A DNA stretch of 64,000 bases from the NCBI GenBank assembly GCA_030684815.1, contig JAUXXQ010000128.1:1-64000 (forward strand), written 5' to 3'. The position numbers and the translations under genes were made by a program. Shown one piece after another: positions 1-64,000 of this stretch (the first letter of the stretch is position 1; each line of letters begins with the position of its first letter). The notes below the pieces were generated by a model, which worked only from the letters and a program-made list of their open reading frames with translations, searched no databases and was not told the origin of the DNA. Source of the DNA: Methylobacter sp. (GTDB lineage Bacteria; Pseudomonadota; Gammaproteobacteria; Methylococcales; Methylomonadaceae).

Positions 1-127
1 TTCAGGGTGGGGCTGGATGTCATTCGCGACGTATTGCTTAACGTCACCTATTCACTGGAGTGCGCATTGCAACGTATTATTCATTTTATTGATTTGAAAG
101 GCTTCTCTGTATTTCGATGATTTTTTG

Positions 128-1129
128 TCATGTACAGAGATTGCTGATATAAACAATGTCCTGGTCGAGATAGCGTTCCATGCCGTTTTTGTACAGGGCT
201 TGCAGGCGGTCGATGAGGTCAAAGAAGGAATCGTAAGCAATGCCTTTCCAGTAAAATTTCAGGTCTGTGGTGTTTTCGGCTTCATCGACAATTTTGCACA
301 AAAACAGGTTGACCAGCACGTCAAAGGCGTTTTCACGGCCTGAGACATTGTGTTTGCGCAGGATGGTGCGAAATTTATGATATTTGCCTTCTTTGTCTTT
401 GGCATCAATGGGGTTCAGGTCGTCCAGCGTGTATTTGTCTTTGCCAATGTGGTAGGGCTGAATGTTGGCTTCAAATATACCTTGAGTGGTGAATTCGTTT
501 TTGTAAGTTTCACGCCAAACGTTAAAGCGGTGTTTGACATCGCTAACGTCTTTAAAGGCTTTTAGGTTTTTGCCTTCGCTTAAAATCTTGGGGTTGTCTT
601 TATGGGAGATGATGTGCGAAACATAAGACAAAACGCCTTGGTCGCTAAGCACTGCGGTATAAAGGCATAGAAACTGGGTGTCCGGGATTTGTTGGGCGTA
701 GCTGAACAGTTGGTCACCGTCCAATTCGGTTTTTTTCCAGGCCTTGTTAAATTCGTTACCGGGTGTTTTACATTCGATAATCAACAAAGGCTTATCTTGG
801 TTGTCCTTAATCAAAATATCCGCGCGTCCACCACTTGCACCATGTCCTAGCTTCCATTTGGGTTCCAGTTCGATGTGTTCGGGTTTGTAGCCTTTTTCCA
901 GTAGCCTGTGTACGCATTCGAAGACAACGAAGTTTTCATTATCGGAAAAGTTACAGGTTTGGCGGTTGTGGATTGTTAAGCCTTGGCTTTCGGGGTAAAT
1001 GAGTTGTGATTTGTCAAAATCGACGCTTAAAAAGGTGTCGCTATTAGCAAAGGTTTTGGCGAATACTTTGCCTGTTTGCTCAAAATTTAACCGTTGTAAC
1101 AAGGCTTGCAGTGTGTCTTTAGTTATCAT
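128..1129 (-). pseudogene. N-terminal fragment of a type I/IIG-like restriction-modification protein
   Basis: The 333-residue product looks like only the front part of a large fused restriction-methylation protein. It has a PD-(D/E)XK-type nuclease core at about residues 103-123, with the Asp in GRADILI and the ECK triad in LLIIECKTPG. A conserved helical region follows (YHIGKDKYTLDDL, RKHNVSGRENAFD, VNLFLCKIVDE, FYWKGIAYD), which in intact relatives leads into an N6-adenine methyltransferase domain. Here the frame stops just after DQDIVYIS, and no methyltransferase motif (NPPY/DPPY) or specificity subunit follows, so the protein is truncated to roughly a third of the usual length. The ATG at 1129 overlaps the end of the degenerate upstream frame. 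I infer a non-functional relic; a stand-alone nuclease is possible but less likely. Confidence 0.6.
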
Positions 1130-1490
1130 GCTTTATTTTTTCTCGTTCCCACTCGGCATTATTTAAAATTTTGCCCGGTGTAATCCGTGACACGTCGGCC
1201 GCAGCTAAAAGTTGCGCCCTTCGGCAATGATTTTAAGTGCGTCTATAGAGGTATTGCGCTGTTTTAAATAATCCAATTTGGCATCGTTAGGTTTATCCAC
1301 TAGGGTAAATTGACCTTGCCAGCGTTTGGAAAAAGTTTGCTTTATTTGGCTTGCTATCGGGCTTTGTTCGGTTAATGCGGGTTTGTTTTCTTCAACAAAC
1401 ACAATTAAAATCTCCATGCTTTTTTCAGTCGGCGCGGATTCCTGCAAAATCACCCGCCCGTCTTCATAAATGCCGTTAATGGCTGTACAT
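1119..1490 (-). pseudogene. Frameshifted small antitoxin-like gene
   Basis: One open stretch (1205-1453, read leftwards) encodes about 82 residues. The codons just upstream of its only usable start (a GTG) continue in frame as INGIYEDGR, which resembles the conserved start of small AF2212/DUF2281-like antitoxins. The ATG that should begin this (position 1490, preceded by a GGGGAG ribosome-binding sequence) is in another frame: one base separates it from the ACA-GCC-ATT codons, so a small indel has broken the gene. Downstream, a second frame encodes a coherent peptide (AAADVSRITPGKILNNAEWE) ending at the start of the next gene, as if a second frameshift split the C-terminus. Family assignment rests on the short N-terminal motif only. 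Confidence 0.4.
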
Positions 1491-1524
1491 AGCTTTAACT
1501 CCCCTTGAATTCACCCGTTGCTTA

Positions 1525-1674
1525 TCAACTCATACTCATTTTTAATGCCACCGCGACCGGCAAGCCGGTGTCTGCCATTTGTACTGCATGACCGGCAAAA
1601 ATCAGTACGGGGACATACAGCGGTAACACCAGCAGCGACAAAATCATGCTCTTCGTGGTAAAAAAATCGCTTGC
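1525..1674 (-). pseudogene. ccmB: 3' remnant of ccmB (haem exporter permease)
   Basis: Immediately after the ksgA stop, and in the same frame, the sequence encodes SDFFTTKS, then a hydrophobic segment LLVLPLYVPVLIFAGHAVQ from an ATG at 1647, ending at TGA 1525. The block LVLPLYVPVLIF is the signature of the C-terminal part of CcmB, the membrane subunit of the CcmABCD haem-export system for cytochrome c maturation. Only about 40 of the usual ~220 residues are left, and no ccmA or ccmC is adjacent. This is a deletion scar rather than a gene. The identification relies on motif memory, not on a search. Confidence 0.55.
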
Positions 1675-2454
1675 TTAGTCCTGCAACAGATTGCTTAACA
1701 ACGCAAATTCAGCCAGCGATATACTTTCGGCTCTGAGTGTCGGATCAATCCCCAACGCGGCAATATCCGCCTCTTCAATCAGTTTTTTCAGCGAATTGCG
1801 CAGTGTTTTGCGCCGCTGCGAAAACGCCTGGGTGACCACCCGGTTGAGTTTGCCCATATCATTGACCGCAACCGGCGGTTGTTGATGCGGCACTAATCTT
1901 ACGATGGCCGAGGTCACTTGCGGTATCGGATCGAAGCTTTCCGGCGGCACTTCAAACAACAATTCTGGCATACAGTGATATTGCATCATCACGCTCAAAC
2001 GGCCGTATTTTTTACTGCCCGGCGCCGCGCAAATCCTGTCCACCACTTCCTTTTGCAGCATGAAATGCATGTCTTCAATACATTTCGCGTTATCCAGCAG
2101 ATGAAACATCAGCGGCGTTGAAATGTTATAGGGCAAGTTGCCGATAATGCGCAGTTTGTTGCCGCCTTCCGCCAGCGACGAAAAATCGAAGCGCAAGGCA
2201 TCGGCGCTGTGAATATGCAGATTAGGATAGTGCCTGAATTTCTCTTTCAGCAACACGACCAAATCGCGATCCAATTCAACTACATCCAGACGCACTTTTT
2301 CGTTTAACAGCGGTTCGGTCAACGCGCCCTGCCCAGGTCCAATTTCGACCCAATGCTGATCGGGTCTGGCTTGGATACTGGAAATAATATTGTAAATAAT
2401 GTTGTGGTCATGAAGAAAATTCTGACCGAAACGCTTGCGCGGAGTATGTACCAT
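1675..2454 (-). CDS. ksgA: 16S rRNA dimethyladenosine transferase KsgA
   Basis: KsgA dimethylates two adjacent adenines in the 3'-terminal helix of 16S rRNA during late 30S assembly. The protein starts with the family N-terminus RKRFGQNFL, has the SAM-binding loop VEIGPGQG at about 36-43, the acidic ribose-binding motif ELD, and the catalytic GNLPYN motif at about 105-110. The C-terminal helical domain carries QAFSQRRKTLRNSL. At about 259 residues it is normal length. I chose the ATG at 2454; the upstream in-frame alternative is a TTG that would overlap the pdxA stop. It lies directly behind pdxA, the classic pdxA-ksgA arrangement, so it is probably cotranscribed. Confidence 0.96.
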   Translation of the reverse strand: MVHTPRKRFGQNFLHDHNIIYNIISSIQARPDQHWVEIGPGQGALTEPLLNEKVRLDVVELDRDLVVLLKEKFRHYPNLHIHSADALRFDFSSLAEGGNKLRIIGNLPYNISTPLMFHLLDNAKCIEDMHFMLQKEVVDRICAAPGSKKYGRLSVMMQYHCMPELLFEVPPESFDPIPQVTSAIVRLVPHQQPPVAVNDMGKLNRVVTQAFSQRRKTLRNSLKKLIEEADIAALGIDPTLRAESISLAEFALLSNLLQD

Positions 2455-2455
2455 T

Positions 2456-3445
2456 TTAGTGTGCAACCATGGTTAATGCGGTTTGTAATGCGAATTGTAG
2501 ACTGCCGAGATCGGCCTTGCCGGTACCGGCAAGATCCAGTGCGGTGCCGTGATCGACCGAGGTGCGGATAATCGGCAAGCCCAGCGTGATATTAACGGCT
2601 TGACCGAAACCGATATGTTTCAGCACCGGCAAGCCCTGATCGTGATACATCGCCAGTACGGCATCGGCGGTCGCCAAGTATTTGTCGGTGAACAGCGTGT
2701 CAGCCGGTAGCGGCCCTTGCAACATCAAGCCCTGTTTGCGGAAGCTCTCCAATACCGGCTCGATGATGTCGATTTCTTCCCGCCCCAGATGGCCGTTTTC
2801 ACCGGCATGAGGATTGAGCCCGCACACCAGTATTTTCGGGTGGGCAATGCCGAAACGGGTTTTAAGCTCGTGATCCAGTATCCTGATAACTGCACGCAAA
2901 CGGCTGTAGGTAATGGCCTGACTGACCTCCGACAACGGCAAATGCGTGGTCACCAGCGCCACCCGCAGACCCGGCGTTGCCAGCATCATCACCGGATGTC
3001 CGCCGGTCATGTCGGCAATAAATTCGGTATGCCCGCTAAAAGGCAAACCCGCGTCATTGATGATGCCTTTGTGGACTGGGCCGGTGACCATCGCATCAAA
3101 AACCACGTCCATGCAGCCTTTGGTTGCTTTGGTGATGGTTTTTAATATGTAGCGGCTGTTGGCCCGATCCAGCTGTCCGCATTGCACCGCTGCCGCCAGC
3201 TCCACCGGCCACACCGTCAGACATCCGGCACTGTGCGCTGCGGCCGGCGCTGTGCCGTCAAACTCTGTTAACTGTAGCGGCAAGCCTAGCTGTTTTGCGC
3301 GCTGTTCCAGCAAATACGGGCTGGCGATGGCAATAATCTCGCAGGGCAAATCCTGCTGCGCCAGTTGAATGCAAAGATCAGGGCCTATGCCTGCGGGTTC
3401 TCCGGGGGTTAATGCAATGCGCGGTACGACTAGCCTGGTGGTCAT
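2456..3445 (-). CDS. pdxA: 4-hydroxythreonine-4-phosphate dehydrogenase PdxA
   Basis: PdxA oxidises 4-phosphohydroxy-L-threonine with NAD in the DXP-dependent pyridoxal-phosphate pathway. The start is placed at ATG 3445 ([19 protein letters not shown]), because the 34 residues before it are non-conserved and the family begins near the [11 protein letters not shown] motif. The metal-binding histidines are visible in [21 protein letters not shown] and MYHDQGLP. The length of 329 residues is typical. Its stop lies one base before the ksgA start codon, indicating tight coupling. Confidence 0.96.
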
Positions 3446-3962
3446 CTGGGAACTGAGATAAAAACGGGCGATTTTACAGCATAATGACCGGGATGATTTT
3501 AAAAACTGTGCATCTTGGCAAAATAACCCATAGCAGTGACAATTCATTTCCCGTTATTCCGCGCGCTTTCAATTTTGGGGATTTTCGCTTACTCTGGTAC
3601 AGACTTTCACTGTAACCCCTAATCACGGACAAAGTAACTTCTCATTACCAGAGGCCACATCAAGCCTCCTAAACTAAGCACTGAAATGATCATTGGTAAC
3701 TACTCAGCGAAAAAAAAAACAGAACACGGACAGCACAGATAAGACGGATTTACACGGGTATATTAATTCAGTGATTATCCGTTTAACCCGTGTCGCCTAG
3801 AGGCGCTTACTGTTGGCATCGGTGTTCTATTTAGTCATTTTTAACAATCCCTGAGTAGTTACGGTCATTGAAAGTATTTTATTTTCACCACGAAGAGCAC
3901 TAAGGACACGAAGTCCCATTCTTAGTAGCGATAACCTTTTTACCAGTCATGAATGATTTGTT
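3446..3962. other. Gene-free interval between divergent pdxA and tamA
   Basis: About 0.5 kb separates the divergent pdxA and tamA genes, so both promoters should lie here, but I see no convincing -35/-10 pair. The centre is filled by a repeat with 11-bp terminal inverted repeats (separate entry). To its right is a run resembling CACCACGAAGAGCACTAAGG, a sequence type that recurs in degenerate form near 15350 and 26570. Confidence 0.6.
3697..3861. repeat. 165-bp repeat with perfect 11-bp terminal inverted repeats (family D)
   Basis: The unit begins with TAACTACTCAG and ends with CTGAGTAGTTA, a perfect 11-bp inverted pair. It contains phrases such as GATAAGACGGATTTACACGG and AGTGATTATCCGTTT. 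The same left end and interior reappear at 24851, and the interior alone at 15411-15514. No coding capacity is seen. It looks like a small non-autonomous mobile or fold-back element. Confidence 0.7.
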
Positions 3963-5693
3963 ATGCGATTCATTGTTACCGGCGTAAAGATAAAGCTTTT
4001 CCTGTTGCTACTGTATTCGATGACAACTGTTGCCTTTGCCGACGTCTCTGTTAGCGGGCTTGACAGCGAAACCCAGGACAACGTCCAGCTCATGCTGTCG
4101 CTCTCTAAAGAAAAATGCGAGGCACCTGCATGGAAAATACGCAGCCTGTTTGCCAAAGCCGACGGGGAAATCGACCAGGCGTTGCGCGCTTTAGGTTATT
4201 ACCACCCTGTTTTTGAAAAAACGCTGACATTCAAACAGGACTGTTGGCAGGCACATTTTACTGTCAACTTAGGGCCGCGTGTCACGGTTACTGATATTAC
4301 CATCATGCTGAGCGGCGATGCCCGCAATGACCCTGAATTTGAAAAATTGCGCGCCACACTGTTAGCCGAAAAAGGCAAACCGCTGCGTCACGACAATTAC
4401 GAAAAGATCAAAAGCCGGATCGAATCGCTGGCGCTGGAACGCGGTTATTTAAACAGCCGCTTTGGCACAAGACAGCTGCTCATCGACAAGGCCAACAATA
4501 GCGCGCACTTTAAATTGGCCTTCGATGGCGGCAAGCGTAAACGCTTTGGCGAAGTCACGGTTGAACAAGATATTTTGCAGCCTGAATTCGTCGCCAAACT
4601 GATTGCCATCAAAAGCGATGATTTTTACGCCAGCGAACAGCTGGCCGAAACTCACAACACACTGTCAAGGAGCGGCTATTTCGACCGCGTGGACATACGC
4701 CCGGACACTGAAAACAGCGGGCAACGGGTGCCGGTCACGATTCACTTATCCCCGCAAAAAAAACACCATTACAGCCTGGGTGCCGGTTTCGACACCGACA
4801 TTGGACCGCTGCTCAGTGCATCTTATAAAAATCGCTATGTCAACCGCCGGGGTCATTTTCTCAATGCCAACCTTGATCTCGCGCCGGTGTTATCAATAGC
4901 CGATGTTGAATACAGCGTGCCGCTGGCGAATCCGGTCAGCGATTTTTTCAGTGTCGGCGGCGGCTTTAAACGGGAAGATACCGATACCTTTAACTCGCTG
5001 TCGGCCAAGCTGTCAGCGCGCTTGAAACACGTCTTTACCAGCGGCTGGCGGCAAACGCTGTTTCTCGATTCGGTTTACGAAGATTTTACCGTTGGCAGCG
5101 ATTCCAATCAGGTGCTGTTATTAGTGCCCGGCGGCAGTTGGCTTCGCTCAGTCGCAGACAGTACATTACGCCCTACTCGCGGCCACCGTTTGGAGTTTAA
5201 TCTGGCCGGCAGCTATAAAAATCCGCTGTCCGATGTCAGTTTTGCCCAAGGTTCTGCGGCGGCGGTTTGGATGCAACCTTTGCCCTGGAACGGCAATTTC
5301 ACCGGCCGCATTGAGCAAGGCGTGACCCTGGTCGACCAATTTGACCTGTTGCCGACCTCATACCGCTTTTACGGCGGCGGCATGAACAGTATCCGGGGTT
5401 ATGGCTATAAAGAGTTAGGCCCTAGAGATAATCTGGGCAACGTGGTTGGCGGCAAATTTTTAAGCGTGGTCAGTGCTGAATACGAGCAGCCGGTACTCGA
5501 TAACTGGAGCGTTGCGGCCTTTATCGACAGTGGCAATGCCTATAATCTCGATAACATCAGCGTCAAAACCGGGGTCGGTTTAGGGCTTAGATGGTATTCG
5601 CCGATAGGCCCGATTAGGTTGGATTTTGCCTTGCCGCTGAACGACGCCGATTCTTCATTTCAGATCCATTTTGCCGCCGGTGCAAGACTATGA
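3963..5693 (+). CDS. tamA: Translocation and assembly module outer-membrane protein TamA
   Basis: TamA is an Omp85-family outer-membrane protein that works with TamB in transport between inner and outer membrane (autotransporter assembly, phospholipid transport). The 576-residue product starts with a signal peptide (about 1-26, cleavage near VAFA-DV). Periplasmic POTRA-like repeats follow to about 265 (for example GGKRKRFGEVTVEQD), then a C-terminal beta-barrel. The Omp85 lid-lock loop is present as SIRGYGY near 477-483, and the barrel ends in the expected strand with a terminal hydrophobic residue. The ATG at 3963 gives a complete signal peptide. It overlaps tamB by four bases (ATGA). Confidence 0.93.
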   Translation: MRFIVTGVKIKLFLLLLYSMTTVAFADVSVSGLDSETQDNVQLMLSLSKEKCEAPAWKIRSLFAKADGEIDQALRALGYYHPVFEKTLTFKQDCWQAHFTVNLGPRVTVTDITIMLSGDARNDPEFEKLRATLLAEKGKPLRHDNYEKIKSRIESLALERGYLNSRFGTRQLLIDKANNSAHFKLAFDGGKRKRFGEVTVEQDILQPEFVAKLIAIKSDDFYASEQLAETHNTLSRSGYFDRVDIRPDTENSGQRVPVTIHLSPQKKHHYSLGAGFDTDIGPLLSASYKNRYVNRRGHFLNANLDLAPVLSIADVEYSVPLANPVSDFFSVGGGFKREDTDTFNSLSAKLSARLKHVFTSGWRQTLFLDSVYEDFTVGSDSNQVLLLVPGGSWLRSVADSTLRPTRGHRLEFNLAGSYKNPLSDVSFAQGSAAAVWMQPLPWNGNFTGRIEQGVTLVDQFDLLPTSYRFYGGGMNSIRGYGYKELGPRDNLGNVVGGKFLSVVSAEYEQPVLDNWSVAAFIDSGNAYNLDNISVKTGVGLGLRWYSPIGPIRLDFALPLNDADSSFQIHFAAGARL

Positions 5694-8600
5694 AACAGCG
5701 CTGGATTGTACTGGGTCTGATACTGATACTGATGTTGCCGACCGCTTTGCTCGGTTTGATGGGCAGCGAAACCGGCAGCCGCTGGCTGTTACAGTCGGTT
5801 TTTGCAACCTTACCGGCGGCGGTTTCGGTACAACAGTTCGATGGCCGCCTGCTTGACCGCATGACACTGACCGATCTGCACTACCACAGCGACAGCGAAA
5901 CCGTGACAGCCAAGCAGCTGACATTTGTCTGGCAGCCGTCAAAATTGTTCTCCGGCACGTTAAAAATCATCGATTTAGCTATCGACCAGCTGAGCGTGAT
6001 TGTCACAGACACAGCGCCATCGGAACAACCCGGCGGTTTTGACATCAACGCCGAATTTGGCTTGCCGCTGCAAGTGACCATAGAAAACCTGCTGTTGACC
6101 GACGCGAGTTTTCAACAAGGCGAACTGCGGCAACAACTGGACAAACTGCAACTGTCGGCTTTTACCGAACAGGGGCTATTGCATATCGTCTCGTTGTCGG
6201 TCAATGCCAAACCGCTAACTGCGCTGTTCACAGGGCGCGTAGGTTTGGGCCGGGGGTTTCCATTAACCTTGTCTGGCGAGTGGCAACAACTGCATTGGCC
6301 GCTGGACGGGCTTAAACCGCAGTTGAGCAGCGAACAAGGAACGTTGACACTAAGCGGTTCGCCCAATGCTTACCACATCACGCTAAACGCCGATTTAAGC
6401 CAGGCCACACTGCCCACCAAAGCGCAGTTAAGCTTTATTGGCAACGGCGGCACCGAGGCGCTCGCTATCGAGAAACTGGAACTGGCATCAACGGCTGGCG
6501 TATTTCAGCTGGGCGGCGATGTGTCGTGGCAAGATGCGGTTTTATTTGACCTTAGCGCCAGTGGACAGCAGTTTAACCCCGGCATTTTGCTGCCCGATTT
6601 GCCCGGCAGCCTGACCTTTAACATCCACGCCAAAGGACAATTTTCCGATGCCGCTTTACAACTGGACGCCGAAATAGACCGGCTGTCCGGGCGCCTGCGC
6701 GGCTATCCGGTCAGCGCAAACGGCAAGCTGCAACTGGCGGACGAACAGTTGACCGTCGATACACTGAAAATCATCTCCGGCGCCAATAAAATCGCTGTTG
6801 ACGGCACGCTGGGACAGGAACAAGCCGCGCTGACTTTGGCGATAGACGCGCCTGAACTGGCCGCATTATGGCCGGGTCTGAGCGGCAGCCTAAGCGGCAA
6901 AGGACGCCTGCAAGGCGCATGGAACAACCCGACCGTACAATTTCAGGCTGACGGCAAGCGTTTGCGTTTTGTTCAAGATAACACTGAACACAGCGCCGAA
7001 CGGGTAACCCTAACCATCGATTATCAGGCCGATGCAAAAAAAACCTCCAACTTGCAGCTGTCGGCCAATGCCGTTAAAACCGGTAACACTGTCATTGAAA
7101 AAGTGTTGCTTGATGGCGCAGGCACACTTGAGCAACACCGTGTTAATGCCGACATCACCTCCTCCTCTTATGGCGCTATGGTTGGCGCGCTGGGCGGCAA
7201 TTTTAAGGACGCGCTGTGGCAGGGCGGATTTTCCAAACTGAACATAAGCACGCCCGATTTTGGCCGCTGGCAGCTTGGCTCATCGGGTCGCAACGTCGGC
7301 GCCCCCACCCGTATCGCCTTCACCGATGCCGGTATCGACATGACCTTAGCCAACACCTGCCTGCTTCAACAAGCGGCTGCGTTGTGCGTACAAGGGCGCT
7401 ATCCGGCTAATGGCGATTTCCAGTTTAAGCTGAAAGCCACCGAGTTGCCGACCGGCCTGTTGCAAGCCTATTTGCCGGAACAAATGACGCTAAGCGGCCT
7501 GCTCAATGCCGACGCCGAACTGCAACAACAAAAGAGCCTGCTCACCGGCACTTACCGGCTCACCATGCCCGCCCATGCCAAATTGCTGTTACAGACACAG
7601 CAAGACAAAACCGAACTGACATTGGGCGCATTAACGCTGGCGGGCAAGCTGAAAGACAGTCTGGTTAGCGCCGATGTTGATTTGGCCCTTACTGGACAGG
7701 ATTATCTGCGCGCCCAGTTGCAACTCGACACCGGCAAGGCGCAAACAGTCACCGGACACATCAGCGCGGTAATGGCTAATCTTTCTCCGGTTCGTGCGTT
7801 TGTGCCGCAGTTGTCAACGATAACCGGTCAACTCAGCGCCGATCTTGCGGTGCAGGGCCGTCTCGACCAGCCGGTCATCAACGGCACGGTAGCGCTCAAA
7901 CAAGGGCACGTCGAATCGGCTGAAGCGGGTTTTGGCTTGCAGGACATTAACCTGCAATTACTCGCTTCAGGCAATCGCGGCAACTGGTTTCAAGTTCAAG
8001 GCGAGGCGGTGCCCGTGCTATTAAGCAAAGAGGACGCGCCCCAACCGTTCCAGCTAAAAGACATGACGCTTAAACTCGATGCCGACTTGCAACAACAGGA
8101 TGGCATCAGCGGGCAGTACCGGCTTGAACTGCCCGCGAACGGCCAGCTGATTTTCAAAACCCATGAAATCGACACAAAAATAGCACTCGGTGCGTCCTCC
8201 GTGACAGGCCGGATTGACGGCACACGCCTCTCAGCCGATATTAATCTGGCACTGGCGGCGCAAGATTATGTGCGCGCCCAGTTGCAACTGGACAGCGGCG
8301 AAGCACAAACGCTCTCAGGCCAAATCAGCGCCTCAATGGCTGAATTTGCCTTGCTCAATCCGTTTGCCCCGCAGTTATCCAACATCAAAGGCCATCTAAA
8401 AGCCGATTTAGCGTTGACCGGCCGTATCGATGAACCGCTGGTTAACGGCGCGCTGAATTTTACCGGCGGCTCGGTTGACATTGACCAACTGGGGCTTGAA
8501 TTGCGCGCCATTAAACTGCAAGCGCTGGCCTTTGCCGAACCGAACCGGCCTATCGTGTTGACCGGTTCGGCACAATCCGGGCAAGGCGCGGTCAAGCTTG

Positions 8601-9565
8601 AAGGCTTTGCCAATTTGCGCGGCAGCGCCGAATTAATGCTGAACGGCAGCGATTTTGAAGTCGCCAAATTACCGGAAGCGCAAATCGCCGTGTCGCCCGC
8701 GTTAAAACTGACCTTCGCTGAGAATCAGGGCAAAGTGACCGGCCTGTTAAAAATCCCCAAAGCCGTGTTGACGCTGCAGGAATTCCCCGAAAATGCGGTG
8801 CAGGTCAGCGCCGATGAAATCATCTTGGGCGAAGAAAAAACCGAGGAAGAAACCAGCGCTGCCGCAGTCAATATCGATGCTGCGATAGATATTGAACTCG
8901 GCAAGCAGGTCAGTTTTTCCGGAAAAGGCTTGGAAACCCAGCTGTCCGGCAAATTGCAGATTAACAAGACCGGCGAAAAAATAGCGATGTACGGCCATGT
9001 CGACATGGACAAAGCGCGTTACAAAAGCTATGGACAAGATCTGACTGTGCGCAAAGGGCGCTTTTTGTTTAACGGCCCGATTGATAAGCCCTGGCTGGAT
9101 GTCGAAGCCATACGCGTCGCAAAAAGTAAGGACGTGACCGCGATTTTAAGCCTGACCGGCCCGCTGGCCGCACCGAAAACGCAGCTGTCATCGCAGCCTG
9201 CATTGCCGGAAGCCGAAGTGTTGGCCTATTTGGTCACTGGCGGGCCGTTAAATCAGGTGAGCAAAGCCGAAGGCAACCGCCTTGCCAGTGCCGCCCTCTC
9301 TTACGGCGCCGGGCAAGCCTCCTGGCTTGCCGACAAACTGGGGCTGGATGACTTTGAAATTGAAGAAGGCCAATCACTGCAAGACACCCTGGCCACGGTA
9401 GGCCAATATTTAACGCCCGATTTTTATGTCGGCGCCAAAGTCGGCCTGTTTAACAGACAGGCGGTGTTGGTGTTAAAGCATAAACTGACCGACACCCTGA
9501 ATGTAGAAACCCAGGCCGGCACCTCGCAACGCATAAAATTGAATTATGAGATTGATAGGGATTAA
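5690..9565 (+). CDS. tamB: Translocation and assembly module protein TamB (DUF490)
   Basis: The 1291-residue protein is anchored in the inner membrane by one N-terminal helix (about 5-23, LGLILILMLPTALLGL). It spans the periplasm with long repetitive beta-rich sequence, where similar blocks (AQDYxRAQLQLDxGxAQT) recur near residues 670 and 865. The TamB/DUF490 domain forms the C-terminal part and ends in FYVGAKVGLF and LNYEIDRD. TamB is a bridge-like lipid-transport protein of the AsmA/TamB group. The ATGA overlap with tamA supports cotranscription and the known TamA-TamB partnership. Confidence 0.93.
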   Translation: MKQRWIVLGLILILMLPTALLGLMGSETGSRWLLQSVFATLPAAVSVQQFDGRLLDRMTLTDLHYHSDSETVTAKQLTFVWQPSKLFSGTLKIIDLAIDQLSVIVTDTAPSEQPGGFDINAEFGLPLQVTIENLLLTDASFQQGELRQQLDKLQLSAFTEQGLLHIVSLSVNAKPLTALFTGRVGLGRGFPLTLSGEWQQLHWPLDGLKPQLSSEQGTLTLSGSPNAYHITLNADLSQATLPTKAQLSFIGNGGTEALAIEKLELASTAGVFQLGGDVSWQDAVLFDLSASGQQFNPGILLPDLPGSLTFNIHAKGQFSDAALQLDAEIDRLSGRLRGYPVSANGKLQLADEQLTVDTLKIISGANKIAVDGTLGQEQAALTLAIDAPELAALWPGLSGSLSGKGRLQGAWNNPTVQFQADGKRLRFVQDNTEHSAERVTLTIDYQADAKKTSNLQLSANAVKTGNTVIEKVLLDGAGTLEQHRVNADITSSSYGAMVGALGGNFKDALWQGGFSKLNISTPDFGRWQLGSSGRNVGAPTRIAFTDAGIDMTLANTCLLQQAAALCVQGRYPANGDFQFKLKATELPTGLLQAYLPEQMTLSGLLNADAELQQQKSLLTGTYRLTMPAHAKLLLQTQQDKTELTLGALTLAGKLKDSLVSADVDLALTGQDYLRAQLQLDTGKAQTVTGHISAVMANLSPVRAFVPQLSTITGQLSADLAVQGRLDQPVINGTVALKQGHVESAEAGFGLQDINLQLLASGNRGNWFQVQGEAVPVLLSKEDAPQPFQLKDMTLKLDADLQQQDGISGQYRLELPANGQLIFKTHEIDTKIALGASSVTGRIDGTRLSADINLALAAQDYVRAQLQLDSGEAQTLSGQISASMAEFALLNPFAPQLSNIKGHLKADLALTGRIDEPLVNGALNFTGGSVDIDQLGLELRAIKLQALAFAEPNRPIVLTGSAQSGQGAVKLEGFANLRGSAELMLNGSDFEVAKLPEAQIAVSPALKLTFAENQGKVTGLLKIPKAVLTLQEFPENAVQVSADEIILGEEKTEEETSAAAVNIDAAIDIELGKQVSFSGKGLETQLSGKLQINKTGEKIAMYGHVDMDKARYKSYGQDLTVRKGRFLFNGPIDKPWLDVEAIRVAKSKDVTAILSLTGPLAAPKTQLSSQPALPEAEVLAYLVTGGPLNQVSKAEGNRLASAALSYGAGQASWLADKLGLDDFEIEEGQSLQDTLATVGQYLTPDFYVGAKVGLFNRQAVLVLKHKLTDTLNVETQAGTSQRIKLNYEIDRD

Positions 9566-9639
9566 CCCGTTGCATGAATATGAAATAAGGCTATTTCCGG
9601 CAAATAACATCCCTTGATGCTCATGGCATGTAAAAAAAT

Positions 9640-9730
9640 GGCTATCAACTTAGCGCGGGACAGACCTTCCAGGTTTTAAAAACCTAGAAGGTCTACTTCG
9701 ACATGTTTGTCCCGCTTTAAATGGGAAGCC
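9640..9730. repeat. Fold-back element B1 (91 bp) with perfect 8-bp target duplication
   Basis: The element starts GGCTATCAACTTAGCGCGGG and ends CTTTAAATGGGAAGCC. Its arms meet at CCAGGTTTTAAAAACCT, so the whole unit folds on itself. It is flanked on both sides by AAAAAAAT (9632-9639 and 9731-9738), a perfect 8-bp duplication of the kind made by transposition. This is the uninterrupted form of a family whose other copies (49423, 53012, 58619, 61711) carry insertions at the centre. Confidence 0.8.
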
Positions 9731-9790
9731 AAAAAAATCAAGTCCACGCTTAGCCCGCTTAACATGAAAATTTCGTGGCTTTCGTGTTAA

Positions 9791-9889
9791 GGAACGTGCA
9801 CGAAATAACTTGAGCAACTTGAAACGCTGATTCCTTTAGTACCGTGCTGTTCAAATGAAAACTTGCTCAAGTTAAAACATGCACGTTCC
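9791..9889. repeat. 99-bp palindromic element E inserted in another hairpin
   Basis: Imperfect inverted arms (GGAACGTGCACGAAATAACT at the left, matching the complement of the right end ...ATGCACGTTCC) enclose about 40 bp. The flanks read TAA on both sides, a possible 3-bp target duplication. It splits a hairpin repeat (left part around CACGCTTAGCC...CGTGTTAA, right part TAAGCGCGGA) whose uninterrupted form is at 18789-18842. The whole 9586-9936 interval also has inverted ends resembling AGGCTATTTCC, so several repeats are nested here. Confidence 0.6.
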
Positions 9890-9956
9890 TAAGCGCGGAC
9901 AATTCTTGGTATGTTTTTTTCAGGAATTAGCCTAACTTAGGCAAGTTGCCCGTCCC

Positions 9957-10352
9957 TTAACTTAACGGATCAGCACCGTATGGGTTACTGCCATCGGTGC
10001 CTTTAAGGAACCACAATTCAATTAACGGCCATAAGCCGATAACGGGGATCAAGCCGACCAGAAGGAACCAGCCGGTTCTGTTTCGGTCATGGCAGCGTTT
10101 TATATTCATGGCTAATGAAGGAATAATCCCCACTAAGGTAAATAGCCCTGAAGTGGTGCCATACCCCGTGTCATAATCAAAACTGCCCAAACTGATGTCC
10201 AATACTGCCAAGACCACATAAATGAGGAAATAAGGCAGCATATATCTTAACCAGTAGGTTGAGCGCGATACGCGGCCATCAAAGGATAAAAATAACTCGG
10301 TCAGGCTTTGTGTGGCGGCCGATGGTGAATTTTTATTTAAATCGAGTTTCAT
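9957..10352 (-). CDS. DUF805 family inner-membrane protein
   Basis: The 131-residue product belongs to the DUF805/YhaH-like family of small membrane proteins of unknown function. It has a soluble N-terminus and then the family block FDGRVSRSTYWLRY. Hydrophobic helices follow (about 38-58, 70-90, 100-118), with the signature IKRCHDRNRTGW between them and a C-terminal GTDGSNPYGADP. The start is the ATG at 10352, which has GGAG nine bases upstream; 35 extra in-frame codons before it are not conserved. It stands alone between repeat-rich intergenic regions. Confidence 0.85.
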   Translation of the reverse strand: MKLDLNKNSPSAATQSLTELFLSFDGRVSRSTYWLRYMLPYFLIYVVLAVLDISLGSFDYDTGYGTTSGLFTLVGIIPSLAMNIKRCHDRNRTGWFLLVGLIPVIGLWPLIELWFLKGTDGSNPYGADPLS

Positions 10353-10818
10353 GTCATTTGCTCCGTTAATTGCTTGCGCCGATATTTTAATTTGAACAAC
10401 GGCAGGATGGTGTTGATATATCAGCCAAGACGGGATCGCAACCTGTCGCACGACCAATGATTATTTTGCGGTTTTTCAGACTACTCACCCCTTAAGTGTG
10501 ATTAGATTGTTAGGAGGCCTTATTTTACAAAAATAGGTTGGGCTGATTCGCAAACGATAAGCAGCACAGCTGGAAAGTTAACCGTTTTAATTTTCAAACG
10601 CAACAAAAACGATATTTAGAGCGGGGGAATAAATTAAGGATAGGAGCCATTATCAGACTAAACGGCACCACAAGCAGGCGTATCTGCGCGACACGGAACA
10701 ATATGCCGACAGCAGACCTTCCAGGTTTTTAAAACCTGGAAGGTTTAATTTGCAATGGCTTGGACAAGAAAAATGTTGCCGAATGACGGATGCCGCCACC
10801 GAAACGAAAAGGCTTTAA
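10353..10818. other. Gene-free interval with a degenerate fold-back element
   Basis: No coding region is supported. Around 10687-10750 there is a decayed copy of the B-family fold-back repeat (AGACCTTCCAGGTTTT followed by AAAACCTGGAAGGTTT), with only one recognisable outer arm (ATGCCGACAGCAGACC). The promoter of the DUF805 gene should lie near 10400-10500, but no clear consensus is seen. Confidence 0.5.
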
Positions 10819-12906
10819 TCAATACGGCCTATTTTCAAAAACCACTACCGTGCGGCCATTGACCGGATAAAAAGTATCCATCACCTGCTGTTGGTCTTTG
10901 AGCGGCACAATATCCTGCGGCGATGCCAATGAGGTGTCTAAAGACAGACACCAAGCGCGATTGGGGATAACCGGCAAGTCTATGATGACTTGTTGGTCGG
11001 ACATATTCATGGCCACATGCAGGTCAACCTCGTCGCTGTCAATGCCGACCAAAGTAAAAGCCAGAACCTGCGATTTAGGATCATCCCATAACGGCTGGTT
11101 TAGCTGTGCGCCATGCCATTGGATTTCCGGAAGCCCCCGTTCATTAACTGACTTTCCGCTCAAAAAACGCCGCCGCATAATAGAGGGATGCCTTTTGCGC
11201 AATGCGACCATCAATTGCACAAAACGCAACATATCGGCATTTTTCTCTGCCATGTCCCAGTCTATCCAGGACAATTCATTATCCTGACAATAACCATTAT
11301 TGTTGCCGTACTGGCTGTTTAGCACTTCGTCACCGGCCAGCAACATGGGCACACCATGGCTCAGCAATAAAATGGCGAAAACATTTTTCGCCTGTCTTCT
11401 GCGCACCGCCAAAATATCGGTGTTTTCGGTGTCGCCTTCAATGCCGCAGTTGTAGCTTAAATTGTTATTGCAGCCATCCTGATTGTTTTCACCGTTCGCG
11501 TAATTATGTTTTTCGTTGTAACTGAACAAATCGTACAAGGTAAAACCATCATGGCAGGTGACGAAGTTGACGCTGTTAATGGGCAAGCGGCCGCTATGCT
11601 CATACAAGTCATTACTGCCGCAAATACGGGTGGCCAGCTCGTTAACCAAGCCTTGGTCGCCGCGTACAAAGCGCCGCACAACATCCCGGTATCTGCCGTT
11701 CCATTCAGCCCAACGGTAGCCGGGAAAACTGCCGACCTGATACAATCCCGCCGCATCCCAGGCCTCGGCAATCAGCTTGGTTTTGGCCAATTGTTCCGAC
11801 AGCTCTATCGCCCACAACAACGGCGGGTCTTGCAGCACTTCGCCGCCCTCCCCCCGCGCCAGCGCGCTGGCCAAATCAAAGCGGAAGCCATCGACATGCA
11901 TTTCCCGAACCCAATATTCGAGGCAACTGACAATGAAGTTGGACACCAGCGGATGGTTGGCATTTACCGTATTGCCGCAACCGGTGTAATCGTGAAGAAT
12001 GCTTTTGTCGGTTTTATCATGATGATAAAAAATATCATCGCCGATGCCCCTGAAGTTGATAATGGGGCCATCGGCGCCAGCCTCGGCAGTATGGTTAAAC
12101 ACCACATCCATAATGACGCCCATACCGGCACGATGCAAGGCTTTGACCAAATCGCGAAATTCCCGGACATGGGTGCCTTGCTCCGGGGTGACGCAATAGC
12201 CCGGATGCGGGCTAAAAAAACTGTGGGTGCTGTAACCCCAGTAGTTTTTCAGCCCCATATCAGTAGTGTACCGAGGTACATCCTGCTCATCGAAAGCCAT
12301 CACCGGCAACAGCTCTACGTGGGTAATGCCGAGTTTTTTCAGATAAGGAATCTTCTCAATCAATCCGGCAAAAGTACCCGGATTGGCCACCTTTGAAGAA
12401 GGGTGCCGGGTAAAACCGCCGACATGCAATTCGTAAACAATGGCTCTCTCGCTACGGATACGTAACGGCACATCGCCTTCCCAATCATAACAGTCGTCAA
12501 CCACAACACTACGCATTGCCGTCAGCCCATTATCGCCGGGCATACAGGCGGCTTTGCGGCTCCAACGCTTGTGGCTGACTGCCCGCACCCAAGGGTCGAT
12601 CAGCTGCTTGTCCTTATCGAAATGCAGCCCCGCCCGTACCTGATTCGGCCCATCCATACGCCACGCATACCAAGTACCGACCGGTAATTCAGAAACATAA
12701 ACATGCCAGGAGAAAAAAGTGCGGTTAATACCCTCCTGCAACACGATGGTTTGAAAGGGTTCATCGCAGTCTGAGCTATCAAACAGCAACAGTTCCACAC
12801 GTGTCGCATAGCGGCTAAAAATGGAAAAGTTCACCCCTTTGTTTTTAGCCCTGGAGCCGGAAGGATAAGGATTCCCTGGCTTAATCTGATATTTTCTTTT
12901 CTGCAT
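10819..12906 (-). CDS. glgX: Glycogen debranching enzyme GlgX (GH13)
   Basis: GlgX hydrolyses alpha-1,6 branch points of limit dextrins during glycogen breakdown. The 695-residue protein has an N-terminal carbohydrate-binding beta-domain (about 1-150) and a GH13 barrel. The four conserved GH13 regions are visible: DVVFNHT, GFRFDLA with the nucleophile Asp, AEAWD with the acid/base Glu, and FVTCHDG with the transition-state His-Asp. The C-terminal beta-domain ends VVVFENRPY. The ATG at 12906 is preceded closely by AAGGAT. No other glycogen gene is adjacent, so it appears to be monocistronic. Confidence 0.93.
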   Translation of the reverse strand: MQKRKYQIKPGNPYPSGSRAKNKGVNFSIFSRYATRVELLLFDSSDCDEPFQTIVLQEGINRTFFSWHVYVSELPVGTWYAWRMDGPNQVRAGLHFDKDKQLIDPWVRAVSHKRWSRKAACMPGDNGLTAMRSVVVDDCYDWEGDVPLRIRSERAIVYELHVGGFTRHPSSKVANPGTFAGLIEKIPYLKKLGITHVELLPVMAFDEQDVPRYTTDMGLKNYWGYSTHSFFSPHPGYCVTPEQGTHVREFRDLVKALHRAGMGVIMDVVFNHTAEAGADGPIINFRGIGDDIFYHHDKTDKSILHDYTGCGNTVNANHPLVSNFIVSCLEYWVREMHVDGFRFDLASALARGEGGEVLQDPPLLWAIELSEQLAKTKLIAEAWDAAGLYQVGSFPGYRWAEWNGRYRDVVRRFVRGDQGLVNELATRICGSNDLYEHSGRLPINSVNFVTCHDGFTLYDLFSYNEKHNYANGENNQDGCNNNLSYNCGIEGDTENTDILAVRRRQAKNVFAILLLSHGVPMLLAGDEVLNSQYGNNNGYCQDNELSWIDWDMAEKNADMLRFVQLMVALRKRHPSIMRRRFLSGKSVNERGLPEIQWHGAQLNQPLWDDPKSQVLAFTLVGIDSDEVDLHVAMNMSDQQVIIDLPVIPNRAWCLSLDTSLASPQDIVPLKDQQQVMDTFYPVNGRTVVVFENRPY

Positions 12907-13183
12907 ATCCTTGTCCCGTTATCTTGTCATTACAAGATTTAATGAATACCGTTACGTTGTTCTTTAATTGAAATTTGAATCCTATAACACGCATTTCCAC
13001 CCGATAAAACGACAAAACATAATATCACCTTGCGCTGTTTAGCGGTAAAAGCTAGCTGGAATATGTACCAAAACAGGAAATTATTAATTAATAATTACTG
13101 GCATTGTCAACTAATAGAGACATAACGTATAGTGTAACCAACATTGACCCATTCTTCCCATAAAATACCCCAAAGGTTTTAAA

Positions 13184-13345
13184 ATGAATGATTTTAAAAG
13201 AGATATTGTCATCGGACTGATGTTTGTCGTTGGTATTTTGGGTTTTATATCCGGCGAATTCGTTGTTTCAACCATTATGTTTGCAACCGCCGCCATCTTC
13301 AGCAACATTATTTTAAACAACAGATTACATAGCAACCTCAAGTAA
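13184..13345 (+). CDS. Small hydrophobic membrane protein (53 aa), function unknown
   Basis: This short frame encodes 53 residues beginning MNDFKRDIVIGLMFVVGILG. It has two hydrophobic stretches (about 8-25 and 28-44) separated by GEF, and a basic C-terminus. AAAGG lies nine bases before the ATG, and a strong rho-independent terminator follows at 13410, so the interval has the full anatomy of a small transcription unit. I do not recognise the family; a membrane-inserted small protein is the most that can be said. Confidence 0.6.
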   Translation: MNDFKRDIVIGLMFVVGILGFISGEFVVSTIMFATAAIFSNIILNNRLHSNLK

Positions 13346-13409
13346 ATACATTGTCACAGCCTCTTAGTTCCCTACCCTCAAACAGCGTCTCTCCTGTTTG
13401 AACCCCTCT

Positions 13410-13443
13410 CTCCCGGCGCATTTATGCCCCGGGAGTTTTTTTT
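13410..13443 (+). terminator. Rho-independent terminator after the 53-aa gene
   Basis: A GC-rich stem (CTCCCGG pairing with CCGGGAG, loop containing CATTTATG) is followed by eight T residues. It lies between the small plus-strand gene and the convergent end of rlmG. Confidence 0.85.
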
Positions 13444-13460
13444 GCCTAAATTTCGCGTCA

Positions 13461-14600
13461 TTAACCGGCCAACACGGCTTTCACGATAATAAATTTCGCG
13501 TTAGCTGCAATCACCGAATGTGTACCGAAAAGGCGATTAAGCTCATTAGCATAAGCCAAATGGCGATTGCCTATCACCCATAATTCGCCGCCTTTGCGCA
13601 ACACCCTGCGTGATTGCTTAAATAAACTGACAGCAATCTGATCGCCGACCGTATGCTGCTGATGGAACGGCGGGTTGCACAAAATCAAATTGGCCGACGT
13701 CGGCTCAACCGCCATCAAGCCATCACCGACAGCAAAAGTCGCCTCACGCTGCCTGCCAAAAGCGCATTGAAAATTATCCCGAGCCGAAGCCACCGCCATA
13801 AAAGATTCATCGATAAAATGCACCGTCGCCTTAGGGCTGCGTTCGGCCGCGATTAAACCGACCAGGCCGTTGCCGCAACCCAAATCGATAATGTCGCAGG
13901 CATCCTGCCGGGCGGGCAGATGTTGGAGAAAAAAGCGCGTGCCAATGTCGAGGCTGTCGCGCGAAAACACATTGGCGTGATTGCTAATCACATATTCGGT
14001 ATTTTCCAGCTGATAACTGACCGGATAAGGGTTCGGCGAAACCGTCAAGTCGGCATCAAGCGTAGCAAAAATCAGCCGCGCCTTTTTTTTGGCCAGCGAG
14101 GTGGTGGTCGGCCCAATTAAACTTTCCAACAGTTTCCAAACCGAAGGCGGCAGGTTTTTAATCATGCCCCCAACAATAACCTGTGTAGTCGGCGTCAAAT
14201 GCGGGCGCAAGCAGATTAACTGGTGTTCCAGTAGCGCCAAAGTTTTTGGCACTTTAATCAGCACACAACCGAATAATCCCGCCAGCGGCTCAAGGCTGTT
14301 CAGCAAGGTGACTCTGTGTTCAGGCAGATTGTTTGCGGTCAGATTAAGCCGTGTCGCCTGTTGCGACAAATAGGAATCCGACACGGCATAGGGTTTATAA
14401 GCGTTTAGCGCCACCGCCAACGCGCCAAAACTGTCATTCAAAACCAACACCCGTATAGCGCTTGGCAGTTGCAGCTGATCGGCAACTGTATCGAGCAGAT
14501 ATTCATCCGCTGCATCCCAGGCACGCAACACCTCACGCGGCCGTTTCGGCAGCCGGTCCAGTTCAAATTCGCCTTGGTTAACCGTTAAACGCTCAGACAT
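13461..14600 (-). CDS. rlmG: 23S rRNA (guanine-1835-N2)-methyltransferase RlmG
   Basis: RlmG methylates G1835 of 23S rRNA using SAM. The 379-residue protein has the duplicated methyltransferase architecture of the RlmG/RsmC group. The degenerate N-terminal half has the family signature RAWDAADEYLL near 26-36 and VLVLNDSFGALA. The catalytic C-terminal half has the SAM motif IIDLGCGNGLVGL and the active-site motif LCNPPFHQQ. The gene begins three bases after the efpL stop, so the two translation-related genes form an operon. Confidence 0.92.
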   Translation of the reverse strand: MSERLTVNQGEFELDRLPKRPREVLRAWDAADEYLLDTVADQLQLPSAIRVLVLNDSFGALAVALNAYKPYAVSDSYLSQQATRLNLTANNLPEHRVTLLNSLEPLAGLFGCVLIKVPKTLALLEHQLICLRPHLTPTTQVIVGGMIKNLPPSVWKLLESLIGPTTTSLAKKKARLIFATLDADLTVSPNPYPVSYQLENTEYVISNHANVFSRDSLDIGTRFFLQHLPARQDACDIIDLGCGNGLVGLIAAERSPKATVHFIDESFMAVASARDNFQCAFGRQREATFAVGDGLMAVEPTSANLILCNPPFHQQHTVGDQIAVSLFKQSRRVLRKGGELWVIGNRHLAYANELNRLFGTHSVIAANAKFIIVKAVLAG

Positions 14601-14603
14601 GGC

Positions 14604-15170
14604 TCAAGCGCGCGACATGAATTTTCCGGTTTCGGTATTGATCTTAATCAATTCCTCAGCTTCCAAATATTCGGGCACTTGCACCTCCAGACCTGTGGTC
14701 ACGCGGGCGGTTTTGGTGCGCCCCGATGCGGTCGCGCCTTTAATAGCCGGCGCCGTTTCCACAATCGGCAACACCACGGAACTGGGCAATTCAATGCCCA
14801 ACACCGCATCGTCAACCAACAACGCCACAATGCCTTCCAAGCCTTCGGTCAAATACTCGACTTGGCCTTCCAAATCCTCACGGCCCAAGCTGTATTGGGT
14901 GTAATCTTCCATATTCATGAAGATATAGTTTTCGCCATCAATATAGGAAAACTGCACCTTGGCGCGCACCAAATCGGCATCCTTAAAGAAATCATCGCCT
15001 TTTAACGACTCATCCAGTTTTTGCCCGGTTTTAAGGTTGGTAAAACGGATTTTATACAGGGTTGACGCGCCACGGGATGACGGGCTTTTAGCGTCAACCT
15101 GCTTAACCGCATGGGGCACACCATTTATCTCAACCACCATGCCTCTTTTTAAATCACTCGCCTTCGCCAC
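14604..15170 (-). CDS. efpL: Elongation factor P-like protein EfpL (YeiP)
   Basis: EfpL is a paralogue of elongation factor P that relieves ribosome stalling at difficult motifs without the usual lysine modification. The protein has the three EF-P beta-domains. The loop SPSSRGASTLYK puts arginine at position 33 when translation begins at the GTG at 15170, the residue position characteristic of EfpL instead of the modified lysine of EF-P. That GTG start is supported by GGGAGG about ten bases upstream; a longer reading from 15215 lacks this. The C-terminus has VETAPAIKGATASGRTK and VQVPEYLEAEE. Length is 188 residues. It is the first gene of an operon with rlmG. Confidence 0.92.
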   Translation of the reverse strand: MAKASDLKRGMVVEINGVPHAVKQVDAKSPSSRGASTLYKIRFTNLKTGQKLDESLKGDDFFKDADLVRAKVQFSYIDGENYIFMNMEDYTQYSLGREDLEGQVEYLTEGLEGIVALLVDDAVLGIELPSSVVLPIVETAPAIKGATASGRTKTARVTTGLEVQVPEYLEAEELIKINTETGKFMSRA

Positions 15171-15534
15171 GCAAACGTCCTCCCGGTTAAACTTGCAGGC
15201 AACAGCGCGCAGCAAGGGTTTATGTTAAATGGCCTGAACCAAGCCGTATCGGCGCTCATTATATCGTAGAACTCACCGCTAAAACTTACGCTGTAAGCAA
15301 TTTCTTACCCGCCACCAATTTCAAATTAGCATTTTATTCACCGCGAAGCACACGGAGGGCACGAAGTTTCATTCTTCGTTATCTTCGCGTACTTCGTAGC
15401 GATAATTAATTAGAACCCGGATGGCACTGATAAAACGGATAATCACTGAAAAAGCACAGCCTATTTTAGAAAATCCGTATAAATCTGTCTGATCTGTGTT
15501 TTCCGTGTAGTTACGTTTTTTTCAGGAAATAACC
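15171..15534. other. Gene-free interval between mrcB and efpL
   Basis: The interval holds the efpL promoter region, a CACCGCGAAG...CACGAAG-type sequence around 15340-15400, and a copy of the family-D repeat. No reading frame looks real. Confidence 0.5.
15411..15514. repeat. Internal portion of a family-D dispersed repeat
   Basis: The phrases AAACGGATAATCACTGA, AAAGCACAGC, TATTTTA and CCGTGTAG match the unit at 24851-24945, and in inverted form the unit at 3697-3861. The TAACTACTCAG terminal repeat is not intact here, so this is a partial or diverged copy. Confidence 0.5.
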
Positions 15535-17889
15535 TTAATTATTCGGTAACAAGCCATTAATTATCGCTTCAAAGGGATTAGACGGCGCATCCACACACGG
15601 CGAATCGTCTTCCGGCACTGAACCGGCAATAAAGGGGTAGCGTTTCGCCCCCTCGCAATGTTCATTCGCCAACAAGCCGTTAGCCGGATCAATCCAGGCC
15701 ATTTTGATGTTATCCGGCTGGATCAAAGTCACCGGCTGCATTGAAATCTGCTTCATCAGCGATGTCCACACTTGCAAAGCGCCGCTCGCCCCGGTTAATC
15801 CCGCCGGCTTATTGTCATCCCTGCCAACCCAAACGACCGACAAATAATCGCCCGTGTAACCGGCAAACCAACTGTCTTTTGCATCATTGGTGGTACCGGT
15901 TTTACCGACCAAACCATAATTTGCCGGAAAAGCGGCATAGGCCGAACGCCCGGTACCTTCGCGCATCACTTCCTGCAACATGGTGTTGACGATATAGGTC
16001 ACCGCCGGGTCAAGCACTTGCCGCACCGTAAACGGGTAACTTTGCAGGCGCGTGCCGTCGGCGGCAACCACCGCCCTAATGCCTTTCAACGGCGTTGAAA
16101 AGCCGTCACCGGCCAGTGTTTGGTAGATTTCGGCAACTTCCATCGGCGTGTGCGCGCTGGCGCCCAACAAAAACGACGGGAACAAATCCACTGGCCGGGA
16201 AATGCCCATGCTCCTTAAAGTTTTGGCGACTCGGGCCACCCCCACATCCATGCCAATGCGCACCGTCGCCAGATTGTAAGAATGCGCCAACGCCTTATGG
16301 AAACCAACTATGCCATGTTCTTTGTGGTCGTAGTTTTTAGGGATCCAGTTATTGCCTTTGCTGCCCTGGACTACAATAGTGGTATCGCTGACCGGCGTGG
16401 CAATGGTGTATTTTTTGGGGTATTCCAATGCGGTTAAATACACCACAGGTTTTATTAACGAGCCAATCGGCCTGACCGCATCGAGCGCACGATTAAAACC
16501 TGCGCCGGACGCTTCACGGCCACTCACCAACGCCGCGATTTCGCCGCCATCCCGGCGCGTTACCACAGCCGCCGCCTCAAGGCCTGCCACCTTGGGCAGC
16601 TTTTCCAGCTGCTTAAGTTTGTTAGACACCGTTGCTTCCAGCGTGTCCTGAATCCGCGTATCCAGTGTGGTAAAAATCCTCAAGCCTTCGGAGGTTAAAT
16701 CTTGTTCCTTATAGTCTTGTCTCAACTGCCGCTTGACCAAATCGAGAAAGCCCGGATAACGGTTGGTCGAGCGATGGGTATTGGCAATCACATTCAACGG
16801 CTTGGCAGTGGCTTTAGCCAGCTGCTGTTTAGTGATGTAGCCTTCTTCGTGCATTTTTTCCAGCACTAGGTTACGCCGCTGCACAGAGCGCTCGGCATAA
16901 CGCCGGGGGTCGTATTCGGAAGGGCCGCGCACCAAGGCAATCAACGAAGCGACATGCTCCAGCGGCAAATCTTTTAAGGCGCTGCCAAAATAGAACTCGC
17001 TGGCCAAACCAAAGCCATGCACCGCACTGGCGCCATCTTGCCCCAGATAGATTTCGTTCAGATAAGCTTCCAGAATCTCGTCTTTGCTGTAGCGGTATTC
17101 CAAAATCAGCGCCATCAACGCTTCTTTGATTTTCCGCGTCAAACTGCGTTCCGAAGTCAAATAAAAGTTTTTCACCAACTGCTGGGTAATGGTGCTGCCG
17201 CCCTGTACCGTATGTCCAGCCAGCGTATTCATCCACAACGCCCGGGCAATGCCTTTAAAGGAAATGCCGATATGCCGATAAAAATCGCGGTCTTCCGAGG
17301 CCAGTAAGCCCTTAATCAGCGCATCCGGCGCTTCTTCCAGCTTAATTAAAATCCGGTCTTCTTTGATTGCAGGGTAAAAACTACCGATTTGCACCGGATC
17401 CAGGCGCACAATAGCCAGGTCTTGGGTTTGCGTCGCATCGACAATATTGGCAATGCCCGATGCAGTAAAATTGACACGGACGACAATGCTAGGCTGTTTT
17501 TGATCCCAAAAAGTAAACGCACGGGTTTTTATACTGATCTGCGCGCCATTTCTAAAATAAGTGCCTTCGGACGACAAATGAACTTCTTTCCGGTAATGCA
17601 AAGCCGCCAATAATTCCTCGAACTTTTCCGCTGTCAGATTATGGCCCGCATAAAGCTCGACCGGACTGGCATAAACACGGGCCGGAATAGCCCAGCGTTT
17701 ACCTTCAAATTGAGAGCGCACGTTGTAATCCAAATAGCCCAAATAACTGACTAACAGGAACACGCAGCCGGTGACAAAAACTAACATCGAATTTCTAAAC
17801 CAATGCGAAGTCGGCTTAGATTTGGGTTTACCTGTTGGTTTTTTCTTCTCGTATCGGCTGGAACTGCGCTTTTTTGTATTGTCTGCCAT
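15535..17889 (-). CDS. mrcB: Bifunctional penicillin-binding protein 1b
   Basis: PBP1b polymerises and crosslinks peptidoglycan. The 784-residue protein has a basic cytoplasmic tail and a transmembrane anchor at about 34-52. A UB2H-like regulatory domain (about 65-150) is followed by a GT51 glycosyltransferase domain with the catalytic Glu in SEDRDFYRH (E199) and GSTITQQLVKN. The transpeptidase domain has SLIK (477-480, active serine), SYN (537-539) and KTGT (663-666). All catalytic residues are present. It appears monocistronic; the next gene upstream, cytochrome c4, is divergent. Confidence 0.95.
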   Translation of the reverse strand: MADNTKKRSSSRYEKKKPTGKPKSKPTSHWFRNSMLVFVTGCVFLLVSYLGYLDYNVRSQFEGKRWAIPARVYASPVELYAGHNLTAEKFEELLAALHYRKEVHLSSEGTYFRNGAQISIKTRAFTFWDQKQPSIVVRVNFTASGIANIVDATQTQDLAIVRLDPVQIGSFYPAIKEDRILIKLEEAPDALIKGLLASEDRDFYRHIGISFKGIARALWMNTLAGHTVQGGSTITQQLVKNFYLTSERSLTRKIKEALMALILEYRYSKDEILEAYLNEIYLGQDGASAVHGFGLASEFYFGSALKDLPLEHVASLIALVRGPSEYDPRRYAERSVQRRNLVLEKMHEEGYITKQQLAKATAKPLNVIANTHRSTNRYPGFLDLVKRQLRQDYKEQDLTSEGLRIFTTLDTRIQDTLEATVSNKLKQLEKLPKVAGLEAAAVVTRRDGGEIAALVSGREASGAGFNRALDAVRPIGSLIKPVVYLTALEYPKKYTIATPVSDTTIVVQGSKGNNWIPKNYDHKEHGIVGFHKALAHSYNLATVRIGMDVGVARVAKTLRSMGISRPVDLFPSFLLGASAHTPMEVAEIYQTLAGDGFSTPLKGIRAVVAADGTRLQSYPFTVRQVLDPAVTYIVNTMLQEVMREGTGRSAYAAFPANYGLVGKTGTTNDAKDSWFAGYTGDYLSVVWVGRDDNKPAGLTGASGALQVWTSLMKQISMQPVTLIQPDNIKMAWIDPANGLLANEHCEGAKRYPFIAGSVPEDDSPCVDAPSNPFEAIINGLLPNN

Positions 17890-18132
17890 AAACTCTTACT
17901 TTGCCTTAAATTTAAGATCGGGCATTATACATAGAGTCTTAAATTTAAAGCAGCGCGCTTAAATTGGAAATAAGCCGATTTCCTGAAAAAGGCATAGCAA
18001 AAACTCCCCAATTTAAGTGGGCAGCCCATTTTTTTTATTATCAGCCTCCTTTTTTAGTTGTATAGTAAAAGCTCCCGTCAAAAGCAGGCGTTTTCGATAG
18101 CCTGCCCTAAAAACTACCCTGAGAGGTGTCTA

Positions 18133-18699
18133 ATGAACTTACTAAAACAAAGCCTAATCTTATCTTGCGCCCTGTCTTTTTTTACCGCCTTACCGGTTTC
18201 AGCGGCTGATATAGCTGCTGGAGAGCAAAAAGCAAGCGCCTGTATCGGCTGTCATGGCCAAAAAGGTAGCAGCAGCAACGCACAATGGCCTAACCTGGCC
18301 GGACATCCGGCGGCCTATCTGGCCAACCAACTCAAAGCGTTTAAGGCTGGAGACCGCATCAATGTCATGATGCAATCGATGACTGCCAATCTGAGCACTG
18401 AAGACATCGACAACCTTGCCGCTTATTTTTCCAGCCAAAAACCCGCCAAAGCCGGTGGCGACGCAGCCTTGGCAAAGGCAGGCGAAGCCAAAGCCGGTAT
18501 GTGTTTAGGCTGCCATGGTGCCAAGGCGGAAGGCAACGGCCAGTTTCCACGGCTTGCCGGACAGCATCCCGCCTACCTTGAACAACAATTAAAGGCATTC
18601 AAGGATGGCTCGCGCAAAAGCGGGCCGATGCAAGCGACTGCTGCTAATCTGTCTGAAGAGGATATGCAGGCATTAGCGGCTTATTTTGGTTCGTTGTAA
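18133..18699 (+). CDS. Dihaem cytochrome c4
   Basis: This is a periplasmic electron carrier with two class-I cytochrome c domains. A signal peptide (1-24, ending VSA-AD) is followed by haem motifs CIGCH at 37-41 and CLGCH at 124-128. Downstream methionines in VMMQSMTANLS and GPMQATAANLS are the candidate axial ligands. The two halves share NLAGHPAAYLANQLKAFK and RLAGQHPAYLEQQLKAFK, showing internal duplication. Translation is placed at ATG 18133, which has GAGAGG upstream and makes a proper signal peptide. Cytochrome c4 usually feeds terminal oxidases or other respiratory partners. Length is 188 residues, normal for the family. Confidence 0.92.
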   Translation: MNLLKQSLILSCALSFFTALPVSAADIAAGEQKASACIGCHGQKGSSSNAQWPNLAGHPAAYLANQLKAFKAGDRINVMMQSMTANLSTEDIDNLAAYFSSQKPAKAGGDAALAKAGEAKAGMCLGCHGAKAEGNGQFPRLAGQHPAYLEQQLKAFKDGSRKSGPMQATAANLSEEDMQALAAYFGSL

Positions 18700-18788
18700 C
18701 TGTACGTCGCACACCAAAACAGTAGTACCCGGAATAAGCCGGTTCGGGCCATAAAGCTATTTCCTGAAAAAGACAGGCCAAAAATTAT

Positions 18789-18842
18789 CCACGTTTAGCA
18801 CGAAAAAACACGAAAATTTCGTGGCTTTCGCGTTAAGCGTGG
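18789..18842. repeat. Perfect-type hairpin repeat CCACG...CGTGG
   Basis: Arms CCACGTTTAGCACGAAA and TTTCGCGTTAAGCGTGG enclose a second small palindrome (CACGAAAATTTCGTG). The same unit, interrupted by another palindrome, is at about 9748-9900. It sits between the convergent ends of cytochrome c4 and the SH3 gene, without a T-run, so it is listed as a repeat rather than a terminator. Confidence 0.6.
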
Positions 18843-18888
18843 GCTCTATTTTTTACCAAAAATCGTCTTAACCTTTTGTCTATGTAAT

Positions 18889-19560
18889 TTAATACGAATC
18901 CCAGCTGCTAGTCCTGCTGCGGCGCCAGCTGAGTTTAGGCAAGATAAAACCTAAAATGACACCGATCAGCGCCAATATACCGCCGTATAAGAACCAGTCT
19001 TGATTGGCGGTGTCCTGCAAAGCCTGATTTTCAAGTTTGAATTGTTGCAATTCCCGTTCCACATTAACCACACGCTCTTGCAGCTCATCGCGCTGGTTTT
19101 TTAATTCCACAGTGCTGGCTGCCGTTTGCCTCAACTCATTAAGTTCGCGACTTAACTGATCGCGTTCTGTCGCCAATGACTGCTCAAGCGTGGTGCCTGG
19201 GGTAATGGACTCTTTTATCGTGGACAATTCCGCTTTAAGCGCCGCATTTTCGGACTGCAATGACGCCAAGCTCTTGTTGGCAATTTCCAGTTGGGCACGG
19301 CTAGGCGGTTCCTTCATGGTGTTGCGTGCGGGCATATAGCCTTCAGTGCCGTCATTTAGACGGACGCGGTAAAAACCGCTGCTTTTTTCTTCTACGACCG
19401 TCATCGGGGTACCGGTCGGGAGCAATTTGACCACTTTGCTGCTGTTATTTTCTTCGCTCCTGAGCGATAAATTTAAATTATCGGTCACATAAACAGTTTT
19501 GGCCTGTGCTGATCCGAAGGTCGCCAGTAGGATAAAAAACGAGCTGAGTATTTTTTTCAC
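18889..19560 (-). CDS. TIGR04211/YgiM-type SH3 domain membrane protein
   Basis: The 223-residue protein has a signal peptide (1-20, ending AQA-K) and a bacterial SH3 domain at about 22-85 (VTDNLNLSLRSEENNSSKVVKLLPTG is split by the typical RT loop). A long coiled coil follows at about 90-185, with a transmembrane helix at about 190-210 and a basic tail. This order is that of the YgiM/TIGR04211 family. The periplasmic SH3 domain suggests a role at the cell wall, but function is not established. It follows argF on the same strand after 40 bases. Confidence 0.85.
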   Translation of the reverse strand: MKKILSSFFILLATFGSAQAKTVYVTDNLNLSLRSEENNSSKVVKLLPTGTPMTVVEEKSSGFYRVRLNDGTEGYMPARNTMKEPPSRAQLEIANKSLASLQSENAALKAELSTIKESITPGTTLEQSLATERDQLSRELNELRQTAASTVELKNQRDELQERVVNVERELQQFKLENQALQDTANQDWFLYGGILALIGVILGFILPKLSWRRSRTSSWDSY

Positions 19561-19600
19561 TTGAATCTCTAGGGTTTAGGTATAAGGGCTAAAGCGGCTA

Positions 19601-20509
19601 TTATCGTGACCGTTTGCACAACAAAAATTCCAGCAGCGCCTTTTGCGCATGCAGGCGATTTTCCGCTTCATCAAAAATGACGCTTTGGCCGCCGTCTATC
19701 ACCTCGGCACTGACTTCTTCACCGCGATGGGCAGGTAAACAGTGCATAAACAGCGCATCGTCATGTGCCGCATTCATCACCTCGGCATTGACCTGATAAT
19801 CCTTAAAGGCGATTTCGCGCTGATTTTGCTCTTCTTCCTGCCCCATGCTGGCCCAGACATCGGTGACGATTAAATCCGAGTTTTGCGCAGCGGCCAGCGG
19901 GGTGTCGAAAAAGCGCACGCAATCACCGGCGGCTTCGACAAATTCCGGCAGCGGCAAATAACCCTGCGGACTGGCAATGTTCAACACGAAACCCAGACGC
20001 ATGGCGGCATGGATATAGGAATGGCACATATTGTTGCCGTCGCCGACCCAGGTCACTGTTTTGCCTTTAATGTCACCGCGATGTTCAAAATAAGTCTGCA
20101 TATCGGCGAGCAATTGGCAGGGATGCTGCAAATCAGTCAGGCCGTTAATCACCGGCACGCTGGAATGTTGCGCGAACGTGGTGACAGTGTCGTGTTTATC
20201 GGTTCTGAGCATGATGCAATCGACCATGCTGGAAATGACCCGGGCGCTATCTTGCAACGGTTCGCCGCGCCCTAATTGCGTGTCCCTTGGCGACAAAAAC
20301 AAGGCGCTGCCGCCAAAGTGGCTCATGCCGGATTCAAATGAAATGCGGGTGCGCGTCGATGATTTTTCAAAAATCATCGCCAACACTTGGCCTTTTAACG
20401 GCTGATAATCAGGGTCGCGGTTGATTTTCAGCACGCTGGCCCGGTTGATCAAATTGCGGAATTCGTCGCTGGATAAGTCAAGCAGGCTAATGAAATGTCT
20501 AGGAGTCAT
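19601..20509 (-). CDS. argF: Ornithine carbamoyltransferase ArgF
   Basis: ArgF makes citrulline from ornithine and carbamoyl phosphate in arginine biosynthesis. The family motifs are intact: carbamoyl-phosphate loop SSTRTRIS near the start, [10 protein letters not shown] in the middle, and the ornithine/catalytic motif [10 protein letters not shown] near the C-terminus. I start it at ATG 20509 ([13 protein letters not shown]); four codons upstream is a TTG that could also serve. It lies 64 bases downstream of argD, so argD-argF form an arginine operon. Confidence 0.95.
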
Positions 20510-20572
20510 GGAAAAATTCAAGGCTAATATAAAGTGAAAGGCTCAAGGCTTAAAGGCAAAAGGGACATTAAT

Positions 20573-21748
20573 CTACCTTGAACCTTTCGCCTCAATAAGC
20601 GTCGATAAAGTCTCTACAAGCTGAGTGATTTGTTGGCTGTTAATAATTAACGGCGGTAACAAACGAATGGTTTTTTCAGCGGTGACATTAATCAACAAAT
20701 TATGTTGTAACGCCGCCGCGACTAATTCAGCACAAGGACTATCCAGCTCAATACCTATCATCAAGCCTTTGTGGCGAATATCAATAACGTGCGCATTGCC
20801 GCCTAAGCGTTGTTTAAACGCCGCACAAATCGCATCGCCTTTTTGCGCCGCCTGTTCAACCAGATTTTCAGTATCCAACGTCGCCAATACCGCCAACGCC
20901 GCGCTGCACGCCAGCGGATTGCCGCCAAAAGTGGAGCCGTGATTACCGGCGGTCAAAATACCGGCCGCTTTACCACGAGCCATACAGGCGCCAATGGGGA
21001 CGCCGTTGCCCAAAGCCTTAGCCAGCGTACACACATCAGGCACGATGCCGTTGTGCTGAAAAGCCAAAAACTTGCCGGTACGACCGATGCCGGTTTGGAT
21101 TTCATCCAGCATCATCAATAGCTTGTGTTGGTCGCACACACTACGCACTTGATTCAGATAATCGGCGGCAGGAATATTGACGCCGCCCTCGCCCTGTATC
21201 GGTTCAAGCAACACAGCAACGACATTGCTATGCTGCAAAATCGCCTGTTCGATAGCGCTTACATCGTTGTAAGGCACGCGGATAAAGCCTTCAACCAGCG
21301 GCGCAAAGCCTTGCTGGATTTTGGCATTGCCGGTCGCGCTCAATGTTGCCAAGGTGCGGCCATGAAAACTTTTTTCCATGACGATAATCGCCGGGTTTTC
21401 TATGCCTTGCCCGTGGCCGTATTTACGCGCCAATTTAATTGCCGCTTCATTGGCTTCCGCACCGGAATTGCAAAAAAACACATTGTCCATGCCGCTTTTT
21501 TCGGTCAAGCGATCGGCCAGCTGTTCCTGAACCGCGATGCCGTACAGGTTTGAGGTATGCAGCAGTTTTTCGCTTTGCTTACAGATGGCCTGATGCACCG
21601 CCGGGTGCGCATGCCCCAGGTTGCACACGGCGATACCGGCCAGGGCGTCCAAGTAGCGGTTATTGTTGTCATCAAACAACCAGGCGCCCTCGCCCCGTTC
21701 AAAGGTAATGGGCATACGGCCGTAGGTTGGCATAATGTGGCTCGTCAT
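20573..21748 (-). CDS. argD: Acetylornithine aminotransferase ArgD
   Basis: This is a class-III PLP aminotransferase of 391 residues that converts N-acetylglutamate semialdehyde to N-acetylornithine (and can act in lysine synthesis). It shows the PLP-phosphate motif CNSGAEANEAA, the MLDEIQTGIGRTG segment with the cofactor Asp, and the Schiff-base lysine in TLAKALGNGVPIGA. It is upstream of argF in the same orientation; hemF lies further upstream, separated by a large hairpin repeat. Confidence 0.95.
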   Translation of the reverse strand: MTSHIMPTYGRMPITFERGEGAWLFDDNNNRYLDALAGIAVCNLGHAHPAVHQAICKQSEKLLHTSNLYGIAVQEQLADRLTEKSGMDNVFFCNSGAEANEAAIKLARKYGHGQGIENPAIIVMEKSFHGRTLATLSATGNAKIQQGFAPLVEGFIRVPYNDVSAIEQAILQHSNVVAVLLEPIQGEGGVNIPAADYLNQVRSVCDQHKLLMMLDEIQTGIGRTGKFLAFQHNGIVPDVCTLAKALGNGVPIGACMARGKAAGILTAGNHGSTFGGNPLACSAALAVLATLDTENLVEQAAQKGDAICAAFKQRLGGNAHVIDIRHKGLMIGIELDSPCAELVAAALQHNLLINVTAEKTIRLLPPLIINSQQITQLVETLSTLIEAKGSR

Positions 21749-21863
21749 TGCGTTTATTTTATCTGTTTAAAATAGACAGGCCGCATACTGCCGCCCGTTA
21801 AAAAAATGCTCGATTATAAGTTTCAATCTAATAGCAGGCAAGCCTAAAAAAAGTTGCCGCATC

Positions 21864-21926
21864 GTGGGAGCGGCCACTTGGCCGCGAACAATCGCGCACT
21901 ATTCGCGGCCGGGTGGCCGCTCCCAC
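21864..21926. repeat. REP-like long hairpin between hemF and argD
   Basis: GTGGGAGCGGCCACTTGGCC pairs with the complementary GGCCGGGTGGCCGCTCCCAC to the right, with an inner stem CGCGAA/TTCGCG, making a ~60-bp hairpin. A degenerate relative occurs near 25125. It lies after hemF and before argD, where it could stabilise or separate the transcripts. Confidence 0.7.
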
Positions 21927-21969
21927 AAATTATGTATAACGATGGGCGTCGCCCCATTGTGCATTCTTT

Positions 21970-22887
<918 letters not shown>

Positions 22888-23022
22888 TTATCTTTTAAAT
22901 GTCGGTTTAGGGCGGCAATAATATCACCCCTTTAAGACAAAACCTCAACGCGGTTTTTTAAGCGCTGCCGGGTGGGATTTAGGTAGAATGGTGTTTTCAT
23001 CAAGCCACGGGAGTAACTAAAA

Positions 23023-23541
23023 ATGGCAGCAACAAAAAAATCAGAAAATGTTCCAAAAAACATGCAGGAAAAATACGCAGCCATTGTCGAAATAACCGAC
23101 AATTTTGCTAAGGAAAATTTAGACAAGGAATATGCACAAACCATACGTTACGCAGTGGCCGCATTAGCCAGAAAACGACCTTCCCCACTTGAGACAGGAA
23201 AAGCAATGACTTGGGCCAGCGGGGTAACTCATGCTATTGGCATGGTCAATTTTTTATCTGATAAAAGCCAAACGCCACACCTGCGTAACGCCGATTTATG
23301 TAAAAAATTCGGCGTCTCTGAAAGCGCAGTACAGGCAAAATCAAAAATCATCCGCGATATGCTCGGCATGGGGCAAATGGATCCTACTTGGACTTTGCCC
23401 AGCAAATTACAAGACAACCCAATGGCTTGGATGTTAATGGTCAACGGCATGATCGTAGACATTCGCTACGCGGACAGAGAGCTACAAGAAATAGCCTTTG
23501 ACAAAGGCTTAATCCCTTACATACCCAGTGATAGAAACTAA
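23023..23541 (+). CDS. DUF6398 domain protein
   Basis: The 172-residue soluble protein has the DUF6398 pattern: a helical start (EKYAAIVEITDNFAKENLDKEY), then ALARKRPSPLETGKAMTWASGVTHAIG split over two helices, and a C-terminal segment LCKKFGVSESAVQAKSKIIRD that reads like a helix-turn-helix. Function is unknown. GGGAG lies ten bases before the ATG. The cupin gene follows 11 bases later, so the two may be cotranscribed. Confidence 0.75.
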   Translation: MAATKKSENVPKNMQEKYAAIVEITDNFAKENLDKEYAQTIRYAVAALARKRPSPLETGKAMTWASGVTHAIGMVNFLSDKSQTPHLRNADLCKKFGVSESAVQAKSKIIRDMLGMGQMDPTWTLPSKLQDNPMAWMLMVNGMIVDIRYADRELQEIAFDKGLIPYIPSDRN

Positions 23542-23552
23542 AGAGGCCATCA

Positions 23553-23939
23553 ATGTTTAAAATATCATCAACAAAAGCCCTACCAGTGGTGCTTATCGCG
23601 TTATTGCTTAGTCCACTAGCACCGGTTGCTGCCCAAGAAAAAACCGGCATGAATAGAGCCGTACTGTTAGAAAAAGAACTGCAACTGCCCAGCCCCAATA
23701 TAGACGCCAAAGTCATACGCGTTACTTTTCCGTTTGGCTTTAAAACACCGTGGCACACCCACGAAGGGCCAGGGCCGCGTTATGTGGTCAAGGGGCAGTT
23801 GAAAGTCGTCGAAGGCGGCAAAGAGAACACCTATGCTGCCGGTGATGTTTTCTGGGAAACCGGCGCACTGATGTCGGTCGAAAATGTCGGTGATGCCGAG
23901 GCGGAACTGATTATTTTTGAATTGGCGCCGGTCAAGTAA
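23553..23939 (+). CDS. Exported cupin-domain protein
   Basis: This 128-residue protein has a signal peptide (about 1-27, ending VAAQ) and a single cupin barrel. Cupin motif 1 is seen as TPWHTHEGPGPRYVVKG and motif 2 around AAGDVFWETGALMSVENVG. The histidine pair in motif 1 could bind a metal, but the second-motif histidine is replaced. The ligand or reaction is unknown. It lies close behind the DUF6398 gene. Confidence 0.8.
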   Translation: MFKISSTKALPVVLIALLLSPLAPVAAQEKTGMNRAVLLEKELQLPSPNIDAKVIRVTFPFGFKTPWHTHEGPGPRYVVKGQLKVVEGGKENTYAAGDVFWETGALMSVENVGDAEAELIIFELAPVK

Positions 23940-23973
23940 ATGACCCAATTTGTGATCACCCCGATTTAACTAA

Positions 23974-24870
23974 ATGCGCATTTATCTAGCCTACCTCAGC
24001 ATTGTTTTACTGTGGGCGACCACACCGCTGGCGATTAAATGGAGTGTTAAAGACTTCAGTTTTTTGTTCAGCGTAACTTTGCGCATGGCCATTGGTTTGA
24101 CCTGTATCCTAGTGATATTGGCGCTGTCGAGGCAACGCCTGCCCTGGCATAGTAAAGCCCGTCAAACTTATCTGGCGGTGTCCGTACAAATTTACGCCTC
24201 CATGCTGGTCATTTATTGGGCGGCACAATTTATCCCTTCCGGCTGGATTTCGGTGATATTTGGACTATTGCCGCTCATGACAGCGCTCTTAGGCGCAATC
24301 TGGTTGCGGGAAAACAACCTGACACTGGGCAAGCTGTTGGCCTACACATTGGGCATCGGCGGCTTATGGACTTTGTTCGGTTCGGCCTTGCAAATGGGCT
24401 ATGAAGCGGCGCTGGGAATTATCGGCGCGCTAACATCAACCTTGTTACATGCCGCCAGCTCGATTTGGATCAAACGCATCAATGCCGAAGTACCGGCTTT
24501 AGCTCAGGTAAGCGGCGGCCTGCTGCTGTCGATGCCACTGTATCTGGCGACTTGGGCGATAGTTGACGGCCAGTGGCCTAGCGAAATTCCGCTGTTAGCG
24601 TTGGCCTCAACCGTCTATTTAGGCGTCATCGCCACAACGCTGGGTTTTATACTTTATTACTACCTGCTGCTCCATCAAAGCGCCAACAAAGTCGCCTTGG
24701 TGACCCTGGCCTCACCGGTCATTGCCTTGTTCTTGGGTCATGCAGTCAATCAGGAACCCTTGACCCTGAAAATAGCCACCGGCACCGCGCTGATCATCGG
24801 CGCGTTAATGGTGCATGCGTTTTTTGACTGGCTAAAGCAAAAAAAGCAAGTAACTACTCAGCGAAAATAG
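23974..24870 (+). CDS. EamA/DMT-family inner-membrane transporter
   Basis: The 298-residue protein has ten hydrophobic helices in two EamA repeats (first about 1-135, second about 145-285), the drug/metabolite transporter fold. Recognisable family features are LWATTPLAIKWSV at the start of repeat 1 and VYLGVIATTLGFILYYYLL in repeat 2. The substrate cannot be deduced. The last six codons and the stop (VTTQRK*) are supplied by the TAACTACTCAG end of a dispersed repeat inserted at 24851, so the natural C-terminus may have been replaced. Confidence 0.88.
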   Translation: MRIYLAYLSIVLLWATTPLAIKWSVKDFSFLFSVTLRMAIGLTCILVILALSRQRLPWHSKARQTYLAVSVQIYASMLVIYWAAQFIPSGWISVIFGLLPLMTALLGAIWLRENNLTLGKLLAYTLGIGGLWTLFGSALQMGYEAALGIIGALTSTLLHAASSIWIKRINAEVPALAQVSGGLLLSMPLYLATWAIVDGQWPSEIPLLALASTVYLGVIATTLGFILYYYLLLHQSANKVALVTLASPVIALFLGHAVNQEPLTLKIATGTALIIGALMVHAFFDWLKQKKQVTTQRK

Positions 24871-24945
24871 AACACGGATGATACTGATGAAACGGATAAT
24901 CACTGATTAAAAGCACAGCATATTTTAAAATATGCCGTGTAAATC
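24851..24945. repeat. Family-D repeat truncating the transporter gene end
   Basis: The unit starts TAACTACTCAGCGAAAATAG, identical in its first 14 bases to the left end of the repeat at 3697, and continues with CACGGATGATACTGATGAAA and AAACGGATAATCACTGAT. Its right terminal repeat is missing. The first bases provide the stop codon of the preceding gene. Confidence 0.65.
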
Positions 24946-25154
24946 CGTCTTAGGCTATTTCCGGGAAATATAGATACCGCAATTATTCCCTCGTTCCCAC
25001 GCGCCGCGCACCCGAGGGCATAAATGGGAATGCAGTCCCGGCGCGCCGCGCCGAGTAACTTGCGGATTTTGCGTTGTCACTACATCCTGGATTCGCGGCA
25101 CGCTCATCGTTATACATAAGTTGTGGGAGCGGCGCGTGAGAACGAGACAACGGT

Positions 25155-26414
25155 TTAGCTGGCTTTATTAGGCTGATGAACGCTATGCTGCAACCACGCC
25201 AGCACACCTGCCCCGGCAACATGGCCGCTGGCAAAACAGGCCGTCAACAAATAGCCGCCGGTCGGCGCTTCCCAATCCAACATTTCACCGGCGCAAAATA
25301 CTCCCGGCATGGCGCGCAGCATTAAGTGTTGATCCAGCGCCTCAAAACTAACCCCGCCCGCCGTACTGATAGCTTCATCAATCGGCCTTGCCGCCAGCAG
25401 TTTAAGCGGCAAGGCCTTGATAGCCGCAGCAAGGCGCGCCGGATCATCAAAATCCGCCTTCGCCAAAACTTCCCGCAGCAACGCCGCTTTAATGCCTTCA
25501 ATGCCGACACGCTTACGCAAATGATTTGCCATCGTCAGCTTGCCGCGCGGCTTGGACAATCTCTTAAACAAAAACGCCTGGTCTTTGCCGGGCGCAAGAT
25601 CGAGATAAAGCCACGCCGACCCGCTTGCCGCAATATGATCGCGCAACATCGCCGAGAGCTTATAAATCAAACTGCCCTCAACCCCGTCAGCAGTCACCAA
25701 CAGCTCGCCGCGCTGGCAAAACCCATCACCCGCCGAGCCGCCAAAAGACGCCACCACTGACTTCAACGGTTGCCCGGCAAAACGGCTACGAAAAAAGTCG
25801 CTCCAAGCAACATCAAAACCGCAATTTGACGGCTGTAGCAGCGCCACCGAAACGCCCAGCTCTACCAGCAACGGCAACCATGCGCCGGTAGAACCCAGCC
25901 GCGCCCAACTGCCGCCGCCTAAAGCCAGCACCACGGCATCAGCATTGACGGTTTTTTCCCCATCCGGCATTAAAAAACGCAGACCGCCCGTCTCCCAACC
26001 TAGCCATTGATGGCGCATATAAAAACGCACACCGTTTGCGCGCAAGCGCTGTAGCCAAGCGCGCAACAACGGCGCCGCCTTCATATCGACAGGAAACACC
26101 TTGCCTGACGACCCGACAAAGGTCTCAATCCCCAAGCCTTGCAACCATGCACGCAAAGCCTCGGGGCTAAACGCATCCAGCAGCGGCTTGATATAAGCCT
26201 GACGGGCACCGTAGCGGGACAAAAACGCTTCCATTGGCTCGGAATGGGTGATATTCATCCCGCCTTTTCCAGCCATCAAAAACTTACGACCCACCGACGG
26301 CATCGCATCATAAAGGTCGACTTTCACGCCCGCCTGACTTAACACCTCCGCCGCCATTAACCCGGCAGGGCCGCCGCCGATAATGGCAACCGTATTCCCT
26401 ATTGATTCAGGCAT
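25155..26414 (-). CDS. HI0933/TIGR03862-type FAD-dependent flavoprotein
   Basis: The 419-residue protein has an N-terminal FAD-binding Rossmann motif (VAIIGGGPAGLMAAE), the family block GRKFLMAGKGGMNITHSE, ALGGGSWARLGSTG in the middle, and a C-terminal FAD-contact region TAGGVSFEALD and GEMLDWEAPTGGYLLT. It belongs to the HI0933-like BaiN/flavoprotein group, whose substrate is generally undefined. The start at ATG 26414 is chosen because GGAGG lies nine bases upstream; an upstream ATG at 26438 would cover this ribosome-binding site. Confidence 0.88.
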   Translation of the reverse strand: MPESIGNTVAIIGGGPAGLMAAEVLSQAGVKVDLYDAMPSVGRKFLMAGKGGMNITHSEPMEAFLSRYGARQAYIKPLLDAFSPEALRAWLQGLGIETFVGSSGKVFPVDMKAAPLLRAWLQRLRANGVRFYMRHQWLGWETGGLRFLMPDGEKTVNADAVVLALGGGSWARLGSTGAWLPLLVELGVSVALLQPSNCGFDVAWSDFFRSRFAGQPLKSVVASFGGSAGDGFCQRGELLVTADGVEGSLIYKLSAMLRDHIAASGSAWLYLDLAPGKDQAFLFKRLSKPRGKLTMANHLRKRVGIEGIKAALLREVLAKADFDDPARLAAAIKALPLKLLAARPIDEAISTAGGVSFEALDQHLMLRAMPGVFCAGEMLDWEAPTGGYLLTACFASGHVAGAGVLAWLQHSVHQPNKAS

Positions 26415-26745
26415 TTCAAGCAACCTCCACACACCCATTCAAGCCAGCCGCCAGCTGATAAATTTTTCATCATTTAACCCACCCCATCTGTTTGCACAAT
26501 TACATCAGCCACTGGCTGACGGTTCAACTGAATTCTTCAAGCAACCCCATTAAAAGATTGTCACCACGAAAAGCGCGAAGCTTCATTTTTCGTGGACTCT
26601 ATTTTCCCCACTTACCTCTAACCTTATTAACCGCAGAGCAATTGCGATTCGGGCTAACAATTAAAGCCATAGCTTGTATAATTCCCGTTTTGTTTCGGCT
26701 TGACCCTCTTGCCGCACTCACTTTTTTAAAATCACAGAGAACTCT
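26415..26745. other. Divergent intergenic region upstream of ychF
   Basis: About 330 bases without a gene. A CACCACGAAAAGCGCGAAGC-type repeat sits near 26563. A perfect -10 hexamer TATAAT at 26677-26682 points towards ychF, but the -35 region is not convincing. Confidence 0.45.
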
Positions 26746-27837
26746 ATGGCGCTGTATTGTGGAATCGTTGGCTTACCCAACGTTGGAAAATCGACCTTAT
26801 TTAATGCATTAACCCGTGCGAAAATCGCCGCCGAAAATTACCCGTTTTGCACCATCGACCCCAATGTAGGCGTCGTTCCCGTGCCTGACAGCCGCATGGA
26901 CAAACTGGCGGAGATCGTAAAACCCGAGCGCATATTGCCCACAACCATTGAATTTGTCGACATTGCCGGATTAGTTGCAGGTGCATCCAAAGGCGAAGGC
27001 CTGGGTAACCAGTTTCTGGCCAACATCCGCGAAACCGATGCCATTGCCCACGTCGTGCGCTGCTTTGATGATGATAACGTCATCCATGTCGCCGGAAAAA
27101 TCGACCCTATTTCCGACATCGAAGTCATCAACACCGAATTGGCCTTAGCTGACATGGCATCGGTAGAAAAAGCCCTGCTCCGTGCCGGCAAAGCGGCCAG
27201 AACCGGCAATAAAGACGAACAGGCAAAAAAAGACGTGCTGGAAAAAGTTTTCAAGCAGCTTGATGCCGGTGAGCCCGCACGCACCTTGCCCTTAACCGCC
27301 GATGAAAAAGCCCTAATCAGAGACCTGTGCCTGATGACACTAAAACCGGCCATGTACATTGCCAATGTCCAAGACGACGGTTTCGACAACAACCCCTTGC
27401 TGGATAAAGTGCAAGCACTGGCCGACAAAGAAGGCGCCATGGTGGTTCCGATCTGCGCTGCCATCGAAGCCGAAATAGCCCAACTCGACGACGACGAAAG
27501 AAAGGAATTCCTGGATGATTTAGGCCTCGAAGAGCCCGGTTTGAACCGTGTCGTCAGAGCCGGCTACAAGCTATTAAATTTAGCGACTTATTTTACTGCA
27601 GGCGTCAAAGAAGTCAGAGCGTGGACAATTCCGGTCGGCGCCACCGCCCCGCAGGCAGCAGGCGTCATTCACAGCGATTTTGAAAAAGGTTTTATTCGCG
27701 CCGAAGTCGTCGCCTATCAGAATTTCATTGATTATAAAGGCGAACAAGGCGCCAAAGACGCCGGAAAATGGCGGCTTGAGGGTAAAGACTATATCGTTAA
27801 AGACGGCGACGTCGTGCATTTTAGATTCAACGTTTGA
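26746..27837 (+). CDS. ychF: Redox-regulated ATPase YchF (Obg family)
   Basis: YchF is an ancient OBG-family P-loop NTPase that prefers ATP and associates with ribosomes. The 363-residue sequence has the Walker [13 protein letters not shown] at about 7-18, switch region [27 protein letters not shown] (G3 region), and a G4 position reading ANVQDD instead of NKxD, which fits the ATP preference of the family. The TGS domain is at the C-terminus ([20 protein letters not shown]...[10 protein letters not shown]). It lies just upstream of the tRNA-Met gene. Confidence 0.96.
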
Positions 27838-27875
27838 CAAAGAGTGGAGGGATAATTATAATCCCCGCTCTTTGT
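27837..27875. terminator. Hairpin between ychF and tRNA-Met
   Basis: ACAAAGAGTGGAGG pairs with CCCCGCTCTTTGT across an AT-rich loop (GATAATTATA). There is no clear U-run after the stem, so it may be a weak terminator or an mRNA 3'-end stabiliser for ychF. Confidence 0.45.
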
Positions 27876-27890
27876 TAGACTCGATTAAAT

Positions 27891-27967
27891 GGCGATGTAG
27901 CTCAGCTGGTTAGAGCACGGGATTCATAACCCCGGGGTCGGTGGTTCAAGTCCACCTATCGCCACCA
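27891..27967 (+). tRNA. Elongator tRNA-Met (anticodon CAT)
   Basis: The 77-nt sequence folds as a full cloverleaf with encoded CCA. The acceptor stem GGCGATG pairs with TATCGCC, the D-arm contains AGCTCAGCTGGTTAGAGC, the anticodon loop TTCATAA carries CAT, and the T-loop is GGTTCAAGTCC. Similarity to known elongator tRNA-Met (GTAGCTCAG...TAGAGCA...CATAA) argues against initiator or tRNA-Ile2 identity, though a lysidine-type tRNA-Ile cannot be excluded by sequence alone. Its 3' half is the attachment site of the adjacent integrated element. Confidence 0.93.
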
Positions 27968-28006
27968 TATAAAACAAGCACTTAGGTGGAAGCCAAGTGC
28001 TTTTTT
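27919..28006 (+). repeat. attL: 88-bp direct repeat including the tRNA-Met 3' half
   Basis: From GGGATTCATAACCCC in the anticodon arm, through the tRNA 3' end and its terminator hairpin, 88 bp are repeated exactly at 35611-35698. The intact tRNA is on this side, as expected when the incoming element restores the 3' half of the gene. Confidence 0.95.
27976..28006 (+). terminator. Terminator of tRNA-Met
   Basis: AAGCACTT(A)GG pairs with CCAAGTGCTT and is followed by six Ts. The copy at 35668-35699 in attR retains the same hairpin with seven Ts. Confidence 0.85.
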
Positions 28007-28023
28007 ATGTCTGGAATTTAAAA

Positions 28024-28041
28024 TGGCGCAATTTTGGCGCA
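28024..28041. promoter_or_regulatory. Candidate integrase arm-type site, left end
   Basis: TGGCGCAATTTTGGCGCA consists of two TGGCGCA half-copies and is found perfectly again at 35479-35496 near the other end of the element, in the same orientation. Paired sites just inside both att copies are what tyrosine integrases use as arm-binding sites. Confidence 0.55.
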
Positions 28042-28223
28042 CTTTCAAAAAAACAACCGCAACACTTGCCAATAATTCAGGCATAAAAAAGCCGGTGTTA
28101 ACTGGCAAGGCTCAAGGTGGAAAATTTCCACTTCCAGACAAAAGGCATTTATTCGCTGGCGCACTATTTAAGACAGTGACCGTCCCCAAGCATCAATGCC
28201 GCGCAATACTCAAAATTACCCGG

Positions 28224-28339
28224 TTGGTACGCCCTCCCGAATAATCCGCCCTCCTGCCATTTTTTCCCGTGGTCGCCTGCTCTGTTTTGCGACACAATGA
28301 ATTAATATGCTTGTTACCGTGCCAACTCTCTACAAGCCA
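28224..28339. repeat. 116-bp direct repeat, copy 1
   Basis: Beginning TTGGTACGCCCTCCCGAATA and ending CTACAAGCCA, this block matches 28873-28988 with one mismatch that I can see. The copies are 649 bp apart. Confidence 0.9.
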
Positions 28340-28411
28340 TGTAAAACAAAGCCTGTAGCCGGGCACAGCTTTTGCTATTGGTGTTATCAATGTTTGGTTA
28401 ATAATCAGTCT

Positions 28412-28427
28412 GTGAAAATATTTTCAC
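28412..28427. promoter_or_regulatory. Perfect 16-bp palindrome GTGAAAATATTTTCAC
   Basis: This palindrome is the symmetrical form of the TGTGAAATTATTTCTACAG-like motif found upstream of and inside the 205-aa gene of the same element. It probably binds the same protein. Confidence 0.5.
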
Positions 28428-28872
28428 GCGTTACGCGTTACGAAAATTGCAGACACAAAAAAACCGGCATTAACCGGCTTGATTGTTGTAACTGTTTTCT
28501 CAAGTGCCGCCAGATTTCAACCAAGGGGATTTTTCCTAGGTCGGAATATAAAGATGTTCTCGTTATTCCTAGAGCTTAATCGCCAGCGCCCCAAGCCCAC
28601 GCATTAATCCTTGCTGTAATCTTGCCGTAATCTTGCCGTTCGTTTGCGCCGGGTGCGCGTGGGTGATGATATTTAAAAAGCCGGAATCACGGCTTTATAC
28701 CGAGTTTTGCCGGGTGCGCGTGGGTGATGATGTTGATTTTTATAGACTCCTAAGAGTTCAGGAGTCTATTTAGCGCCGCGTTGTCGGTGGGGTGAGGGAG
28801 AATTGCCCCTTACCTATTTTTGCATTCGTCCACCGGCTGAATATTGCAGCCAGTACCGCCAAAATTGCCCGC

Positions 28873-28988
28873 TTGGTACGCCCTCCCGAATAATCCGCCC
28901 TCCTGCCATTTTTTCCCGTGGTCGCCTGCTCTGTTTTGCGACACAATGAATTAATATGCTTGTTACCGTGCCAACTATCTACAAGCCA
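28873..28988. repeat. 116-bp direct repeat, copy 2
   Basis: Second copy of the block at 28224-28339; the sequences diverge immediately after CAAGCCA, so the repeat edge is sharp. Confidence 0.9.
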
Positions 28989-29240
28989 CGCTTTATAAGG
29001 TATTCAGACAGGCACGATGCTTGCAATAGGCGCTGTCAATATTTGGTGAATAATCGACGGGTGGGGGTTTGGGCATAATGCCGCACAGTGCGGTTTTTTC
29101 ATGGTGTAAATTTCCACCATCTTATTCTTGCCACATCACGCGGCTTTCGGCGGCATCTCAAACCGCCAGCGGCTCAAGCGCCAGCCACAAAAAAGCCGAT
29201 ACGATGACCGGCTGATATTTCGTAACACATAACCTGAAAA

Positions 29241-29342
29241 GTTAAGTTTTGTTAAGTTTTGCAAAACTCTAGGTTTTACTAGGTTTTGCAAAAACCCAAG
29301 TTTTCCCTAGTTTTACCTAGTTGAAGTTTAATGAGGTTTTTC
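29241..29342. repeat. AT-rich iteron-like block
   Basis: GTTAAGTTTT occurs twice in tandem, followed by GCAAAACTCTAGGTTTTACT, AGGTTTTGCAAAAACC and several CTAGTTTT/CCTAGTT variants. Repeated short motifs in AT-rich DNA next to a replication-type gene set suggest an origin, but no single consensus is perfect. Confidence 0.4.
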
Positions 29343-29407
29343 CCTGACTGTAGGGTTTTGTAGGTTCAAAAATACTACCTTTTACTATATCTAGTGGTTT
29401 TTCTTAT

Positions 29408-30025
29408 TTAACACACAATATGTAGTGCATCGGTCATTGTCCGAACGATTAAATACTTCACTTGCCGGGTTATCGGTAGGTGGGCATCAAAAGCGCCCCA
29501 TGAGTCGATTGCTGCCTGAACCCATTTCGGTACATCCTGCCGGGCTATGCCGGTGGCGGCTATCAGGCCGTTAATATAGAAGCCGTCGACGGCGATAACC
29601 TGCCTGATTCGCTTGCCGTCCTTGTTGGTATAAAAGGCAATGCGGATAATATCCAGATTGTTTACTTCGGGTTCGTCCTCTGTCTGTGAAATTATTTCTA
29701 CAGGCTTGCTATCTGTTACTTGTGAAATTATTTCTACAGGTTCGCTATCTACTGCTTGTGAAACTATTTCTACAGGTTCGCTGTCTGGTAGCTGTGAAAT
29801 TATTTCTACAGGCTGTTCGTTTGAGTGCAGCCGGTCATAGTGCCATTGCCATATTGCCAGCTTGGTATCGGTGGGCAATACCTTTGCTTTGGTGGTGATT
29901 TTTAGCGCGTCTTTAGCCTGCTTTATCAGCTTGGCTATTTGTCCTTGGCTCTTGGGTGATAAGCCGGATAAAGCCGCTATGGCTTCCGCCAGCTTGCCCG
30001 TGCCGTCATAAATTGATTCGTTCAT
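29408..30025 (-). CDS. Unknown element protein with four in-frame 12-residue repeats
   Basis: The 205-residue protein has an N-terminal helical part (about 1-70), a repeat region at about 71-118 with four copies of a unit like SEPVEIISQxxD, and a C-terminal part (about 125-205, FYTNKDGKRIRQVIAVDGFY) that I do not recognise. The repeat arises because a 20-bp DNA motif recurs every 36 bp inside the gene (separate entry), and the same motif is in its upstream region. The pattern suggests that the DNA repeats, not the peptide, may be what is selected. It is the gene nearest to the putative origin; a role in copy control or replication is possible but unproven. Confidence 0.65.
   Translation of the reverse strand: MNESIYDGTGKLAEAIAALSGLSPKSQGQIAKLIKQAKDALKITTKAKVLPTDTKLAIWQWHYDRLHSNEQPVEIISQLPDSEPVEIVSQAVDSEPVEIISQVTDSKPVEIISQTEDEPEVNNLDIIRIAFYTNKDGKRIRQVIAVDGFYINGLIAATGIARQDVPKWVQAAIDSWGAFDAHLPITRQVKYLIVRTMTDALHIVC
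29685..29812. repeat. Four 20-bp motifs at exact 36-bp spacing inside a coding sequence
   Basis: On the plus strand TGTGAAATTATTTCTACAGG (third copy with one change, AACTATTTC) starts at 29685, 29721, 29757 and 29793. The 36-bp period keeps the reading frame of the 205-aa gene. The intervening 16 bp also encode similar residues but vary more than the motif. Confidence 0.9.
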
Positions 30026-30035
30026 AATGCCTCAC

Positions 30036-30115
30036 TGTGAAAATAATTGCACAAGCCGTTATCATAATCCTGTGAATATAATTTCACAACACAAGCTGTA
30101 GAAATAATTTCACAC
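30036..30115. promoter_or_regulatory. Operator-like motif cluster upstream of the 205-aa gene
   Basis: Three copies of the motif lie just upstream of the start: TGTGAAAATAATTGCAC (30036), TGTGAATATAATTTCACA (30071, nearly palindromic) and TGTAGAAATAATTTCACAC (30097), which is the exact reverse complement of the motif inside the gene. Position and symmetry suggest binding sites for an autoregulatory or replication protein. Confidence 0.55.
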
Positions 30116-30154
30116 CTAAAAAGCCGGTGGTTAAACCGGGGGCTGGTTTATCGC

Positions 30155-30442
30155 TCATTCGTCGAACTCCTGCTCCAAGTCCCAAGTATTCCAGACGGCC
30201 AGCACTTCACTCATGGCCTTGTCTGAATACCAAGGGTCGCCAATGGCTAAAAGGCATTCGCGCCGGGGTAAGTGCAGGCGTTTTTTAAGTTCGCCGGTAA
30301 TCAGGTCGGTGTACTCGCTCCAATAGTCATTTGGATTAATGCCAGCTTTAAGTAGTTGCTCACTGGCTCGGTCTAAAACAAATTCGTGCGCGGTTTGGGT
30401 TAAAGAGCCGATTTCTTCGGATGTCATAAAGTGTTTGGTCAT
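30155..30442 (-). CDS. Small hypothetical protein of the integrated element
   Basis: The 95-residue acidic protein (MTKHFMTSEEIGSLTQTAHE at the start, ending DLEQEFDE) looks soluble and helical. I recognise no family. It lies between the primase-helicase and the 205-aa gene on the same strand. An internal ATG six codons in (MTSEEIG) could also be the start. Confidence 0.5.
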   Translation of the reverse strand: MTKHFMTSEEIGSLTQTAHEFVLDRASEQLLKAGINPNDYWSEYTDLITGELKKRLHLPRRECLLAIGDPWYSDKAMSEVLAVWNTWDLEQEFDE

Positions 30443-30593
30443 TCTATAGCCTTGCCTTTCGGCGTTAAATTAATGGGTTTTTTGATATTCAGTGCAGACA
30501 GTGCAGATAAACCGTGTTTTCTTATTAGCTCCTATAAAAAATTTCCGTGTGGTTAATATGAAAACGGCTTTTATCTGCACTATCTGCACTGAT

Positions 30594-32909
30594 TCACCTG
30601 CCGCTTGCTGTTCCATAGCCGCCTGAATAGCTCGAATTAATGACCGCTAAACCAGACCAAAGGCTTGTGCCGTTTGACCTGCGACTATTAAAACCACGCT
30701 CACCTAGTCGCCTGCCTAGTGCAATGTTGCTGTTTGGTCGTAAGCCGTTATCAATGCACCAGTTTTTATAATTGGCGTAAATTTCAGTCGTTGATGCTTC
30801 ATTCATTGGCGCAAGGTCGCAGCACTCAGATAGCCAGTTTCCGATTAAATCCTGCTCTACCTGATAACTCCCGGTCGCCTGCTCAATCGTTTTTGGCGTG
30901 TCTTTTAAGCCGATTTGCTGCCAGTCAAGACAACCCTCAACCATCCACGCCAGAATATGTGGCGCTTCCGCTTTGAGTTTATCCGCCAGCCCTGCGTCCC
31001 GTTCTTCCGGCTTAAAGGTGCGTTTAAACGGTATCAGCCGAACCCGCCGCCAAATGCCGTGGTCGTTGCCTTTGATAATGGGCTTGTGATTGCCTAACAT
31101 CATCAGCTTGAATTGCGGGGTAAATTGGAACGGGTCACAGTGCAGCTTCCGCGCCGTCATCGTGTCGCCACTTACCAGACTTTTAACCAGTGATTCAGCC
31201 AGCGCCGCACCGTCCTCAGTTTCAGCGCAAACCGCCATTCTTGCGCCTACCAGCTCCGCAAGGTCGGGCGTTGCGCTGCCTGCTGCCCGTTTGGATTCTG
31301 TCAAGGTTTCCGAGGCAATAGCACGGGCATAGTCGCTCAGGATGTAACGCAAAATATCACCAAGCACAGATTTCCCATTCGCACCGAGTCCGAAACAAAA
31401 AACAAATATCTGTTCAGCCGTTGAACCTGTGAGCATGTAACCGCACCAGCGCTGCAGCCAGTCGATTAACTCCGTGTCATCGCCGAATATTTGCGTTAAA
31501 AACGCCTGCCAGCGCACCGCTTTAGTTGATTCGCCTAGACAGTCAACATTCAATGCCTTGGTGATTAAATCGGATTGCAGCGCCGGTCTTGCTCTGCCGG
31601 TTCGCAGGTCGAGAACTTGCCGCCCGTTATCAAAACCCACCTTGAATAAATCGGCATCGACCAATGACAGCGACAAGCGCACTTGCTCGAAGTCTTGCAG
31701 CAATGATACGGTAGCCAATACGGTGCGCTCCTTTTGGCTTGTTCTTGACCACTTCGCAAAATGAATGGCATCAGCCACATGTAGACCGCCCTCGCTATAA
31801 ATCTGCTTAGGCAACCTTGCCGCCAGACTACGCACCGCCGCGCCGTCAACATCCCACGCCCAGGCATCGCCGCGCCATTGCAACCACGCCTTAGCATCAT
31901 GTACATATTGAATGTTGCCGCCGTGGGCATCCATTAGCCTCATCGCGTTGCCTAACTCTGAAAGTGGGCGTGTGCTGTTTGTACCGTCCCGCGCATCGGT
32001 GCCACTCAATGCCGGTGCATCAAACACTTGAACCACTGGCAACCGCATCAGCTCGAAGTGACTACGCACCGCATCTAAGCCGCTGGACTGCTCCAGGTCG
32101 TTAAAGTCCCCGCCGCCCTCTGGAAAAACCGCTGCGCCTGCTACCGCTTCCGCTGCTTCCTCTGCTTTGGCGCGTCCCGGATTGCCCTCTGTTTGGGTGT
32201 CATCATCGCCAGCAATGATAAAATCCGCCTTTGGGTATTGTTTGCGCATCGCCTCCGCAACCGTGCGTAAATTACCCGCCGAAAAGCATACACACGCCGC
32301 GTTATTGGTAGCCCTATGCAATGTGTCGCCAGTCGCAAAACCCTCAGACAGTAGCAAGGTAGCGCCGTTTTCAGGCTTGCCCAGCCATACATGACCACCA
32401 CGCATTTTGCCGCCTTTAGCAAACCGCTTGCCGCCGTCCGGCGTTATGCGCTGAAGTGATTGCAGCGTGTTATCCAGACCGTAAACCGGAATTAATAGGT
32501 TTCCGTGGGTATCAGTCCTCGCCATGTTCGGATTAATGCCTTTGCGCATCAGGTAAGGATGTAACTCATCAGCCAGCGCCGCCGCATCCCACTCAGCTTG
32601 CGATTGAATGGCCGCTTGCCGATACCCAGCATCACGCTCAAGATTTCGCGCTTTATTGGCCGCTATGCAATCCTGCTTAAATTTCGCCTGTTCCGCCGCG
32701 CTAAATGGTTTATCATGCGCTTCCTGCCAGGTGTGCTGCTCCCCGGTACGATTGCAACCAAACACCGCGCCTTTGCTGTCCGTGAATAAATGAACCCATC
32801 CGGCCTTATCGCTAGACTTCCCATTGGTGGAAAATCTAACGGTTTGACCGGCGGGAATGTTGTTCGGTGGCTCGAAGCCTGCCGCCCTCATAGCCGCCGA
32901 TAGATTCAT
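30594..32909 (-). CDS. P4-alpha-type replication protein: TOPRIM primase and superfamily-3 helicase
   Basis: This 771-residue protein combines functions for element replication. The N-terminal third has a TOPRIM-like nucleotidyl-transfer fold, with LLLSEGFATGDTL at about 186-198 and the acidic strand IIAGDDD at 231-237. The C-terminal part is a D5/P4-type helicase with Walker A FGLGANGKS at 506-514 and the typical KLMMLGNHKP and GIWRRVRLIPF segments. Phage P4 alpha protein and many satellite and ICE replication proteins have this architecture. It overlaps the next gene upstream by four bases (ATGA-type), indicating translational coupling. Confidence 0.9.
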   Translation of the reverse strand: MNLSAAMRAAGFEPPNNIPAGQTVRFSTNGKSSDKAGWVHLFTDSKGAVFGCNRTGEQHTWQEAHDKPFSAAEQAKFKQDCIAANKARNLERDAGYRQAAIQSQAEWDAAALADELHPYLMRKGINPNMARTDTHGNLLIPVYGLDNTLQSLQRITPDGGKRFAKGGKMRGGHVWLGKPENGATLLLSEGFATGDTLHRATNNAACVCFSAGNLRTVAEAMRKQYPKADFIIAGDDDTQTEGNPGRAKAEEAAEAVAGAAVFPEGGGDFNDLEQSSGLDAVRSHFELMRLPVVQVFDAPALSGTDARDGTNSTRPLSELGNAMRLMDAHGGNIQYVHDAKAWLQWRGDAWAWDVDGAAVRSLAARLPKQIYSEGGLHVADAIHFAKWSRTSQKERTVLATVSLLQDFEQVRLSLSLVDADLFKVGFDNGRQVLDLRTGRARPALQSDLITKALNVDCLGESTKAVRWQAFLTQIFGDDTELIDWLQRWCGYMLTGSTAEQIFVFCFGLGANGKSVLGDILRYILSDYARAIASETLTESKRAAGSATPDLAELVGARMAVCAETEDGAALAESLVKSLVSGDTMTARKLHCDPFQFTPQFKLMMLGNHKPIIKGNDHGIWRRVRLIPFKRTFKPEERDAGLADKLKAEAPHILAWMVEGCLDWQQIGLKDTPKTIEQATGSYQVEQDLIGNWLSECCDLAPMNEASTTEIYANYKNWCIDNGLRPNSNIALGRRLGERGFNSRRSNGTSLWSGLAVINSSYSGGYGTASGR

Positions 32910-33238
32910 TTAAGCCGCCCCTCAAATCTTTGAACCGCCCGAATGAATCCCGTTAAGCGTTCGCCCAAATCCCGCCGCAACATCGCCAAAACATCAGGCT
33001 CGATTAAATACCGGCCATAAGTTGCATTGCGTCCGGTCGGGTCGCTTGTTGGCGCTGTTTCCTCCAAGGTTTGTATAGGCCAGCCGTGGCGGTTTCGCAG
33101 CTGTTCAATGCCACTTGATAGTCGATAGCTTGCAGTTTCGTTTTGAAAATCGCGGTGTGTAAATCTTTGTCCCGTGACCAATCGCATCAACGCCCGCGCT
33201 GTTAAAGTGTCAGTTCTTGGGAATGTTGGCGTTTTCAT
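32906..33238 (-). CDS. Winged-helix-like small protein of the element
   Basis: The 110-residue basic protein has TARALMRLVTGQRFTHRDF, then SYRLSSGIEQLRNRHGWPIQ, resembling a helix-turn-helix/winged-helix with a strand-forming tail. Such proteins are frequently found beside the alpha-like replication gene in satellites. Start and stop overlap both neighbours by four bases, so it is in the middle of a tight operon. A DNA-binding role is inference. Confidence 0.55.
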   Translation of the reverse strand: MKTPTFPRTDTLTARALMRLVTGQRFTHRDFQNETASYRLSSGIEQLRNRHGWPIQTLEETAPTSDPTGRNATYGRYLIEPDVLAMLRRDLGERLTGFIRAVQRFEGRLK

Positions 33239-33441
33239 TTTGAGCCGCCATTTTGTAACTCAATCCAAGCAAAGAACTTGCCCTCATCAATCAAAACCTT
33301 TCGGCCAATGCGAATGACCGCGCCGGATGCTTTCAAGCCATTTGAATTTTCGTTGAATATTAAAGAGCGTAGCCCGCCGTTAGTGAAAGCGTGGTGTTTT
33401 TCGGTGAATTGATTTACCGTTGAAAGTGTTGGTGTTGTCAT
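33235..33441 (-). CDS. Excisionase/AlpA-like DNA-binding protein
   Basis: The short product from the ATG at 33441 (68 residues) has the layout of an excisionase or AlpA-like regulator. A helix-turn-helix (LSTVNQFTEKHHAFTNGGLR) is followed by GAVIRIGRKVLIDEGKFFAWIE, the typical beta-wing ending that says the residue, when buried, positions the recognition helix. The start is chosen for AGG nine bases upstream; a start five codons earlier is possible. Its place near the integrase fits a role in excision or in control of the replication operon that follows. Confidence 0.6.
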   Translation of the reverse strand: MTTPTLSTVNQFTEKHHAFTNGGLRSLIFNENSNGLKASGAVIRIGRKVLIDEGKFFAWIELQNGGSK

Positions 33442-33561
33442 ACTGAATAACCTCATTGAAAGTTTTATTTCCCGCTGTTGCAGGCTTTCCGCAAGGTTTC
33501 CCTTGCGTTGAGGCTATTAGAGTTTTTTTGCTGGTAGTGAAACGATGACCGGCTTGAAATG

Positions 33562-33595
33562 GTTTAATTTGGTTTAATTTGGTTTAATTTGGTTC
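33562..33595. repeat. Tandem 10-bp repeat at a gene end
   Basis: GGTTTAATTT is repeated three to four times in direct tandem, ending at GGTTCGTG. It covers the stop codon of the 232-aa gene, so copy-number change would alter the C-terminus of that protein. Confidence 0.8.
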
Positions 33596-34272
33596 GTGTA
33601 CTCATTCCAGCGCCTATTAAAAGAGCGTGGATTTAATGGTTTTGTTACACCGATCATTTTTAAATCCTCACCATTAACGGTAATCCCATGTTTAGGTGAG
33701 TCTTTCCATAATGCCGCGCGCGCCTGCACCTTGCTTGGCATTGTATTTTGGTTATTGATGTAAAACTCTTTTGTCATTTCATCAATAACTTCAAACCAAT
33801 CATCCTTGTTAGCGGGTTCGTTTAGCAAGCCTGAAAGGGCTAGTTCGTTATTGTTCGGCTTGCCTAATGGGGGATTAGTTTCTGGCTCTACATCATCAAC
33901 CGCGCCAGCATCGGCCAATATCTCAGCCTGTGCCGGTGCTGCCTGCTGCTCGAACCAATCCCGCAGCGGTTTTTCTGCGTAATCAAGATAACCATTCTCA
34001 CTGAACCAGCGCAGCCATTCATCCGGTCTTTGCGTTAAATTGGGGATAATATCCAGCAATTCGGTTAATGACTCGCAGTCATCGACTGGATTAAATTTAT
34101 TGGCATTTACGCCAACAAGCAACAGCGCCGCTTGTCTTGGTGACCACTCTCTTTTTGCTAACAAGTGCTCCCATTTCAGTTTATTAGTCGGCGTTGGCGT
34201 AAAGCAATCAAACCCCGTTTCAAAGTACAAATCAGATAATAGCGACTCAGGCAAATTAATAGATTCCATCAC
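33574..34272 (-). CDS. Hypothetical element protein overlapping the integrase gene
   Basis: The 232-residue soluble protein starts within the last four bases of int (ATG overlapping the stop region), so it is translationally coupled to it. It has WSPRQAALLLVGVNANKF near residue 45 and a C-terminal NPRSFNRRWNEY motif. I do not recognise a family. The last codons (NQIKPN) lie inside a tandem GGTTTAATTT array, which therefore supplies the stop codon. Confidence 0.6.
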   Translation of the reverse strand: MMESINLPESLLSDLYFETGFDCFTPTPTNKLKWEHLLAKREWSPRQAALLLVGVNANKFNPVDDCESLTELLDIIPNLTQRPDEWLRWFSENGYLDYAEKPLRDWFEQQAAPAQAEILADAGAVDDVEPETNPPLGKPNNNELALSGLLNEPANKDDWFEVIDEMTKEFYINNQNTMPSKVQARAALWKDSPKHGITVNGEDLKMIGVTKPLNPRSFNRRWNEYTNQIKPN

Positions 34273-35330
34273 ACGCCCCCGAAAATCTTTTCATTCATCG
34301 AACCCAGTACATTTGATACATGGGAATCCGAAAGGTGGCTATACCGCTTAACCATTTGCAGCGTCTTGTGTCCCAATACCGCCGCTATATCGGTCATACT
34401 TGCGCCATTCATGGCTAAATAGCTTGCTGTGCAATGTCTCAGGTCATGCCAGGTAAAATCCGTTACCCCGGCATTTTTCCGCGCTGTCTCCCAAGGCGTT
34501 TGCAGGTCAATCGGGTTCAATGGGTTTTTAATGCCGGGAAATAGCAAGGGTGTATCAAGCCGCCGAACTTTGGCATGGTCGCGTAACAGCTCCAGACAAT
34601 GCCCGGTTAAAGGAACGCGCCGCCGGTCGCCGTTTTTGGTTTCATGCAGGATTAAAAAACCGTCCTTTAAATCTACGTCCTGCCATTTCAGGCTAAACAG
34701 TTCAGCTTGCCTCATGCCGGTACTCATCGCTAAAACCACGGTCATATAAAGCAGTTTGTTTCTGGATTCCTTGCAGGCGATTAACAGGCGTTCGCGTTCG
34801 TCATCATCCAAGAACCGAACCCGCCCACGCGCCGCTTTGGGTTTCTTGATGTTCTTCATTGGGGAATCTTCCAGCCATGCCCAATCCCGAACCGCTGTCG
34901 TAAATGCCGTACTCAGCGAGGCCATATATCTCAGTACCGTGGTCGGACTGCGATACTTCCCCCTCACTTGCTCATTCAAGAGCTTTTCTTTAACCAGGGT
35001 TAAGGTGTCGGCGGTCACATCCGCCAGCAACATATAACCAATTTCCTCTTTCCAGCGCCGCAAGTGCAGGCCGGTATGGTCATCTTGAACCTTGTTGAGT
35101 TTTGCACCGGTTAAGTAGCGGTCAATCATTTCCGCCACGGTGTGCTTTTTGGCCTCAGCGGTTTTAAAGTGCCTGCCCTCCCTGATTGCGGATTCGGTGT
35201 CTTGAATCCACTTTTTGGCATCGGTTTTCCGTTTGAATGTAGCCCGTTGCGCTGGGTAGCCTTTTAGCCGGACTTCTGCCCGATAATGTGCCGTTCCATC
35301 TTTAGCTGTACGTTCTGTAATAGTTGCCAT
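34269..35330 (-). CDS. int: Tyrosine-type site-specific integrase
   Basis: This 353-residue phage-type recombinase has an N-terminal arm-binding domain (about 1-60), a SAM-like core-binding domain (about 62-165) and the catalytic domain. All catalytic residues are visible: R207 in MSTGMRQAE, H295 and R298 in HDLRHC, H321 in LGHKT, and the nucleophile Y330 in VKRYSHL. It is adjacent to attR, the usual position for an integrase that targets a tRNA 3' end, and it points into the element. It should drive integration into tRNA-Met and, with the small excisionase-like protein, excision. Confidence 0.95.
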   Translation of the reverse strand: MATITERTAKDGTAHYRAEVRLKGYPAQRATFKRKTDAKKWIQDTESAIREGRHFKTAEAKKHTVAEMIDRYLTGAKLNKVQDDHTGLHLRRWKEEIGYMLLADVTADTLTLVKEKLLNEQVRGKYRSPTTVLRYMASLSTAFTTAVRDWAWLEDSPMKNIKKPKAARGRVRFLDDDERERLLIACKESRNKLLYMTVVLAMSTGMRQAELFSLKWQDVDLKDGFLILHETKNGDRRRVPLTGHCLELLRDHAKVRRLDTPLLFPGIKNPLNPIDLQTPWETARKNAGVTDFTWHDLRHCTASYLAMNGASMTDIAAVLGHKTLQMVKRYSHLSDSHVSNVLGSMNEKIFGGV

Positions 35331-35610
35331 GATTGCCCTCTATGGGATAGCAACCGGCTTTTTGATATGATGTATCGGCCATTGCTTAACCCTGTTCGTT
35401 AAGTGAATTGGTAAGGCCTTGTTTGGTGCTGATACACCTGCAAGGCCGCTTTGTTTCTAGGGTTACAGTATAAACCTGTGGCGCAATTTTGGCGCAATTA
35501 AGTATAAAAAAGGGCAATAAATAGCAATAATTGATAACAATGAAAAACAATTAAGTTATTGAATTAGTTGTTATTGTTTGTTGTGATGTGTTGTGTATTT
35601 TGCTGTTTTT
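35331..35610. other. Integrase upstream region with arm-type sites
   Basis: This 280-bp gene-free stretch between int and attR includes TGGCGCAATTTTGGCGCA at 35479-35496 (also at 28024), and a T/G-rich run (TTGTTATTGTTTGTTGTGATG) near attR. It is the natural place for integrase binding and for the int promoter. Confidence 0.55.
35479..35496. promoter_or_regulatory. Candidate integrase arm-type site, right end
   Basis: Perfect copy of the 18-bp TGGCGCAATTTTGGCGCA sequence found near attL. It is 115 bp inside attR and upstream of int. Confidence 0.55.
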
Positions 35611-35698
35611 GGGATTCATAACCCCGGGGTCGGTGGTTCAAGTCCACCTATCGCCACCATATAAAACAAGCACTTAGGTGGAAGCCAAGTGCTTTTTT
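35611..35698 (+). repeat. attR: 88-bp direct repeat of the tRNA-Met 3' half
   Basis: The sequence is identical to 27919-28006. The 5' half of a tRNA is missing here, so this is not a gene. Beyond the exact repeat the two flanks stay partly alike: AAAAAACAACCGCAACACTT occurs 41 bases further on at both ends, followed by similar ATTCAGGCA and CCGG-containing sequence. Confidence 0.95.
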
Positions 35699-35787
35699 TA
35701 TGCCTGAAATAAAATCTCTCCCATTCATGTCCAATTTCTAAAAAACAACCGCAACACTTGCCAACCATTCAGGCACAAAAACCGGCA

Positions 35788-38463
35788 TTAATTTGTGCCG
35801 TTCTCCGGTTTATTAATTTCTGCGTCAATACTCGCCCAATTTTTTTCCTTCACCATCACAAACCGACATTTATTATCAGACAAAGAAGCCCACAGACCGG
35901 CAATTAACCTATCGTCTTCAGCTTCTCTCCAGCGGTCTGCCCCTTTATATTCGACAATCAGAATAGAATCATCGGGCAGTACACAAATAAAATCGGGATA
36001 AAATCGTCCATCGGCTTTTTGCAGAAAAAATGAACACGATTCTTTACGCACTAAATTCCGTAACCAAAACTTGATTTTCTTTTTTGCTGCCAATTGGTCA
36101 AGATAACAAGCGCATTCAAATTCTTCTTTAGAATCAAAATCACCAATTTCCCCATAATAATGATGCTCAAAACTATAATGACCGTACTTGCTTTTAACAT
36201 CATAGTTGCGCGTTGATGAATAATATTGCGGGAATTCAAACACATAATGCTCACTGATTGCCGCGTTATCAGCTTCAAACAGCGTTGTTTGATAGGCGTT
36301 TTTAATGGCGAGTTGTCGCAAATCATCAATCTGTTCTTCTAATAAATTACGGACTAAAAACTTGTGTTCATTCACGTCTACCAAGCTAAAATTCTCTAAC
36401 AAGGCTTGCAACCAAGCCATAATAAACACTTGTTTGCTGGCATGAGTCGCTGATTCATCGGTGATATTGCGACACAACCACATTGCCAATTTTATCGTGT
36501 CCCAATGCTCAGGTTGATAAACCAACTCAAGACTACGCTGCAAATTCGCCATGAAAGCGATTTTGACTGTCCCTTTCATGCCATCAATGTCAATTTCCCC
36601 CGCCTCATGTTTTAACTCGGCTTTAAATCGGCTCATCACACTGTCGTAAGGCTTGGCTGCATAGCGTGATAAATCCCACGGATAATCCAACATTTGCGGA
36701 TCATCAAACAACTGTAATTCGCCTTGTACATAAACCGCTAACTGTGGAACACGCACCCTTTCACCGCGTTCTGCGGGGGTTTTAAAAAACTCAACGGCCA
36801 CTAGCCGACTGTTTTCAGCGGCTTTCTCGATAATTATTTTTGATTCACCCTGTTCAACCGTCGCCTTTAAAACCTCCGCATCTTCAACCGTTAAGAGTGC
36901 AGTAATGGTTAATTCTTGCGTGTCATTATTCCAACTGACTTTTTCCCTTAACGGTTTCGGTAATTGCGTTAAAACAGGCCTTTCGGTCAGCGGCACCGGA
37001 ATCGGCGGTATTTTTCTATCTTTAAACAGCTCCAAGTCCAATTGGTCAGGCAAAATGGGCTTGATAAATTGCCCCACTTCTTTACGCTCAAACCCAGCGC
37101 CTTTAACCAAACTATCACGCAACGCGCTGGCGGTTTCTGAAAAGTTTGACGACACTACAAACGCATACGATTGATTAAGCTCAGGCGTATGACGGTGAAT
37201 GGCATCGGGCTGGCGTAAAATGCGCCCTAATAATTGCTCTACCCGCGTTGAAGAATGCACATTTGCCATACTGACCAAGACATAAGCAAATGAACAATCC
37301 CACCCTTCGGCTAAGGCTTGTTGGGTAATGACAAATTTCACCGGACATTTTTTATCCATAATGCCCAGCGGATAGTCTTTGGTTGCCTCCAAACCCCTTT
37401 CATCGCCCGTTGCAATCACAATTTCATGCTCAGGAATCGCGTGATTCGTTATTAACTCCTGTTTAACCCGCTCCACATCCAAGGTATCTTTGCCTGTGCG
37501 TTTCGCTTCGGCTTGAATCAACACAATAGGACGTAAATAATTGCTGCCTAGCAGATATTCCTTATCCGCTAACACCTGCAAATCATTACGGCAGGTTAGC
37601 GCGTAAGCTAAACACTGTTGCCAATTCGGTTCAGTGCGTAACAAAATCGGCAGCTTTATCATCTGCTCGTTTTTTAACTCCACCGCCGAAACGCTGTGCA
37701 GCACATTAGACGGTGTTTCTTTCGTATCAGGCGTGGCGGTAAGTTCCATAATACCGCTGGGATTGAATTTTGCTAAAGTCTCAAAGCTCAATGGTGTGCG
37801 GCTATTGTGCGCTTCATCGACAATAATAAATGGGCGGCGTAAACACAACACATTGGCTAATGAATTGATGACTACGCCGTCTTTTTGCAATGCCTGCCAT
37901 TGTTCGGGGTGAAGATGCTCAAAATGCCCCATTAACGCACCGTTATTTTCATACACCTTGCGGATTTCTTCGTTTTCAACTTTAACTTGAAAGGCTTGGC
38001 GGGTAGCGACTATCACTGTCGTTGCGGTGTTTAATGTTGCCGCTTTCACACTTTTGGCTTCATCCAAACTCAGCACTTCAATTGCGATGGTTCCGTCGTT
38101 TGATAATGCCGCGTTTGATAATGCCGCATACAACGGGTGTTCACGGTCTTTAAAACCTTTGAGCGTTTGCTCCTTAATTTGATTAGACGGTACTAGCCAT
38201 AAAATCACGCTGTGCTCAGTAACCCCTAGCAATTTCTTATTAATAATGTCAACACAACTGGCCGCTAACCAGGTTTTACCTCCGCCTGTCGGCACTCTCA
38301 GGCAAAAATACGGCATATCCTCAGCAAAGCCTGTTAATGATTGATACGGCACACCTGTCATTTCGTAAAAGGCAGTATTCGGGCTTTGTCTGTGGCAGGC
38401 ATTAAAATAATCGGCAACACTGGCTAATATCTGCTCTTGGTACTCTTTGGCAATAAATATCAT
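35788..38463 (-). CDS. res: Type III restriction enzyme Res subunit
   Basis: Res is the ATP-dependent translocase/nuclease of a type III restriction system and cuts only together with Mod. The ~891-residue protein has helicase motifs in order: Walker A RVPTGGGKTWLA near 57-68, the DEAH box IIVDEAHNS, LTATPDT, then QALAEGWDCSFAYVLVSM and the arginine-finger motif LLGRILRQPD. The C-terminal nuclease is visible as RFYPDFICVLPDDSILIVEYKG (split PD...EYK). The ATG at 38463 is chosen with AAGGAG upstream; the longer reading begins with TTG. It starts seven bases after hepT, in one operon with mod. Confidence 0.92.
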   Translation of the reverse strand: MIFIAKEYQEQILASVADYFNACHRQSPNTAFYEMTGVPYQSLTGFAEDMPYFCLRVPTGGGKTWLAASCVDIINKKLLGVTEHSVILWLVPSNQIKEQTLKGFKDREHPLYAALSNAALSNDGTIAIEVLSLDEAKSVKAATLNTATTVIVATRQAFQVKVENEEIRKVYENNGALMGHFEHLHPEQWQALQKDGVVINSLANVLCLRRPFIIVDEAHNSRTPLSFETLAKFNPSGIMELTATPDTKETPSNVLHSVSAVELKNEQMIKLPILLRTEPNWQQCLAYALTCRNDLQVLADKEYLLGSNYLRPIVLIQAEAKRTGKDTLDVERVKQELITNHAIPEHEIVIATGDERGLEATKDYPLGIMDKKCPVKFVITQQALAEGWDCSFAYVLVSMANVHSSTRVEQLLGRILRQPDAIHRHTPELNQSYAFVVSSNFSETASALRDSLVKGAGFERKEVGQFIKPILPDQLDLELFKDRKIPPIPVPLTERPVLTQLPKPLREKVSWNNDTQELTITALLTVEDAEVLKATVEQGESKIIIEKAAENSRLVAVEFFKTPAERGERVRVPQLAVYVQGELQLFDDPQMLDYPWDLSRYAAKPYDSVMSRFKAELKHEAGEIDIDGMKGTVKIAFMANLQRSLELVYQPEHWDTIKLAMWLCRNITDESATHASKQVFIMAWLQALLENFSLVDVNEHKFLVRNLLEEQIDDLRQLAIKNAYQTTLFEADNAAISEHYVFEFPQYYSSTRNYDVKSKYGHYSFEHHYYGEIGDFDSKEEFECACYLDQLAAKKKIKFWLRNLVRKESCSFFLQKADGRFYPDFICVLPDDSILIVEYKGADRWREAEDDRLIAGLWASLSDNKCRFVMVKEKNWASIDAEINKPENGTN

Positions 38464-38470
38464 AGCGGGG

Positions 38471-38920
38471 TTAAACTCCTTGTAAGCGGTTAAAATCAAT
38501 GTGTCGATAATAGCGACTACCCACCGCTAAATTTAATTCTTCAAAACTCAAAATACCTGTTTGCAAACGTGTTGCCGTCAATGCGTAAAGCGTGTTCAAA
38601 AAATCAGGCAAGTTGTTTTTAACCGTATCGAAAATAATCACCACATCCAAAGCCACATAATCATGCGCTATTCGATGCCGTAAATTGCGAATTTTTCCCC
38701 AAGGAATCGCCGCATTATCGTCTAATAAATCATCGCTTAACTTGCCCACTGTTTCACCAATGTGCATTAATAAGGTCAGCGTGGCATTAAAATTAATCTG
38801 CTCGTTATATTCAAAAAAACTTTCTGCCGAATCAGCATCTTTACTGTAAAGCATCACCTTTTCCAAAGATTCAATCATGGACAGCAACGGCAATAAATCA
38901 TTATCCTTATGCCTCAACAT
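38471..38920 (-). CDS. HepT-like HEPN-domain toxin
   Basis: The 149-residue all-helical protein is of the HEPN/DUF86 (HepT) type. The RNase-like motif R-x4-H is present in RNLRHRIAHDY (R81, H86, with Y88). HepT toxins cleave RNA or are held inactive when their MNT partner AMPylates a tyrosine near this motif. The gene overlaps mntA by 14 bases and is followed closely by res. Its place inside a restriction operon is unusual. Confidence 0.8.
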   Translation of the reverse strand: MLRHKDNDLLPLLSMIESLEKVMLYSKDADSAESFFEYNEQINFNATLTLLMHIGETVGKLSDDLLDDNAAIPWGKIRNLRHRIAHDYVALDVVIIFDTVKNNLPDFLNTLYALTATRLQTGILSFEELNLAVGSRYYRHIDFNRLQGV

Positions 38921-39206
38921 AACGGATATCCTTCATAGCTCGGTGCAGCACGATTGGATTCGCCCAACTTTTCAGCATCACATCCAAACTATTATCGACT
39001 TCCTGTTCTAAACACTGCTTAAACTGCAAAGCTGCTTCTAGGGATAAATCATCTTCAATTAACAAATCAATATCGCGTGCAGGTTCATTGCGGGCAAATG
39101 AACCAAAGACACCTAAATGAGAAATTGAAAATTGTTGTAACAGTTTTCGCTGTTTAAGTAACGCTTGTAATTCATCTACCGATGATAAATGTTGCCGTTG
39201 TTTCAT
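38907..39206 (-). CDS. MntA-like minimal nucleotidyltransferase antitoxin
   Basis: The 99-residue protein has the minimal nucleotidyltransferase core, with GSFARNEPARDIDLLIED at about 35-52. It supplies the Gly-Ser and the two catalytic aspartates, D45 and D47. The spacing between GS and the first Asp is two residues shorter than the common GS-x10-DxD pattern. MntA antitoxins inactivate HepT by adding AMP. It starts two bases after the mod stop and overlaps hepT. Confidence 0.78.
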   Translation of the reverse strand: MKQRQHLSSVDELQALLKQRKLLQQFSISHLGVFGSFARNEPARDIDLLIEDDLSLEAALQFKQCLEQEVDNSLDVMLKSWANPIVLHRAMKDIRYVEA

Positions 39207-39208
39207 GT

Positions 39209-40810
39209 TTATTTCCCCAGTGCATAAGGCGTTTGCTTAACAATAATTTGCTTATCTTTCAGCCAACTGTCACCGCCGCGTTTTGCCGTTGCATAAATAA
39301 TTTTTTGCCCTTGAAAAACTGGCAAGTCTTTAAAAATAGTGGGGGTCAGTACATTGCCTTTGTCGGGGTCTTTATCGCCTAAAATGCCGTTGTACAGTAA
39401 ATAAATAGCGCGCCCGTCAAACACGCCCAATAACGGTGAATCGGCTTTACCTGTGTAACCTGTTTTTGTTTCGGTCAGCCAGACAAATTCAGCCAATTGC
39501 CTAAACGTCACATCGGCGTTGATTTGACCATCGGCAGTGAATAAGGGTTCTTTGGATAAGCGGCAGAATTGAAAACCGCCGCCTAAGCCTTCAACGGGTT
39601 CACCTTTAGCATTGCTGTAGCCTTCAATCACCCGTTTATTGCGTTCGGCGGTGACGGTGGTGGCTATAGTTTCATCCATTTCTACTAAAATGAATTTTCG
39701 GTTGCCGCCGTCTTGTTTGTTGAGATTTAGCACGGCGTGGGCGGTTGTGCCACTGCCTGCAAATGAGTCGAGAACTAGAGAGTTTTTGTCAGAGAAAGCT
39801 TGAATAAGTTTTTGCAGTAACTCTGGGGGTTTTGGAAAAGAAAAAACCTTTCCATCACCGAATAATTCCTTAACTTCATTTGTGCCATGTTGCGTGTAGA
39901 TACCTTCAATGATTGAGTACAATTTAGCACCACGCTCTTCCCCATCCCCGTCTTTCAGATACTGCTTATAATTGACGCTCCACTTCCCCTTAACTTGTTT
40001 GATTACCAATTCATCGTTTTCAATAGCAGCTAAACAACGTTCGCGTGACCATTGCCACTGTTTTTCTGGCCATATTTCATGCCCTTCAAATGGGATTGCA
40101 TAACGAAGATTTGGGCGAGCATCCATACTGTTAGTTGCCAGTGGTTGCAAACGGTATGCCCCTCGTGTTTCGTGATTATGGTCGCTAAACTTATAATAAC
40201 GTCTGGTATTTTCGTCGGGTGGCAATACAATCTCTCCGAGACGGTCACGATACTTTGCAAAACAAAGAATATATTCGTGTAAATTTACCACTTGCTTAGA
40301 TTTTGCCCCTCCACCATAACTTTTCTTCCATACAAATGTTTCCACTCTATTTTGAATGCCAAAAATTTCGTCGAACAACAATTCTGCATACCGATGTTCA
40401 TTTCCATCTAGCGACATTAAAATAACCCCGTCATCCTTTAAAAACTGTTTAAGCAACAACAAACGCGGGTACATCATGCACAACCATCTATCATGACGGT
40501 CTAAGGTTTCACCTTCTTTGCCAACCACTGCGCCCAACCATTTACGGATTTCAGGGCTGTTGACATTATCGTTATACACCCAGCCTTCATTGCCTGTGTT
40601 ATACGGCGGGTCGATATAAATACATTTCACTTGTCCTGCATAACGCGGTAACAAGGCTTTCAGCGCGTGCAAATTATCACCCTGCACAATCAAATTGCCG
40701 CTATCGCTGTCACCACAAGACAATTCGGGGACAGGTTCTAACAAGCGATAAGGCACATCTTGATGGTGTTTTTCGACGGCAGCTTTGCCTATCCAATTCA
40801 ATGTCGGCAT
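39209..40810 (-). CDS. mod: Type III DNA adenine methyltransferase Mod subunit
   Basis: Mod recognises the site and methylates adenine for the type III system. The 533-residue sequence has the beta-class order of motifs: catalytic motif IV DPPYNTG at 67-73, then, further on, the SAM motif I DSFAGSGTTAHAV. The target-recognition region lies between them, and FILVEMDE is present. The length is normal. It is the first gene of the operon mod-mntA-hepT-res. Confidence 0.93.
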   Translation of the reverse strand: MPTLNWIGKAAVEKHHQDVPYRLLEPVPELSCGDSDSGNLIVQGDNLHALKALLPRYAGQVKCIYIDPPYNTGNEGWVYNDNVNSPEIRKWLGAVVGKEGETLDRHDRWLCMMYPRLLLLKQFLKDDGVILMSLDGNEHRYAELLFDEIFGIQNRVETFVWKKSYGGGAKSKQVVNLHEYILCFAKYRDRLGEIVLPPDENTRRYYKFSDHNHETRGAYRLQPLATNSMDARPNLRYAIPFEGHEIWPEKQWQWSRERCLAAIENDELVIKQVKGKWSVNYKQYLKDGDGEERGAKLYSIIEGIYTQHGTNEVKELFGDGKVFSFPKPPELLQKLIQAFSDKNSLVLDSFAGSGTTAHAVLNLNKQDGGNRKFILVEMDETIATTVTAERNKRVIEGYSNAKGEPVEGLGGGFQFCRLSKEPLFTADGQINADVTFRQLAEFVWLTETKTGYTGKADSPLLGVFDGRAIYLLYNGILGDKDPDKGNVLTPTIFKDLPVFQGQKIIYATAKRGGDSWLKDKQIIVKQTPYALGK

Positions 40811-40872
40811 TAGTAGACTCTGACTGCGGTAGGCCTGAATTCAACAAGCAATGTTGCGGACTCTCTCATGTT

Positions 40873-41088
40873 TTAAATTCCTGTTGGCTTGAAAAATACC
40901 AGCCATTGTACTTTTACTGCCGTGCGTTTGCATTCCGGTTTTTTTGCAGAACCTGCAATGCCGCGCTGAAACTGTCCAGTAGCCCAATGCGCACGGTGTA
41001 GAACCGGATATAAGCTTTCCATGCGCTCGCGTAGCTCTGGATGTTGGTTGAGCTGGTTGATAAAAATCTGGTCGTTGTTTGCGTTCAT
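40873..41088 (-). pseudogene. Possible 5' fragment of an IS-associated gene
   Basis: Only the first ~27 residues (MNANNDQIFINQLNQHPELR and ERMESLY) look conserved; they resemble the N-terminus of small proteins that accompany some IS transposases. The rest is not convincing. It may mark the far end of the accessory block that starts at the tRNA. Identification is from memory and weak. Confidence 0.35.
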
Positions 41089-41228
41089 GATTGTGTCAAG
41101 GCAAATAGCGGTATTTTATACATTCCCCGCACTTTTAATCACACCCTCCCTTGTGCCGATTGCTGCATCATTTTAGGCGCTTCGACCCATAATGAAAATT
41201 GTTGCGGGCACATAGTACGGTTGCCTTA

Positions 41229-41237
41229 TGCTAAAAT
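41229..41237 (+). promoter_or_regulatory. Extended -10 element upstream of map
   Basis: TGCTAAAAT fits the extended -10 pattern TGnTAnAAT and precedes map by about 77 bases. The same nonamer is found upstream of yaeQ at 46743. No good -35 is seen. Confidence 0.35.
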
Positions 41238-41314
41238 ATCCGCATTACACGGGCGCAAACTGAAACCCATACCCTTAGGCGCCCTTACCTTTTAGCCCTA
41301 CCCCCCCCTGTTCC

Positions 41315-42079
41315 ATGAGCATTATTATTAAAACCGAAAGTGAAATCGAAAAAATGCGCGTCGCCGGAAGACTGGCCGCCGAAGTCCTGGAAATGATCGC
41401 ACCTTATGTGGTTCCCGGCATCACCACCGATGAACTTAACCAAATTTGCCACGATTATATTGTCGATGTGCAGGAAGCCATTCCGGCACCGCTCAACTAT
41501 CGCGGCTTTCCAAAGTCAATCTGCACCTCCGTTAACCAACAAATCTGCCACGGTATCCCCAGCGGGAAAAAACTCAAATCAGGCGACATCGTCAATGTTG
41601 ACATTACTGTCATTAAAGACGACTACCACGGCGACACCAGTAAAATGTTTTGCGTTGGCGAAGTCAGCCAACATGCCCAACGCTTGGTTAAAATAACCCA
41701 GGAAGCGATGTTTTTGGGCATCGAACAAGTCAAGCCGGGCGCGACTTTAGGCGATGTCGGCCATGCCATCCAAAAACATGCCGAATCGAACCGCTACTCG
41801 GTGGTCAGGGAGTTTTGCGGGCATGGCATCGGCAAAGACTTCCATGAAGAACCGCAAGTGCTGCATTACGGCAAAATCGGCGACGGTGAAGTGTTGGAGG
41901 CGGGCATGATCTTAACCATCGAGCCGATGATCAACCTCGGCAAACGGCACATGAAAGTATTGCCCGACGGCTGGACGGCGGTCACTAAAGACCGGAGCCT
42001 GTCTGCACAATGGGAGCACACTGTTCTGGTCACCCAAAACGGCTACGAAATCCTAACCTTACGCCAAGAAGAAATGTGA
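41315..42079 (+). CDS. map: Type I methionine aminopeptidase
   Basis: Map removes the N-terminal methionine from nascent proteins using a dinuclear metal site. The 254-residue sequence has the pita-bread fold landmarks and all five metal ligands: two Asp in DIVNVDITVIKDDYHGDTS (split here), His in HGIGKDFHEEP, Glu in LTIEPMIN and Glu in SAQWEHTVLV. It overlaps the start of glnD, as in many gammaproteobacteria. Confidence 0.96.
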   Translation: MSIIIKTESEIEKMRVAGRLAAEVLEMIAPYVVPGITTDELNQICHDYIVDVQEAIPAPLNYRGFPKSICTSVNQQICHGIPSGKKLKSGDIVNVDITVIKDDYHGDTSKMFCVGEVSQHAQRLVKITQEAMFLGIEQVKPGATLGDVGHAIQKHAESNRYSVVREFCGHGIGKDFHEEPQVLHYGKIGDGEVLEAGMILTIEPMINLGKRHMKVLPDGWTAVTKDRSLSAQWEHTVLVTQNGYEILTLRQEEM

Positions 42080-44718
42080 GCACGTTGAATACACGCATTA
42101 ATATTTCGATTTTTGCCGAAAAAGACAGCCTGCAACAGGTTAAACAGCTGTTAAGGCAGAAAAACACCGAACTAAGGGAAAAATTTAACCCGCACAAATC
42201 GGTTGCCAAGCTACTGAAAGAAAAGTCGGATTTTATCGACGAAATATTAACCTGCTGCTGGCAGCATTATCTTGGCGAACACGCCGGTCAACTCGCGTTA
42301 TGCGCTGTGGGCGGTTACGGCAGAAAAGAACTGTTCCCCTATTCCGATATTGATTTGGTGGTGCTGCTCGACTCCGAAGACACCAGCCCTTATCAGGATG
42401 AATTATCAAACTTCTTTACCTTCCTCTGGGACATCGGCTTAAAACTAGGGCAAAGCGTCCGTAGCGTCAAGCAATGTGTCGAAGCGGCTGTAGCCGACCA
42501 AACGGTGATGACCAGCCTGATGGAAAGCCGTTTGATTACCGGCAGCACAATGTTACGCAAAGCATTAAGACAACAGATCAGCCCGGATAAAATCTGGCCG
42601 TCCGACCGGTTCTTTGCCGCCAAGATGGAAGAGCAGCGCCAACGTTACGCCAAATTCCACGACACCGCCTACAACCTCGAACCCAACATCAAAGAAGGGC
42701 CGGGCGGCCTTCGTGATAGACAAGTGATTTCTTGGGTATTTAAACGCCATTACAACGCATCATCGATCAAAGAGCTGATTAAGTACGGCTTCCTGCCCGA
42801 ATCCGAATATTTGGAACTGGTCGCCGCGCTCGAAGTGCTGTGGCGCATCCGCTATGCGCTGCATCTGTTAACCAACCGCTGCGAAGACCGGCTGATATTC
42901 GACTACCAGCGCGATCTCGCTGAGCAGTTTGGCTTTAGTACAGAACACCAGCAATACAATCAGGATGTTGAACAGTTCATGCAGTTTTATTTTAAAACCG
43001 TACTCGGTTTGGAGCGGCTCAATGAAATGCTGCTGCAGCTGTTTAATGAACGCTTTGTCGCCGGTGAGGATGTGTACAAAACCCTGCCGCTTAACGACAA
43101 ATTCGTTGTTATCAACGGTTATTTGGAAGCCAGTGACGAGACTATTTTCGAGCGGCATCCGCTGACCTTGCTGGAAATTTTCTTGATTCTGGAACAGAAC
43201 TCATCAATCAAAGGCGTCAGGGCAACCACCATCCGCCTGATCCGCAAAAACCTGCATTTAATCGACGACGACTTTCGCCATAACAAAGCCGCCAACCGGC
43301 TTTTTATCGAAGCGTTACGGCAACCGCGCGGCATCACCGACCAGCTAAGGCGGATGAACCGCTACGGCGTTTTAGCCGCTTACATCCCTTGTTTTGCCAA
43401 CATCGTCGCCCGGATGCAGTATGACTTGTTTCATATTTACACCGTCGACGAGCATACCCTGTTTGTAATCCGCAATCTGCGCCGCTTCGCCCTGGAAAAA
43501 CACTTCGACGAACTGCCTTTTTGCAATGATATTTTTCTGCTGATTGCAAAGCCCGAACTGCTCTATCTTGCCGCCCTTTTCCATGACATCGCCAAAGGCA
43601 GGAACGGCGACCACTCGGTTATCGGCGAAGACATCGCCCGAGAATTTTGCCTGCAACACGAACTTTCTGCGCATGACACCAATTTGGTGTGCTGGCTGGT
43701 GCGCAACCACCTGGTCATGTCGATGACCGCGCAACGCAAAGACATCAGCGACCCCGATGTGATCCATCAATTTGCCCAAAGCGTCGGCAGCCTTGAATAC
43801 CTGAATCATCTGTACCTACTGACTGTCGCCGACATTCGCGCAACCAATCCCGAATTGTGGAACGCCTGGAAAGACGCGCTGCTGAAAGAACTGTATTCGG
43901 TGACTTACCGCACCTTGCATCGAGGCCTGCAAAACCCGGTCACCCTGGCTGAACGCCTACTCGCCAACAAAAAAGAAGCCAAAGACGAACTGCTTAAACT
44001 CGGCATCCTGGAACCGGTCATCCTCAATTCCTGGCAACATGCCGGCGACGATTATTTTTTACGCTACTCAGCCGATGAAATCGCTTGGCATACCATTGCC
44101 ATCGCCTCCTCTACCGAAGATGAACTGCCGATGGTGCTGCTACGCCCGCAAACCCAGCGCGGCAGCGCCGAAGTGTTTGTTTACACCAAAAATGAAGAGG
44201 CCATTTTTTCGCTGAGCACAGCCACCCTCGACCAACTCGGACTGACTATCCTGGACGCCAGAATCATGACCACCACCGACAACTACGTGCTCAATAGTTT
44301 TCTGGTGCTTGAACAATCGGGGGAACCGATCAACGAACTGTTCAGGGAAGTGCATATTTGCACGGCGCTACGCAATAACCTGTTGCACCGCGAAGTCAAA
44401 AAACACAAAAATATCCATCGCCAATCGCGGCAAGCCAAGCATTTTCCTATCCCCACCAGCGTCCAATTTCATGCCGACCCGTTAAACCGGCACACCATCA
44501 TTGAACTGATCACCACCGACCATGCCGGACTTTTATCGAAAATAGGCCGCGCCTTTGTGCAACAAAACATCCACCTGCACAGCGCGAAAATAAGCACCAT
44601 AGGCAGCCGCGCCGAAGATATGTTCTACATCACCGATAACCAGTCGCAGCCGATCACCGACCCGGACAGACAGGAACAAATACGCGAAGAAATTTTGAAC
44701 AGGCTGGGCAGCACATAA
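42076..44718 (+). CDS. glnD: Bifunctional PII uridylyltransferase / uridylyl-removing enzyme GlnD
   Basis: GlnD senses glutamine and modifies PII proteins. The nucleotidyltransferase motif GGYGRKELFPYSDIDLVVLL is near the N-terminus (written here as one motif of 20 residues). An HD hydrolase motif ALFHDIAKGRNGDHS lies in the middle, and two ACT domains at the C-terminus (the second with TTDHAGLLSKIGRAF). The frame is open further upstream, but the best start is the GTG at 42076, which overlaps the map stop and gives an 880-residue protein close to the family length. AAGAAGAA precedes it. Confidence 0.93.
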   Translation: MSTLNTRINISIFAEKDSLQQVKQLLRQKNTELREKFNPHKSVAKLLKEKSDFIDEILTCCWQHYLGEHAGQLALCAVGGYGRKELFPYSDIDLVVLLDSEDTSPYQDELSNFFTFLWDIGLKLGQSVRSVKQCVEAAVADQTVMTSLMESRLITGSTMLRKALRQQISPDKIWPSDRFFAAKMEEQRQRYAKFHDTAYNLEPNIKEGPGGLRDRQVISWVFKRHYNASSIKELIKYGFLPESEYLELVAALEVLWRIRYALHLLTNRCEDRLIFDYQRDLAEQFGFSTEHQQYNQDVEQFMQFYFKTVLGLERLNEMLLQLFNERFVAGEDVYKTLPLNDKFVVINGYLEASDETIFERHPLTLLEIFLILEQNSSIKGVRATTIRLIRKNLHLIDDDFRHNKAANRLFIEALRQPRGITDQLRRMNRYGVLAAYIPCFANIVARMQYDLFHIYTVDEHTLFVIRNLRRFALEKHFDELPFCNDIFLLIAKPELLYLAALFHDIAKGRNGDHSVIGEDIAREFCLQHELSAHDTNLVCWLVRNHLVMSMTAQRKDISDPDVIHQFAQSVGSLEYLNHLYLLTVADIRATNPELWNAWKDALLKELYSVTYRTLHRGLQNPVTLAERLLANKKEAKDELLKLGILEPVILNSWQHAGDDYFLRYSADEIAWHTIAIASSTEDELPMVLLRPQTQRGSAEVFVYTKNEEAIFSLSTATLDQLGLTILDARIMTTTDNYVLNSFLVLEQSGEPINELFREVHICTALRNNLLHREVKKHKNIHRQSRQAKHFPIPTSVQFHADPLNRHTIIELITTDHAGLLSKIGRAFVQQNIHLHSAKISTIGSRAEDMFYITDNQSQPITDPDRQEQIREEILNRLGST

Positions 44719-44785
44719 TTATCAAGCCCCACACGCAAAAACCATCCCATTAACCGAACCGCTTTATATGCAAGGTAACTTTAAG

Positions 44786-45043
44786 ATGAATAAAACTATT
44801 ATTTTTTCTGCCTGCTTATGGCTTTCCCCTTTTTTTGCATACGCTGACAATCAGCAACAGGACACCGATTCAGCGGCAACAAGCAAAACCGTCCATAGCT
44901 CACAAACCACTGATACCATTATAAAAAATAATATTCCACCGCAAAAAAACCAGGCTAAGCCCTCAGAAGAAAACAGCCGCCCCATAAACCCCGAAAAACA
45001 GCCTACTGATGTCATGACGTTTTGCCGCACCCACACCTGCTAA
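44786..45043 (+). CDS. Small exported protein, unknown
   Basis: The 85-residue product has a signal peptide (about 1-20, ending AYA-D). It continues as a polar, Ser/Thr/Gln-rich chain with a Pro-rich part (PPQKNQAKP), and finishes FCRTHTC with two cysteines. AAGG lies nine bases before the ATG at 44786; an ATG six codons earlier would weaken the signal peptide. It lies 18 bases before the carbonic anhydrase gene and is probably cotranscribed with it. I recognise no family. Confidence 0.6.
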   Translation: MNKTIIFSACLWLSPFFAYADNQQQDTDSAATSKTVHSSQTTDTIIKNNIPPQKNQAKPSEENSRPINPEKQPTDVMTFCRTHTC

Positions 45044-45061
45044 CAATTAAAGGTTGCAATA

Positions 45062-45871
45062 ATGAAAAATAACAAAAAAACAACTATTGCATTAATGGCG
45101 CTGATAACGCCCCATTCCGTTTTTGCCGATCCGCATTGGACTTATGAAATTGATGGCGACACAGCTGTTTTTGACGGCCAAAACCATTGGGCTGAAATTA
45201 TCGACCCGACCTCCACCGCGCCAGTCCCCCTTAATTACCCTTACGTCGAATGCGGCATTGGCCAGAAACAATCGCCTATTAATATAAGTACACCGCTGAC
45301 CAATCAAGCCAAGCTAAACGACATCACCCTTAATTACCATGCCAATCCGCTAGTTGTTGAAAATAACGGGCACACTATCAAGGTTAACGAAAGCATAACC
45401 TCGCCGGGCACAATGTATATTGGGAATATCTTAAGTTACGATGAATATACCCTTTTGCAATACCATATACACAGCCCTAGCGAGCATACCGTGAATGGCG
45501 TCAGCTATCCCATGGAAATACATTTTGTCCATGGCACACCTGACGGCAAGTTGGCGGTCATCGGGGTCGTTGTCCAACCTGGCACCCATAACAACGAATT
45601 GCAAAAGATTCTTGATAATGCACCGGCATCAGTCGCAACAAATTCACCTGAAAATGTCTTTATCGACCCTAGAGGGCTTGATACCAGAAATTATGTAAGC
45701 TATGCAGGTTCCTTAACCACGCCCCCTTGTACAGAAGGTGTTAATTGGTATGTATTGACGACACCGATAGAAGCATCCGGCGCTCAAATTACGTCATTTC
45801 AGTCATTTTTTACCGACAATGCACGACAAACGCAGAACCTTAACGGCAGGGTGGCCAATTTAAAAAAATAG
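45062..45871 (+). CDS. Periplasmic alpha-class carbonic anhydrase
   Basis: This enzyme interconverts CO2 and bicarbonate. A signal peptide (1-22, ending VFA-D) is followed by an alpha-CA domain with [17 protein letters not shown] and the zinc ligands H135 and H137 in [10 protein letters not shown] and H154 in MEIHFVHG. The later [19 protein letters not shown] segment contains the conserved Thr of the active site and a Cys that can pair with C64. All catalytic residues are present. The length of 269 is typical for the bacterial periplasmic type. Confidence 0.95.
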
Positions 45872-45936
45872 CGGGGGAAATCCGCCAGCTGGTATCATTG
45901 CGCGCTTTTTTAGCCATTCTTCATCAAGGACAATCC

Positions 45937-46248
45937 ATGTCAGAATTCACTAACGTCACTCTCGTCAAAAAAGCCAATGTTTACTTTGGCGGCAATGTCA
46001 GCAGCCGCACCATCAAGTTTGCCGATGGCAGCAGCAAAACCTTGGGCTTTATGTTGCCCGGCGAATACACCTTCAACACTGCCGACCCGGAACTGATGGA
46101 AATCATCGACGGCGAACTGGAGGTTTTATTACCCGGCGCCGATTGGCAAGCCATTAAAGGCGGCGAATCGTTCAACGTGCCTGCGAACGCCGCCTTCACT
46201 ATGAAAGTGAAAACACCTAGCGATTATTGCTGTTCATTCCTGAAATAA
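45937..46248 (+). CDS. ppnP: Pyrimidine/purine nucleoside phosphorylase PpnP
   Basis: PpnP (YaiE family, DUF1255) is a small cupin that phosphorolyses nucleosides. The 103-residue sequence has the family features [34 protein letters not shown] and the C-terminal [11 protein letters not shown]. Translation starts at ATG 45937, which has AAGGA upstream; the longer reading has 13 non-conserved residues. One base separates it from the NYN gene. Confidence 0.92.
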
Positions 46249-46249
46249 C

Positions 46250-46723
46250 ATGGAAAAAGCCGCCCTCTTTGTCGATGTGCAGAATATTTATTACACCTGC
46301 AAACAAAGTTATCAACGCCATTTTAATTATGCGGCATTCTGGGCGCAGGCCACCGCAAACCGGGACGTGGTCGCGGCCTTTGCTTATGCCATCGACAAAG
46401 GCGACAGCAAACAACAAGGCTTCCAACAAATACTCAGAAATATCGGCTTTGAGGTTAAGCTAAAGCCTTATATCCAGCGTAGCGACGGTTCCGCCAAAGG
46501 CGATTGGGATGTCGGCATTACGCTGGATGCGATTGACTACGCCGCCAAAGCCGATGTGCTTATTTTATTGTCCGGCGATGGCGATTTCGATTTGTTGCTG
46601 GACAAAGCCCGAAGCGTTTACGGCGTCAGCACGGAAGTTTACGGCGTACCGGCGTTAACCGCGCCCTCGCTGGTTAAGTCGGCAAACCGCTTTATCGCCA
46701 TCGACGATAAGCTGTTGCTGTGA
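46250..46723 (+). CDS. NYN domain protein (LabA/DUF88-like)
   Basis: The 157-residue protein has the NYN (PIN-like) nuclease fold: an acidic strand FVDVQN at 7-12, KGDWDVGITLDAIDYA in the middle, and LILLSGDGDFDLL near 101-113. The conserved Asp residues that would bind a metal are all present. Members of this LabA-like group are predicted RNases, and some act in regulation. It is cotranscribed with ppnP. Confidence 0.88.
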   Translation: MEKAALFVDVQNIYYTCKQSYQRHFNYAAFWAQATANRDVVAAFAYAIDKGDSKQQGFQQILRNIGFEVKLKPYIQRSDGSAKGDWDVGITLDAIDYAAKADVLILLSGDGDFDLLLDKARSVYGVSTEVYGVPALTAPSLVKSANRFIAIDDKLLL

Positions 46724-46742
46724 AACATCCGGGGCTAAAATC

Positions 46743-46751
46743 TGCTAAAAT
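46743..46751 (+). promoter_or_regulatory. Extended -10 element upstream of yaeQ
   Basis: TGCTAAAAT precedes yaeQ by 35 bases, at a suitable distance for its promoter. It is the same nonamer as upstream of map. Confidence 0.4.
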
Positions 46752-46786
46752 GGCGCTCCGTTACACTCAACCATGAAACACGCTTA

Positions 46787-47332
46787 ATGGCGCTTAAATC
46801 AACCATCTATAAAGCCGACTGTCAGATTTCAGACATGGATCGTGGCTATTACCAACAGCATCACCTCACGATGGCTCTGCATCCTTCGGAAACCGAGGAG
46901 CGTCTGATGGTGCGCCTACTGGCTTTTATCATTAATGCCGACGAACAGCTGCAATTCACCAAGGGTCTAAGTACCGATGATGAGCCGGAGCTGTGGCAAC
47001 TTAGTCTGACTGACGACATTAAGCTGTGGGTTGATGTCGGTATGCCCGATGAAAAGCGTCTGCGCAAGGCATCCAGCCGCGCCGATCGGGTTATGCTTTA
47101 TACCTATGGCGGTCGCAATACGGTGTGGTGGAAGCAGATTCATCACAAGCTCGAGCGTTTTAAAAATTTGACGGTGATAAATCTGCCCAAGGACGCGACC
47201 GATCAGCTGATGCCGATGATGAAACGCACCATGCACTTGCAAGCCAGCATTCAGGATGGGCAGATTTGGCTTAGCGACGAGCAGAATACCGCTACGATAG
47301 TGCCTGAGGTCTGGCTTAATTTTGATAACTAA
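46787..47332 (+). CDS. yaeQ: YaeQ family protein
   Basis: The 181-residue sequence has the YaeQ pattern from end to end: MALKSTIYKADCQISDMDR, then HPSETEERLMVRLLAF, DDEPELWQLSLTDDIKLWVDVG and ADRVMLYTYG. Crystal structures of the family show a PD-(D/E)XK-like fold, but the biological role is unsettled. The gene stands alone. Confidence 0.93.
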   Translation: MALKSTIYKADCQISDMDRGYYQQHHLTMALHPSETEERLMVRLLAFIINADEQLQFTKGLSTDDEPELWQLSLTDDIKLWVDVGMPDEKRLRKASSRADRVMLYTYGGRNTVWWKQIHHKLERFKNLTVINLPKDATDQLMPMMKRTMHLQASIQDGQIWLSDEQNTATIVPEVWLNFDN

Positions 47333-47440
47333 GTAATATTCCAGCCCGCAAGAAAATTTGATGAAATCAGTTTTAACCGATTTGCAATCCAAAATGCTGC
47401 GACAGTTTTGGGTTAAACTTTATGACAAGGCAGGTTTAAT

Positions 47441-47776
47441 ATGTATTTAGGTATGACAGAAAGTGATTTTCAAAGCGTATATAAAACCACGCCAACGCTG
47501 GTAGGAAAAAGGGTTGGCCTTTCGGTCGAAAATTTATCGGAAGATGAATTATTACGTTCTATTAAACAAAAAGACGCCGACGCATTCAAATTTATGCAGG
47601 ACTTTAGAGCCACATACCAAGAATGGTGGAATCTAAGTAAAAAACTTGCTGAAGAAAAGCAGGAAAATTTATCCATACTTAGAGCTGAACTTGAAAAACA
47701 AATATTCAAAAGAGACGAAATAAGAAAAGCACTTGTGAGTTATTTAAACTTCAAATATGGCAAAGCAAATGGCTAA
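47441..47776 (+). CDS. Hypothetical protein paired with an ADP-ribosyltransferase-like gene
   Basis: The 111-residue protein is largely helical and lysine/glutamate-rich, with a probable coiled coil at about 60-95. It overlaps the following ADP-ribosyltransferase-like gene by 20 bases, the usual layout of a two-gene toxin module. Its AT-rich sequence differs from the nearby core genes and suggests acquisition. I recognise no named family. Confidence 0.55.
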   Translation: MYLGMTESDFQSVYKTTPTLVGKRVGLSVENLSEDELLRSIKQKDADAFKFMQDFRATYQEWWNLSKKLAEEKQENLSILRAELEKQIFKRDEIRKALVSYLNFKYGKANG

Positions 47777-48173
47777 AGTCAAAGCTTACCATGCTGGAGA
47801 TGTTGAAAAAATAGAACATTTCATTGCTGGCCAGCAGTACATGGCATCGTCGTACAGCACTAACAACTGGCTCGGTGATGGCCTTTATTTTTGGGAAAAT
47901 AACCCTACTAAGGCCGAAAAATGGCTCATTCAGAAAAATAAAGGGGCGATAATGGAATGCGATATTGACACGGAAAATCTATTGAATTCACCAAAAAAGT
48001 CCGTAAAGCCCCTTCCTTCAGGTGGGGGATGTAAGATGCCCTTGATTCATCTTGTTTGTAGCCATTCTGTGAGCGCCCATACAATTAATTTGGCAATTGA
48101 AACCGTCCTAAGATTTAGATTCTTTTTATCGCGCAGAAAAAATCTGTTGTCATCCGAATCTGAAAACGTTTAA
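47757..48173 (+). pseudogene. ADP-ribosyltransferase-like gene truncated by an IS element
   Basis: The first ~80 residues have the pattern of small toxin-like ADP-ribosyltransferase folds: KVKAYHAGD (in place of YHGT), then NNWLGDGLYFWENNPTKAEK and GAIMECDIDTENLLN. After this the frame runs into the left end of the tnpB element (from about 47998), so the C-terminal third of the domain is replaced by IS-derived sequence. The similarity is to a fold pattern I know rather than to a firm family. The module probably no longer makes an active protein. Confidence 0.45.
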
Positions 48174-48219
48174 CCTGCTTAGCCATAAGCCATAAAATGC
48201 GCTGTACCACCATAATCCA

Positions 48220-49314
48220 ATGAAAACACAAACCAAAACACTAAAAGTCAGGATCAAGGATAAACACATAGATGTGTTAAACCGCATGGCTTTCGAGTGC
48301 AATCAGGTTTGGAATGCAGCCAATGAAGAAAGCGCCGAATTTTCCTGGGTTCCCATCCCGGAAGTGGGTTATATCAATTGCGGCACCTCGGCATTTGATT
48401 TAATGAAAGAACTCAAAGGCATCCGTAAAGACAGGGATATGATTATCGGTGCGGGTACAGTGCAGGAAGTCATTGCCGTCCACGCCAAAGCCAGAAAACA
48501 ATTCAAGAAAAACAAACTGAGGTGGCGTTCATCCGGTGGTGCCAGACGTGCGTTAGGTTGGGTTCCGTTCAAGTCCGGCGCGGCGGTGTGGGTTAATGGT
48601 CAGATTCGGTTTTGCGGACTCTATTTCAAGTGCTGGGACAGCTACGGCTTAAGCCAATACGACTTTAGAAGCGGCTCATTCAGCCAAGATGCCAGAGGCC
48701 GTTGGTACTTCAATATTGTTGTGCATGTTGATGTTGAAGAAAGGTTGTCCAATCACGGTCAAATCGGTAGTGATTTAGGCTTAAAGACAACCGCCACCTG
48801 CTCCAACGGCGACACCTTAGAACGTCAGGATTGCTACCGGAACAGCGAAGCCAAACTCGGCAAAGCCCAACGTGCCAACAAGAAAAAACAGGTTCAAAGC
48901 ATCCACGCCAAGATTAAAAACCGCCGTGCGGATGCCATCCATAAATTCAGCACCAAAATAGCAAAAGAAAACAGTTTAATCGTCGTTGGCAACGTCAGCG
49001 CGTCCGGTCTTGCAAAAACCAAAATGGCGAAGTCCGTTTTAGATGCAGGTTGGACGCTGTTAAAAACACAACTTGAATATAAGTCGATAGCGACGCAAGG
49101 CGTGTTCATAGAGGTCAACGAAGCATACAGTACCCAAGCTTGTTCGTGTTGCGGGAGCATTTCCGCCAACAGTCCGAAAGGTAGGGCGGGACTTGGAATA
49201 AGAGAATGGGGGTGTCCTGACTGTGGGACAAGGCACGATAGAGATATTAACGCCGCCAAAAACATTCTCCGATTGGGACATCAATCGCTAGCGGTAGGAA
49301 TCCCCGTCCTTTAG
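48220..49314 (+). CDS. tnpB: TnpB RNA-guided endonuclease with altered RuvC-II motif
   Basis: TnpB proteins cut DNA under guidance of an RNA from the transposon right end. This 364-residue copy has the RuvC-I Asp (D185 in IGSDLGLKT), a four-cysteine zinc motif (CSCC at 308-311, CPDC at 332-335) and the RuvC-III Asp (D342 in RHDRDINAAKN). At the RuvC-II strand, where the catalytic Glu normally stands (I-E-D-L), it reads LIVVGNVSASG, so the Glu is replaced by Gly257. Acidic residues E298 and E301 lie just before the zinc motif and could take over. The stop codon is inside the right-end hairpin, as is common for TnpB genes. Confidence 0.9.
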   Translation: MKTQTKTLKVRIKDKHIDVLNRMAFECNQVWNAANEESAEFSWVPIPEVGYINCGTSAFDLMKELKGIRKDRDMIIGAGTVQEVIAVHAKARKQFKKNKLRWRSSGGARRALGWVPFKSGAAVWVNGQIRFCGLYFKCWDSYGLSQYDFRSGSFSQDARGRWYFNIVVHVDVEERLSNHGQIGSDLGLKTTATCSNGDTLERQDCYRNSEAKLGKAQRANKKKQVQSIHAKIKNRRADAIHKFSTKIAKENSLIVVGNVSASGLAKTKMAKSVLDAGWTLLKTQLEYKSIATQGVFIEVNEAYSTQACSCCGSISANSPKGRAGLGIREWGCPDCGTRHDRDINAAKNILRLGHQSLAVGIPVL

Positions 49315-49335
49315 GGCGGGGAGGATGTCAAAATA
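49180..49335 (+). ncRNA. Predicted guide RNA (omega/reRNA) region of tnpB
   Basis: In TnpB elements the guide RNA overlaps the 3' end of tnpB and the right end, with the guide copied from DNA just outside the element. Here the 3' part of the gene contains GC-rich paired segments and ends with the CCCCGTCC...GGGCGGGG hairpin. Extent and expression are inferred; the guide would begin after about 49335. Confidence 0.4.
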
Positions 49336-49422
49336 GGCAACGAATTTCCGGCAAGACCCCAACCTAAAAAGTCAAAGCTTACCATTATGTTTCAATCCAC
49401 ATTCAACCTCATCTGTCGAATG

Positions 49423-49616
49423 TGGCTATCACTTAACACGGGACAGACCTTCCAGGTTTTTACTGGAGCCTCTCCCGGCAGCTCCAGCACTTCCGCCATC
49501 CATGGCAGTCGTACTGGAGCAGCTCCCGGCAGCTCCAGCACTTCCGCCATCCATGGCAGTCGTAGAAACCTGGAAGGTCTACTTCGGCATGCTTGTCCCG
49601 CTTTAAATGGGAAGCC
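49423..49616. repeat. Fold-back element B2 with two 51-bp cassettes and an 8-bp target duplication
   Basis: Outer arms GGCTATCACTTAACACGGGA and CTTTAAATGGGAAGCC are those of B1. The flanks TCGAATGT (49416-49423) and TCGAATGA (49617-49624) match in seven of eight bases. The centre, after CCAGGTTTTT, contains two tandem 51-bp cassettes beginning ACTGGAGC and ending CCATCCATGGCAGTCGT, before AGAAACCTGGAAGG closes the stem. Confidence 0.8.
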
Positions 49617-49624
49617 TCGAATGA

Positions 49625-49761
49625 CAAAGCCATCGACAGCTGGGGCCGATGGACGGCCTCCCCGTGAACGGCGGGATGCCCGAGGATAACGATGCGGATA
49701 CATCGCTGTCAAATTTAACGCCCCCCCTAAAAGGGAGGTTTCTAACCAACAAGGAAATACG
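49625..49761. other. Intergenic region with GC-rich hairpins upstream of mobA
   Basis: GGCCTCCCCGTGAACGGCGG, followed by GAGGATAACG, resembles the terminal hairpins of tnpB-type elements; a similar CCCCGCGAACGGGGAGG, followed by GGAGGATGACG, is at 59155. CCCCCCTAAAAGGGAGG forms another small stem just before the mobA ribosome-binding site. These may be solo IS ends. Confidence 0.35.
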
Positions 49762-50352
49762 ATGAACAGCCAAACAAAAGTTGCAGGCGTGATTCTTGCC
49801 GGTGGCCGCGCCCGGCGCATGAATAACCAAGATAAAGGCTTGGTCAACTTTAAAGGCCGCCCGCTAGTCAGTTATGCCATAACCGCACTGGCGCCGGTTG
49901 TCGATACGTTATTCATCAATGCCAACCGGAATATTGAGCGCTACCGGCAATTCGGTTATCCGGTCATTAGCGACCAGACCGACAGTTTTGACGGCCCGTT
50001 GGCAGGAATATTAAGCGCCATGACCCATAGCAACGCCGATATCCTGTTGGTTTTGCCCTGTGACTCGCCGTTAATCCAAAGCCGGCACCTACAAAAATTG
50101 TTATCGGCCTGCGCCGAAAACAACGCCGATGCAGCTGTCGCCTTTGACGGCACAAAACCGCATCCGGTTTTTCTGGCGATAAAAACGGCACTACAAAACA
50201 GCCTGCAAGAATATCTGTCCAGCGGACAACGAAAAGTGATAACGTGGCTGGCCCAACACAACCTGATACAGGCCGATTTTAGTGATGCACCGGAAATATT
50301 CAATAATATGAATACAATGGCCGAATTGTCTATGCTGGAAGGCCCCCATTGA
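49762..50352 (+). CDS. mobA: Molybdenum cofactor guanylyltransferase MobA
   Basis: MobA attaches GMP to molybdopterin to make the MGD cofactor. The 196-residue protein has the GTP-binding signature LAGGRARRMNNQDKGL at 12-27, DSFDGPLAGILSAM, the metal-binding LPCDSPLI, and GTKPHPVFLAIK. AAGGAAA lies upstream of the ATG. It implies that molybdoenzymes of the bis-MGD type are made by this organism. Confidence 0.93.
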   Translation: MNSQTKVAGVILAGGRARRMNNQDKGLVNFKGRPLVSYAITALAPVVDTLFINANRNIERYRQFGYPVISDQTDSFDGPLAGILSAMTHSNADILLVLPCDSPLIQSRHLQKLLSACAENNADAAVAFDGTKPHPVFLAIKTALQNSLQEYLSSGQRKVITWLAQHNLIQADFSDAPEIFNNMNTMAELSMLEGPH

Positions 50353-50497
50353 TTTCGGTTAGAATTAGCTGCAATGATCCATCGTAGCAGGGGCATGAAT
50401 GCGGCAGGCCTGTTTTTGCCCATTTCCCTATCCCATGCGCCCGGCTTTTTCGCCGCCCCATCGCGTTCAAAATCCCTGAATAAGGACAAAAAGAACC

Positions 50498-52990
50498 ATG
50501 AATAAGCTGTTTTTTCCCGCTATCGTTCTCATGAGCCGACTGGATTACACCCGAAAATTCATACTGCTGGGCTTGACATACCTGATTGCGCTTAGCATCG
50601 TTGTCTACAGCCTTTATAGCTGCCTTAATCAAGTGCTTGCGGCCTCAAAGCGCCAATTGGACGGCATTGAATTAATCGCGCCGATTTCCGCAACCATACA
50701 CTTTATGCAGCAACACCGGGGCTTGTCAGCAGGCGTCCTCAGTGGCCATACAGACATGCTTAACCCGCGCAAGGCCAAGCAAACAGAAGCCGTCACCGCC
50801 CTCCACACCACCGGACAGCGCCTGCCTGACCATCTGGTGCAGGGCGAAGACTGGATGCTCATTAAATCGGCATGGCAGCAGCTGCAAATAAACGGGATGC
50901 AGTGGACTGCAGAAAAAAACTTCACCACCCATACCGATTTGATTGCCCAGCTACTGAAATTTGAACAGCGTATTGCCGATGACTATGCCTTAACCCTCGC
51001 CCCGGATATCGATGCGTTTTACCTGCTTGATACAACCATAAATAAACTACCGCTGCTATTGGAACAATTAGGCCAAATCCGCGCCCTCGGCACCAGCATC
51101 CTAAGTAACCGGCAACTGCCCGAACAACAAAAATCGGCGCTAACGGCACTGATAGCCGAACTGCGCCACACTGTCGGATTTATCAGCACTAATCTTGATA
51201 AAACCGGCCGTTTCAACCCTGCAATACAGAGCCCGTTATTAAAGGCGTCCAGCCAAATAAGCACTTCGGCACAGCAAATTGCCGACCTCGTGCAGGCGGA
51301 TATTATCGGCGGCCATTTCATCCCTGCCCCTGATGACTTTTTTTACCTAAGCACAGCCGCCATCGACACCTGCTATCTGCAGCTACACCAAACCTTGCTG
51401 CCAACAGCAAAAACACTGATTGTCGGCCGTATCCAGCACGCACAAAACGAGCTGCTTCTGAGTATCGGCATTGCTTTGTTGTTATTGCTCACAGTGCATT
51501 ATTTGCTGGCGGGCATCTATTACGCCATGACCGCGAGCATTCAGTCACTCGCCCGTTCAACGCGCGCATTTACCACCGGCGATATATGGGGGCACGTTAA
51601 TCTTGAAACCTTAACAAAACTGGATCAGGCTGACAAAACCGAAGAAACAATTCACGAGCTTATTTTTTACGACTCGCTGACCAACCTGCCCAACCGTCGC
51701 CTGTTGCTGGAGCGCTTAAAACACAGCATCGAAGTAGAACGGCGTGACGGCAAACAACTGGCGTTGATGATGTTGGACATTGACCGCTTCAAAATAATTA
51801 ATGAAAGCCTGGGCTATCTGGCCGGTGACGAACTGCTGCAGCAAATTGCCACAAGAATAGCGACGCGCTTACGTAAAGTCGATTTGGTTGCCCGGATGCG
51901 CAAAGTCGACCTGCTGGCCCGTTTCGGCGGCGATGAATTTATCATGTTGCTGGAAGACATTACCCTCGCCGAAGACGCGGCGCGGGTAGCCGAACAGATT
52001 ATCGCCATTTTAAGCAAGCCGTTCTATTTAAGCCAAGGCGATGAAATATGCATCACCGCCAGTATCGGCATCAGTTTGTATCCCCAGCACGGTGACATGC
52101 CCGAAACCCTGATCAATTATGCCGATGCGGCGCTGAATAAGGCCAAAGCCGAAGGGCGCGGTTGTTTCGCCTATTATTCCGAAGACCTGACCCTCGCCGC
52201 CCGTAGCCGTATTGCCCTGGAAACGCGTTTACGCAAAGCCATTGAGCAACAGGAACTGCAGGTTTTCTACCAACCACAAGTCGACATTACAACAGGACGC
52301 ATCACTGGCGCGGAAGCCTTGGTGCGCTGGCAAGACCCGCTTGAAGGGCTGATTGCGCCGGTTCATTTTATCCCCCTTGCCGAAGAAACCGGGCTGATTA
52401 TGGACATTGGCGCCTGGGTATTACAAGAAACCTGCCGCCAAGGCCGACAATGGCTGGATGCCGGTTTACCGCCGTTAATGCTGGCGGTTAATGTATCCGC
52501 CCATCAATTTCGCCGCTCCGATGTTGGCAACTTGGTGACCACGGTATTGGGTAAAACCGGTTTTCCGGCCGAATATTTGGAACTGGAAATGACCGAAAGC
52601 GGGATGATGGAAAATCAGGATAAGGTAATGGAACTGGTCAATAATTTACGCGCCTTAGGCGTGCGTTTCGCCATTGACGATTTTGGCACCGGTTATTCGT
52701 CGCTGGCCTATCTCAAGCATTTCCCGCTGGATTTATTGAAAATAGACAAAAGCTTTATCGACGATATCCCCCATCAGCAGGATGATATGGAAATCGCCGC
52801 AACCATTATCGCCATGGGCCACATGCTGGGCTTTAAGGTATTGGCGGAAGGCGTAGAAACCGCTGAACAACTGAGTTTTTTACAAGACAAAGGCTGTGAT
52901 GCTTACCAAGGTTATTTCAAAAGCAAACCGCTACCGGCTAACGAATTTGTTGCCCTGTTGCAGGCGCAAGCAGAACTGCAAATCCTCTGA
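50498..52990 (+). CDS. Membrane GGDEF-EAL cyclic-di-GMP protein with duplicated I-site segment
   Basis: The 830-residue protein has a transmembrane helix at about 20-45, a periplasmic sensor (46-315) with QQHRGLSAGVLSG near 71-83 that resembles the NIT nitrate/nitrite-sensing domain, and a second helix at about 320-342. A GGDEF domain (intact GGDEF at 477-481) and an EAL domain (EAL at 606-608, ELEMTES, DDFGTGYSS, EGVET all present) follow. Both enzymatic halves look catalytically competent. Directly before GGDEF, a nine-residue unit is doubled (RKVDLVARM then RKVDLLARF), so the inhibitory RxxD site is present twice. Confidence 0.9.
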   Translation: MNKLFFPAIVLMSRLDYTRKFILLGLTYLIALSIVVYSLYSCLNQVLAASKRQLDGIELIAPISATIHFMQQHRGLSAGVLSGHTDMLNPRKAKQTEAVTALHTTGQRLPDHLVQGEDWMLIKSAWQQLQINGMQWTAEKNFTTHTDLIAQLLKFEQRIADDYALTLAPDIDAFYLLDTTINKLPLLLEQLGQIRALGTSILSNRQLPEQQKSALTALIAELRHTVGFISTNLDKTGRFNPAIQSPLLKASSQISTSAQQIADLVQADIIGGHFIPAPDDFFYLSTAAIDTCYLQLHQTLLPTAKTLIVGRIQHAQNELLLSIGIALLLLLTVHYLLAGIYYAMTASIQSLARSTRAFTTGDIWGHVNLETLTKLDQADKTEETIHELIFYDSLTNLPNRRLLLERLKHSIEVERRDGKQLALMMLDIDRFKIINESLGYLAGDELLQQIATRIATRLRKVDLVARMRKVDLLARFGGDEFIMLLEDITLAEDAARVAEQIIAILSKPFYLSQGDEICITASIGISLYPQHGDMPETLINYADAALNKAKAEGRGCFAYYSEDLTLAARSRIALETRLRKAIEQQELQVFYQPQVDITTGRITGAEALVRWQDPLEGLIAPVHFIPLAEETGLIMDIGAWVLQETCRQGRQWLDAGLPPLMLAVNVSAHQFRRSDVGNLVTTVLGKTGFPAEYLELEMTESGMMENQDKVMELVNNLRALGVRFAIDDFGTGYSSLAYLKHFPLDLLKIDKSFIDDIPHQQDDMEIAATIIAMGHMLGFKVLAEGVETAEQLSFLQDKGCDAYQGYFKSKPLPANEFVALLQAQAELQIL

Positions 52991-53011
52991 GAGTGCCGCA
53001 CAGCGTTTATT

Positions 53012-53204
53012 GGCTTCCCATTTAAAGCGGGACAAGCATGCCGAAGCAGACCTTCCAGGTTTTACGACTGCCATGGATGGCGGAAGTGCTGGAGCCGCCG
53101 GGAGCGGCTCCAGTACGACTGCCATGGATGGCGGAAGTGCTGGAGCTGCCGGGAGCGGCTCCAGTAAAAACCTCGAAGGTCTATCCCGCGTTAAGTTGAT
53201 AGCC
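53012..53204. repeat. Fold-back element B3 with two 51-bp cassettes and a perfect 8-bp target duplication
   Basis: This copy is in inverse orientation: it starts GGCTTCCCATTTAAAGCGGG and ends TTAAGTTGATAGCC. The flanks are CGTTTATT on both sides (53004-53011 and 53205-53212). Two tandem cassettes (ACGACTGCCATGGATGGCGG ... GGCTCCAGT) sit between CCAGGTTTT and AAAACC. Confidence 0.85.
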
Positions 53205-53263
53205 CGTTTATTTTGCCGCTTTCAAAGAATAGGCATCGTTGCCCCTAACGCCCTTATAAGGCA

Positions 53264-53296
53264 TATAACCCACTATTTCATAAATAGTGGGTTATA
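53264..53296. promoter_or_regulatory. Perfect 15-bp inverted repeat upstream of the metal locus
   Basis: TATAACCCACTATTT and AAATAGTGGGTTATA are separated by three bases (CAT). No T-run follows, and the site is about 130 bp before the first gene of the heavy-metal locus, so an operator is as likely as a terminator for the preceding gene. Confidence 0.5.
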
Positions 53297-53422
53297 TAAC
53301 ATAGTTTAATTAAATACTACCGACAAGCTTTAAAATTATACAACAAAATCAAATGCTTACATTTTGGCATCAATTATGCTAACCCTGTTTTGTCCTTAAA
53401 CTTAACTATAGAAGGTTAAATC

Positions 53423-53638
53423 ATGAGTCAGCAATTAATTCGCGAAGAAGTTAAACCATCCACTAACGGCTCTTTGTTGTTAGGTACTAGTTTAGTCGTT
53501 GCATCGATGATTTTAGTGCCGGCCTTGGCAGTTAGGTTAGGCTTGGGCGCAAGCTTAACCGGAGCGCTGAGAATTGCTTTAATGAAGGCATCAAGCCGCG
53601 CAGTGACCGGCGCAGCGGATATGTCTAGGGCGAATTGA
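53423..53638 (+). CDS. Small membrane protein of the heavy-metal locus
   Basis: The 71-residue product has a polar N-terminus (MSQQLIREEVKPST), one long hydrophobic segment at about 17-45 rich in Gly/Leu/Ala, and an amphipathic C-terminal part (IALMKASSRAVTGAADM). AGAAGG precedes the ATG. It is the first of five plus-strand genes before the copper ATPase. I do not recognise its family; a small membrane partner of the transporter is an inference from position. Confidence 0.6.
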   Translation: MSQQLIREEVKPSTNGSLLLGTSLVVASMILVPALAVRLGLGASLTGALRIALMKASSRAVTGAADMSRAN

Positions 53639-53940
53639 TTTAACGGACTTTTAAATTGGGCATAGTTGCGCCACCTTCACAAGTCCCCACACACCGCGCC
53701 CATCGTTATACGCATCCTGCAACAGCCTGACCGTAGGCAGTTGTGTATAAAGATAGCGCGCCACGTAGGGACAGAAAAAAAGTTAATTTTTCAAGATGTT
53801 TACCCGAGATATAATAAACTTGGTTGGACGCCTAGTTTGCGGAATGGCCAATTGAGCCACACGCCCTATCCGCCGAATAATGCCGATGGATGGGTCGGGG
53901 TGGATTGGAACATAATAGGTTAAATAACACAGTTAAATTA

Positions 53941-54108
53941 ATGGTTGATAATAAAAAAGCATGTGACCTTTGCGGGTTGACAGTTGAAACATCAGGCTTT
54001 ACTTTAAAAACGAAAGAAGGCGATAAAACCTTTTGCTGCGAAGGCTGCAAGGGCATTTATCAATTATTAAATGAAGATCAGGTTTTGCCTGAATCTGATC
54101 AAGACTAA
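53941..54108 (+). CDS. Stand-alone cysteine-rich metal-binding domain (ATPase N-terminal type)
   Basis: The 55-residue protein has the pattern C-x2-C near the start (ACDLCGLTVE) and FCCEGCKGIYQLL near the middle. This is the putative metal-binding domain normally fused to the N-terminus of CcoI/FixI-like copper ATPases (PF12156 type). Here it is a separate small gene, and the ATPase encoded 1.1 kb downstream lacks this domain. I start it at ATG 53941; upstream in-frame codons look non-coding. It probably delivers or senses copper for that ATPase. Confidence 0.7.
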   Translation: MVDNKKACDLCGLTVETSGFTLKTKEGDKTFCCEGCKGIYQLLNEDQVLPESDQD

Positions 54109-54132
54109 TTAAATGATTAAGGAAAAATTAAT

Positions 54133-54387
54133 ATGAAGCAGGCACATAATATGACTAAAGGTTCGGTTGTTTCATCTACAGTAGTACATACGGGGAAAAA
54201 ATTAATGGGCAATGTCGCTAAACATCCGGTTTTAGTTTTTGGCTTGGGTCTTGCCGCCGGTTATCTGGTTTATAAATACAGAAAAGAAATCATCTCCAGC
54301 ACCACTAAAGCGGTCGATGCAGGCAAAGATTTCGTCTTGCAACAAAAAGAAAATTTGGAAGACATTGTCGCTGAAAGCAAAGAATGA
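54133..54387 (+). CDS. Single-span membrane protein, paralogue of the gene at 58782
   Basis: The 84-residue protein has one membrane segment (VLVFGLGLAAGYLVY, about 33-48) preceded by AKHP and followed by KYRKEIISSTTKA and a helical tail QQKENLEDIVAESKE. The same arrangement (AKHP, hydrophobic segment, HKYRKEI, then FVLRQQENLKDLIAES) is in the 114-residue protein at the other end of the locus. AAGGAAAAA precedes the ATG. Function is unknown; paired copies around the copper ATPase suggest a membrane-associated role in the same process. Confidence 0.65.
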   Translation: MKQAHNMTKGSVVSSTVVHTGKKLMGNVAKHPVLVFGLGLAAGYLVYKYRKEIISSTTKAVDAGKDFVLQQKENLEDIVAESKE

Positions 54388-54493
54388 CAAGTTGATTTGT
54401 CGGTTAAATCAAACGATGCCATGAACGGGTATTTGGCGGGCTTGCATCCTGCCAAAACACCCGTTTTGTTTTTCTGAGAGCTTTGTTAACGTT

Positions 54494-55105
54494 ATGTCCA
54501 TACAAAAAGAATTTGTGCTGCGTTATCGTGTAGACGGGCATATCCGGTTTCAAATACCGGCTCAGATTTGTCATCTTGAAGTAGCGAAAGCGATAACAGA
54601 TGGCATTTCTGCATTAGACGGTGTTTACCGTGTCAACCTTTATCGCGGCCAGCAAAAATTATCCATTCGTTTCGATGAGGCCGTTTGTGATTTCAAGTCA
54701 CTGGCTAAACAGTTGTTCCTGTTACTGGCCACACTCGAAGAAAAGGGCGCATTAAAACCCAAACCTGTTTCAACAGTAGCCCCGTGGCAAGAAAAGGCCA
54801 AAGCTAAATTGGACGGCTTTAAAGCCACCCGCTGGGTCAAAGAAAAATTCGGTGATGCCAAAGAGACCGTTCAGGCTGCCAAAGTCATTACCAAACTGGG
54901 CATGAAAAAACCCGCCGCTTTCATGCAAGACCCGGAAAAAGCGGTCATTGATTTTCTCAATGACATTCTGGTGATTTTTCTGATCCGGCTGCATTGGGAC
55001 AACATTACCCAGCATTGGCTGTTAAAGCCGCTCAAACACCGTTACGAATGGATGGCGCTGTTTTATATGTTCTTTTTGCTGGTCCGTTCGCGCAGAAAAA
55101 AATAA
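54494..55105 (+). CDS. HMA-like domain membrane protein
   Basis: The 203-residue protein begins with a ferredoxin-like fold of the HMA type (about 5-75, [13 protein letters not shown]...[19 protein letters not shown]). It lacks the metal-binding CxxC, so it resembles HMA_2-type domains. A charged linker and an amphipathic region follow, then a C-terminal membrane segment near 180-198 ([12 protein letters not shown]). It is directly upstream of the ATPase and may pass or regulate copper without binding it through cysteines. Confidence 0.65.
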
Positions 55106-55182
55106 TCCCCCCGTCTGTTATCAGGAAACCGTTATTACCCGACGGTTTCCTATTCAAACCGCTCATCGACCTACGGCCTCCC

Positions 55183-57633
55183 ATGGATACACACATCGCC
55201 ACGCCAAAAAACTTCCAACTGATGCATCAATTAAAAAGGCGCATCCGCATTATTTCCCCGGTGTTAAAAAACGATCAGGAACGCGGTTATATTTTTGAAA
55301 TCCTGTTAAAAAAGCGCCCCGAAATAAAAAAGATACGCTCGGTTTACGCGCTGGGTTCGGTGGTGATCCACTTTGATCCGGCGCATTTGCCGCTACAGAA
55401 TTTACTGATTATGTTGGACGCGGTGCTGGGCAATATTGCCCGCAAACAGGCCGAACAACACAAGCAACAACAGCAAATTCTGGACGGCCCGACACAGGAA
55501 ATCGATCTGGCCGTTGAAGGCATGAGTTGTGCGTCCTGTGCCTTGTTAATCGAAATGGTGTTAAAGCGCGACCCCAGAATCAAACGGGTCAGCGTCAATT
55601 TCGGCACTTCGACGCTGACCGTTCACGGTCAATTGGCTAGAGATGAAGTCAGCGCGAAAGTGGCAACCTTGGGTTATGCCACCTACGCGATGGATACGCT
55701 GTCCCAACGCAAAAAACTGATTGAGAAAGAACAACAGCGCATTGCTGTCGCCAAACGCCGATTTATCTGGTCCGGCATTTTGAGTTTTCCTGTGGTCGTT
55801 GTCGGCATGGGTATGCCCAGTTCGCGCTGGCTGCACTGGATGCAGTTTGTACTGACTACGCCGGTGGTGTTTTGGTCGGGCTGGACTTTTTTTGCCAAAG
55901 CCTGGCGATTGGCCAAACAACGCAGCGCCAATATGGACACACTGATTGCGCTGGGCGTCGGTGCGGCTTACGGCTACAGCTTGCCTGCGTTATTTCGGCG
56001 CAAAGGCCACCTTTATTTTGAAGCGGGCGCGGCCATTATCACCTTCGTGCTGTTGGGGCGTTTTTTAGAAGAACGCGCCAAAGGCAAAGCCGGTGAAGCC
56101 ATCCGCAAACTGGTTGATTTGCAGCCGCAAACCGCAACGCTAATCCGTGACGGCCAGGAGTTCATCATCAGCGTTGACGATTGCGCGATAGACGACATTT
56201 TACTGGTGCGGCCGGGCGAAAAAATCCCAACCGACGGCGTGGTCATTCAAGGCGTATCGACCGTCGATGAAGCCATGGTCACCGGCGAAAGCTTGCCGGT
56301 GGTTAAAGATGTCGGACACAAAGTCATTGGCGGCTGCGTCAACGGCAGCGGCGCCTTGCGCATTCGTGTGACCGCAGTCGGCATGGACACCGTATTGGCG
56401 GGCATCGTTCACATGGTCGATCAGGCGCAAGCCACCAAGCTGCCGATACAAAAACAGGTCGATAAGATTTCTGCGGTGTTTGTGCCCTCGGTGATGCTGT
56501 TGTCGGCTTTAACGCTGACCGGCTGGCTGCTGGTCGGCGCGCCGTTTGGTTTCGCTTTCGGCAACGCCATCACGGTATTGCTGATTGCCTGCCCTTGCGC
56601 GCTGGGTTTGGCAACACCAGCAGCGATTATGGTCGGCGCCGGGCAAGCCGCGCGGGAAGGCATTTATATCCGCAATGGCGAAAGTCTGGAAACAGCGGCC
56701 AAGCTTAATGTCATCGTGTTCGACAAAACCGGCACCATCACCGAAGGCAAACCAAAAGTCACCGATTTGCTGAAACTGTCCCGACTCAGCCCAGAAAAAC
56801 TGATTCGCTTGGCAGCTTCAGCAGAAAATAACTCGGAACATTTTTTAGGCAAAGCCATCGTCGCCTATGCCAAAGAACAGGCTATTGAGTTGCAGGATTG
56901 TAGCTATTTTTACAGTGAAACCGGCCGAGGCATTGCCGCCGAAGTGGACGACAAAAAGCTCTTGCTGGGCAATCACGACTGGCTGTCAGATCAAGGTATT
57001 GTTGTCGATGGTTTATTAACTGCCGCCAGCGATTTTTCCGAACAAGGCAAAACTCCGGTGTTCATGGCCATCAACGGCAAAGCGGCGGCGGTATTCGGCA
57101 TTGCCGACAAACCCAGGCCGCAAGCGATACAAGCCATACAGCACCTGAAAAAACTGGGCATACAGACCTTGATGGTCACCGGCGACACCGAAAAAACCGC
57201 ACAGCATATTGCCGCTATCGTCGGCATTGAAACAGTGATCGCCAACGCCAAGCCGGAACAAAAACTGGCCATCATTCAGCAGTTTCAACAAGAAGGCAAA
57301 AACGTCGGCATGATCGGCGACGGCATTAACGACGCCCCTGCCCTGGCCGCCGCCAATGTCGGTTTCGCCATAGGCACCGGCACCGACATCGCCATTGAAT
57401 CCGCCGACATGACGCTGGTGCATGGCGATATTACCAAAGTGACCGGCGCCATTCAGCTCAGCACCGACACCATTAGAATCATCAAGCAAAACCTGTTCTG
57501 GGCGTTTGGCTATAACGTCGTTGCCATTCCGGTGGCGGCGATGGGCAACCTCAACCCGATGATTGCGTCGGCGGCCATGGCGCTCAGCTCGGTATCAGTC
57601 ATCGTTAACTCATTAAGATTAAATAAAAAATAG
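55183..57633 (+). CDS. Cu(I)-type P1B ATPase
   Basis: The 816-residue protein has a degenerate HMA-like domain without CxxC at about 15-85 and a proper HMA domain with GMSCASC at 113-119. Eight membrane helices follow. Motifs: TGES at 367-370, the ion-binding CPC at 470-472, the phosphorylated Asp in DKTGT at 514-518, GDGINDAP at 712-719, and the copper-type last helix [16 protein letters not shown]. The normally invariant HP motif of the nucleotide domain reads SEHFLGKA, so Pro is replaced by Phe554. The start is placed at ATG 55183; the frame is open further upstream within the previous gene. Either copper export or supply of copper to an oxidase (CcoI-like) is possible. Confidence 0.88.
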
Positions 57634-57640
57634 GCAAACA

Positions 57641-58471
57641 ATGGATCATTCAACAATGGATATGGGTATGCACCATGTGACTGCGGCTGCGGGTGGCTTT
57701 GATTACGGTTTGGCTTTTATGGCAGGCGTATTAGGCAGCGGGCATTGTGTCGGCATGTGCGGCGCGCTGGTGTCGGGTTGCTTTATGCGTGCCGGTGCGT
57801 CAAGAACTTATACGGCCTATCTGGCTTATCAGTTGTCCAGAATATCGGTTTACACCCTGGTCGGGTTTATAGCGGCGGCACTCGGTGTAGTGCTGGTTTC
57901 CAGCGGACTGTTCGGGCAAATCCAAAGTATTTTGCAAATGTTCGTCGGCGTCGTGGTCATTATTTTGGCTCTGGGCATTTTAGGTTGGATTCCGTTTCAG
58001 GGTTCAATCAAGCTATTGCCGATGAATTTGTTGCGCAAAGGCTATGCCGAATCCAGAACCAAAGGCCCGCTATTGGGCGCATCGATGGCTGGCTTGTTAA
58101 ACGGCTTGATGCCCTGCCCGTTGACTTTTGCGATGGCGGTTAAAGCCACCTCGGCGACAACGGTATTGGAAGGCGGCTTGTTAATGCTCGCTTTTGGCGC
58201 GGGCACCTTGCCGACCATGCTGTTTGTCAGTGCCGCGTTCGGCAAAATGAGCGCCCATTTCAGAGGACTAATGATGAAGTCGGCCGCGTTGATTATGATT
58301 GCAATGGGCTGTTACACCATTTATATGGGCTTGTCGTTTTATGTGGCGGAAAATTTCCAACAGCATAATTTTATCCACGACATTAAAAATGAAATTGACG
58401 GCGTTATTTTATTTCTGCAACAAATGGTTGAATACTACACAGGCATGATAAAAAGCATACAAACCAGTTAA
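57641..58471 (+). CDS. SafE/DsbD-like (UreH-type) membrane protein
   Basis: The 276-residue polytopic protein starts with a His/Met-rich segment (MDHSTMDMGMHH) that could bind copper. It has two characteristic motifs, GSGHCVGMCGALV and LLNGLMPCPLTFAM, each with paired cysteines in a membrane helix. It is of the sulfite exporter TauE/SafE-like or DsbD_2 type that is often encoded next to CcoI copper ATPases. It begins seven bases after the ATPase stop, so they are coupled. A role in copper delivery for oxidase assembly is inferred. Confidence 0.82.
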   Translation: MDHSTMDMGMHHVTAAAGGFDYGLAFMAGVLGSGHCVGMCGALVSGCFMRAGASRTYTAYLAYQLSRISVYTLVGFIAAALGVVLVSSGLFGQIQSILQMFVGVVVIILALGILGWIPFQGSIKLLPMNLLRKGYAESRTKGPLLGASMAGLLNGLMPCPLTFAMAVKATSATTVLEGGLLMLAFGAGTLPTMLFVSAAFGKMSAHFRGLMMKSAALIMIAMGCYTIYMGLSFYVAENFQQHNFIHDIKNEIDGVILFLQQMVEYYTGMIKSIQTS

Positions 58472-58781
58472 TTTCTGGCTTATAGAATACAAAGTAACGT
58501 CCCATTAAGTATGGTAAGCCTATTTCTTTTAACATTGGAGTCCAATAGCTTTAGCTATTGGCTTGCGGTAAAACAGCTAAGGAATAAAAATAAAACAACT
58601 TGAACAATTGCGCCTGTAGGCTATCAACTTAACACGGGACAGACCTTCCAGGTTTTACGACTGCCATGGATGGCGGAAGTGCTGGAGCCGTCGGGAGCGG
58701 CTCCAGTAAAAAACTGGAAGGTCTAACCCGCAACATTTTGAAAGGTGTAACGGCTCGGCGAAAAATAGAAGTCGTTACAAA
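58472..58781. other. Repeat-filled intergenic region between convergent genes
   Basis: A hairpin TTGGAGTCCAATAGCTTTAG, completed by CTATTGG (core 58542-58561), is followed by fold-back element B4. The TTGGAGTCCAA phrase is also found inside the insertion in B5. No gene is supported. Confidence 0.5.
58619..58732. repeat. Fold-back element B4, one 51-bp cassette, truncated at the right
   Basis: The left arm GGCTATCAACTTAACACGGG is complete. A single cassette (ACGACTGCC ... GGCTCCAGT) follows CCAGGTTTT. The right arm ends soon after CTGGAAGGTCTAACCCGC, so the element is incomplete and no target duplication can be identified. Confidence 0.7.
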
Positions 58782-59126
58782 TTATTTTGCCGTATCTTCT
58801 TGGCTTTCTGCAATCAGGTCTTTAAGGTTCTCTTGTTGGCGCAAGACAAAATCCTTGCTTTGGCTGGCGGTTTTGCTGGTGATTAAAATTATTTCTTTAC
58901 GGTATTTGTGCGTCAAAAAACCAGCGCTGATACCTAAGCCCAATAGCAGCAGCGGATGCTTGGCCAGCGTAGTCATGACACCTTTGCCCGTTTCTATAAC
59001 AAGTGCAGCCGCCATCGTGGTAGCCACACCTTTAACGACCAATTCACCTCGCGAGGAATGCGCCGTCGCGCTTTTATGTTGCCCTACGTCAGTTGCATAG
59101 TTTGCTGTAGATAATTGATTCATCAA
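58782..59126 (-). CDS. Single-span membrane protein, paralogue of the gene at 54133
   Basis: The 114-residue protein carries a long N-terminal part with Ser/Thr/Ala-rich sequence, then AKHPLLLLGLGISAGFLTHKYR and the helical tail LRQQENLKDLIAES that match the 84-residue protein 4.4 kb away. It is convergent to the copper genes. The N-terminal hydrophobic segment at about 32-46 could be a second membrane helix. I know no name for this family. Confidence 0.6.
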   Translation of the reverse strand: MMNQLSTANYATDVGQHKSATAHSSRGELVVKGVATTMAAALVIETGKGVMTTLAKHPLLLLGLGISAGFLTHKYRKEIILITSKTASQSKDFVLRQQENLKDLIAESQEDTAK

Positions 59127-59350
59127 ATGTTCTATATAATGAGTGTTAATGTTTCCCCGCGAACGGGGAGGTTACCGGAGGATGACGTGCTGAATTGGCG
59201 CCACCCTTTTCACGCCAGCCGCTTATGTTGGGGAAATCCGAAGGCATAGTTTAAACATAAGGGCGGGCACAGTCACGGAAGAATCGCTGCATGGGAACGA
59301 GGCAAATCCGTCTTATCTGCGTCCCATTCAATCACGCTGAGCCGTTACTG

Positions 59351-59713
59351 TTATTCTTGCTTATCATTCACCAAATCGTAGGTGATGTCCGGGTTAAATC
59401 CCATCGGCCAATAAATAAGCGCTGCCGGCGGCCAGAAGATTGAAACAGGACGGAATTTCGCCCGAAGCCTGCCTTCTTTGACAACCTCGCCATTTTTTTC
59501 CAGGCGATAAGGGATACCTGACTCAGGCGGTATACCCGCCGCCGTCCAGAAAAACGGCTTGGTGGTAACCTTGCCATCCGCCTTAATGTCTACAGCTTGC
59601 GGCCTTTTGTAAACATATAAATCAGTTCCGGGCGGGACTTTAAACGTCCCCGTTGTGGTGCAGCCAGTAACCATAACCAGCAAAGCCAAGATCAAACTTA
59701 TCTTTTTTATCAT
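59351..59713 (-). CDS. Putative lipoprotein, unknown function
   Basis: The 120-residue product has a lipoprotein signal peptide with lipobox VTGC (Cys18) and a mature part that looks beta-rich (TFKVPPGTDLYVYKRPQ, YRLEKNGEVVKEGRLRAKF). GGAG lies about nine bases before the ATG. It follows the ketosynthase gene on the same strand by 25 bases, so it may be the last gene of the ape-type operon, though I do not recognise it as a standard member. Confidence 0.65.
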   Translation of the reverse strand: MIKKISLILALLVMVTGCTTTGTFKVPPGTDLYVYKRPQAVDIKADGKVTTKPFFWTAAGIPPESGIPYRLEKNGEVVKEGRLRAKFRPVSIFWPPAALIYWPMGFNPDITYDLVNDKQE

Positions 59714-59738
59714 TGTCGTTCTCCAAGTTAAAGGGATG

Positions 59739-60965
59739 TCAGTTATCCCAACGCTTAAAAATCAAAGAGGTGTTGATACCGCCAAACGCGAAATTATTGC
59801 TCATCACATAGCCGCAATCGAATTTTCGGAAATCCCCTTTAATATAGTCCAGTTTGGCGCATTCAGGGTCGATATGGTCAAGATTGGCGGTAGCATGAAA
59901 CCAGCCTTCGTTCATCATATTGACCGCCGCCCAAGCCTCCAGCGCGCCGCAAGCACCCAGGGTGTGGCCGGTAAAACTTTTCAACGCGCTGATCGGCGTT
60001 TTATCGCCGAATACCGCTGCGGTCGCGTGGCTTTCGGCGACATCGCCGTGAGCGGTTGCGGTGCCATGCGCACTGATGTAGCCGATGGCCGCTGCATCCA
60101 GTTGGGCATCGTCTAAAGCCAGATGCATCGCAACCTGCATACTGTTGCTGTCAGGCTGGGTCACATGGACGCCGTCCGAATTGGTGCCGAACCCTACCAG
60201 TTCGGCATGGATATGCGCACCGCGCGCCAAGGCATGTTCCAGTTCTTCCAAGATCAACGTACCTGCGCCCTCGCCGATGACCAGGCCATCCCGGTCACGG
60301 TCAAAAGGCCGGGGGCTTTTATCCGGCGTGTCGTTGCGCAGGCTGGTGGCAAACAAGGTGTCGAAAACGGCAGCCTGAATCGGCGAAAGCTCTTCCGCAC
60401 CGCCCGCCACCATCAGTTTTTGCCGGCCGAATTTTATCGCCTCATAAGCATAGCCGATGCCCTGGCTACCCGAGGTGCAGGCGCTTGACGTCGTATAAAT
60501 CCTGCCGTTGATGCCGAAAAATAGGCTGATGTTGACCGGTGCGGTATGGCCCATCATCCTGATATACGAGGTGGCATTCAAGCCAGCGGCATGATTAAGC
60601 AGCATGTGGCCGAACTCGGCAATGGCGTCGGGGCTGCCCGATGAGCTGCCGTAGGCTATGCCCATCTGCCCGCTGTTAAGGCAGGGATCGCCCAGCAAAC
60701 CGGCATCATTCAGCGCCAATTCGGTGGCATAAGTCGCCATTAAAGCAATTCGCCCCATGCCGCGAACCTGCTTGCGCGAATAATGTTCGGGTTTGTTAAA
60801 GCTCACCGGCGCGCCCAGGCGGGTATTCAAACCTTGGTATTTGCCCCAGTCCGGCATGAAGCGGATGCCGGTAGACTGGTTTTTAAGGCGCTCGGCAACC
60901 TGCGGCCAGTCATTGCCTATCGGCGAAATGCCCGCCATGCCGGTCACCACCACACGTTTCAGCAT
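59739..60965 (-). CDS. Beta-ketoacyl-ACP synthase, ApeR-like
   Basis: The 408-residue FabF-type condensing enzyme has the nucleophile Cys163 in TSSACTSGSQ and the two catalytic histidines in HGTATAHGD and FTGHTLGACG, so it should be active. In aryl-polyene clusters such a synthase (ApeR) is encoded after the ketoreductase ApeQ, as here. It overlaps the fabG-like gene by seven bases. The substrate specificity is inferred from the cluster, not the sequence. Confidence 0.88.
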   Translation of the reverse strand: MLKRVVVTGMAGISPIGNDWPQVAERLKNQSTGIRFMPDWGKYQGLNTRLGAPVSFNKPEHYSRKQVRGMGRIALMATYATELALNDAGLLGDPCLNSGQMGIAYGSSSGSPDAIAEFGHMLLNHAAGLNATSYIRMMGHTAPVNISLFFGINGRIYTTSSACTSGSQGIGYAYEAIKFGRQKLMVAGGAEELSPIQAAVFDTLFATSLRNDTPDKSPRPFDRDRDGLVIGEGAGTLILEELEHALARGAHIHAELVGFGTNSDGVHVTQPDSNSMQVAMHLALDDAQLDAAAIGYISAHGTATAHGDVAESHATAAVFGDKTPISALKSFTGHTLGACGALEAWAAVNMMNEGWFHATANLDHIDPECAKLDYIKGDFRKFDCGYVMSNNFAFGGINTSLIFKRWDN

Positions 60966-61684
60966 AAGCCACCGTTAACGGAAATGACCTGCCGGGTAAT
61001 GTAGGCGGCATCGTCGGACAGTAAAAAAGCCACGGCAGCCGCAACTTCTTTGGGACTTCCTACCCTACGCGCCGGAATCATTTTTTTGATCTCTTCAAGC
61101 GGCAACTCGCTGACCATGTCGGTTTCGATCAAGCCGGGCGCCACGCAATTAACGGTAATATCGCGCTTTGCCAGCTCCAGCGCCAGCGCCTTGGTCGCGC
61201 CGATAATACCGGCTTTGGCTGCGCTGTAATTGACTTGGCCGCGATTCCCCATCAAACCTGAAACCGACGACAAGGTGACGATGCGCCCCGGTTTTCGCCG
61301 TCTGACCATCGGCATCACCACCGGTTGCAACACATTGTAAAAGCCGTCCAGATTGCTGTGAATCACACTGTCCCATTGTTCGCCGGTCAGCGACGGAAAC
61401 GCGTTATCGGCGGTAATTCCGGCATTACAGACCACACCGTAATAAGCGCCGTGGTCTTCAATATCCTGATTGAGTTCTGCGCTGCATTGTGCGCGGTCGG
61501 CAATGTCGAATTGCAATATCCGGGCTTGTTGGCCGAGTTGCCCGATTTCGGCTTTAACCTCTTCAGCCTGCGCCAGCCGGCTGCGGCAATGGATGACTAA
61601 ATCAAAGCCCTGCCCGGCCAGATATAAAGCGATCGCTTTGCCAATGCCACGGCTCGAGCCGGTTACTAAAACGGTTTTATTCAT
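60959..61684 (-). CDS. 3-oxoacyl-ACP reductase, ApeQ/FabG-like
   Basis: The 241-residue short-chain dehydrogenase has the NADPH motif TGSSRGIG at 8-15, CNAGIT, the catalytic Ser in TLSSVSG and the YxxxK pair in NYSAAKAG, and ends with the FabG-type VNGGLC. It would reduce the beta-keto group in each polyene elongation cycle. It is coupled to the ApeR-like gene downstream and separated from the ApeP-like gene upstream by a nested repeat insertion. Confidence 0.9.
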   Translation of the reverse strand: MNKTVLVTGSSRGIGKAIALYLAGQGFDLVIHCRSRLAQAEEVKAEIGQLGQQARILQFDIADRAQCSAELNQDIEDHGAYYGVVCNAGITADNAFPSLTGEQWDSVIHSNLDGFYNVLQPVVMPMVRRRKPGRIVTLSSVSGLMGNRGQVNYSAAKAGIIGATKALALELAKRDITVNCVAPGLIETDMVSELPLEEIKKMIPARRVGSPKEVAAAVAFLLSDDAAYITRQVISVNGGLC

Positions 61685-61710
61685 AGTTTACTCGTGTGTT
61701 ATTTAACGAA

Positions 61711-61875
61711 GGTTGATAGACAGTCATCCAGACCTTTCAGGTTTTAGGTAACGCGCAAAAATTATTCCATACTATTCTCACGATAGTTGGAGTCCAAAGC
61801 TGGCTTTGAACTCCGACAGGGCGGCGGGTGTTATTTTGCACGTTACCTTAAAAACCTGGAAGGTCTAACCCGCAA
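61711..61875. repeat. Fold-back element B5 interrupted by a 101-bp palindrome, inside the ape operon
   Basis: The B-family arms AGACCTTTCAGGTTTTA and AAAACCTGGAAGGTCT are separated by element F (61747-61847). F starts GGTAACGCGC and ends GCACGTTACC, has TTA on both sides, and contains the hairpin TTGGAGTCCAAAGCTGGC...GAACTCC. The right arm of B5 supplies the last codons and the TAG stop of the ApeP-like gene. The outer left arm is truncated. Confidence 0.7.
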
Positions 61876-62323
61876 CGTTTTCGACCAACGAAACCACTTC
61901 TGGCGTGTCGTTCAACGGCGGTTGATAAACATTCAGGTTCGCCGTAATCTCCACGCCTTCCCCGTCAATCCGGCAATCGAAAACCCCCAAATTATCATCC
62001 TGCATGATTTTTTTCACCCGTACCGTCAGCGTCGAACCGGCCTTAAATGCGGCAATATTACTGCCATAACGCCGGGTTCCCAATAAAAAACCCAGCCGTA
62101 TCGGCTCACCGGCCTGCCTTGCCATCACTCCGGCAAAAGCGGCTATCGCTTGCGCCATGTATTCAATGCCAACCCAGGCCGGAACGCTTCTTTCATCACC
62201 GCCCAATAAGCCGTCGCCGCGCACCACAACTTCGGCAATCAAACTTTGATCGTCATAGTCGATAATGCGTTCCAGCAACACCATACTGCCGCTATGCGGG
62301 ATTAAATCGGCTACCGCATTCAT
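61865..62323 (-). CDS. 3-hydroxyacyl-ACP dehydratase, ApeP-like hotdog protein
   Basis: The 152-residue protein has the hotdog fold of the ApeP/FabZ-like dehydratases, with the conserved LIPHSGSMVLLERI (His10) and VGIEYMAQAIAAFAG helix, then RLGFLLGTRRY. It would dehydrate the hydroxyacyl intermediates of the polyene. Its start overlaps the end of the ApeO-like gene by four bases. The C-terminal residues VAG and the stop lie in repeat B5, so the natural end may have been altered. Confidence 0.85.
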   Translation of the reverse strand: MNAVADLIPHSGSMVLLERIIDYDDQSLIAEVVVRGDGLLGGDERSVPAWVGIEYMAQAIAAFAGVMARQAGEPIRLGFLLGTRRYGSNIAAFKAGSTLTVRVKKIMQDDNLGVFDCRIDGEGVEITANLNVYQPPLNDTPEVVSLVENVAG

Positions 62324-63495
62324 GCCCGCCCCACAATAATAGACACATTATTGCCGCCAAAGGCGAACGAATTGCTTTGACAGGTGTTGATCCTGCGCCC
62401 CAATATTCCGCCTTTTTTTACCCAATTTAACGCAGACAATGCAGTATCCGCCTCGTCATCGTTGATATTGGGAATCAGCGCGCCTTGATCATCGTCATGG
62501 TTCAGCAACAGCCAGCAAAAAGCCAATTCCAACGCAGCGGCGGCACCCAGCGCATGACCGCTCATGCCTTTGCTGGAACTGGCCGCGACCGCTTTTCCGA
62601 ACAGCGCATTAACCGCCTTGCTTTCCATCGCATCATTCAATGGTGTGGCGGTGCCGTGCAAATTCAGATAATCGATTTCAGCCGGTGTTTTGCCTGCATC
62701 GTCCAGCGCAAGCTGCATGGCTTTGATGACATCAGTTGCATCCGGGTCGGGCGCGGCAAAATGGTAGGCATCGCTGCTTGCGCCTATGCCGTGCAATATC
62801 ACCGGCCCCGATTCTTTGCTCAATACGAACAGGCTGGCCGCTTCGCCGATATTAATGCCGTCGCGGTGCAGGCCGAACGGCTTGCACAAGCCGCTGCTGA
62901 TCGATTCCAATGCGGCAAAGCCATTAATGGTCAAGCCGCATAAACTGTCCGCCCCGCCCACGATGACCGCATCACACAAGTCCAAGCTGATTAAACGCCG
63001 CGCCGAGGCAAACGCTTTGCCGCTGGAAGAACAGGCGGTAGAAATTGTGTAGACCGGGCCGCCCACACCCAGAAAATCGGCCAAAAAATCCGCCCCCGCA
63101 CCCATTTGCTGCTGCTTATAATGAAACTGCTCCGGCAGTACGCCGTGACCCGCCCAATAAGCCAACGCCAACTCGGTATTGCGCACTCCAGACGTGCTGG
63201 TACCCAGCACAATGCCGATACGGTCTGCACCGAAACGGGCGATCATCTCGCTGACCGTGGTTTCAATTTGGCTTAATGCCGCCAGCAATAAGCGATTATT
63301 TCGGCAATTATAAATACGGTAACACTGCCCAATCTCAGGAAGCTCGGCAACCACAGCGCCGACCTTACAGCCGGTTCCAAACGCGTTTGTTGCCACCAAG
63401 CCCGACCGGTCACCGGCCAGCAGGCGGGGTAAAACCTCGGCCTTGCTATTGCCAAGCGCGCACAACAGGCCTAAGTCATTCAGGTAATAGGTCAT
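62320..63495 (-). CDS. Beta-ketoacyl-ACP synthase, ApeO-like
   Basis: The 391-residue FabB/F-type synthase has Cys155 in ISTACSSSGKA, HGTATPLND with the first catalytic His, and GMSGHALGAAA with the second. It and the ApeR-like enzyme are the two condensing enzymes expected in an aryl-polyene operon. It overlaps the DUF3261 gene at its start by 20 bases, and the ApeP-like gene at its end by four. Confidence 0.88.
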   Translation of the reverse strand: MTYYLNDLGLLCALGNSKAEVLPRLLAGDRSGLVATNAFGTGCKVGAVVAELPEIGQCYRIYNCRNNRLLLAALSQIETTVSEMIARFGADRIGIVLGTSTSGVRNTELALAYWAGHGVLPEQFHYKQQQMGAGADFLADFLGVGGPVYTISTACSSSGKAFASARRLISLDLCDAVIVGGADSLCGLTINGFAALESISSGLCKPFGLHRDGINIGEAASLFVLSKESGPVILHGIGASSDAYHFAAPDPDATDVIKAMQLALDDAGKTPAEIDYLNLHGTATPLNDAMESKAVNALFGKAVAASSSKGMSGHALGAAAALELAFCWLLLNHDDDQGALIPNINDDEADTALSALNWVKKGGILGRRINTCQSNSFAFGGNNVSIIVGRA

Positions 63496-64000
63496 AACTT
63501 ATCGTTGTAATATTCAAACGGTAATTGTACTGGAGATTGACCAATTCGACGGCTTTAGGCCAATCGGTCTCGGCGGATAAATAAGTAATTTCAGCGTGTT
63601 TTTTACCATCGACAGTTAAAATGCGTTTGCCCTGCCCGCTTTCCAAATGCCACCCGGCCGGGAGATTTTTTTGCAGCTCGGCAAGTGGCCAAAAAGTCAG
63701 TTGCAGGTCGCCAAGAATAAACGCCGGATTGACCGCGTCCGGCAACAACGGGCTTTTGTCCGACACCACAGTGTTGCCGTCGTAAGTCAAATTAAACAGA
63801 CTCAAACCGGAAAGACTAAGCCCCGCCATCGCGATATGCTGCGCATCCAGTTCCAGAACCGCCAACAGCGTTTCTTCCCTATCCGCCCACACCGCATTGA
63901 TTTGCTGCACAATGCGCCTGGCCGGGGCTAACGGTTGCGCGAGCGGCATCAATTCAGGTTTGGCGGCGGGTTTTGGCGGCATCAGCGCACAGCCGGAAAC
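63476..64000 (-). CDS. DUF3261 lipoprotein of the ape-type cluster (5' end outside the window)
   Basis: The frame is open to the end of the window. The residues before the first internal Met read VSGCALMPPK, a lipobox with Cys, so the signal peptide begins beyond 64000 and the internal Met is not the start. The mature part has features of DUF3261 (LELDAQHIAMAGLSLSGLSLF, LLPDAVNPAFILGDLQL, WPLAELQKNLPAGW). DUF3261 lipoproteins are standard members of aryl-polyene clusters next to the first ketosynthase. Partial. Confidence 0.8.
   Translation of the reverse strand, partial: VSGCALMPPKPAAKPELMPLAQPLAPARRIVQQINAVWADREETLLAVLELDAQHIAMAGLSLSGLSLFNLTYDGNTVVSDKSPLLPDAVNPAFILGDLQLTFWPLAELQKNLPAGWHLESGQGKRILTVDGKKHAEITYLSAETDWPKAVELVNLQYNYRLNITTISYDLLPE

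Follow-up and report, generated by a model that had tools for sequence, protein, structure and literature searches.

The gene for the lambda initiator O carries, in its middle, 19-bp near-palindromic iterons that bind initiator dimers. Lambda has four of them, and two Stx phages have six, the additional pair lengthening O by 13 residues (sections of PMC7466680 and PMC5043065). In Rep of pSK41, a RepA_N protein, the origin boxes lie within rep and encode a dispensable linker between two domains, and copy number is under antisense RNA control. The hybrid Rep of pPR9 differs from it in the DNA-binding domain and the origin region together, with the other domain kept, which suggests that a binding domain and an in-gene origin can be exchanged as one (sections of PMC5703833). 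For Rep_3 iteron plasmids such as pSK639, repeats near the rep promoter have been proposed to serve both the origin and autoregulation (sections of PMC5703833 and PMC5043065), and the origins of Gram-negative PICIs consist of two iteron sets flanking an AT-rich region (sections of PMC6092414).

Here we describe one gene in the mobile elements of methane-eating bacteria that has the same short signal in front of it and inside its own protein code. The signal changes with the tail of the protein across relatives, so that this stretch of code would seem to serve also as a docking array for the encoded protein. By analogy, the family of this 205-aa protein would work most like lambda O and pSK41 Rep, with the domain order reversed and the same site at its own promoter. 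We do not file it as a member of either the lambda O or the RepA_N family, because no homology to them was found.

Results

The element and its self-site gene

The window, the whole 64,000-nucleotide stretch of Methylobacter sp. DNA that was analyzed, contains an integrative element of 7,692 bp with an 88-bp exact direct repeat at its ends, which includes the 3´ part of tRNA-Met. The features of the element are:

27919–28006, strand not given: left end, first copy of the 88-bp exact direct repeat, with the 3´ part of tRNA-Met (gene 27891–27967) inside
28411–28428: further palindromic site TGTGAAAATATTTTCACG, with a 16-bp perfect palindrome core, in a non-coding part of the element
29408–30025, minus strand: 205-aa self-site gene, the subject of this study
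29411–29650, minus strand: codons of the C-terminal beta-hairpin and three-helix domain (aa 126–205), whose class the sites follow
29675–29815, minus strand: codons of the predicted disordered linker (aa 71–117, pLDDT < 50)
29685–29702: in-gene site d, exact, encoding VEIISQ
29721–29738: in-gene site c, exact, encoding VEIISQ
29757–29774: in-gene site b, one mismatch, encoding VEIVSQ
29793–29810: in-gene site a, exact, encoding VEIISQ
29825–30025, minus strand: codons of the N-terminal three-helix domain (aa 1–67), common to all classes
30036–30053, minus strand: upstream site 1, 3 bases differ, at -28 from the start codon
30061–30066, minus strand: -10-like box TATGAT, between upstream sites 2 and 1
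30071–30088, minus strand: upstream site 2, 3 bases differ, at -63 from the start codon
30097–30114, minus strand: upstream site 3, exact reverse complement of TGTGAAATTATTTCTACA (19 bp exact), at -89 from the start codon
30155–30442, minus strand: 95-aa protein, function unassigned, without family match
30594–32909, minus strand: primase-helicase, 771 aa (Toprim_3, D5_N, DUF5906)
32906–33238, minus strand: 110-aa winged-helix-like protein (weak match, HTH_91, E 0.023, below its cut-off)
33235–33456, minus strand: 73-aa small protein (DUF6462, E 7e-4, below its cut-off)
33574–34272, minus strand: 232-aa protein, function unassigned, without family match
34269–35330, minus strand: tyrosine integrase, 353 aa (Phage_integrase, E 8.2e-33)
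35611–35698, strand not given: right end, the other copy of the 88-bp repeat, at a distance of 7,692 bp from the left-end copy

The 73-aa protein is possibly an AlpA-like regulator; an AlpA match is present in the related element L088. With an integrase, a possible small regulator and a primase-replication gene, joined in relatives by a terminase-small-subunit-like gene, the element resembles PICIs, and its defined site (the 88-bp repeat at tRNA-Met) together with integrase and primase-replication gene gives it a PICI- or P4-like outline. PICI origins are made of iteron sets, to which the dyad array described here would correspond if it had an origin role, as the analogy suggests. The window element differs from PICIs in its size of 7.7 kb, without a recognized terS or an identified helper.

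An earlier note on this DNA, made from the letters alone, had described a motif recurring four times at exactly 36 bp within the 205-aa gene. The spacing and the number of copies of this 18-bp near-palindrome, TGTGAAATTATTTCTACA, both stand, with the correction that three copies are exact and one has a mismatch. The exact reverse complement and the two variants that the note placed upstream are upstream site 3 and upstream sites 2 and 1, respectively, and its perfect palindromic version at 28412 is the TGTGAAAATATTTTCACG site. Allowing up to three mismatches, the window has 7 matches to the dyad, versus 0.02 expected and a maximum of 1 in 100 shuffles. The arrangement of in-gene and upstream sites is not unique to the window element, since contig C45 of the same genome carries another copy of the gene, which has five in-gene and six upstream sites.

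The 205-aa protein and its family

In an AlphaFold2 model of the window protein (mean pLDDT 78.0, pTM 0.44), all four in-gene sites fall within the codons of the predicted disordered segment between the two domains, and a model of a class 2 homologue (classes are defined below) has the same layout. The C-terminal domain is predicted to consist of a beta-hairpin and three helices. Its best structural matches, 3kk4 (Z 5.6–5.7) and 1u9p, a permuted single-chain Arc (Z 5.0), are below 8 and too weak to assign a fold; the domain is possibly ribbon-helix-helix-like.

The protein family could not be matched to any known family. Pfam gave none above cut-off, where a cut-off was shown, for the window protein and its relatives, and PHROG none at 1e-3 for the window protein or 27 A2 members. 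A sequence search of the PDB found no match up to E 10, and Foldseek with the window model found none in PDB or BFVD at E 0.001 or better. When the 27 A2 members were compared with Pfam, the lowest E, for MgtE_N (5.9e-4, best of three members, no cut-off shown), was taken as chance; HTH_28 matched seven of the 27, with a best value of 0.0038. In the portions of the literature covered by our search, no paper was found that names the family.

Relatives and their sites

Of the 23 genomes of the genus, 7 have homologues of the gene, as do 33 of the 237 in the family, with the window's genome counted in both, and the named loci (26) come from Methylobacter, Methylovulum and other Methylococcales and Methylococcaceae assemblies. 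No homologue of the protein was confirmed in viral contigs, and phage records and plasmids gave no match. Relatives were found through the protein, not through the DNA motif. From 48 sources we obtained 38 distinct proteins with an N-domain match at 1e-4, leaving out duplicates and several relatives that were partial or more divergent (such as L075/L097, L094, L099 and L106). Of these, 35, including the window's, were assigned to classes defined by the C-terminal domain (13 in class 1, 18 in class 2 and 4 in class 3), and three were left unclassified (L082 at 2360, L092 and L109).

The site type is TGTGAA..TTCACA in class 1 and TGTTTAA..TTAAACA in class 2. All 31 genes of these two classes have at least one site of their own class and no site of the other class in the coding sequence. 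The count is 30 of 30 without L083, for which the class test is circular because its contig ends before the C-domain and it was put in class 1 by its linker and sites. Class 1 genes have two to nine in-gene sites each (nine in L076) and class 2 genes one to four (one in L088 and in L090). Own-class sites also lie upstream of 28 of the 31 genes (11/13 in class 1, 17/18 in class 2), with starts clustering near -28, -62 and -87 in both classes. The exceptions, L072, L073 and L086, keep 5, 5 and 3 in-gene sites, respectively, and upstream of L009 there is one other-class match beside six own-class sites.

Given that these site definitions were derived from the same sequences, we used as a check a motif-free comparison of the best 18-mer shared between the 120 bp upstream and the coding sequence. 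The within-class values were 16.0 (class 1) and 15.6 (class 2) of 18, versus 13.1–13.2 between the two, and with all three classes none of 2000 label permutations reached the observed difference, although copies within one gene and related genes are not independent. Coding and upstream motifs thus vary in step across relatives, which is the other way from the refuting outcome that the earlier note had named.

The N-terminal domain is common to all classes (mean identity between classes 1 and 2 of 0.53, versus 0.28 for the C-domain), and therefore, as far as sequence comparison goes, it is the C-terminal domain that the sites follow. A tree of the N-domain needs nine class changes (three classes, minimum two; 14 of 32 inner branches weakly supported), which argues that C-domain and sites are exchanged together.

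This pattern bears on what binds the sites. P4 initiator helicases bind iterons, and the primase gene of the window lies near the 205-aa gene, so that the primase-helicase, or else a host factor, could be the binder, with the gene merely hosting the sites. PICI origins likewise have iterons beside pri-rep (sections of PMC6092414). We consider this very unlikely. A related primase family is present in only 11 of the 35 elements (within the stretches examined, several of which end at contig ends), and in the class 2 element L085 the primase and the integrase share 70% and 86% identity, respectively, with those of the window, yet the sites are different. Both classes also coexist in one host, in each of the genomes G002 and G008, which again speaks against attributing the difference to a primase or a host protein. 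Since the motif goes with the gene's own C-terminal domain and not with the primase, the 205-aa protein is the likely binder, and it very probably binds its own sites.

The four class 3 genes (L091, L101, L103 and L113) encode a C-terminus with GGVRxGAGRK and have a third motif, GTTACATNAWTCAA, which lies upstream, at 24-bp steps in L091, L101 and L103, and has one or two copies within the coding sequence. Recoded controls are exceeded by these in-gene copies in L101 (2/300) and L113 (12/300) only, and not in L091 (49/300) and L103 (56/300); a match to GTTACATNAWTCAA is also present in the coding sequence of one class 1 gene (L070). We do not count class 3 as proof of the self-site pattern.

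Codon choice within the sites

Within the sites, the share of same-residue codon pairs that are identical is 0.90 in class 1 and 0.97 in class 2, versus 0.39 and 0.47 in a control of 15 aligned C-domain codons. Among codon differences, the synonymous share is 0.15 and 0.05 in the sites, versus 0.67 and 0.80 in the C-domain control. Isoleucine is ATA in 52 of 52 site codons, versus 1250 of 6397 pooled. Neighboring codons are coupled as well: GTA precedes G 54 times and GTG precedes A 9 times, copies not being independent, with single exceptions of GTA before A, GTG before G and GTT before G. All 117 in-gene sites have one and the same reading phase.

When the genes were recoded with local codon usage, class 1 had 67 in-gene sites versus 5.5 expected, with p < 0.01 in 12 of 13 genes, and class 2 had 50 versus 16.9 expected in sum (maximum of 1000 simulations, 26). 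Taken gene by gene, the class 2 test reached p < 0.01 in only 5 of 18, and within-gene codon shuffling, a weaker test, mostly gave no rejection in class 2.

In the in-gene phase, the class 2 half-site TTTAA would be an in-frame stop. This left half is altered in 50 of 50 in-gene copies and present in 35 of 37 upstream copies; the right half, TTAAACA, is retained in 44 of the 50 in-gene copies. At the end of the gene, a site spans the stop codon in 14 of 18 class 2 genes and usually supplies TAA (TGA in L088, TAG in L112).

The alternative is that selection acts on the peptide repeat, for example as a binding motif in the linker, and that tandem duplication produced the DNA repeat as a side effect. 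The class 1 spacing is 36 bp in 42 of 54 gaps, as tandem duplication would give, and most site peptides share a V-x-x-x-[S/K]-[Q/H] outline. These features are outweighed by the freezing of synonymous codons while residues vary, and by the identity between genes of 0.83/0.84 for site DNA (classes 1/2), above 0.65 for the site peptide, with the next 18 nt at 0.35. The same sites moreover occur in non-coding upstream DNA, and class 2 spacing is irregular. We therefore reject a peptide-driven repeat, which appears extremely unlikely. Among the 31 class 1 and 2 genes, none has the peptide without the DNA dyad; the loss of the motif at synonymous positions with the peptide kept, which the earlier note had named as evidence against its idea, is the opposite of what is seen. 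As same-residue codons are identical while amino acids vary, it is the site DNA that is under selection, with the peptide repeat a by-product, as the note had supposed. Its notion of a protein-binding array sharing space with a coding region is strongly supported at the sequence level, as a predicted DNA-binding array within a coding sequence.

Promoter layout and distribution of the sites

In 20 of the 26 genes that have an upstream site 1, the 18 bp before it contain a -10-like hexamer with at most one mismatch, versus a mean of 3.7 and a maximum of 9 in shuffles, and in 18 of the 26 the start of the best hexamer lies at -12 to -14 relative to site 1. Because the upstream sites flank this -10-like box, we infer that the gene is autoregulated, which we regard as likely.

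Autorepression could also be the whole story. Auxiliary operators can lie within genes, as lac O2 does, and the in-gene copies could be operators of this kind, reinforcing repression through looping to the promoter or blockage of RNA polymerase, with no part in an origin. The position of the upstream sites around the -10-like box, the lac O2 precedent and the fact that sites are largely restricted to the 205-aa gene fit this idea. We nevertheless think it unlikely that repression is all there is, as the three genes without an upstream site keep their in-gene sites (L072 and L073 are close relatives, so that the absence may be one event), and as up to nine in-gene copies are more than looping needs.

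Outside the gene the sites are scarce. The flanks have one class 1 site in ~138 kb and 18 class 2 sites in ~223 kb, 10 of the latter at neighboring gene copies on L082; the locus L082:2360-8486 has two classified gene copies and one truncated copy. In the host genome (4.29 Mb), 17 places match with at most two mismatches, 11 of them in and around its two copies of the gene. This distribution, like the class 1 count in the flanks, rules out a host-wide repeat or a mobile palindrome inserted into genes. Class-1-like sites with no gene nearby occur elsewhere in the host genome (L010:3535-3936, L011:3680-3723, L013:1077-1119 and L012:6879-7114), some of them 25–26 bp apart, and are perhaps remnants of such elements.

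The near restriction of the sites to one locus, their varying number and a binder specific to the element would also be expected of a partition, incompatibility or copy-counting array, through which the protein would pair or titrate copies of the element instead of initiating replication. On plasmids, small DNA-binding proteins bind centromere-like repeats, which offers a precedent. However, there is no ParA-like ATPase among the scanned neighbors, and an integrated element needs no partition; we judge such a role improbable.

Discussion

We propose that the 205-aa gene encodes a two-domain DNA-binding protein whose C-terminal domain would recognize the 18-bp dyad in two places: at the three dyads (-28, -63 and -89) that flank the gene's own -10 box, and at an array of one to nine copies across relatives that lies within the codons of the disordered linker between the two domains. 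In class 2 relatives, a further dyad usually spans the stop codon. Binding upstream would autoregulate the gene, most likely by repression. Binding to the in-gene array would most likely form the nucleoprotein core of the element's replication origin, where the N-terminal domain could hand over to the replication machinery, as with lambda O and pSK41 Rep. As a whole, this explanation, a self-binding initiator and autoregulator with its own in-gene array, has in our estimation an even chance of being right. Our best reading of the protein is a modular initiator/autoregulator of satellite-like elements, for which we infer binding, autoregulation and origin function.

Of the roles that the earlier note had raised (replication control, partition or counting), an origin role is the one that we favor, by analogy. 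The origin assignment is the most tentative of these parts: by analogy, the in-gene array may well be the replication origin, but we stop short of calling this probable. The adjoining replication genes vary (D5/Toprim, DUF3987, Prim-Pol, Toprim_2, SSB, or none recognized, with several neighborhoods ending at contig ends), which is not expected if the N-domain loads one fixed partner, and in some elements the gene stands before a terminase-like or DUF5681 gene. The two class 2 genes with a single in-gene site were counted against an origin role. No conserved AT-rich (melting) region adjoins the in-gene array across relatives; the 3´ flank in the window has an AT content of 0.69, 0.61, 0.68 and 0.68 in the first four 80-bp windows, and this AT-richness is not conserved in relatives.

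The likeness to lambda O lies in repeated dyads inside the coding sequence of the presumed binder, which all 31 class 1 and 2 genes have (two with one site). In contrast to lambda O, the sites here follow the C-terminal domain and also occur at the gene's own promoter, AT-richness beside the array is not conserved, and the family has no Pfam or PHROG match to lambdoid O (window protein and 27 A2 members). As in pSK41 Rep, the window sites, as putative origin boxes, encode the linker, at aa 71–117 with pLDDT below 50. The polarity is reversed, with the N-domain binding DNA in RepA_N and the C-domain appearing to do so here; the family has no RepA_N match in Pfam; and dyads flank the promoter here, in place of the antisense RNA control of pSK41. 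Repeats near the own promoter recall what was proposed for the Rep_3 plasmid pSK639 (in the sections cited above), whereas in the Rep_3 examples covered by those sections the iterons are outside the rep coding sequence and here they are also in-gene, and the 205-aa protein has no Rep_3 match in Pfam.

It is conceivable, though we hold this with less than even confidence, that these genes form a new family of self-encoding origin-plus-initiator cassettes, in which the binding domain, operators, linker sites and class 2 stop-codon site are exchanged together. If so, a single gene would be initiator, own operator and own origin in one, and the genetic code would be bent to the site, with a stop avoided within the gene and supplied by the site at its end. 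The sites offer a clear natural case of selection on DNA overriding selection on protein within a coding sequence, silent positions being frozen while residues drift. The repeated joint exchange of C-domain and sites provides ready pairs for testing the concerted evolution of a binding domain and its operators, and the system offers a route to the minimal replicon of an uncharacterized group of methanotroph integrative elements.

Other observations on the element

An Rfam scan of 27800–31000 found tRNA only. Within the element, 28211–28406 and 28860–29055 are a 196-bp non-coding duplication with 86% identity, and a 39-nt inverted repeat (85% complementary, 26 nt between arms) lies at 30489–30592, between the primase and 95-aa genes. 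Just beyond the right repeat, at 35788–40810, a HepT-like/nucleotidyltransferase-like gene pair sits between type III restriction-like genes (ResIII, N6_N4_Mtase).
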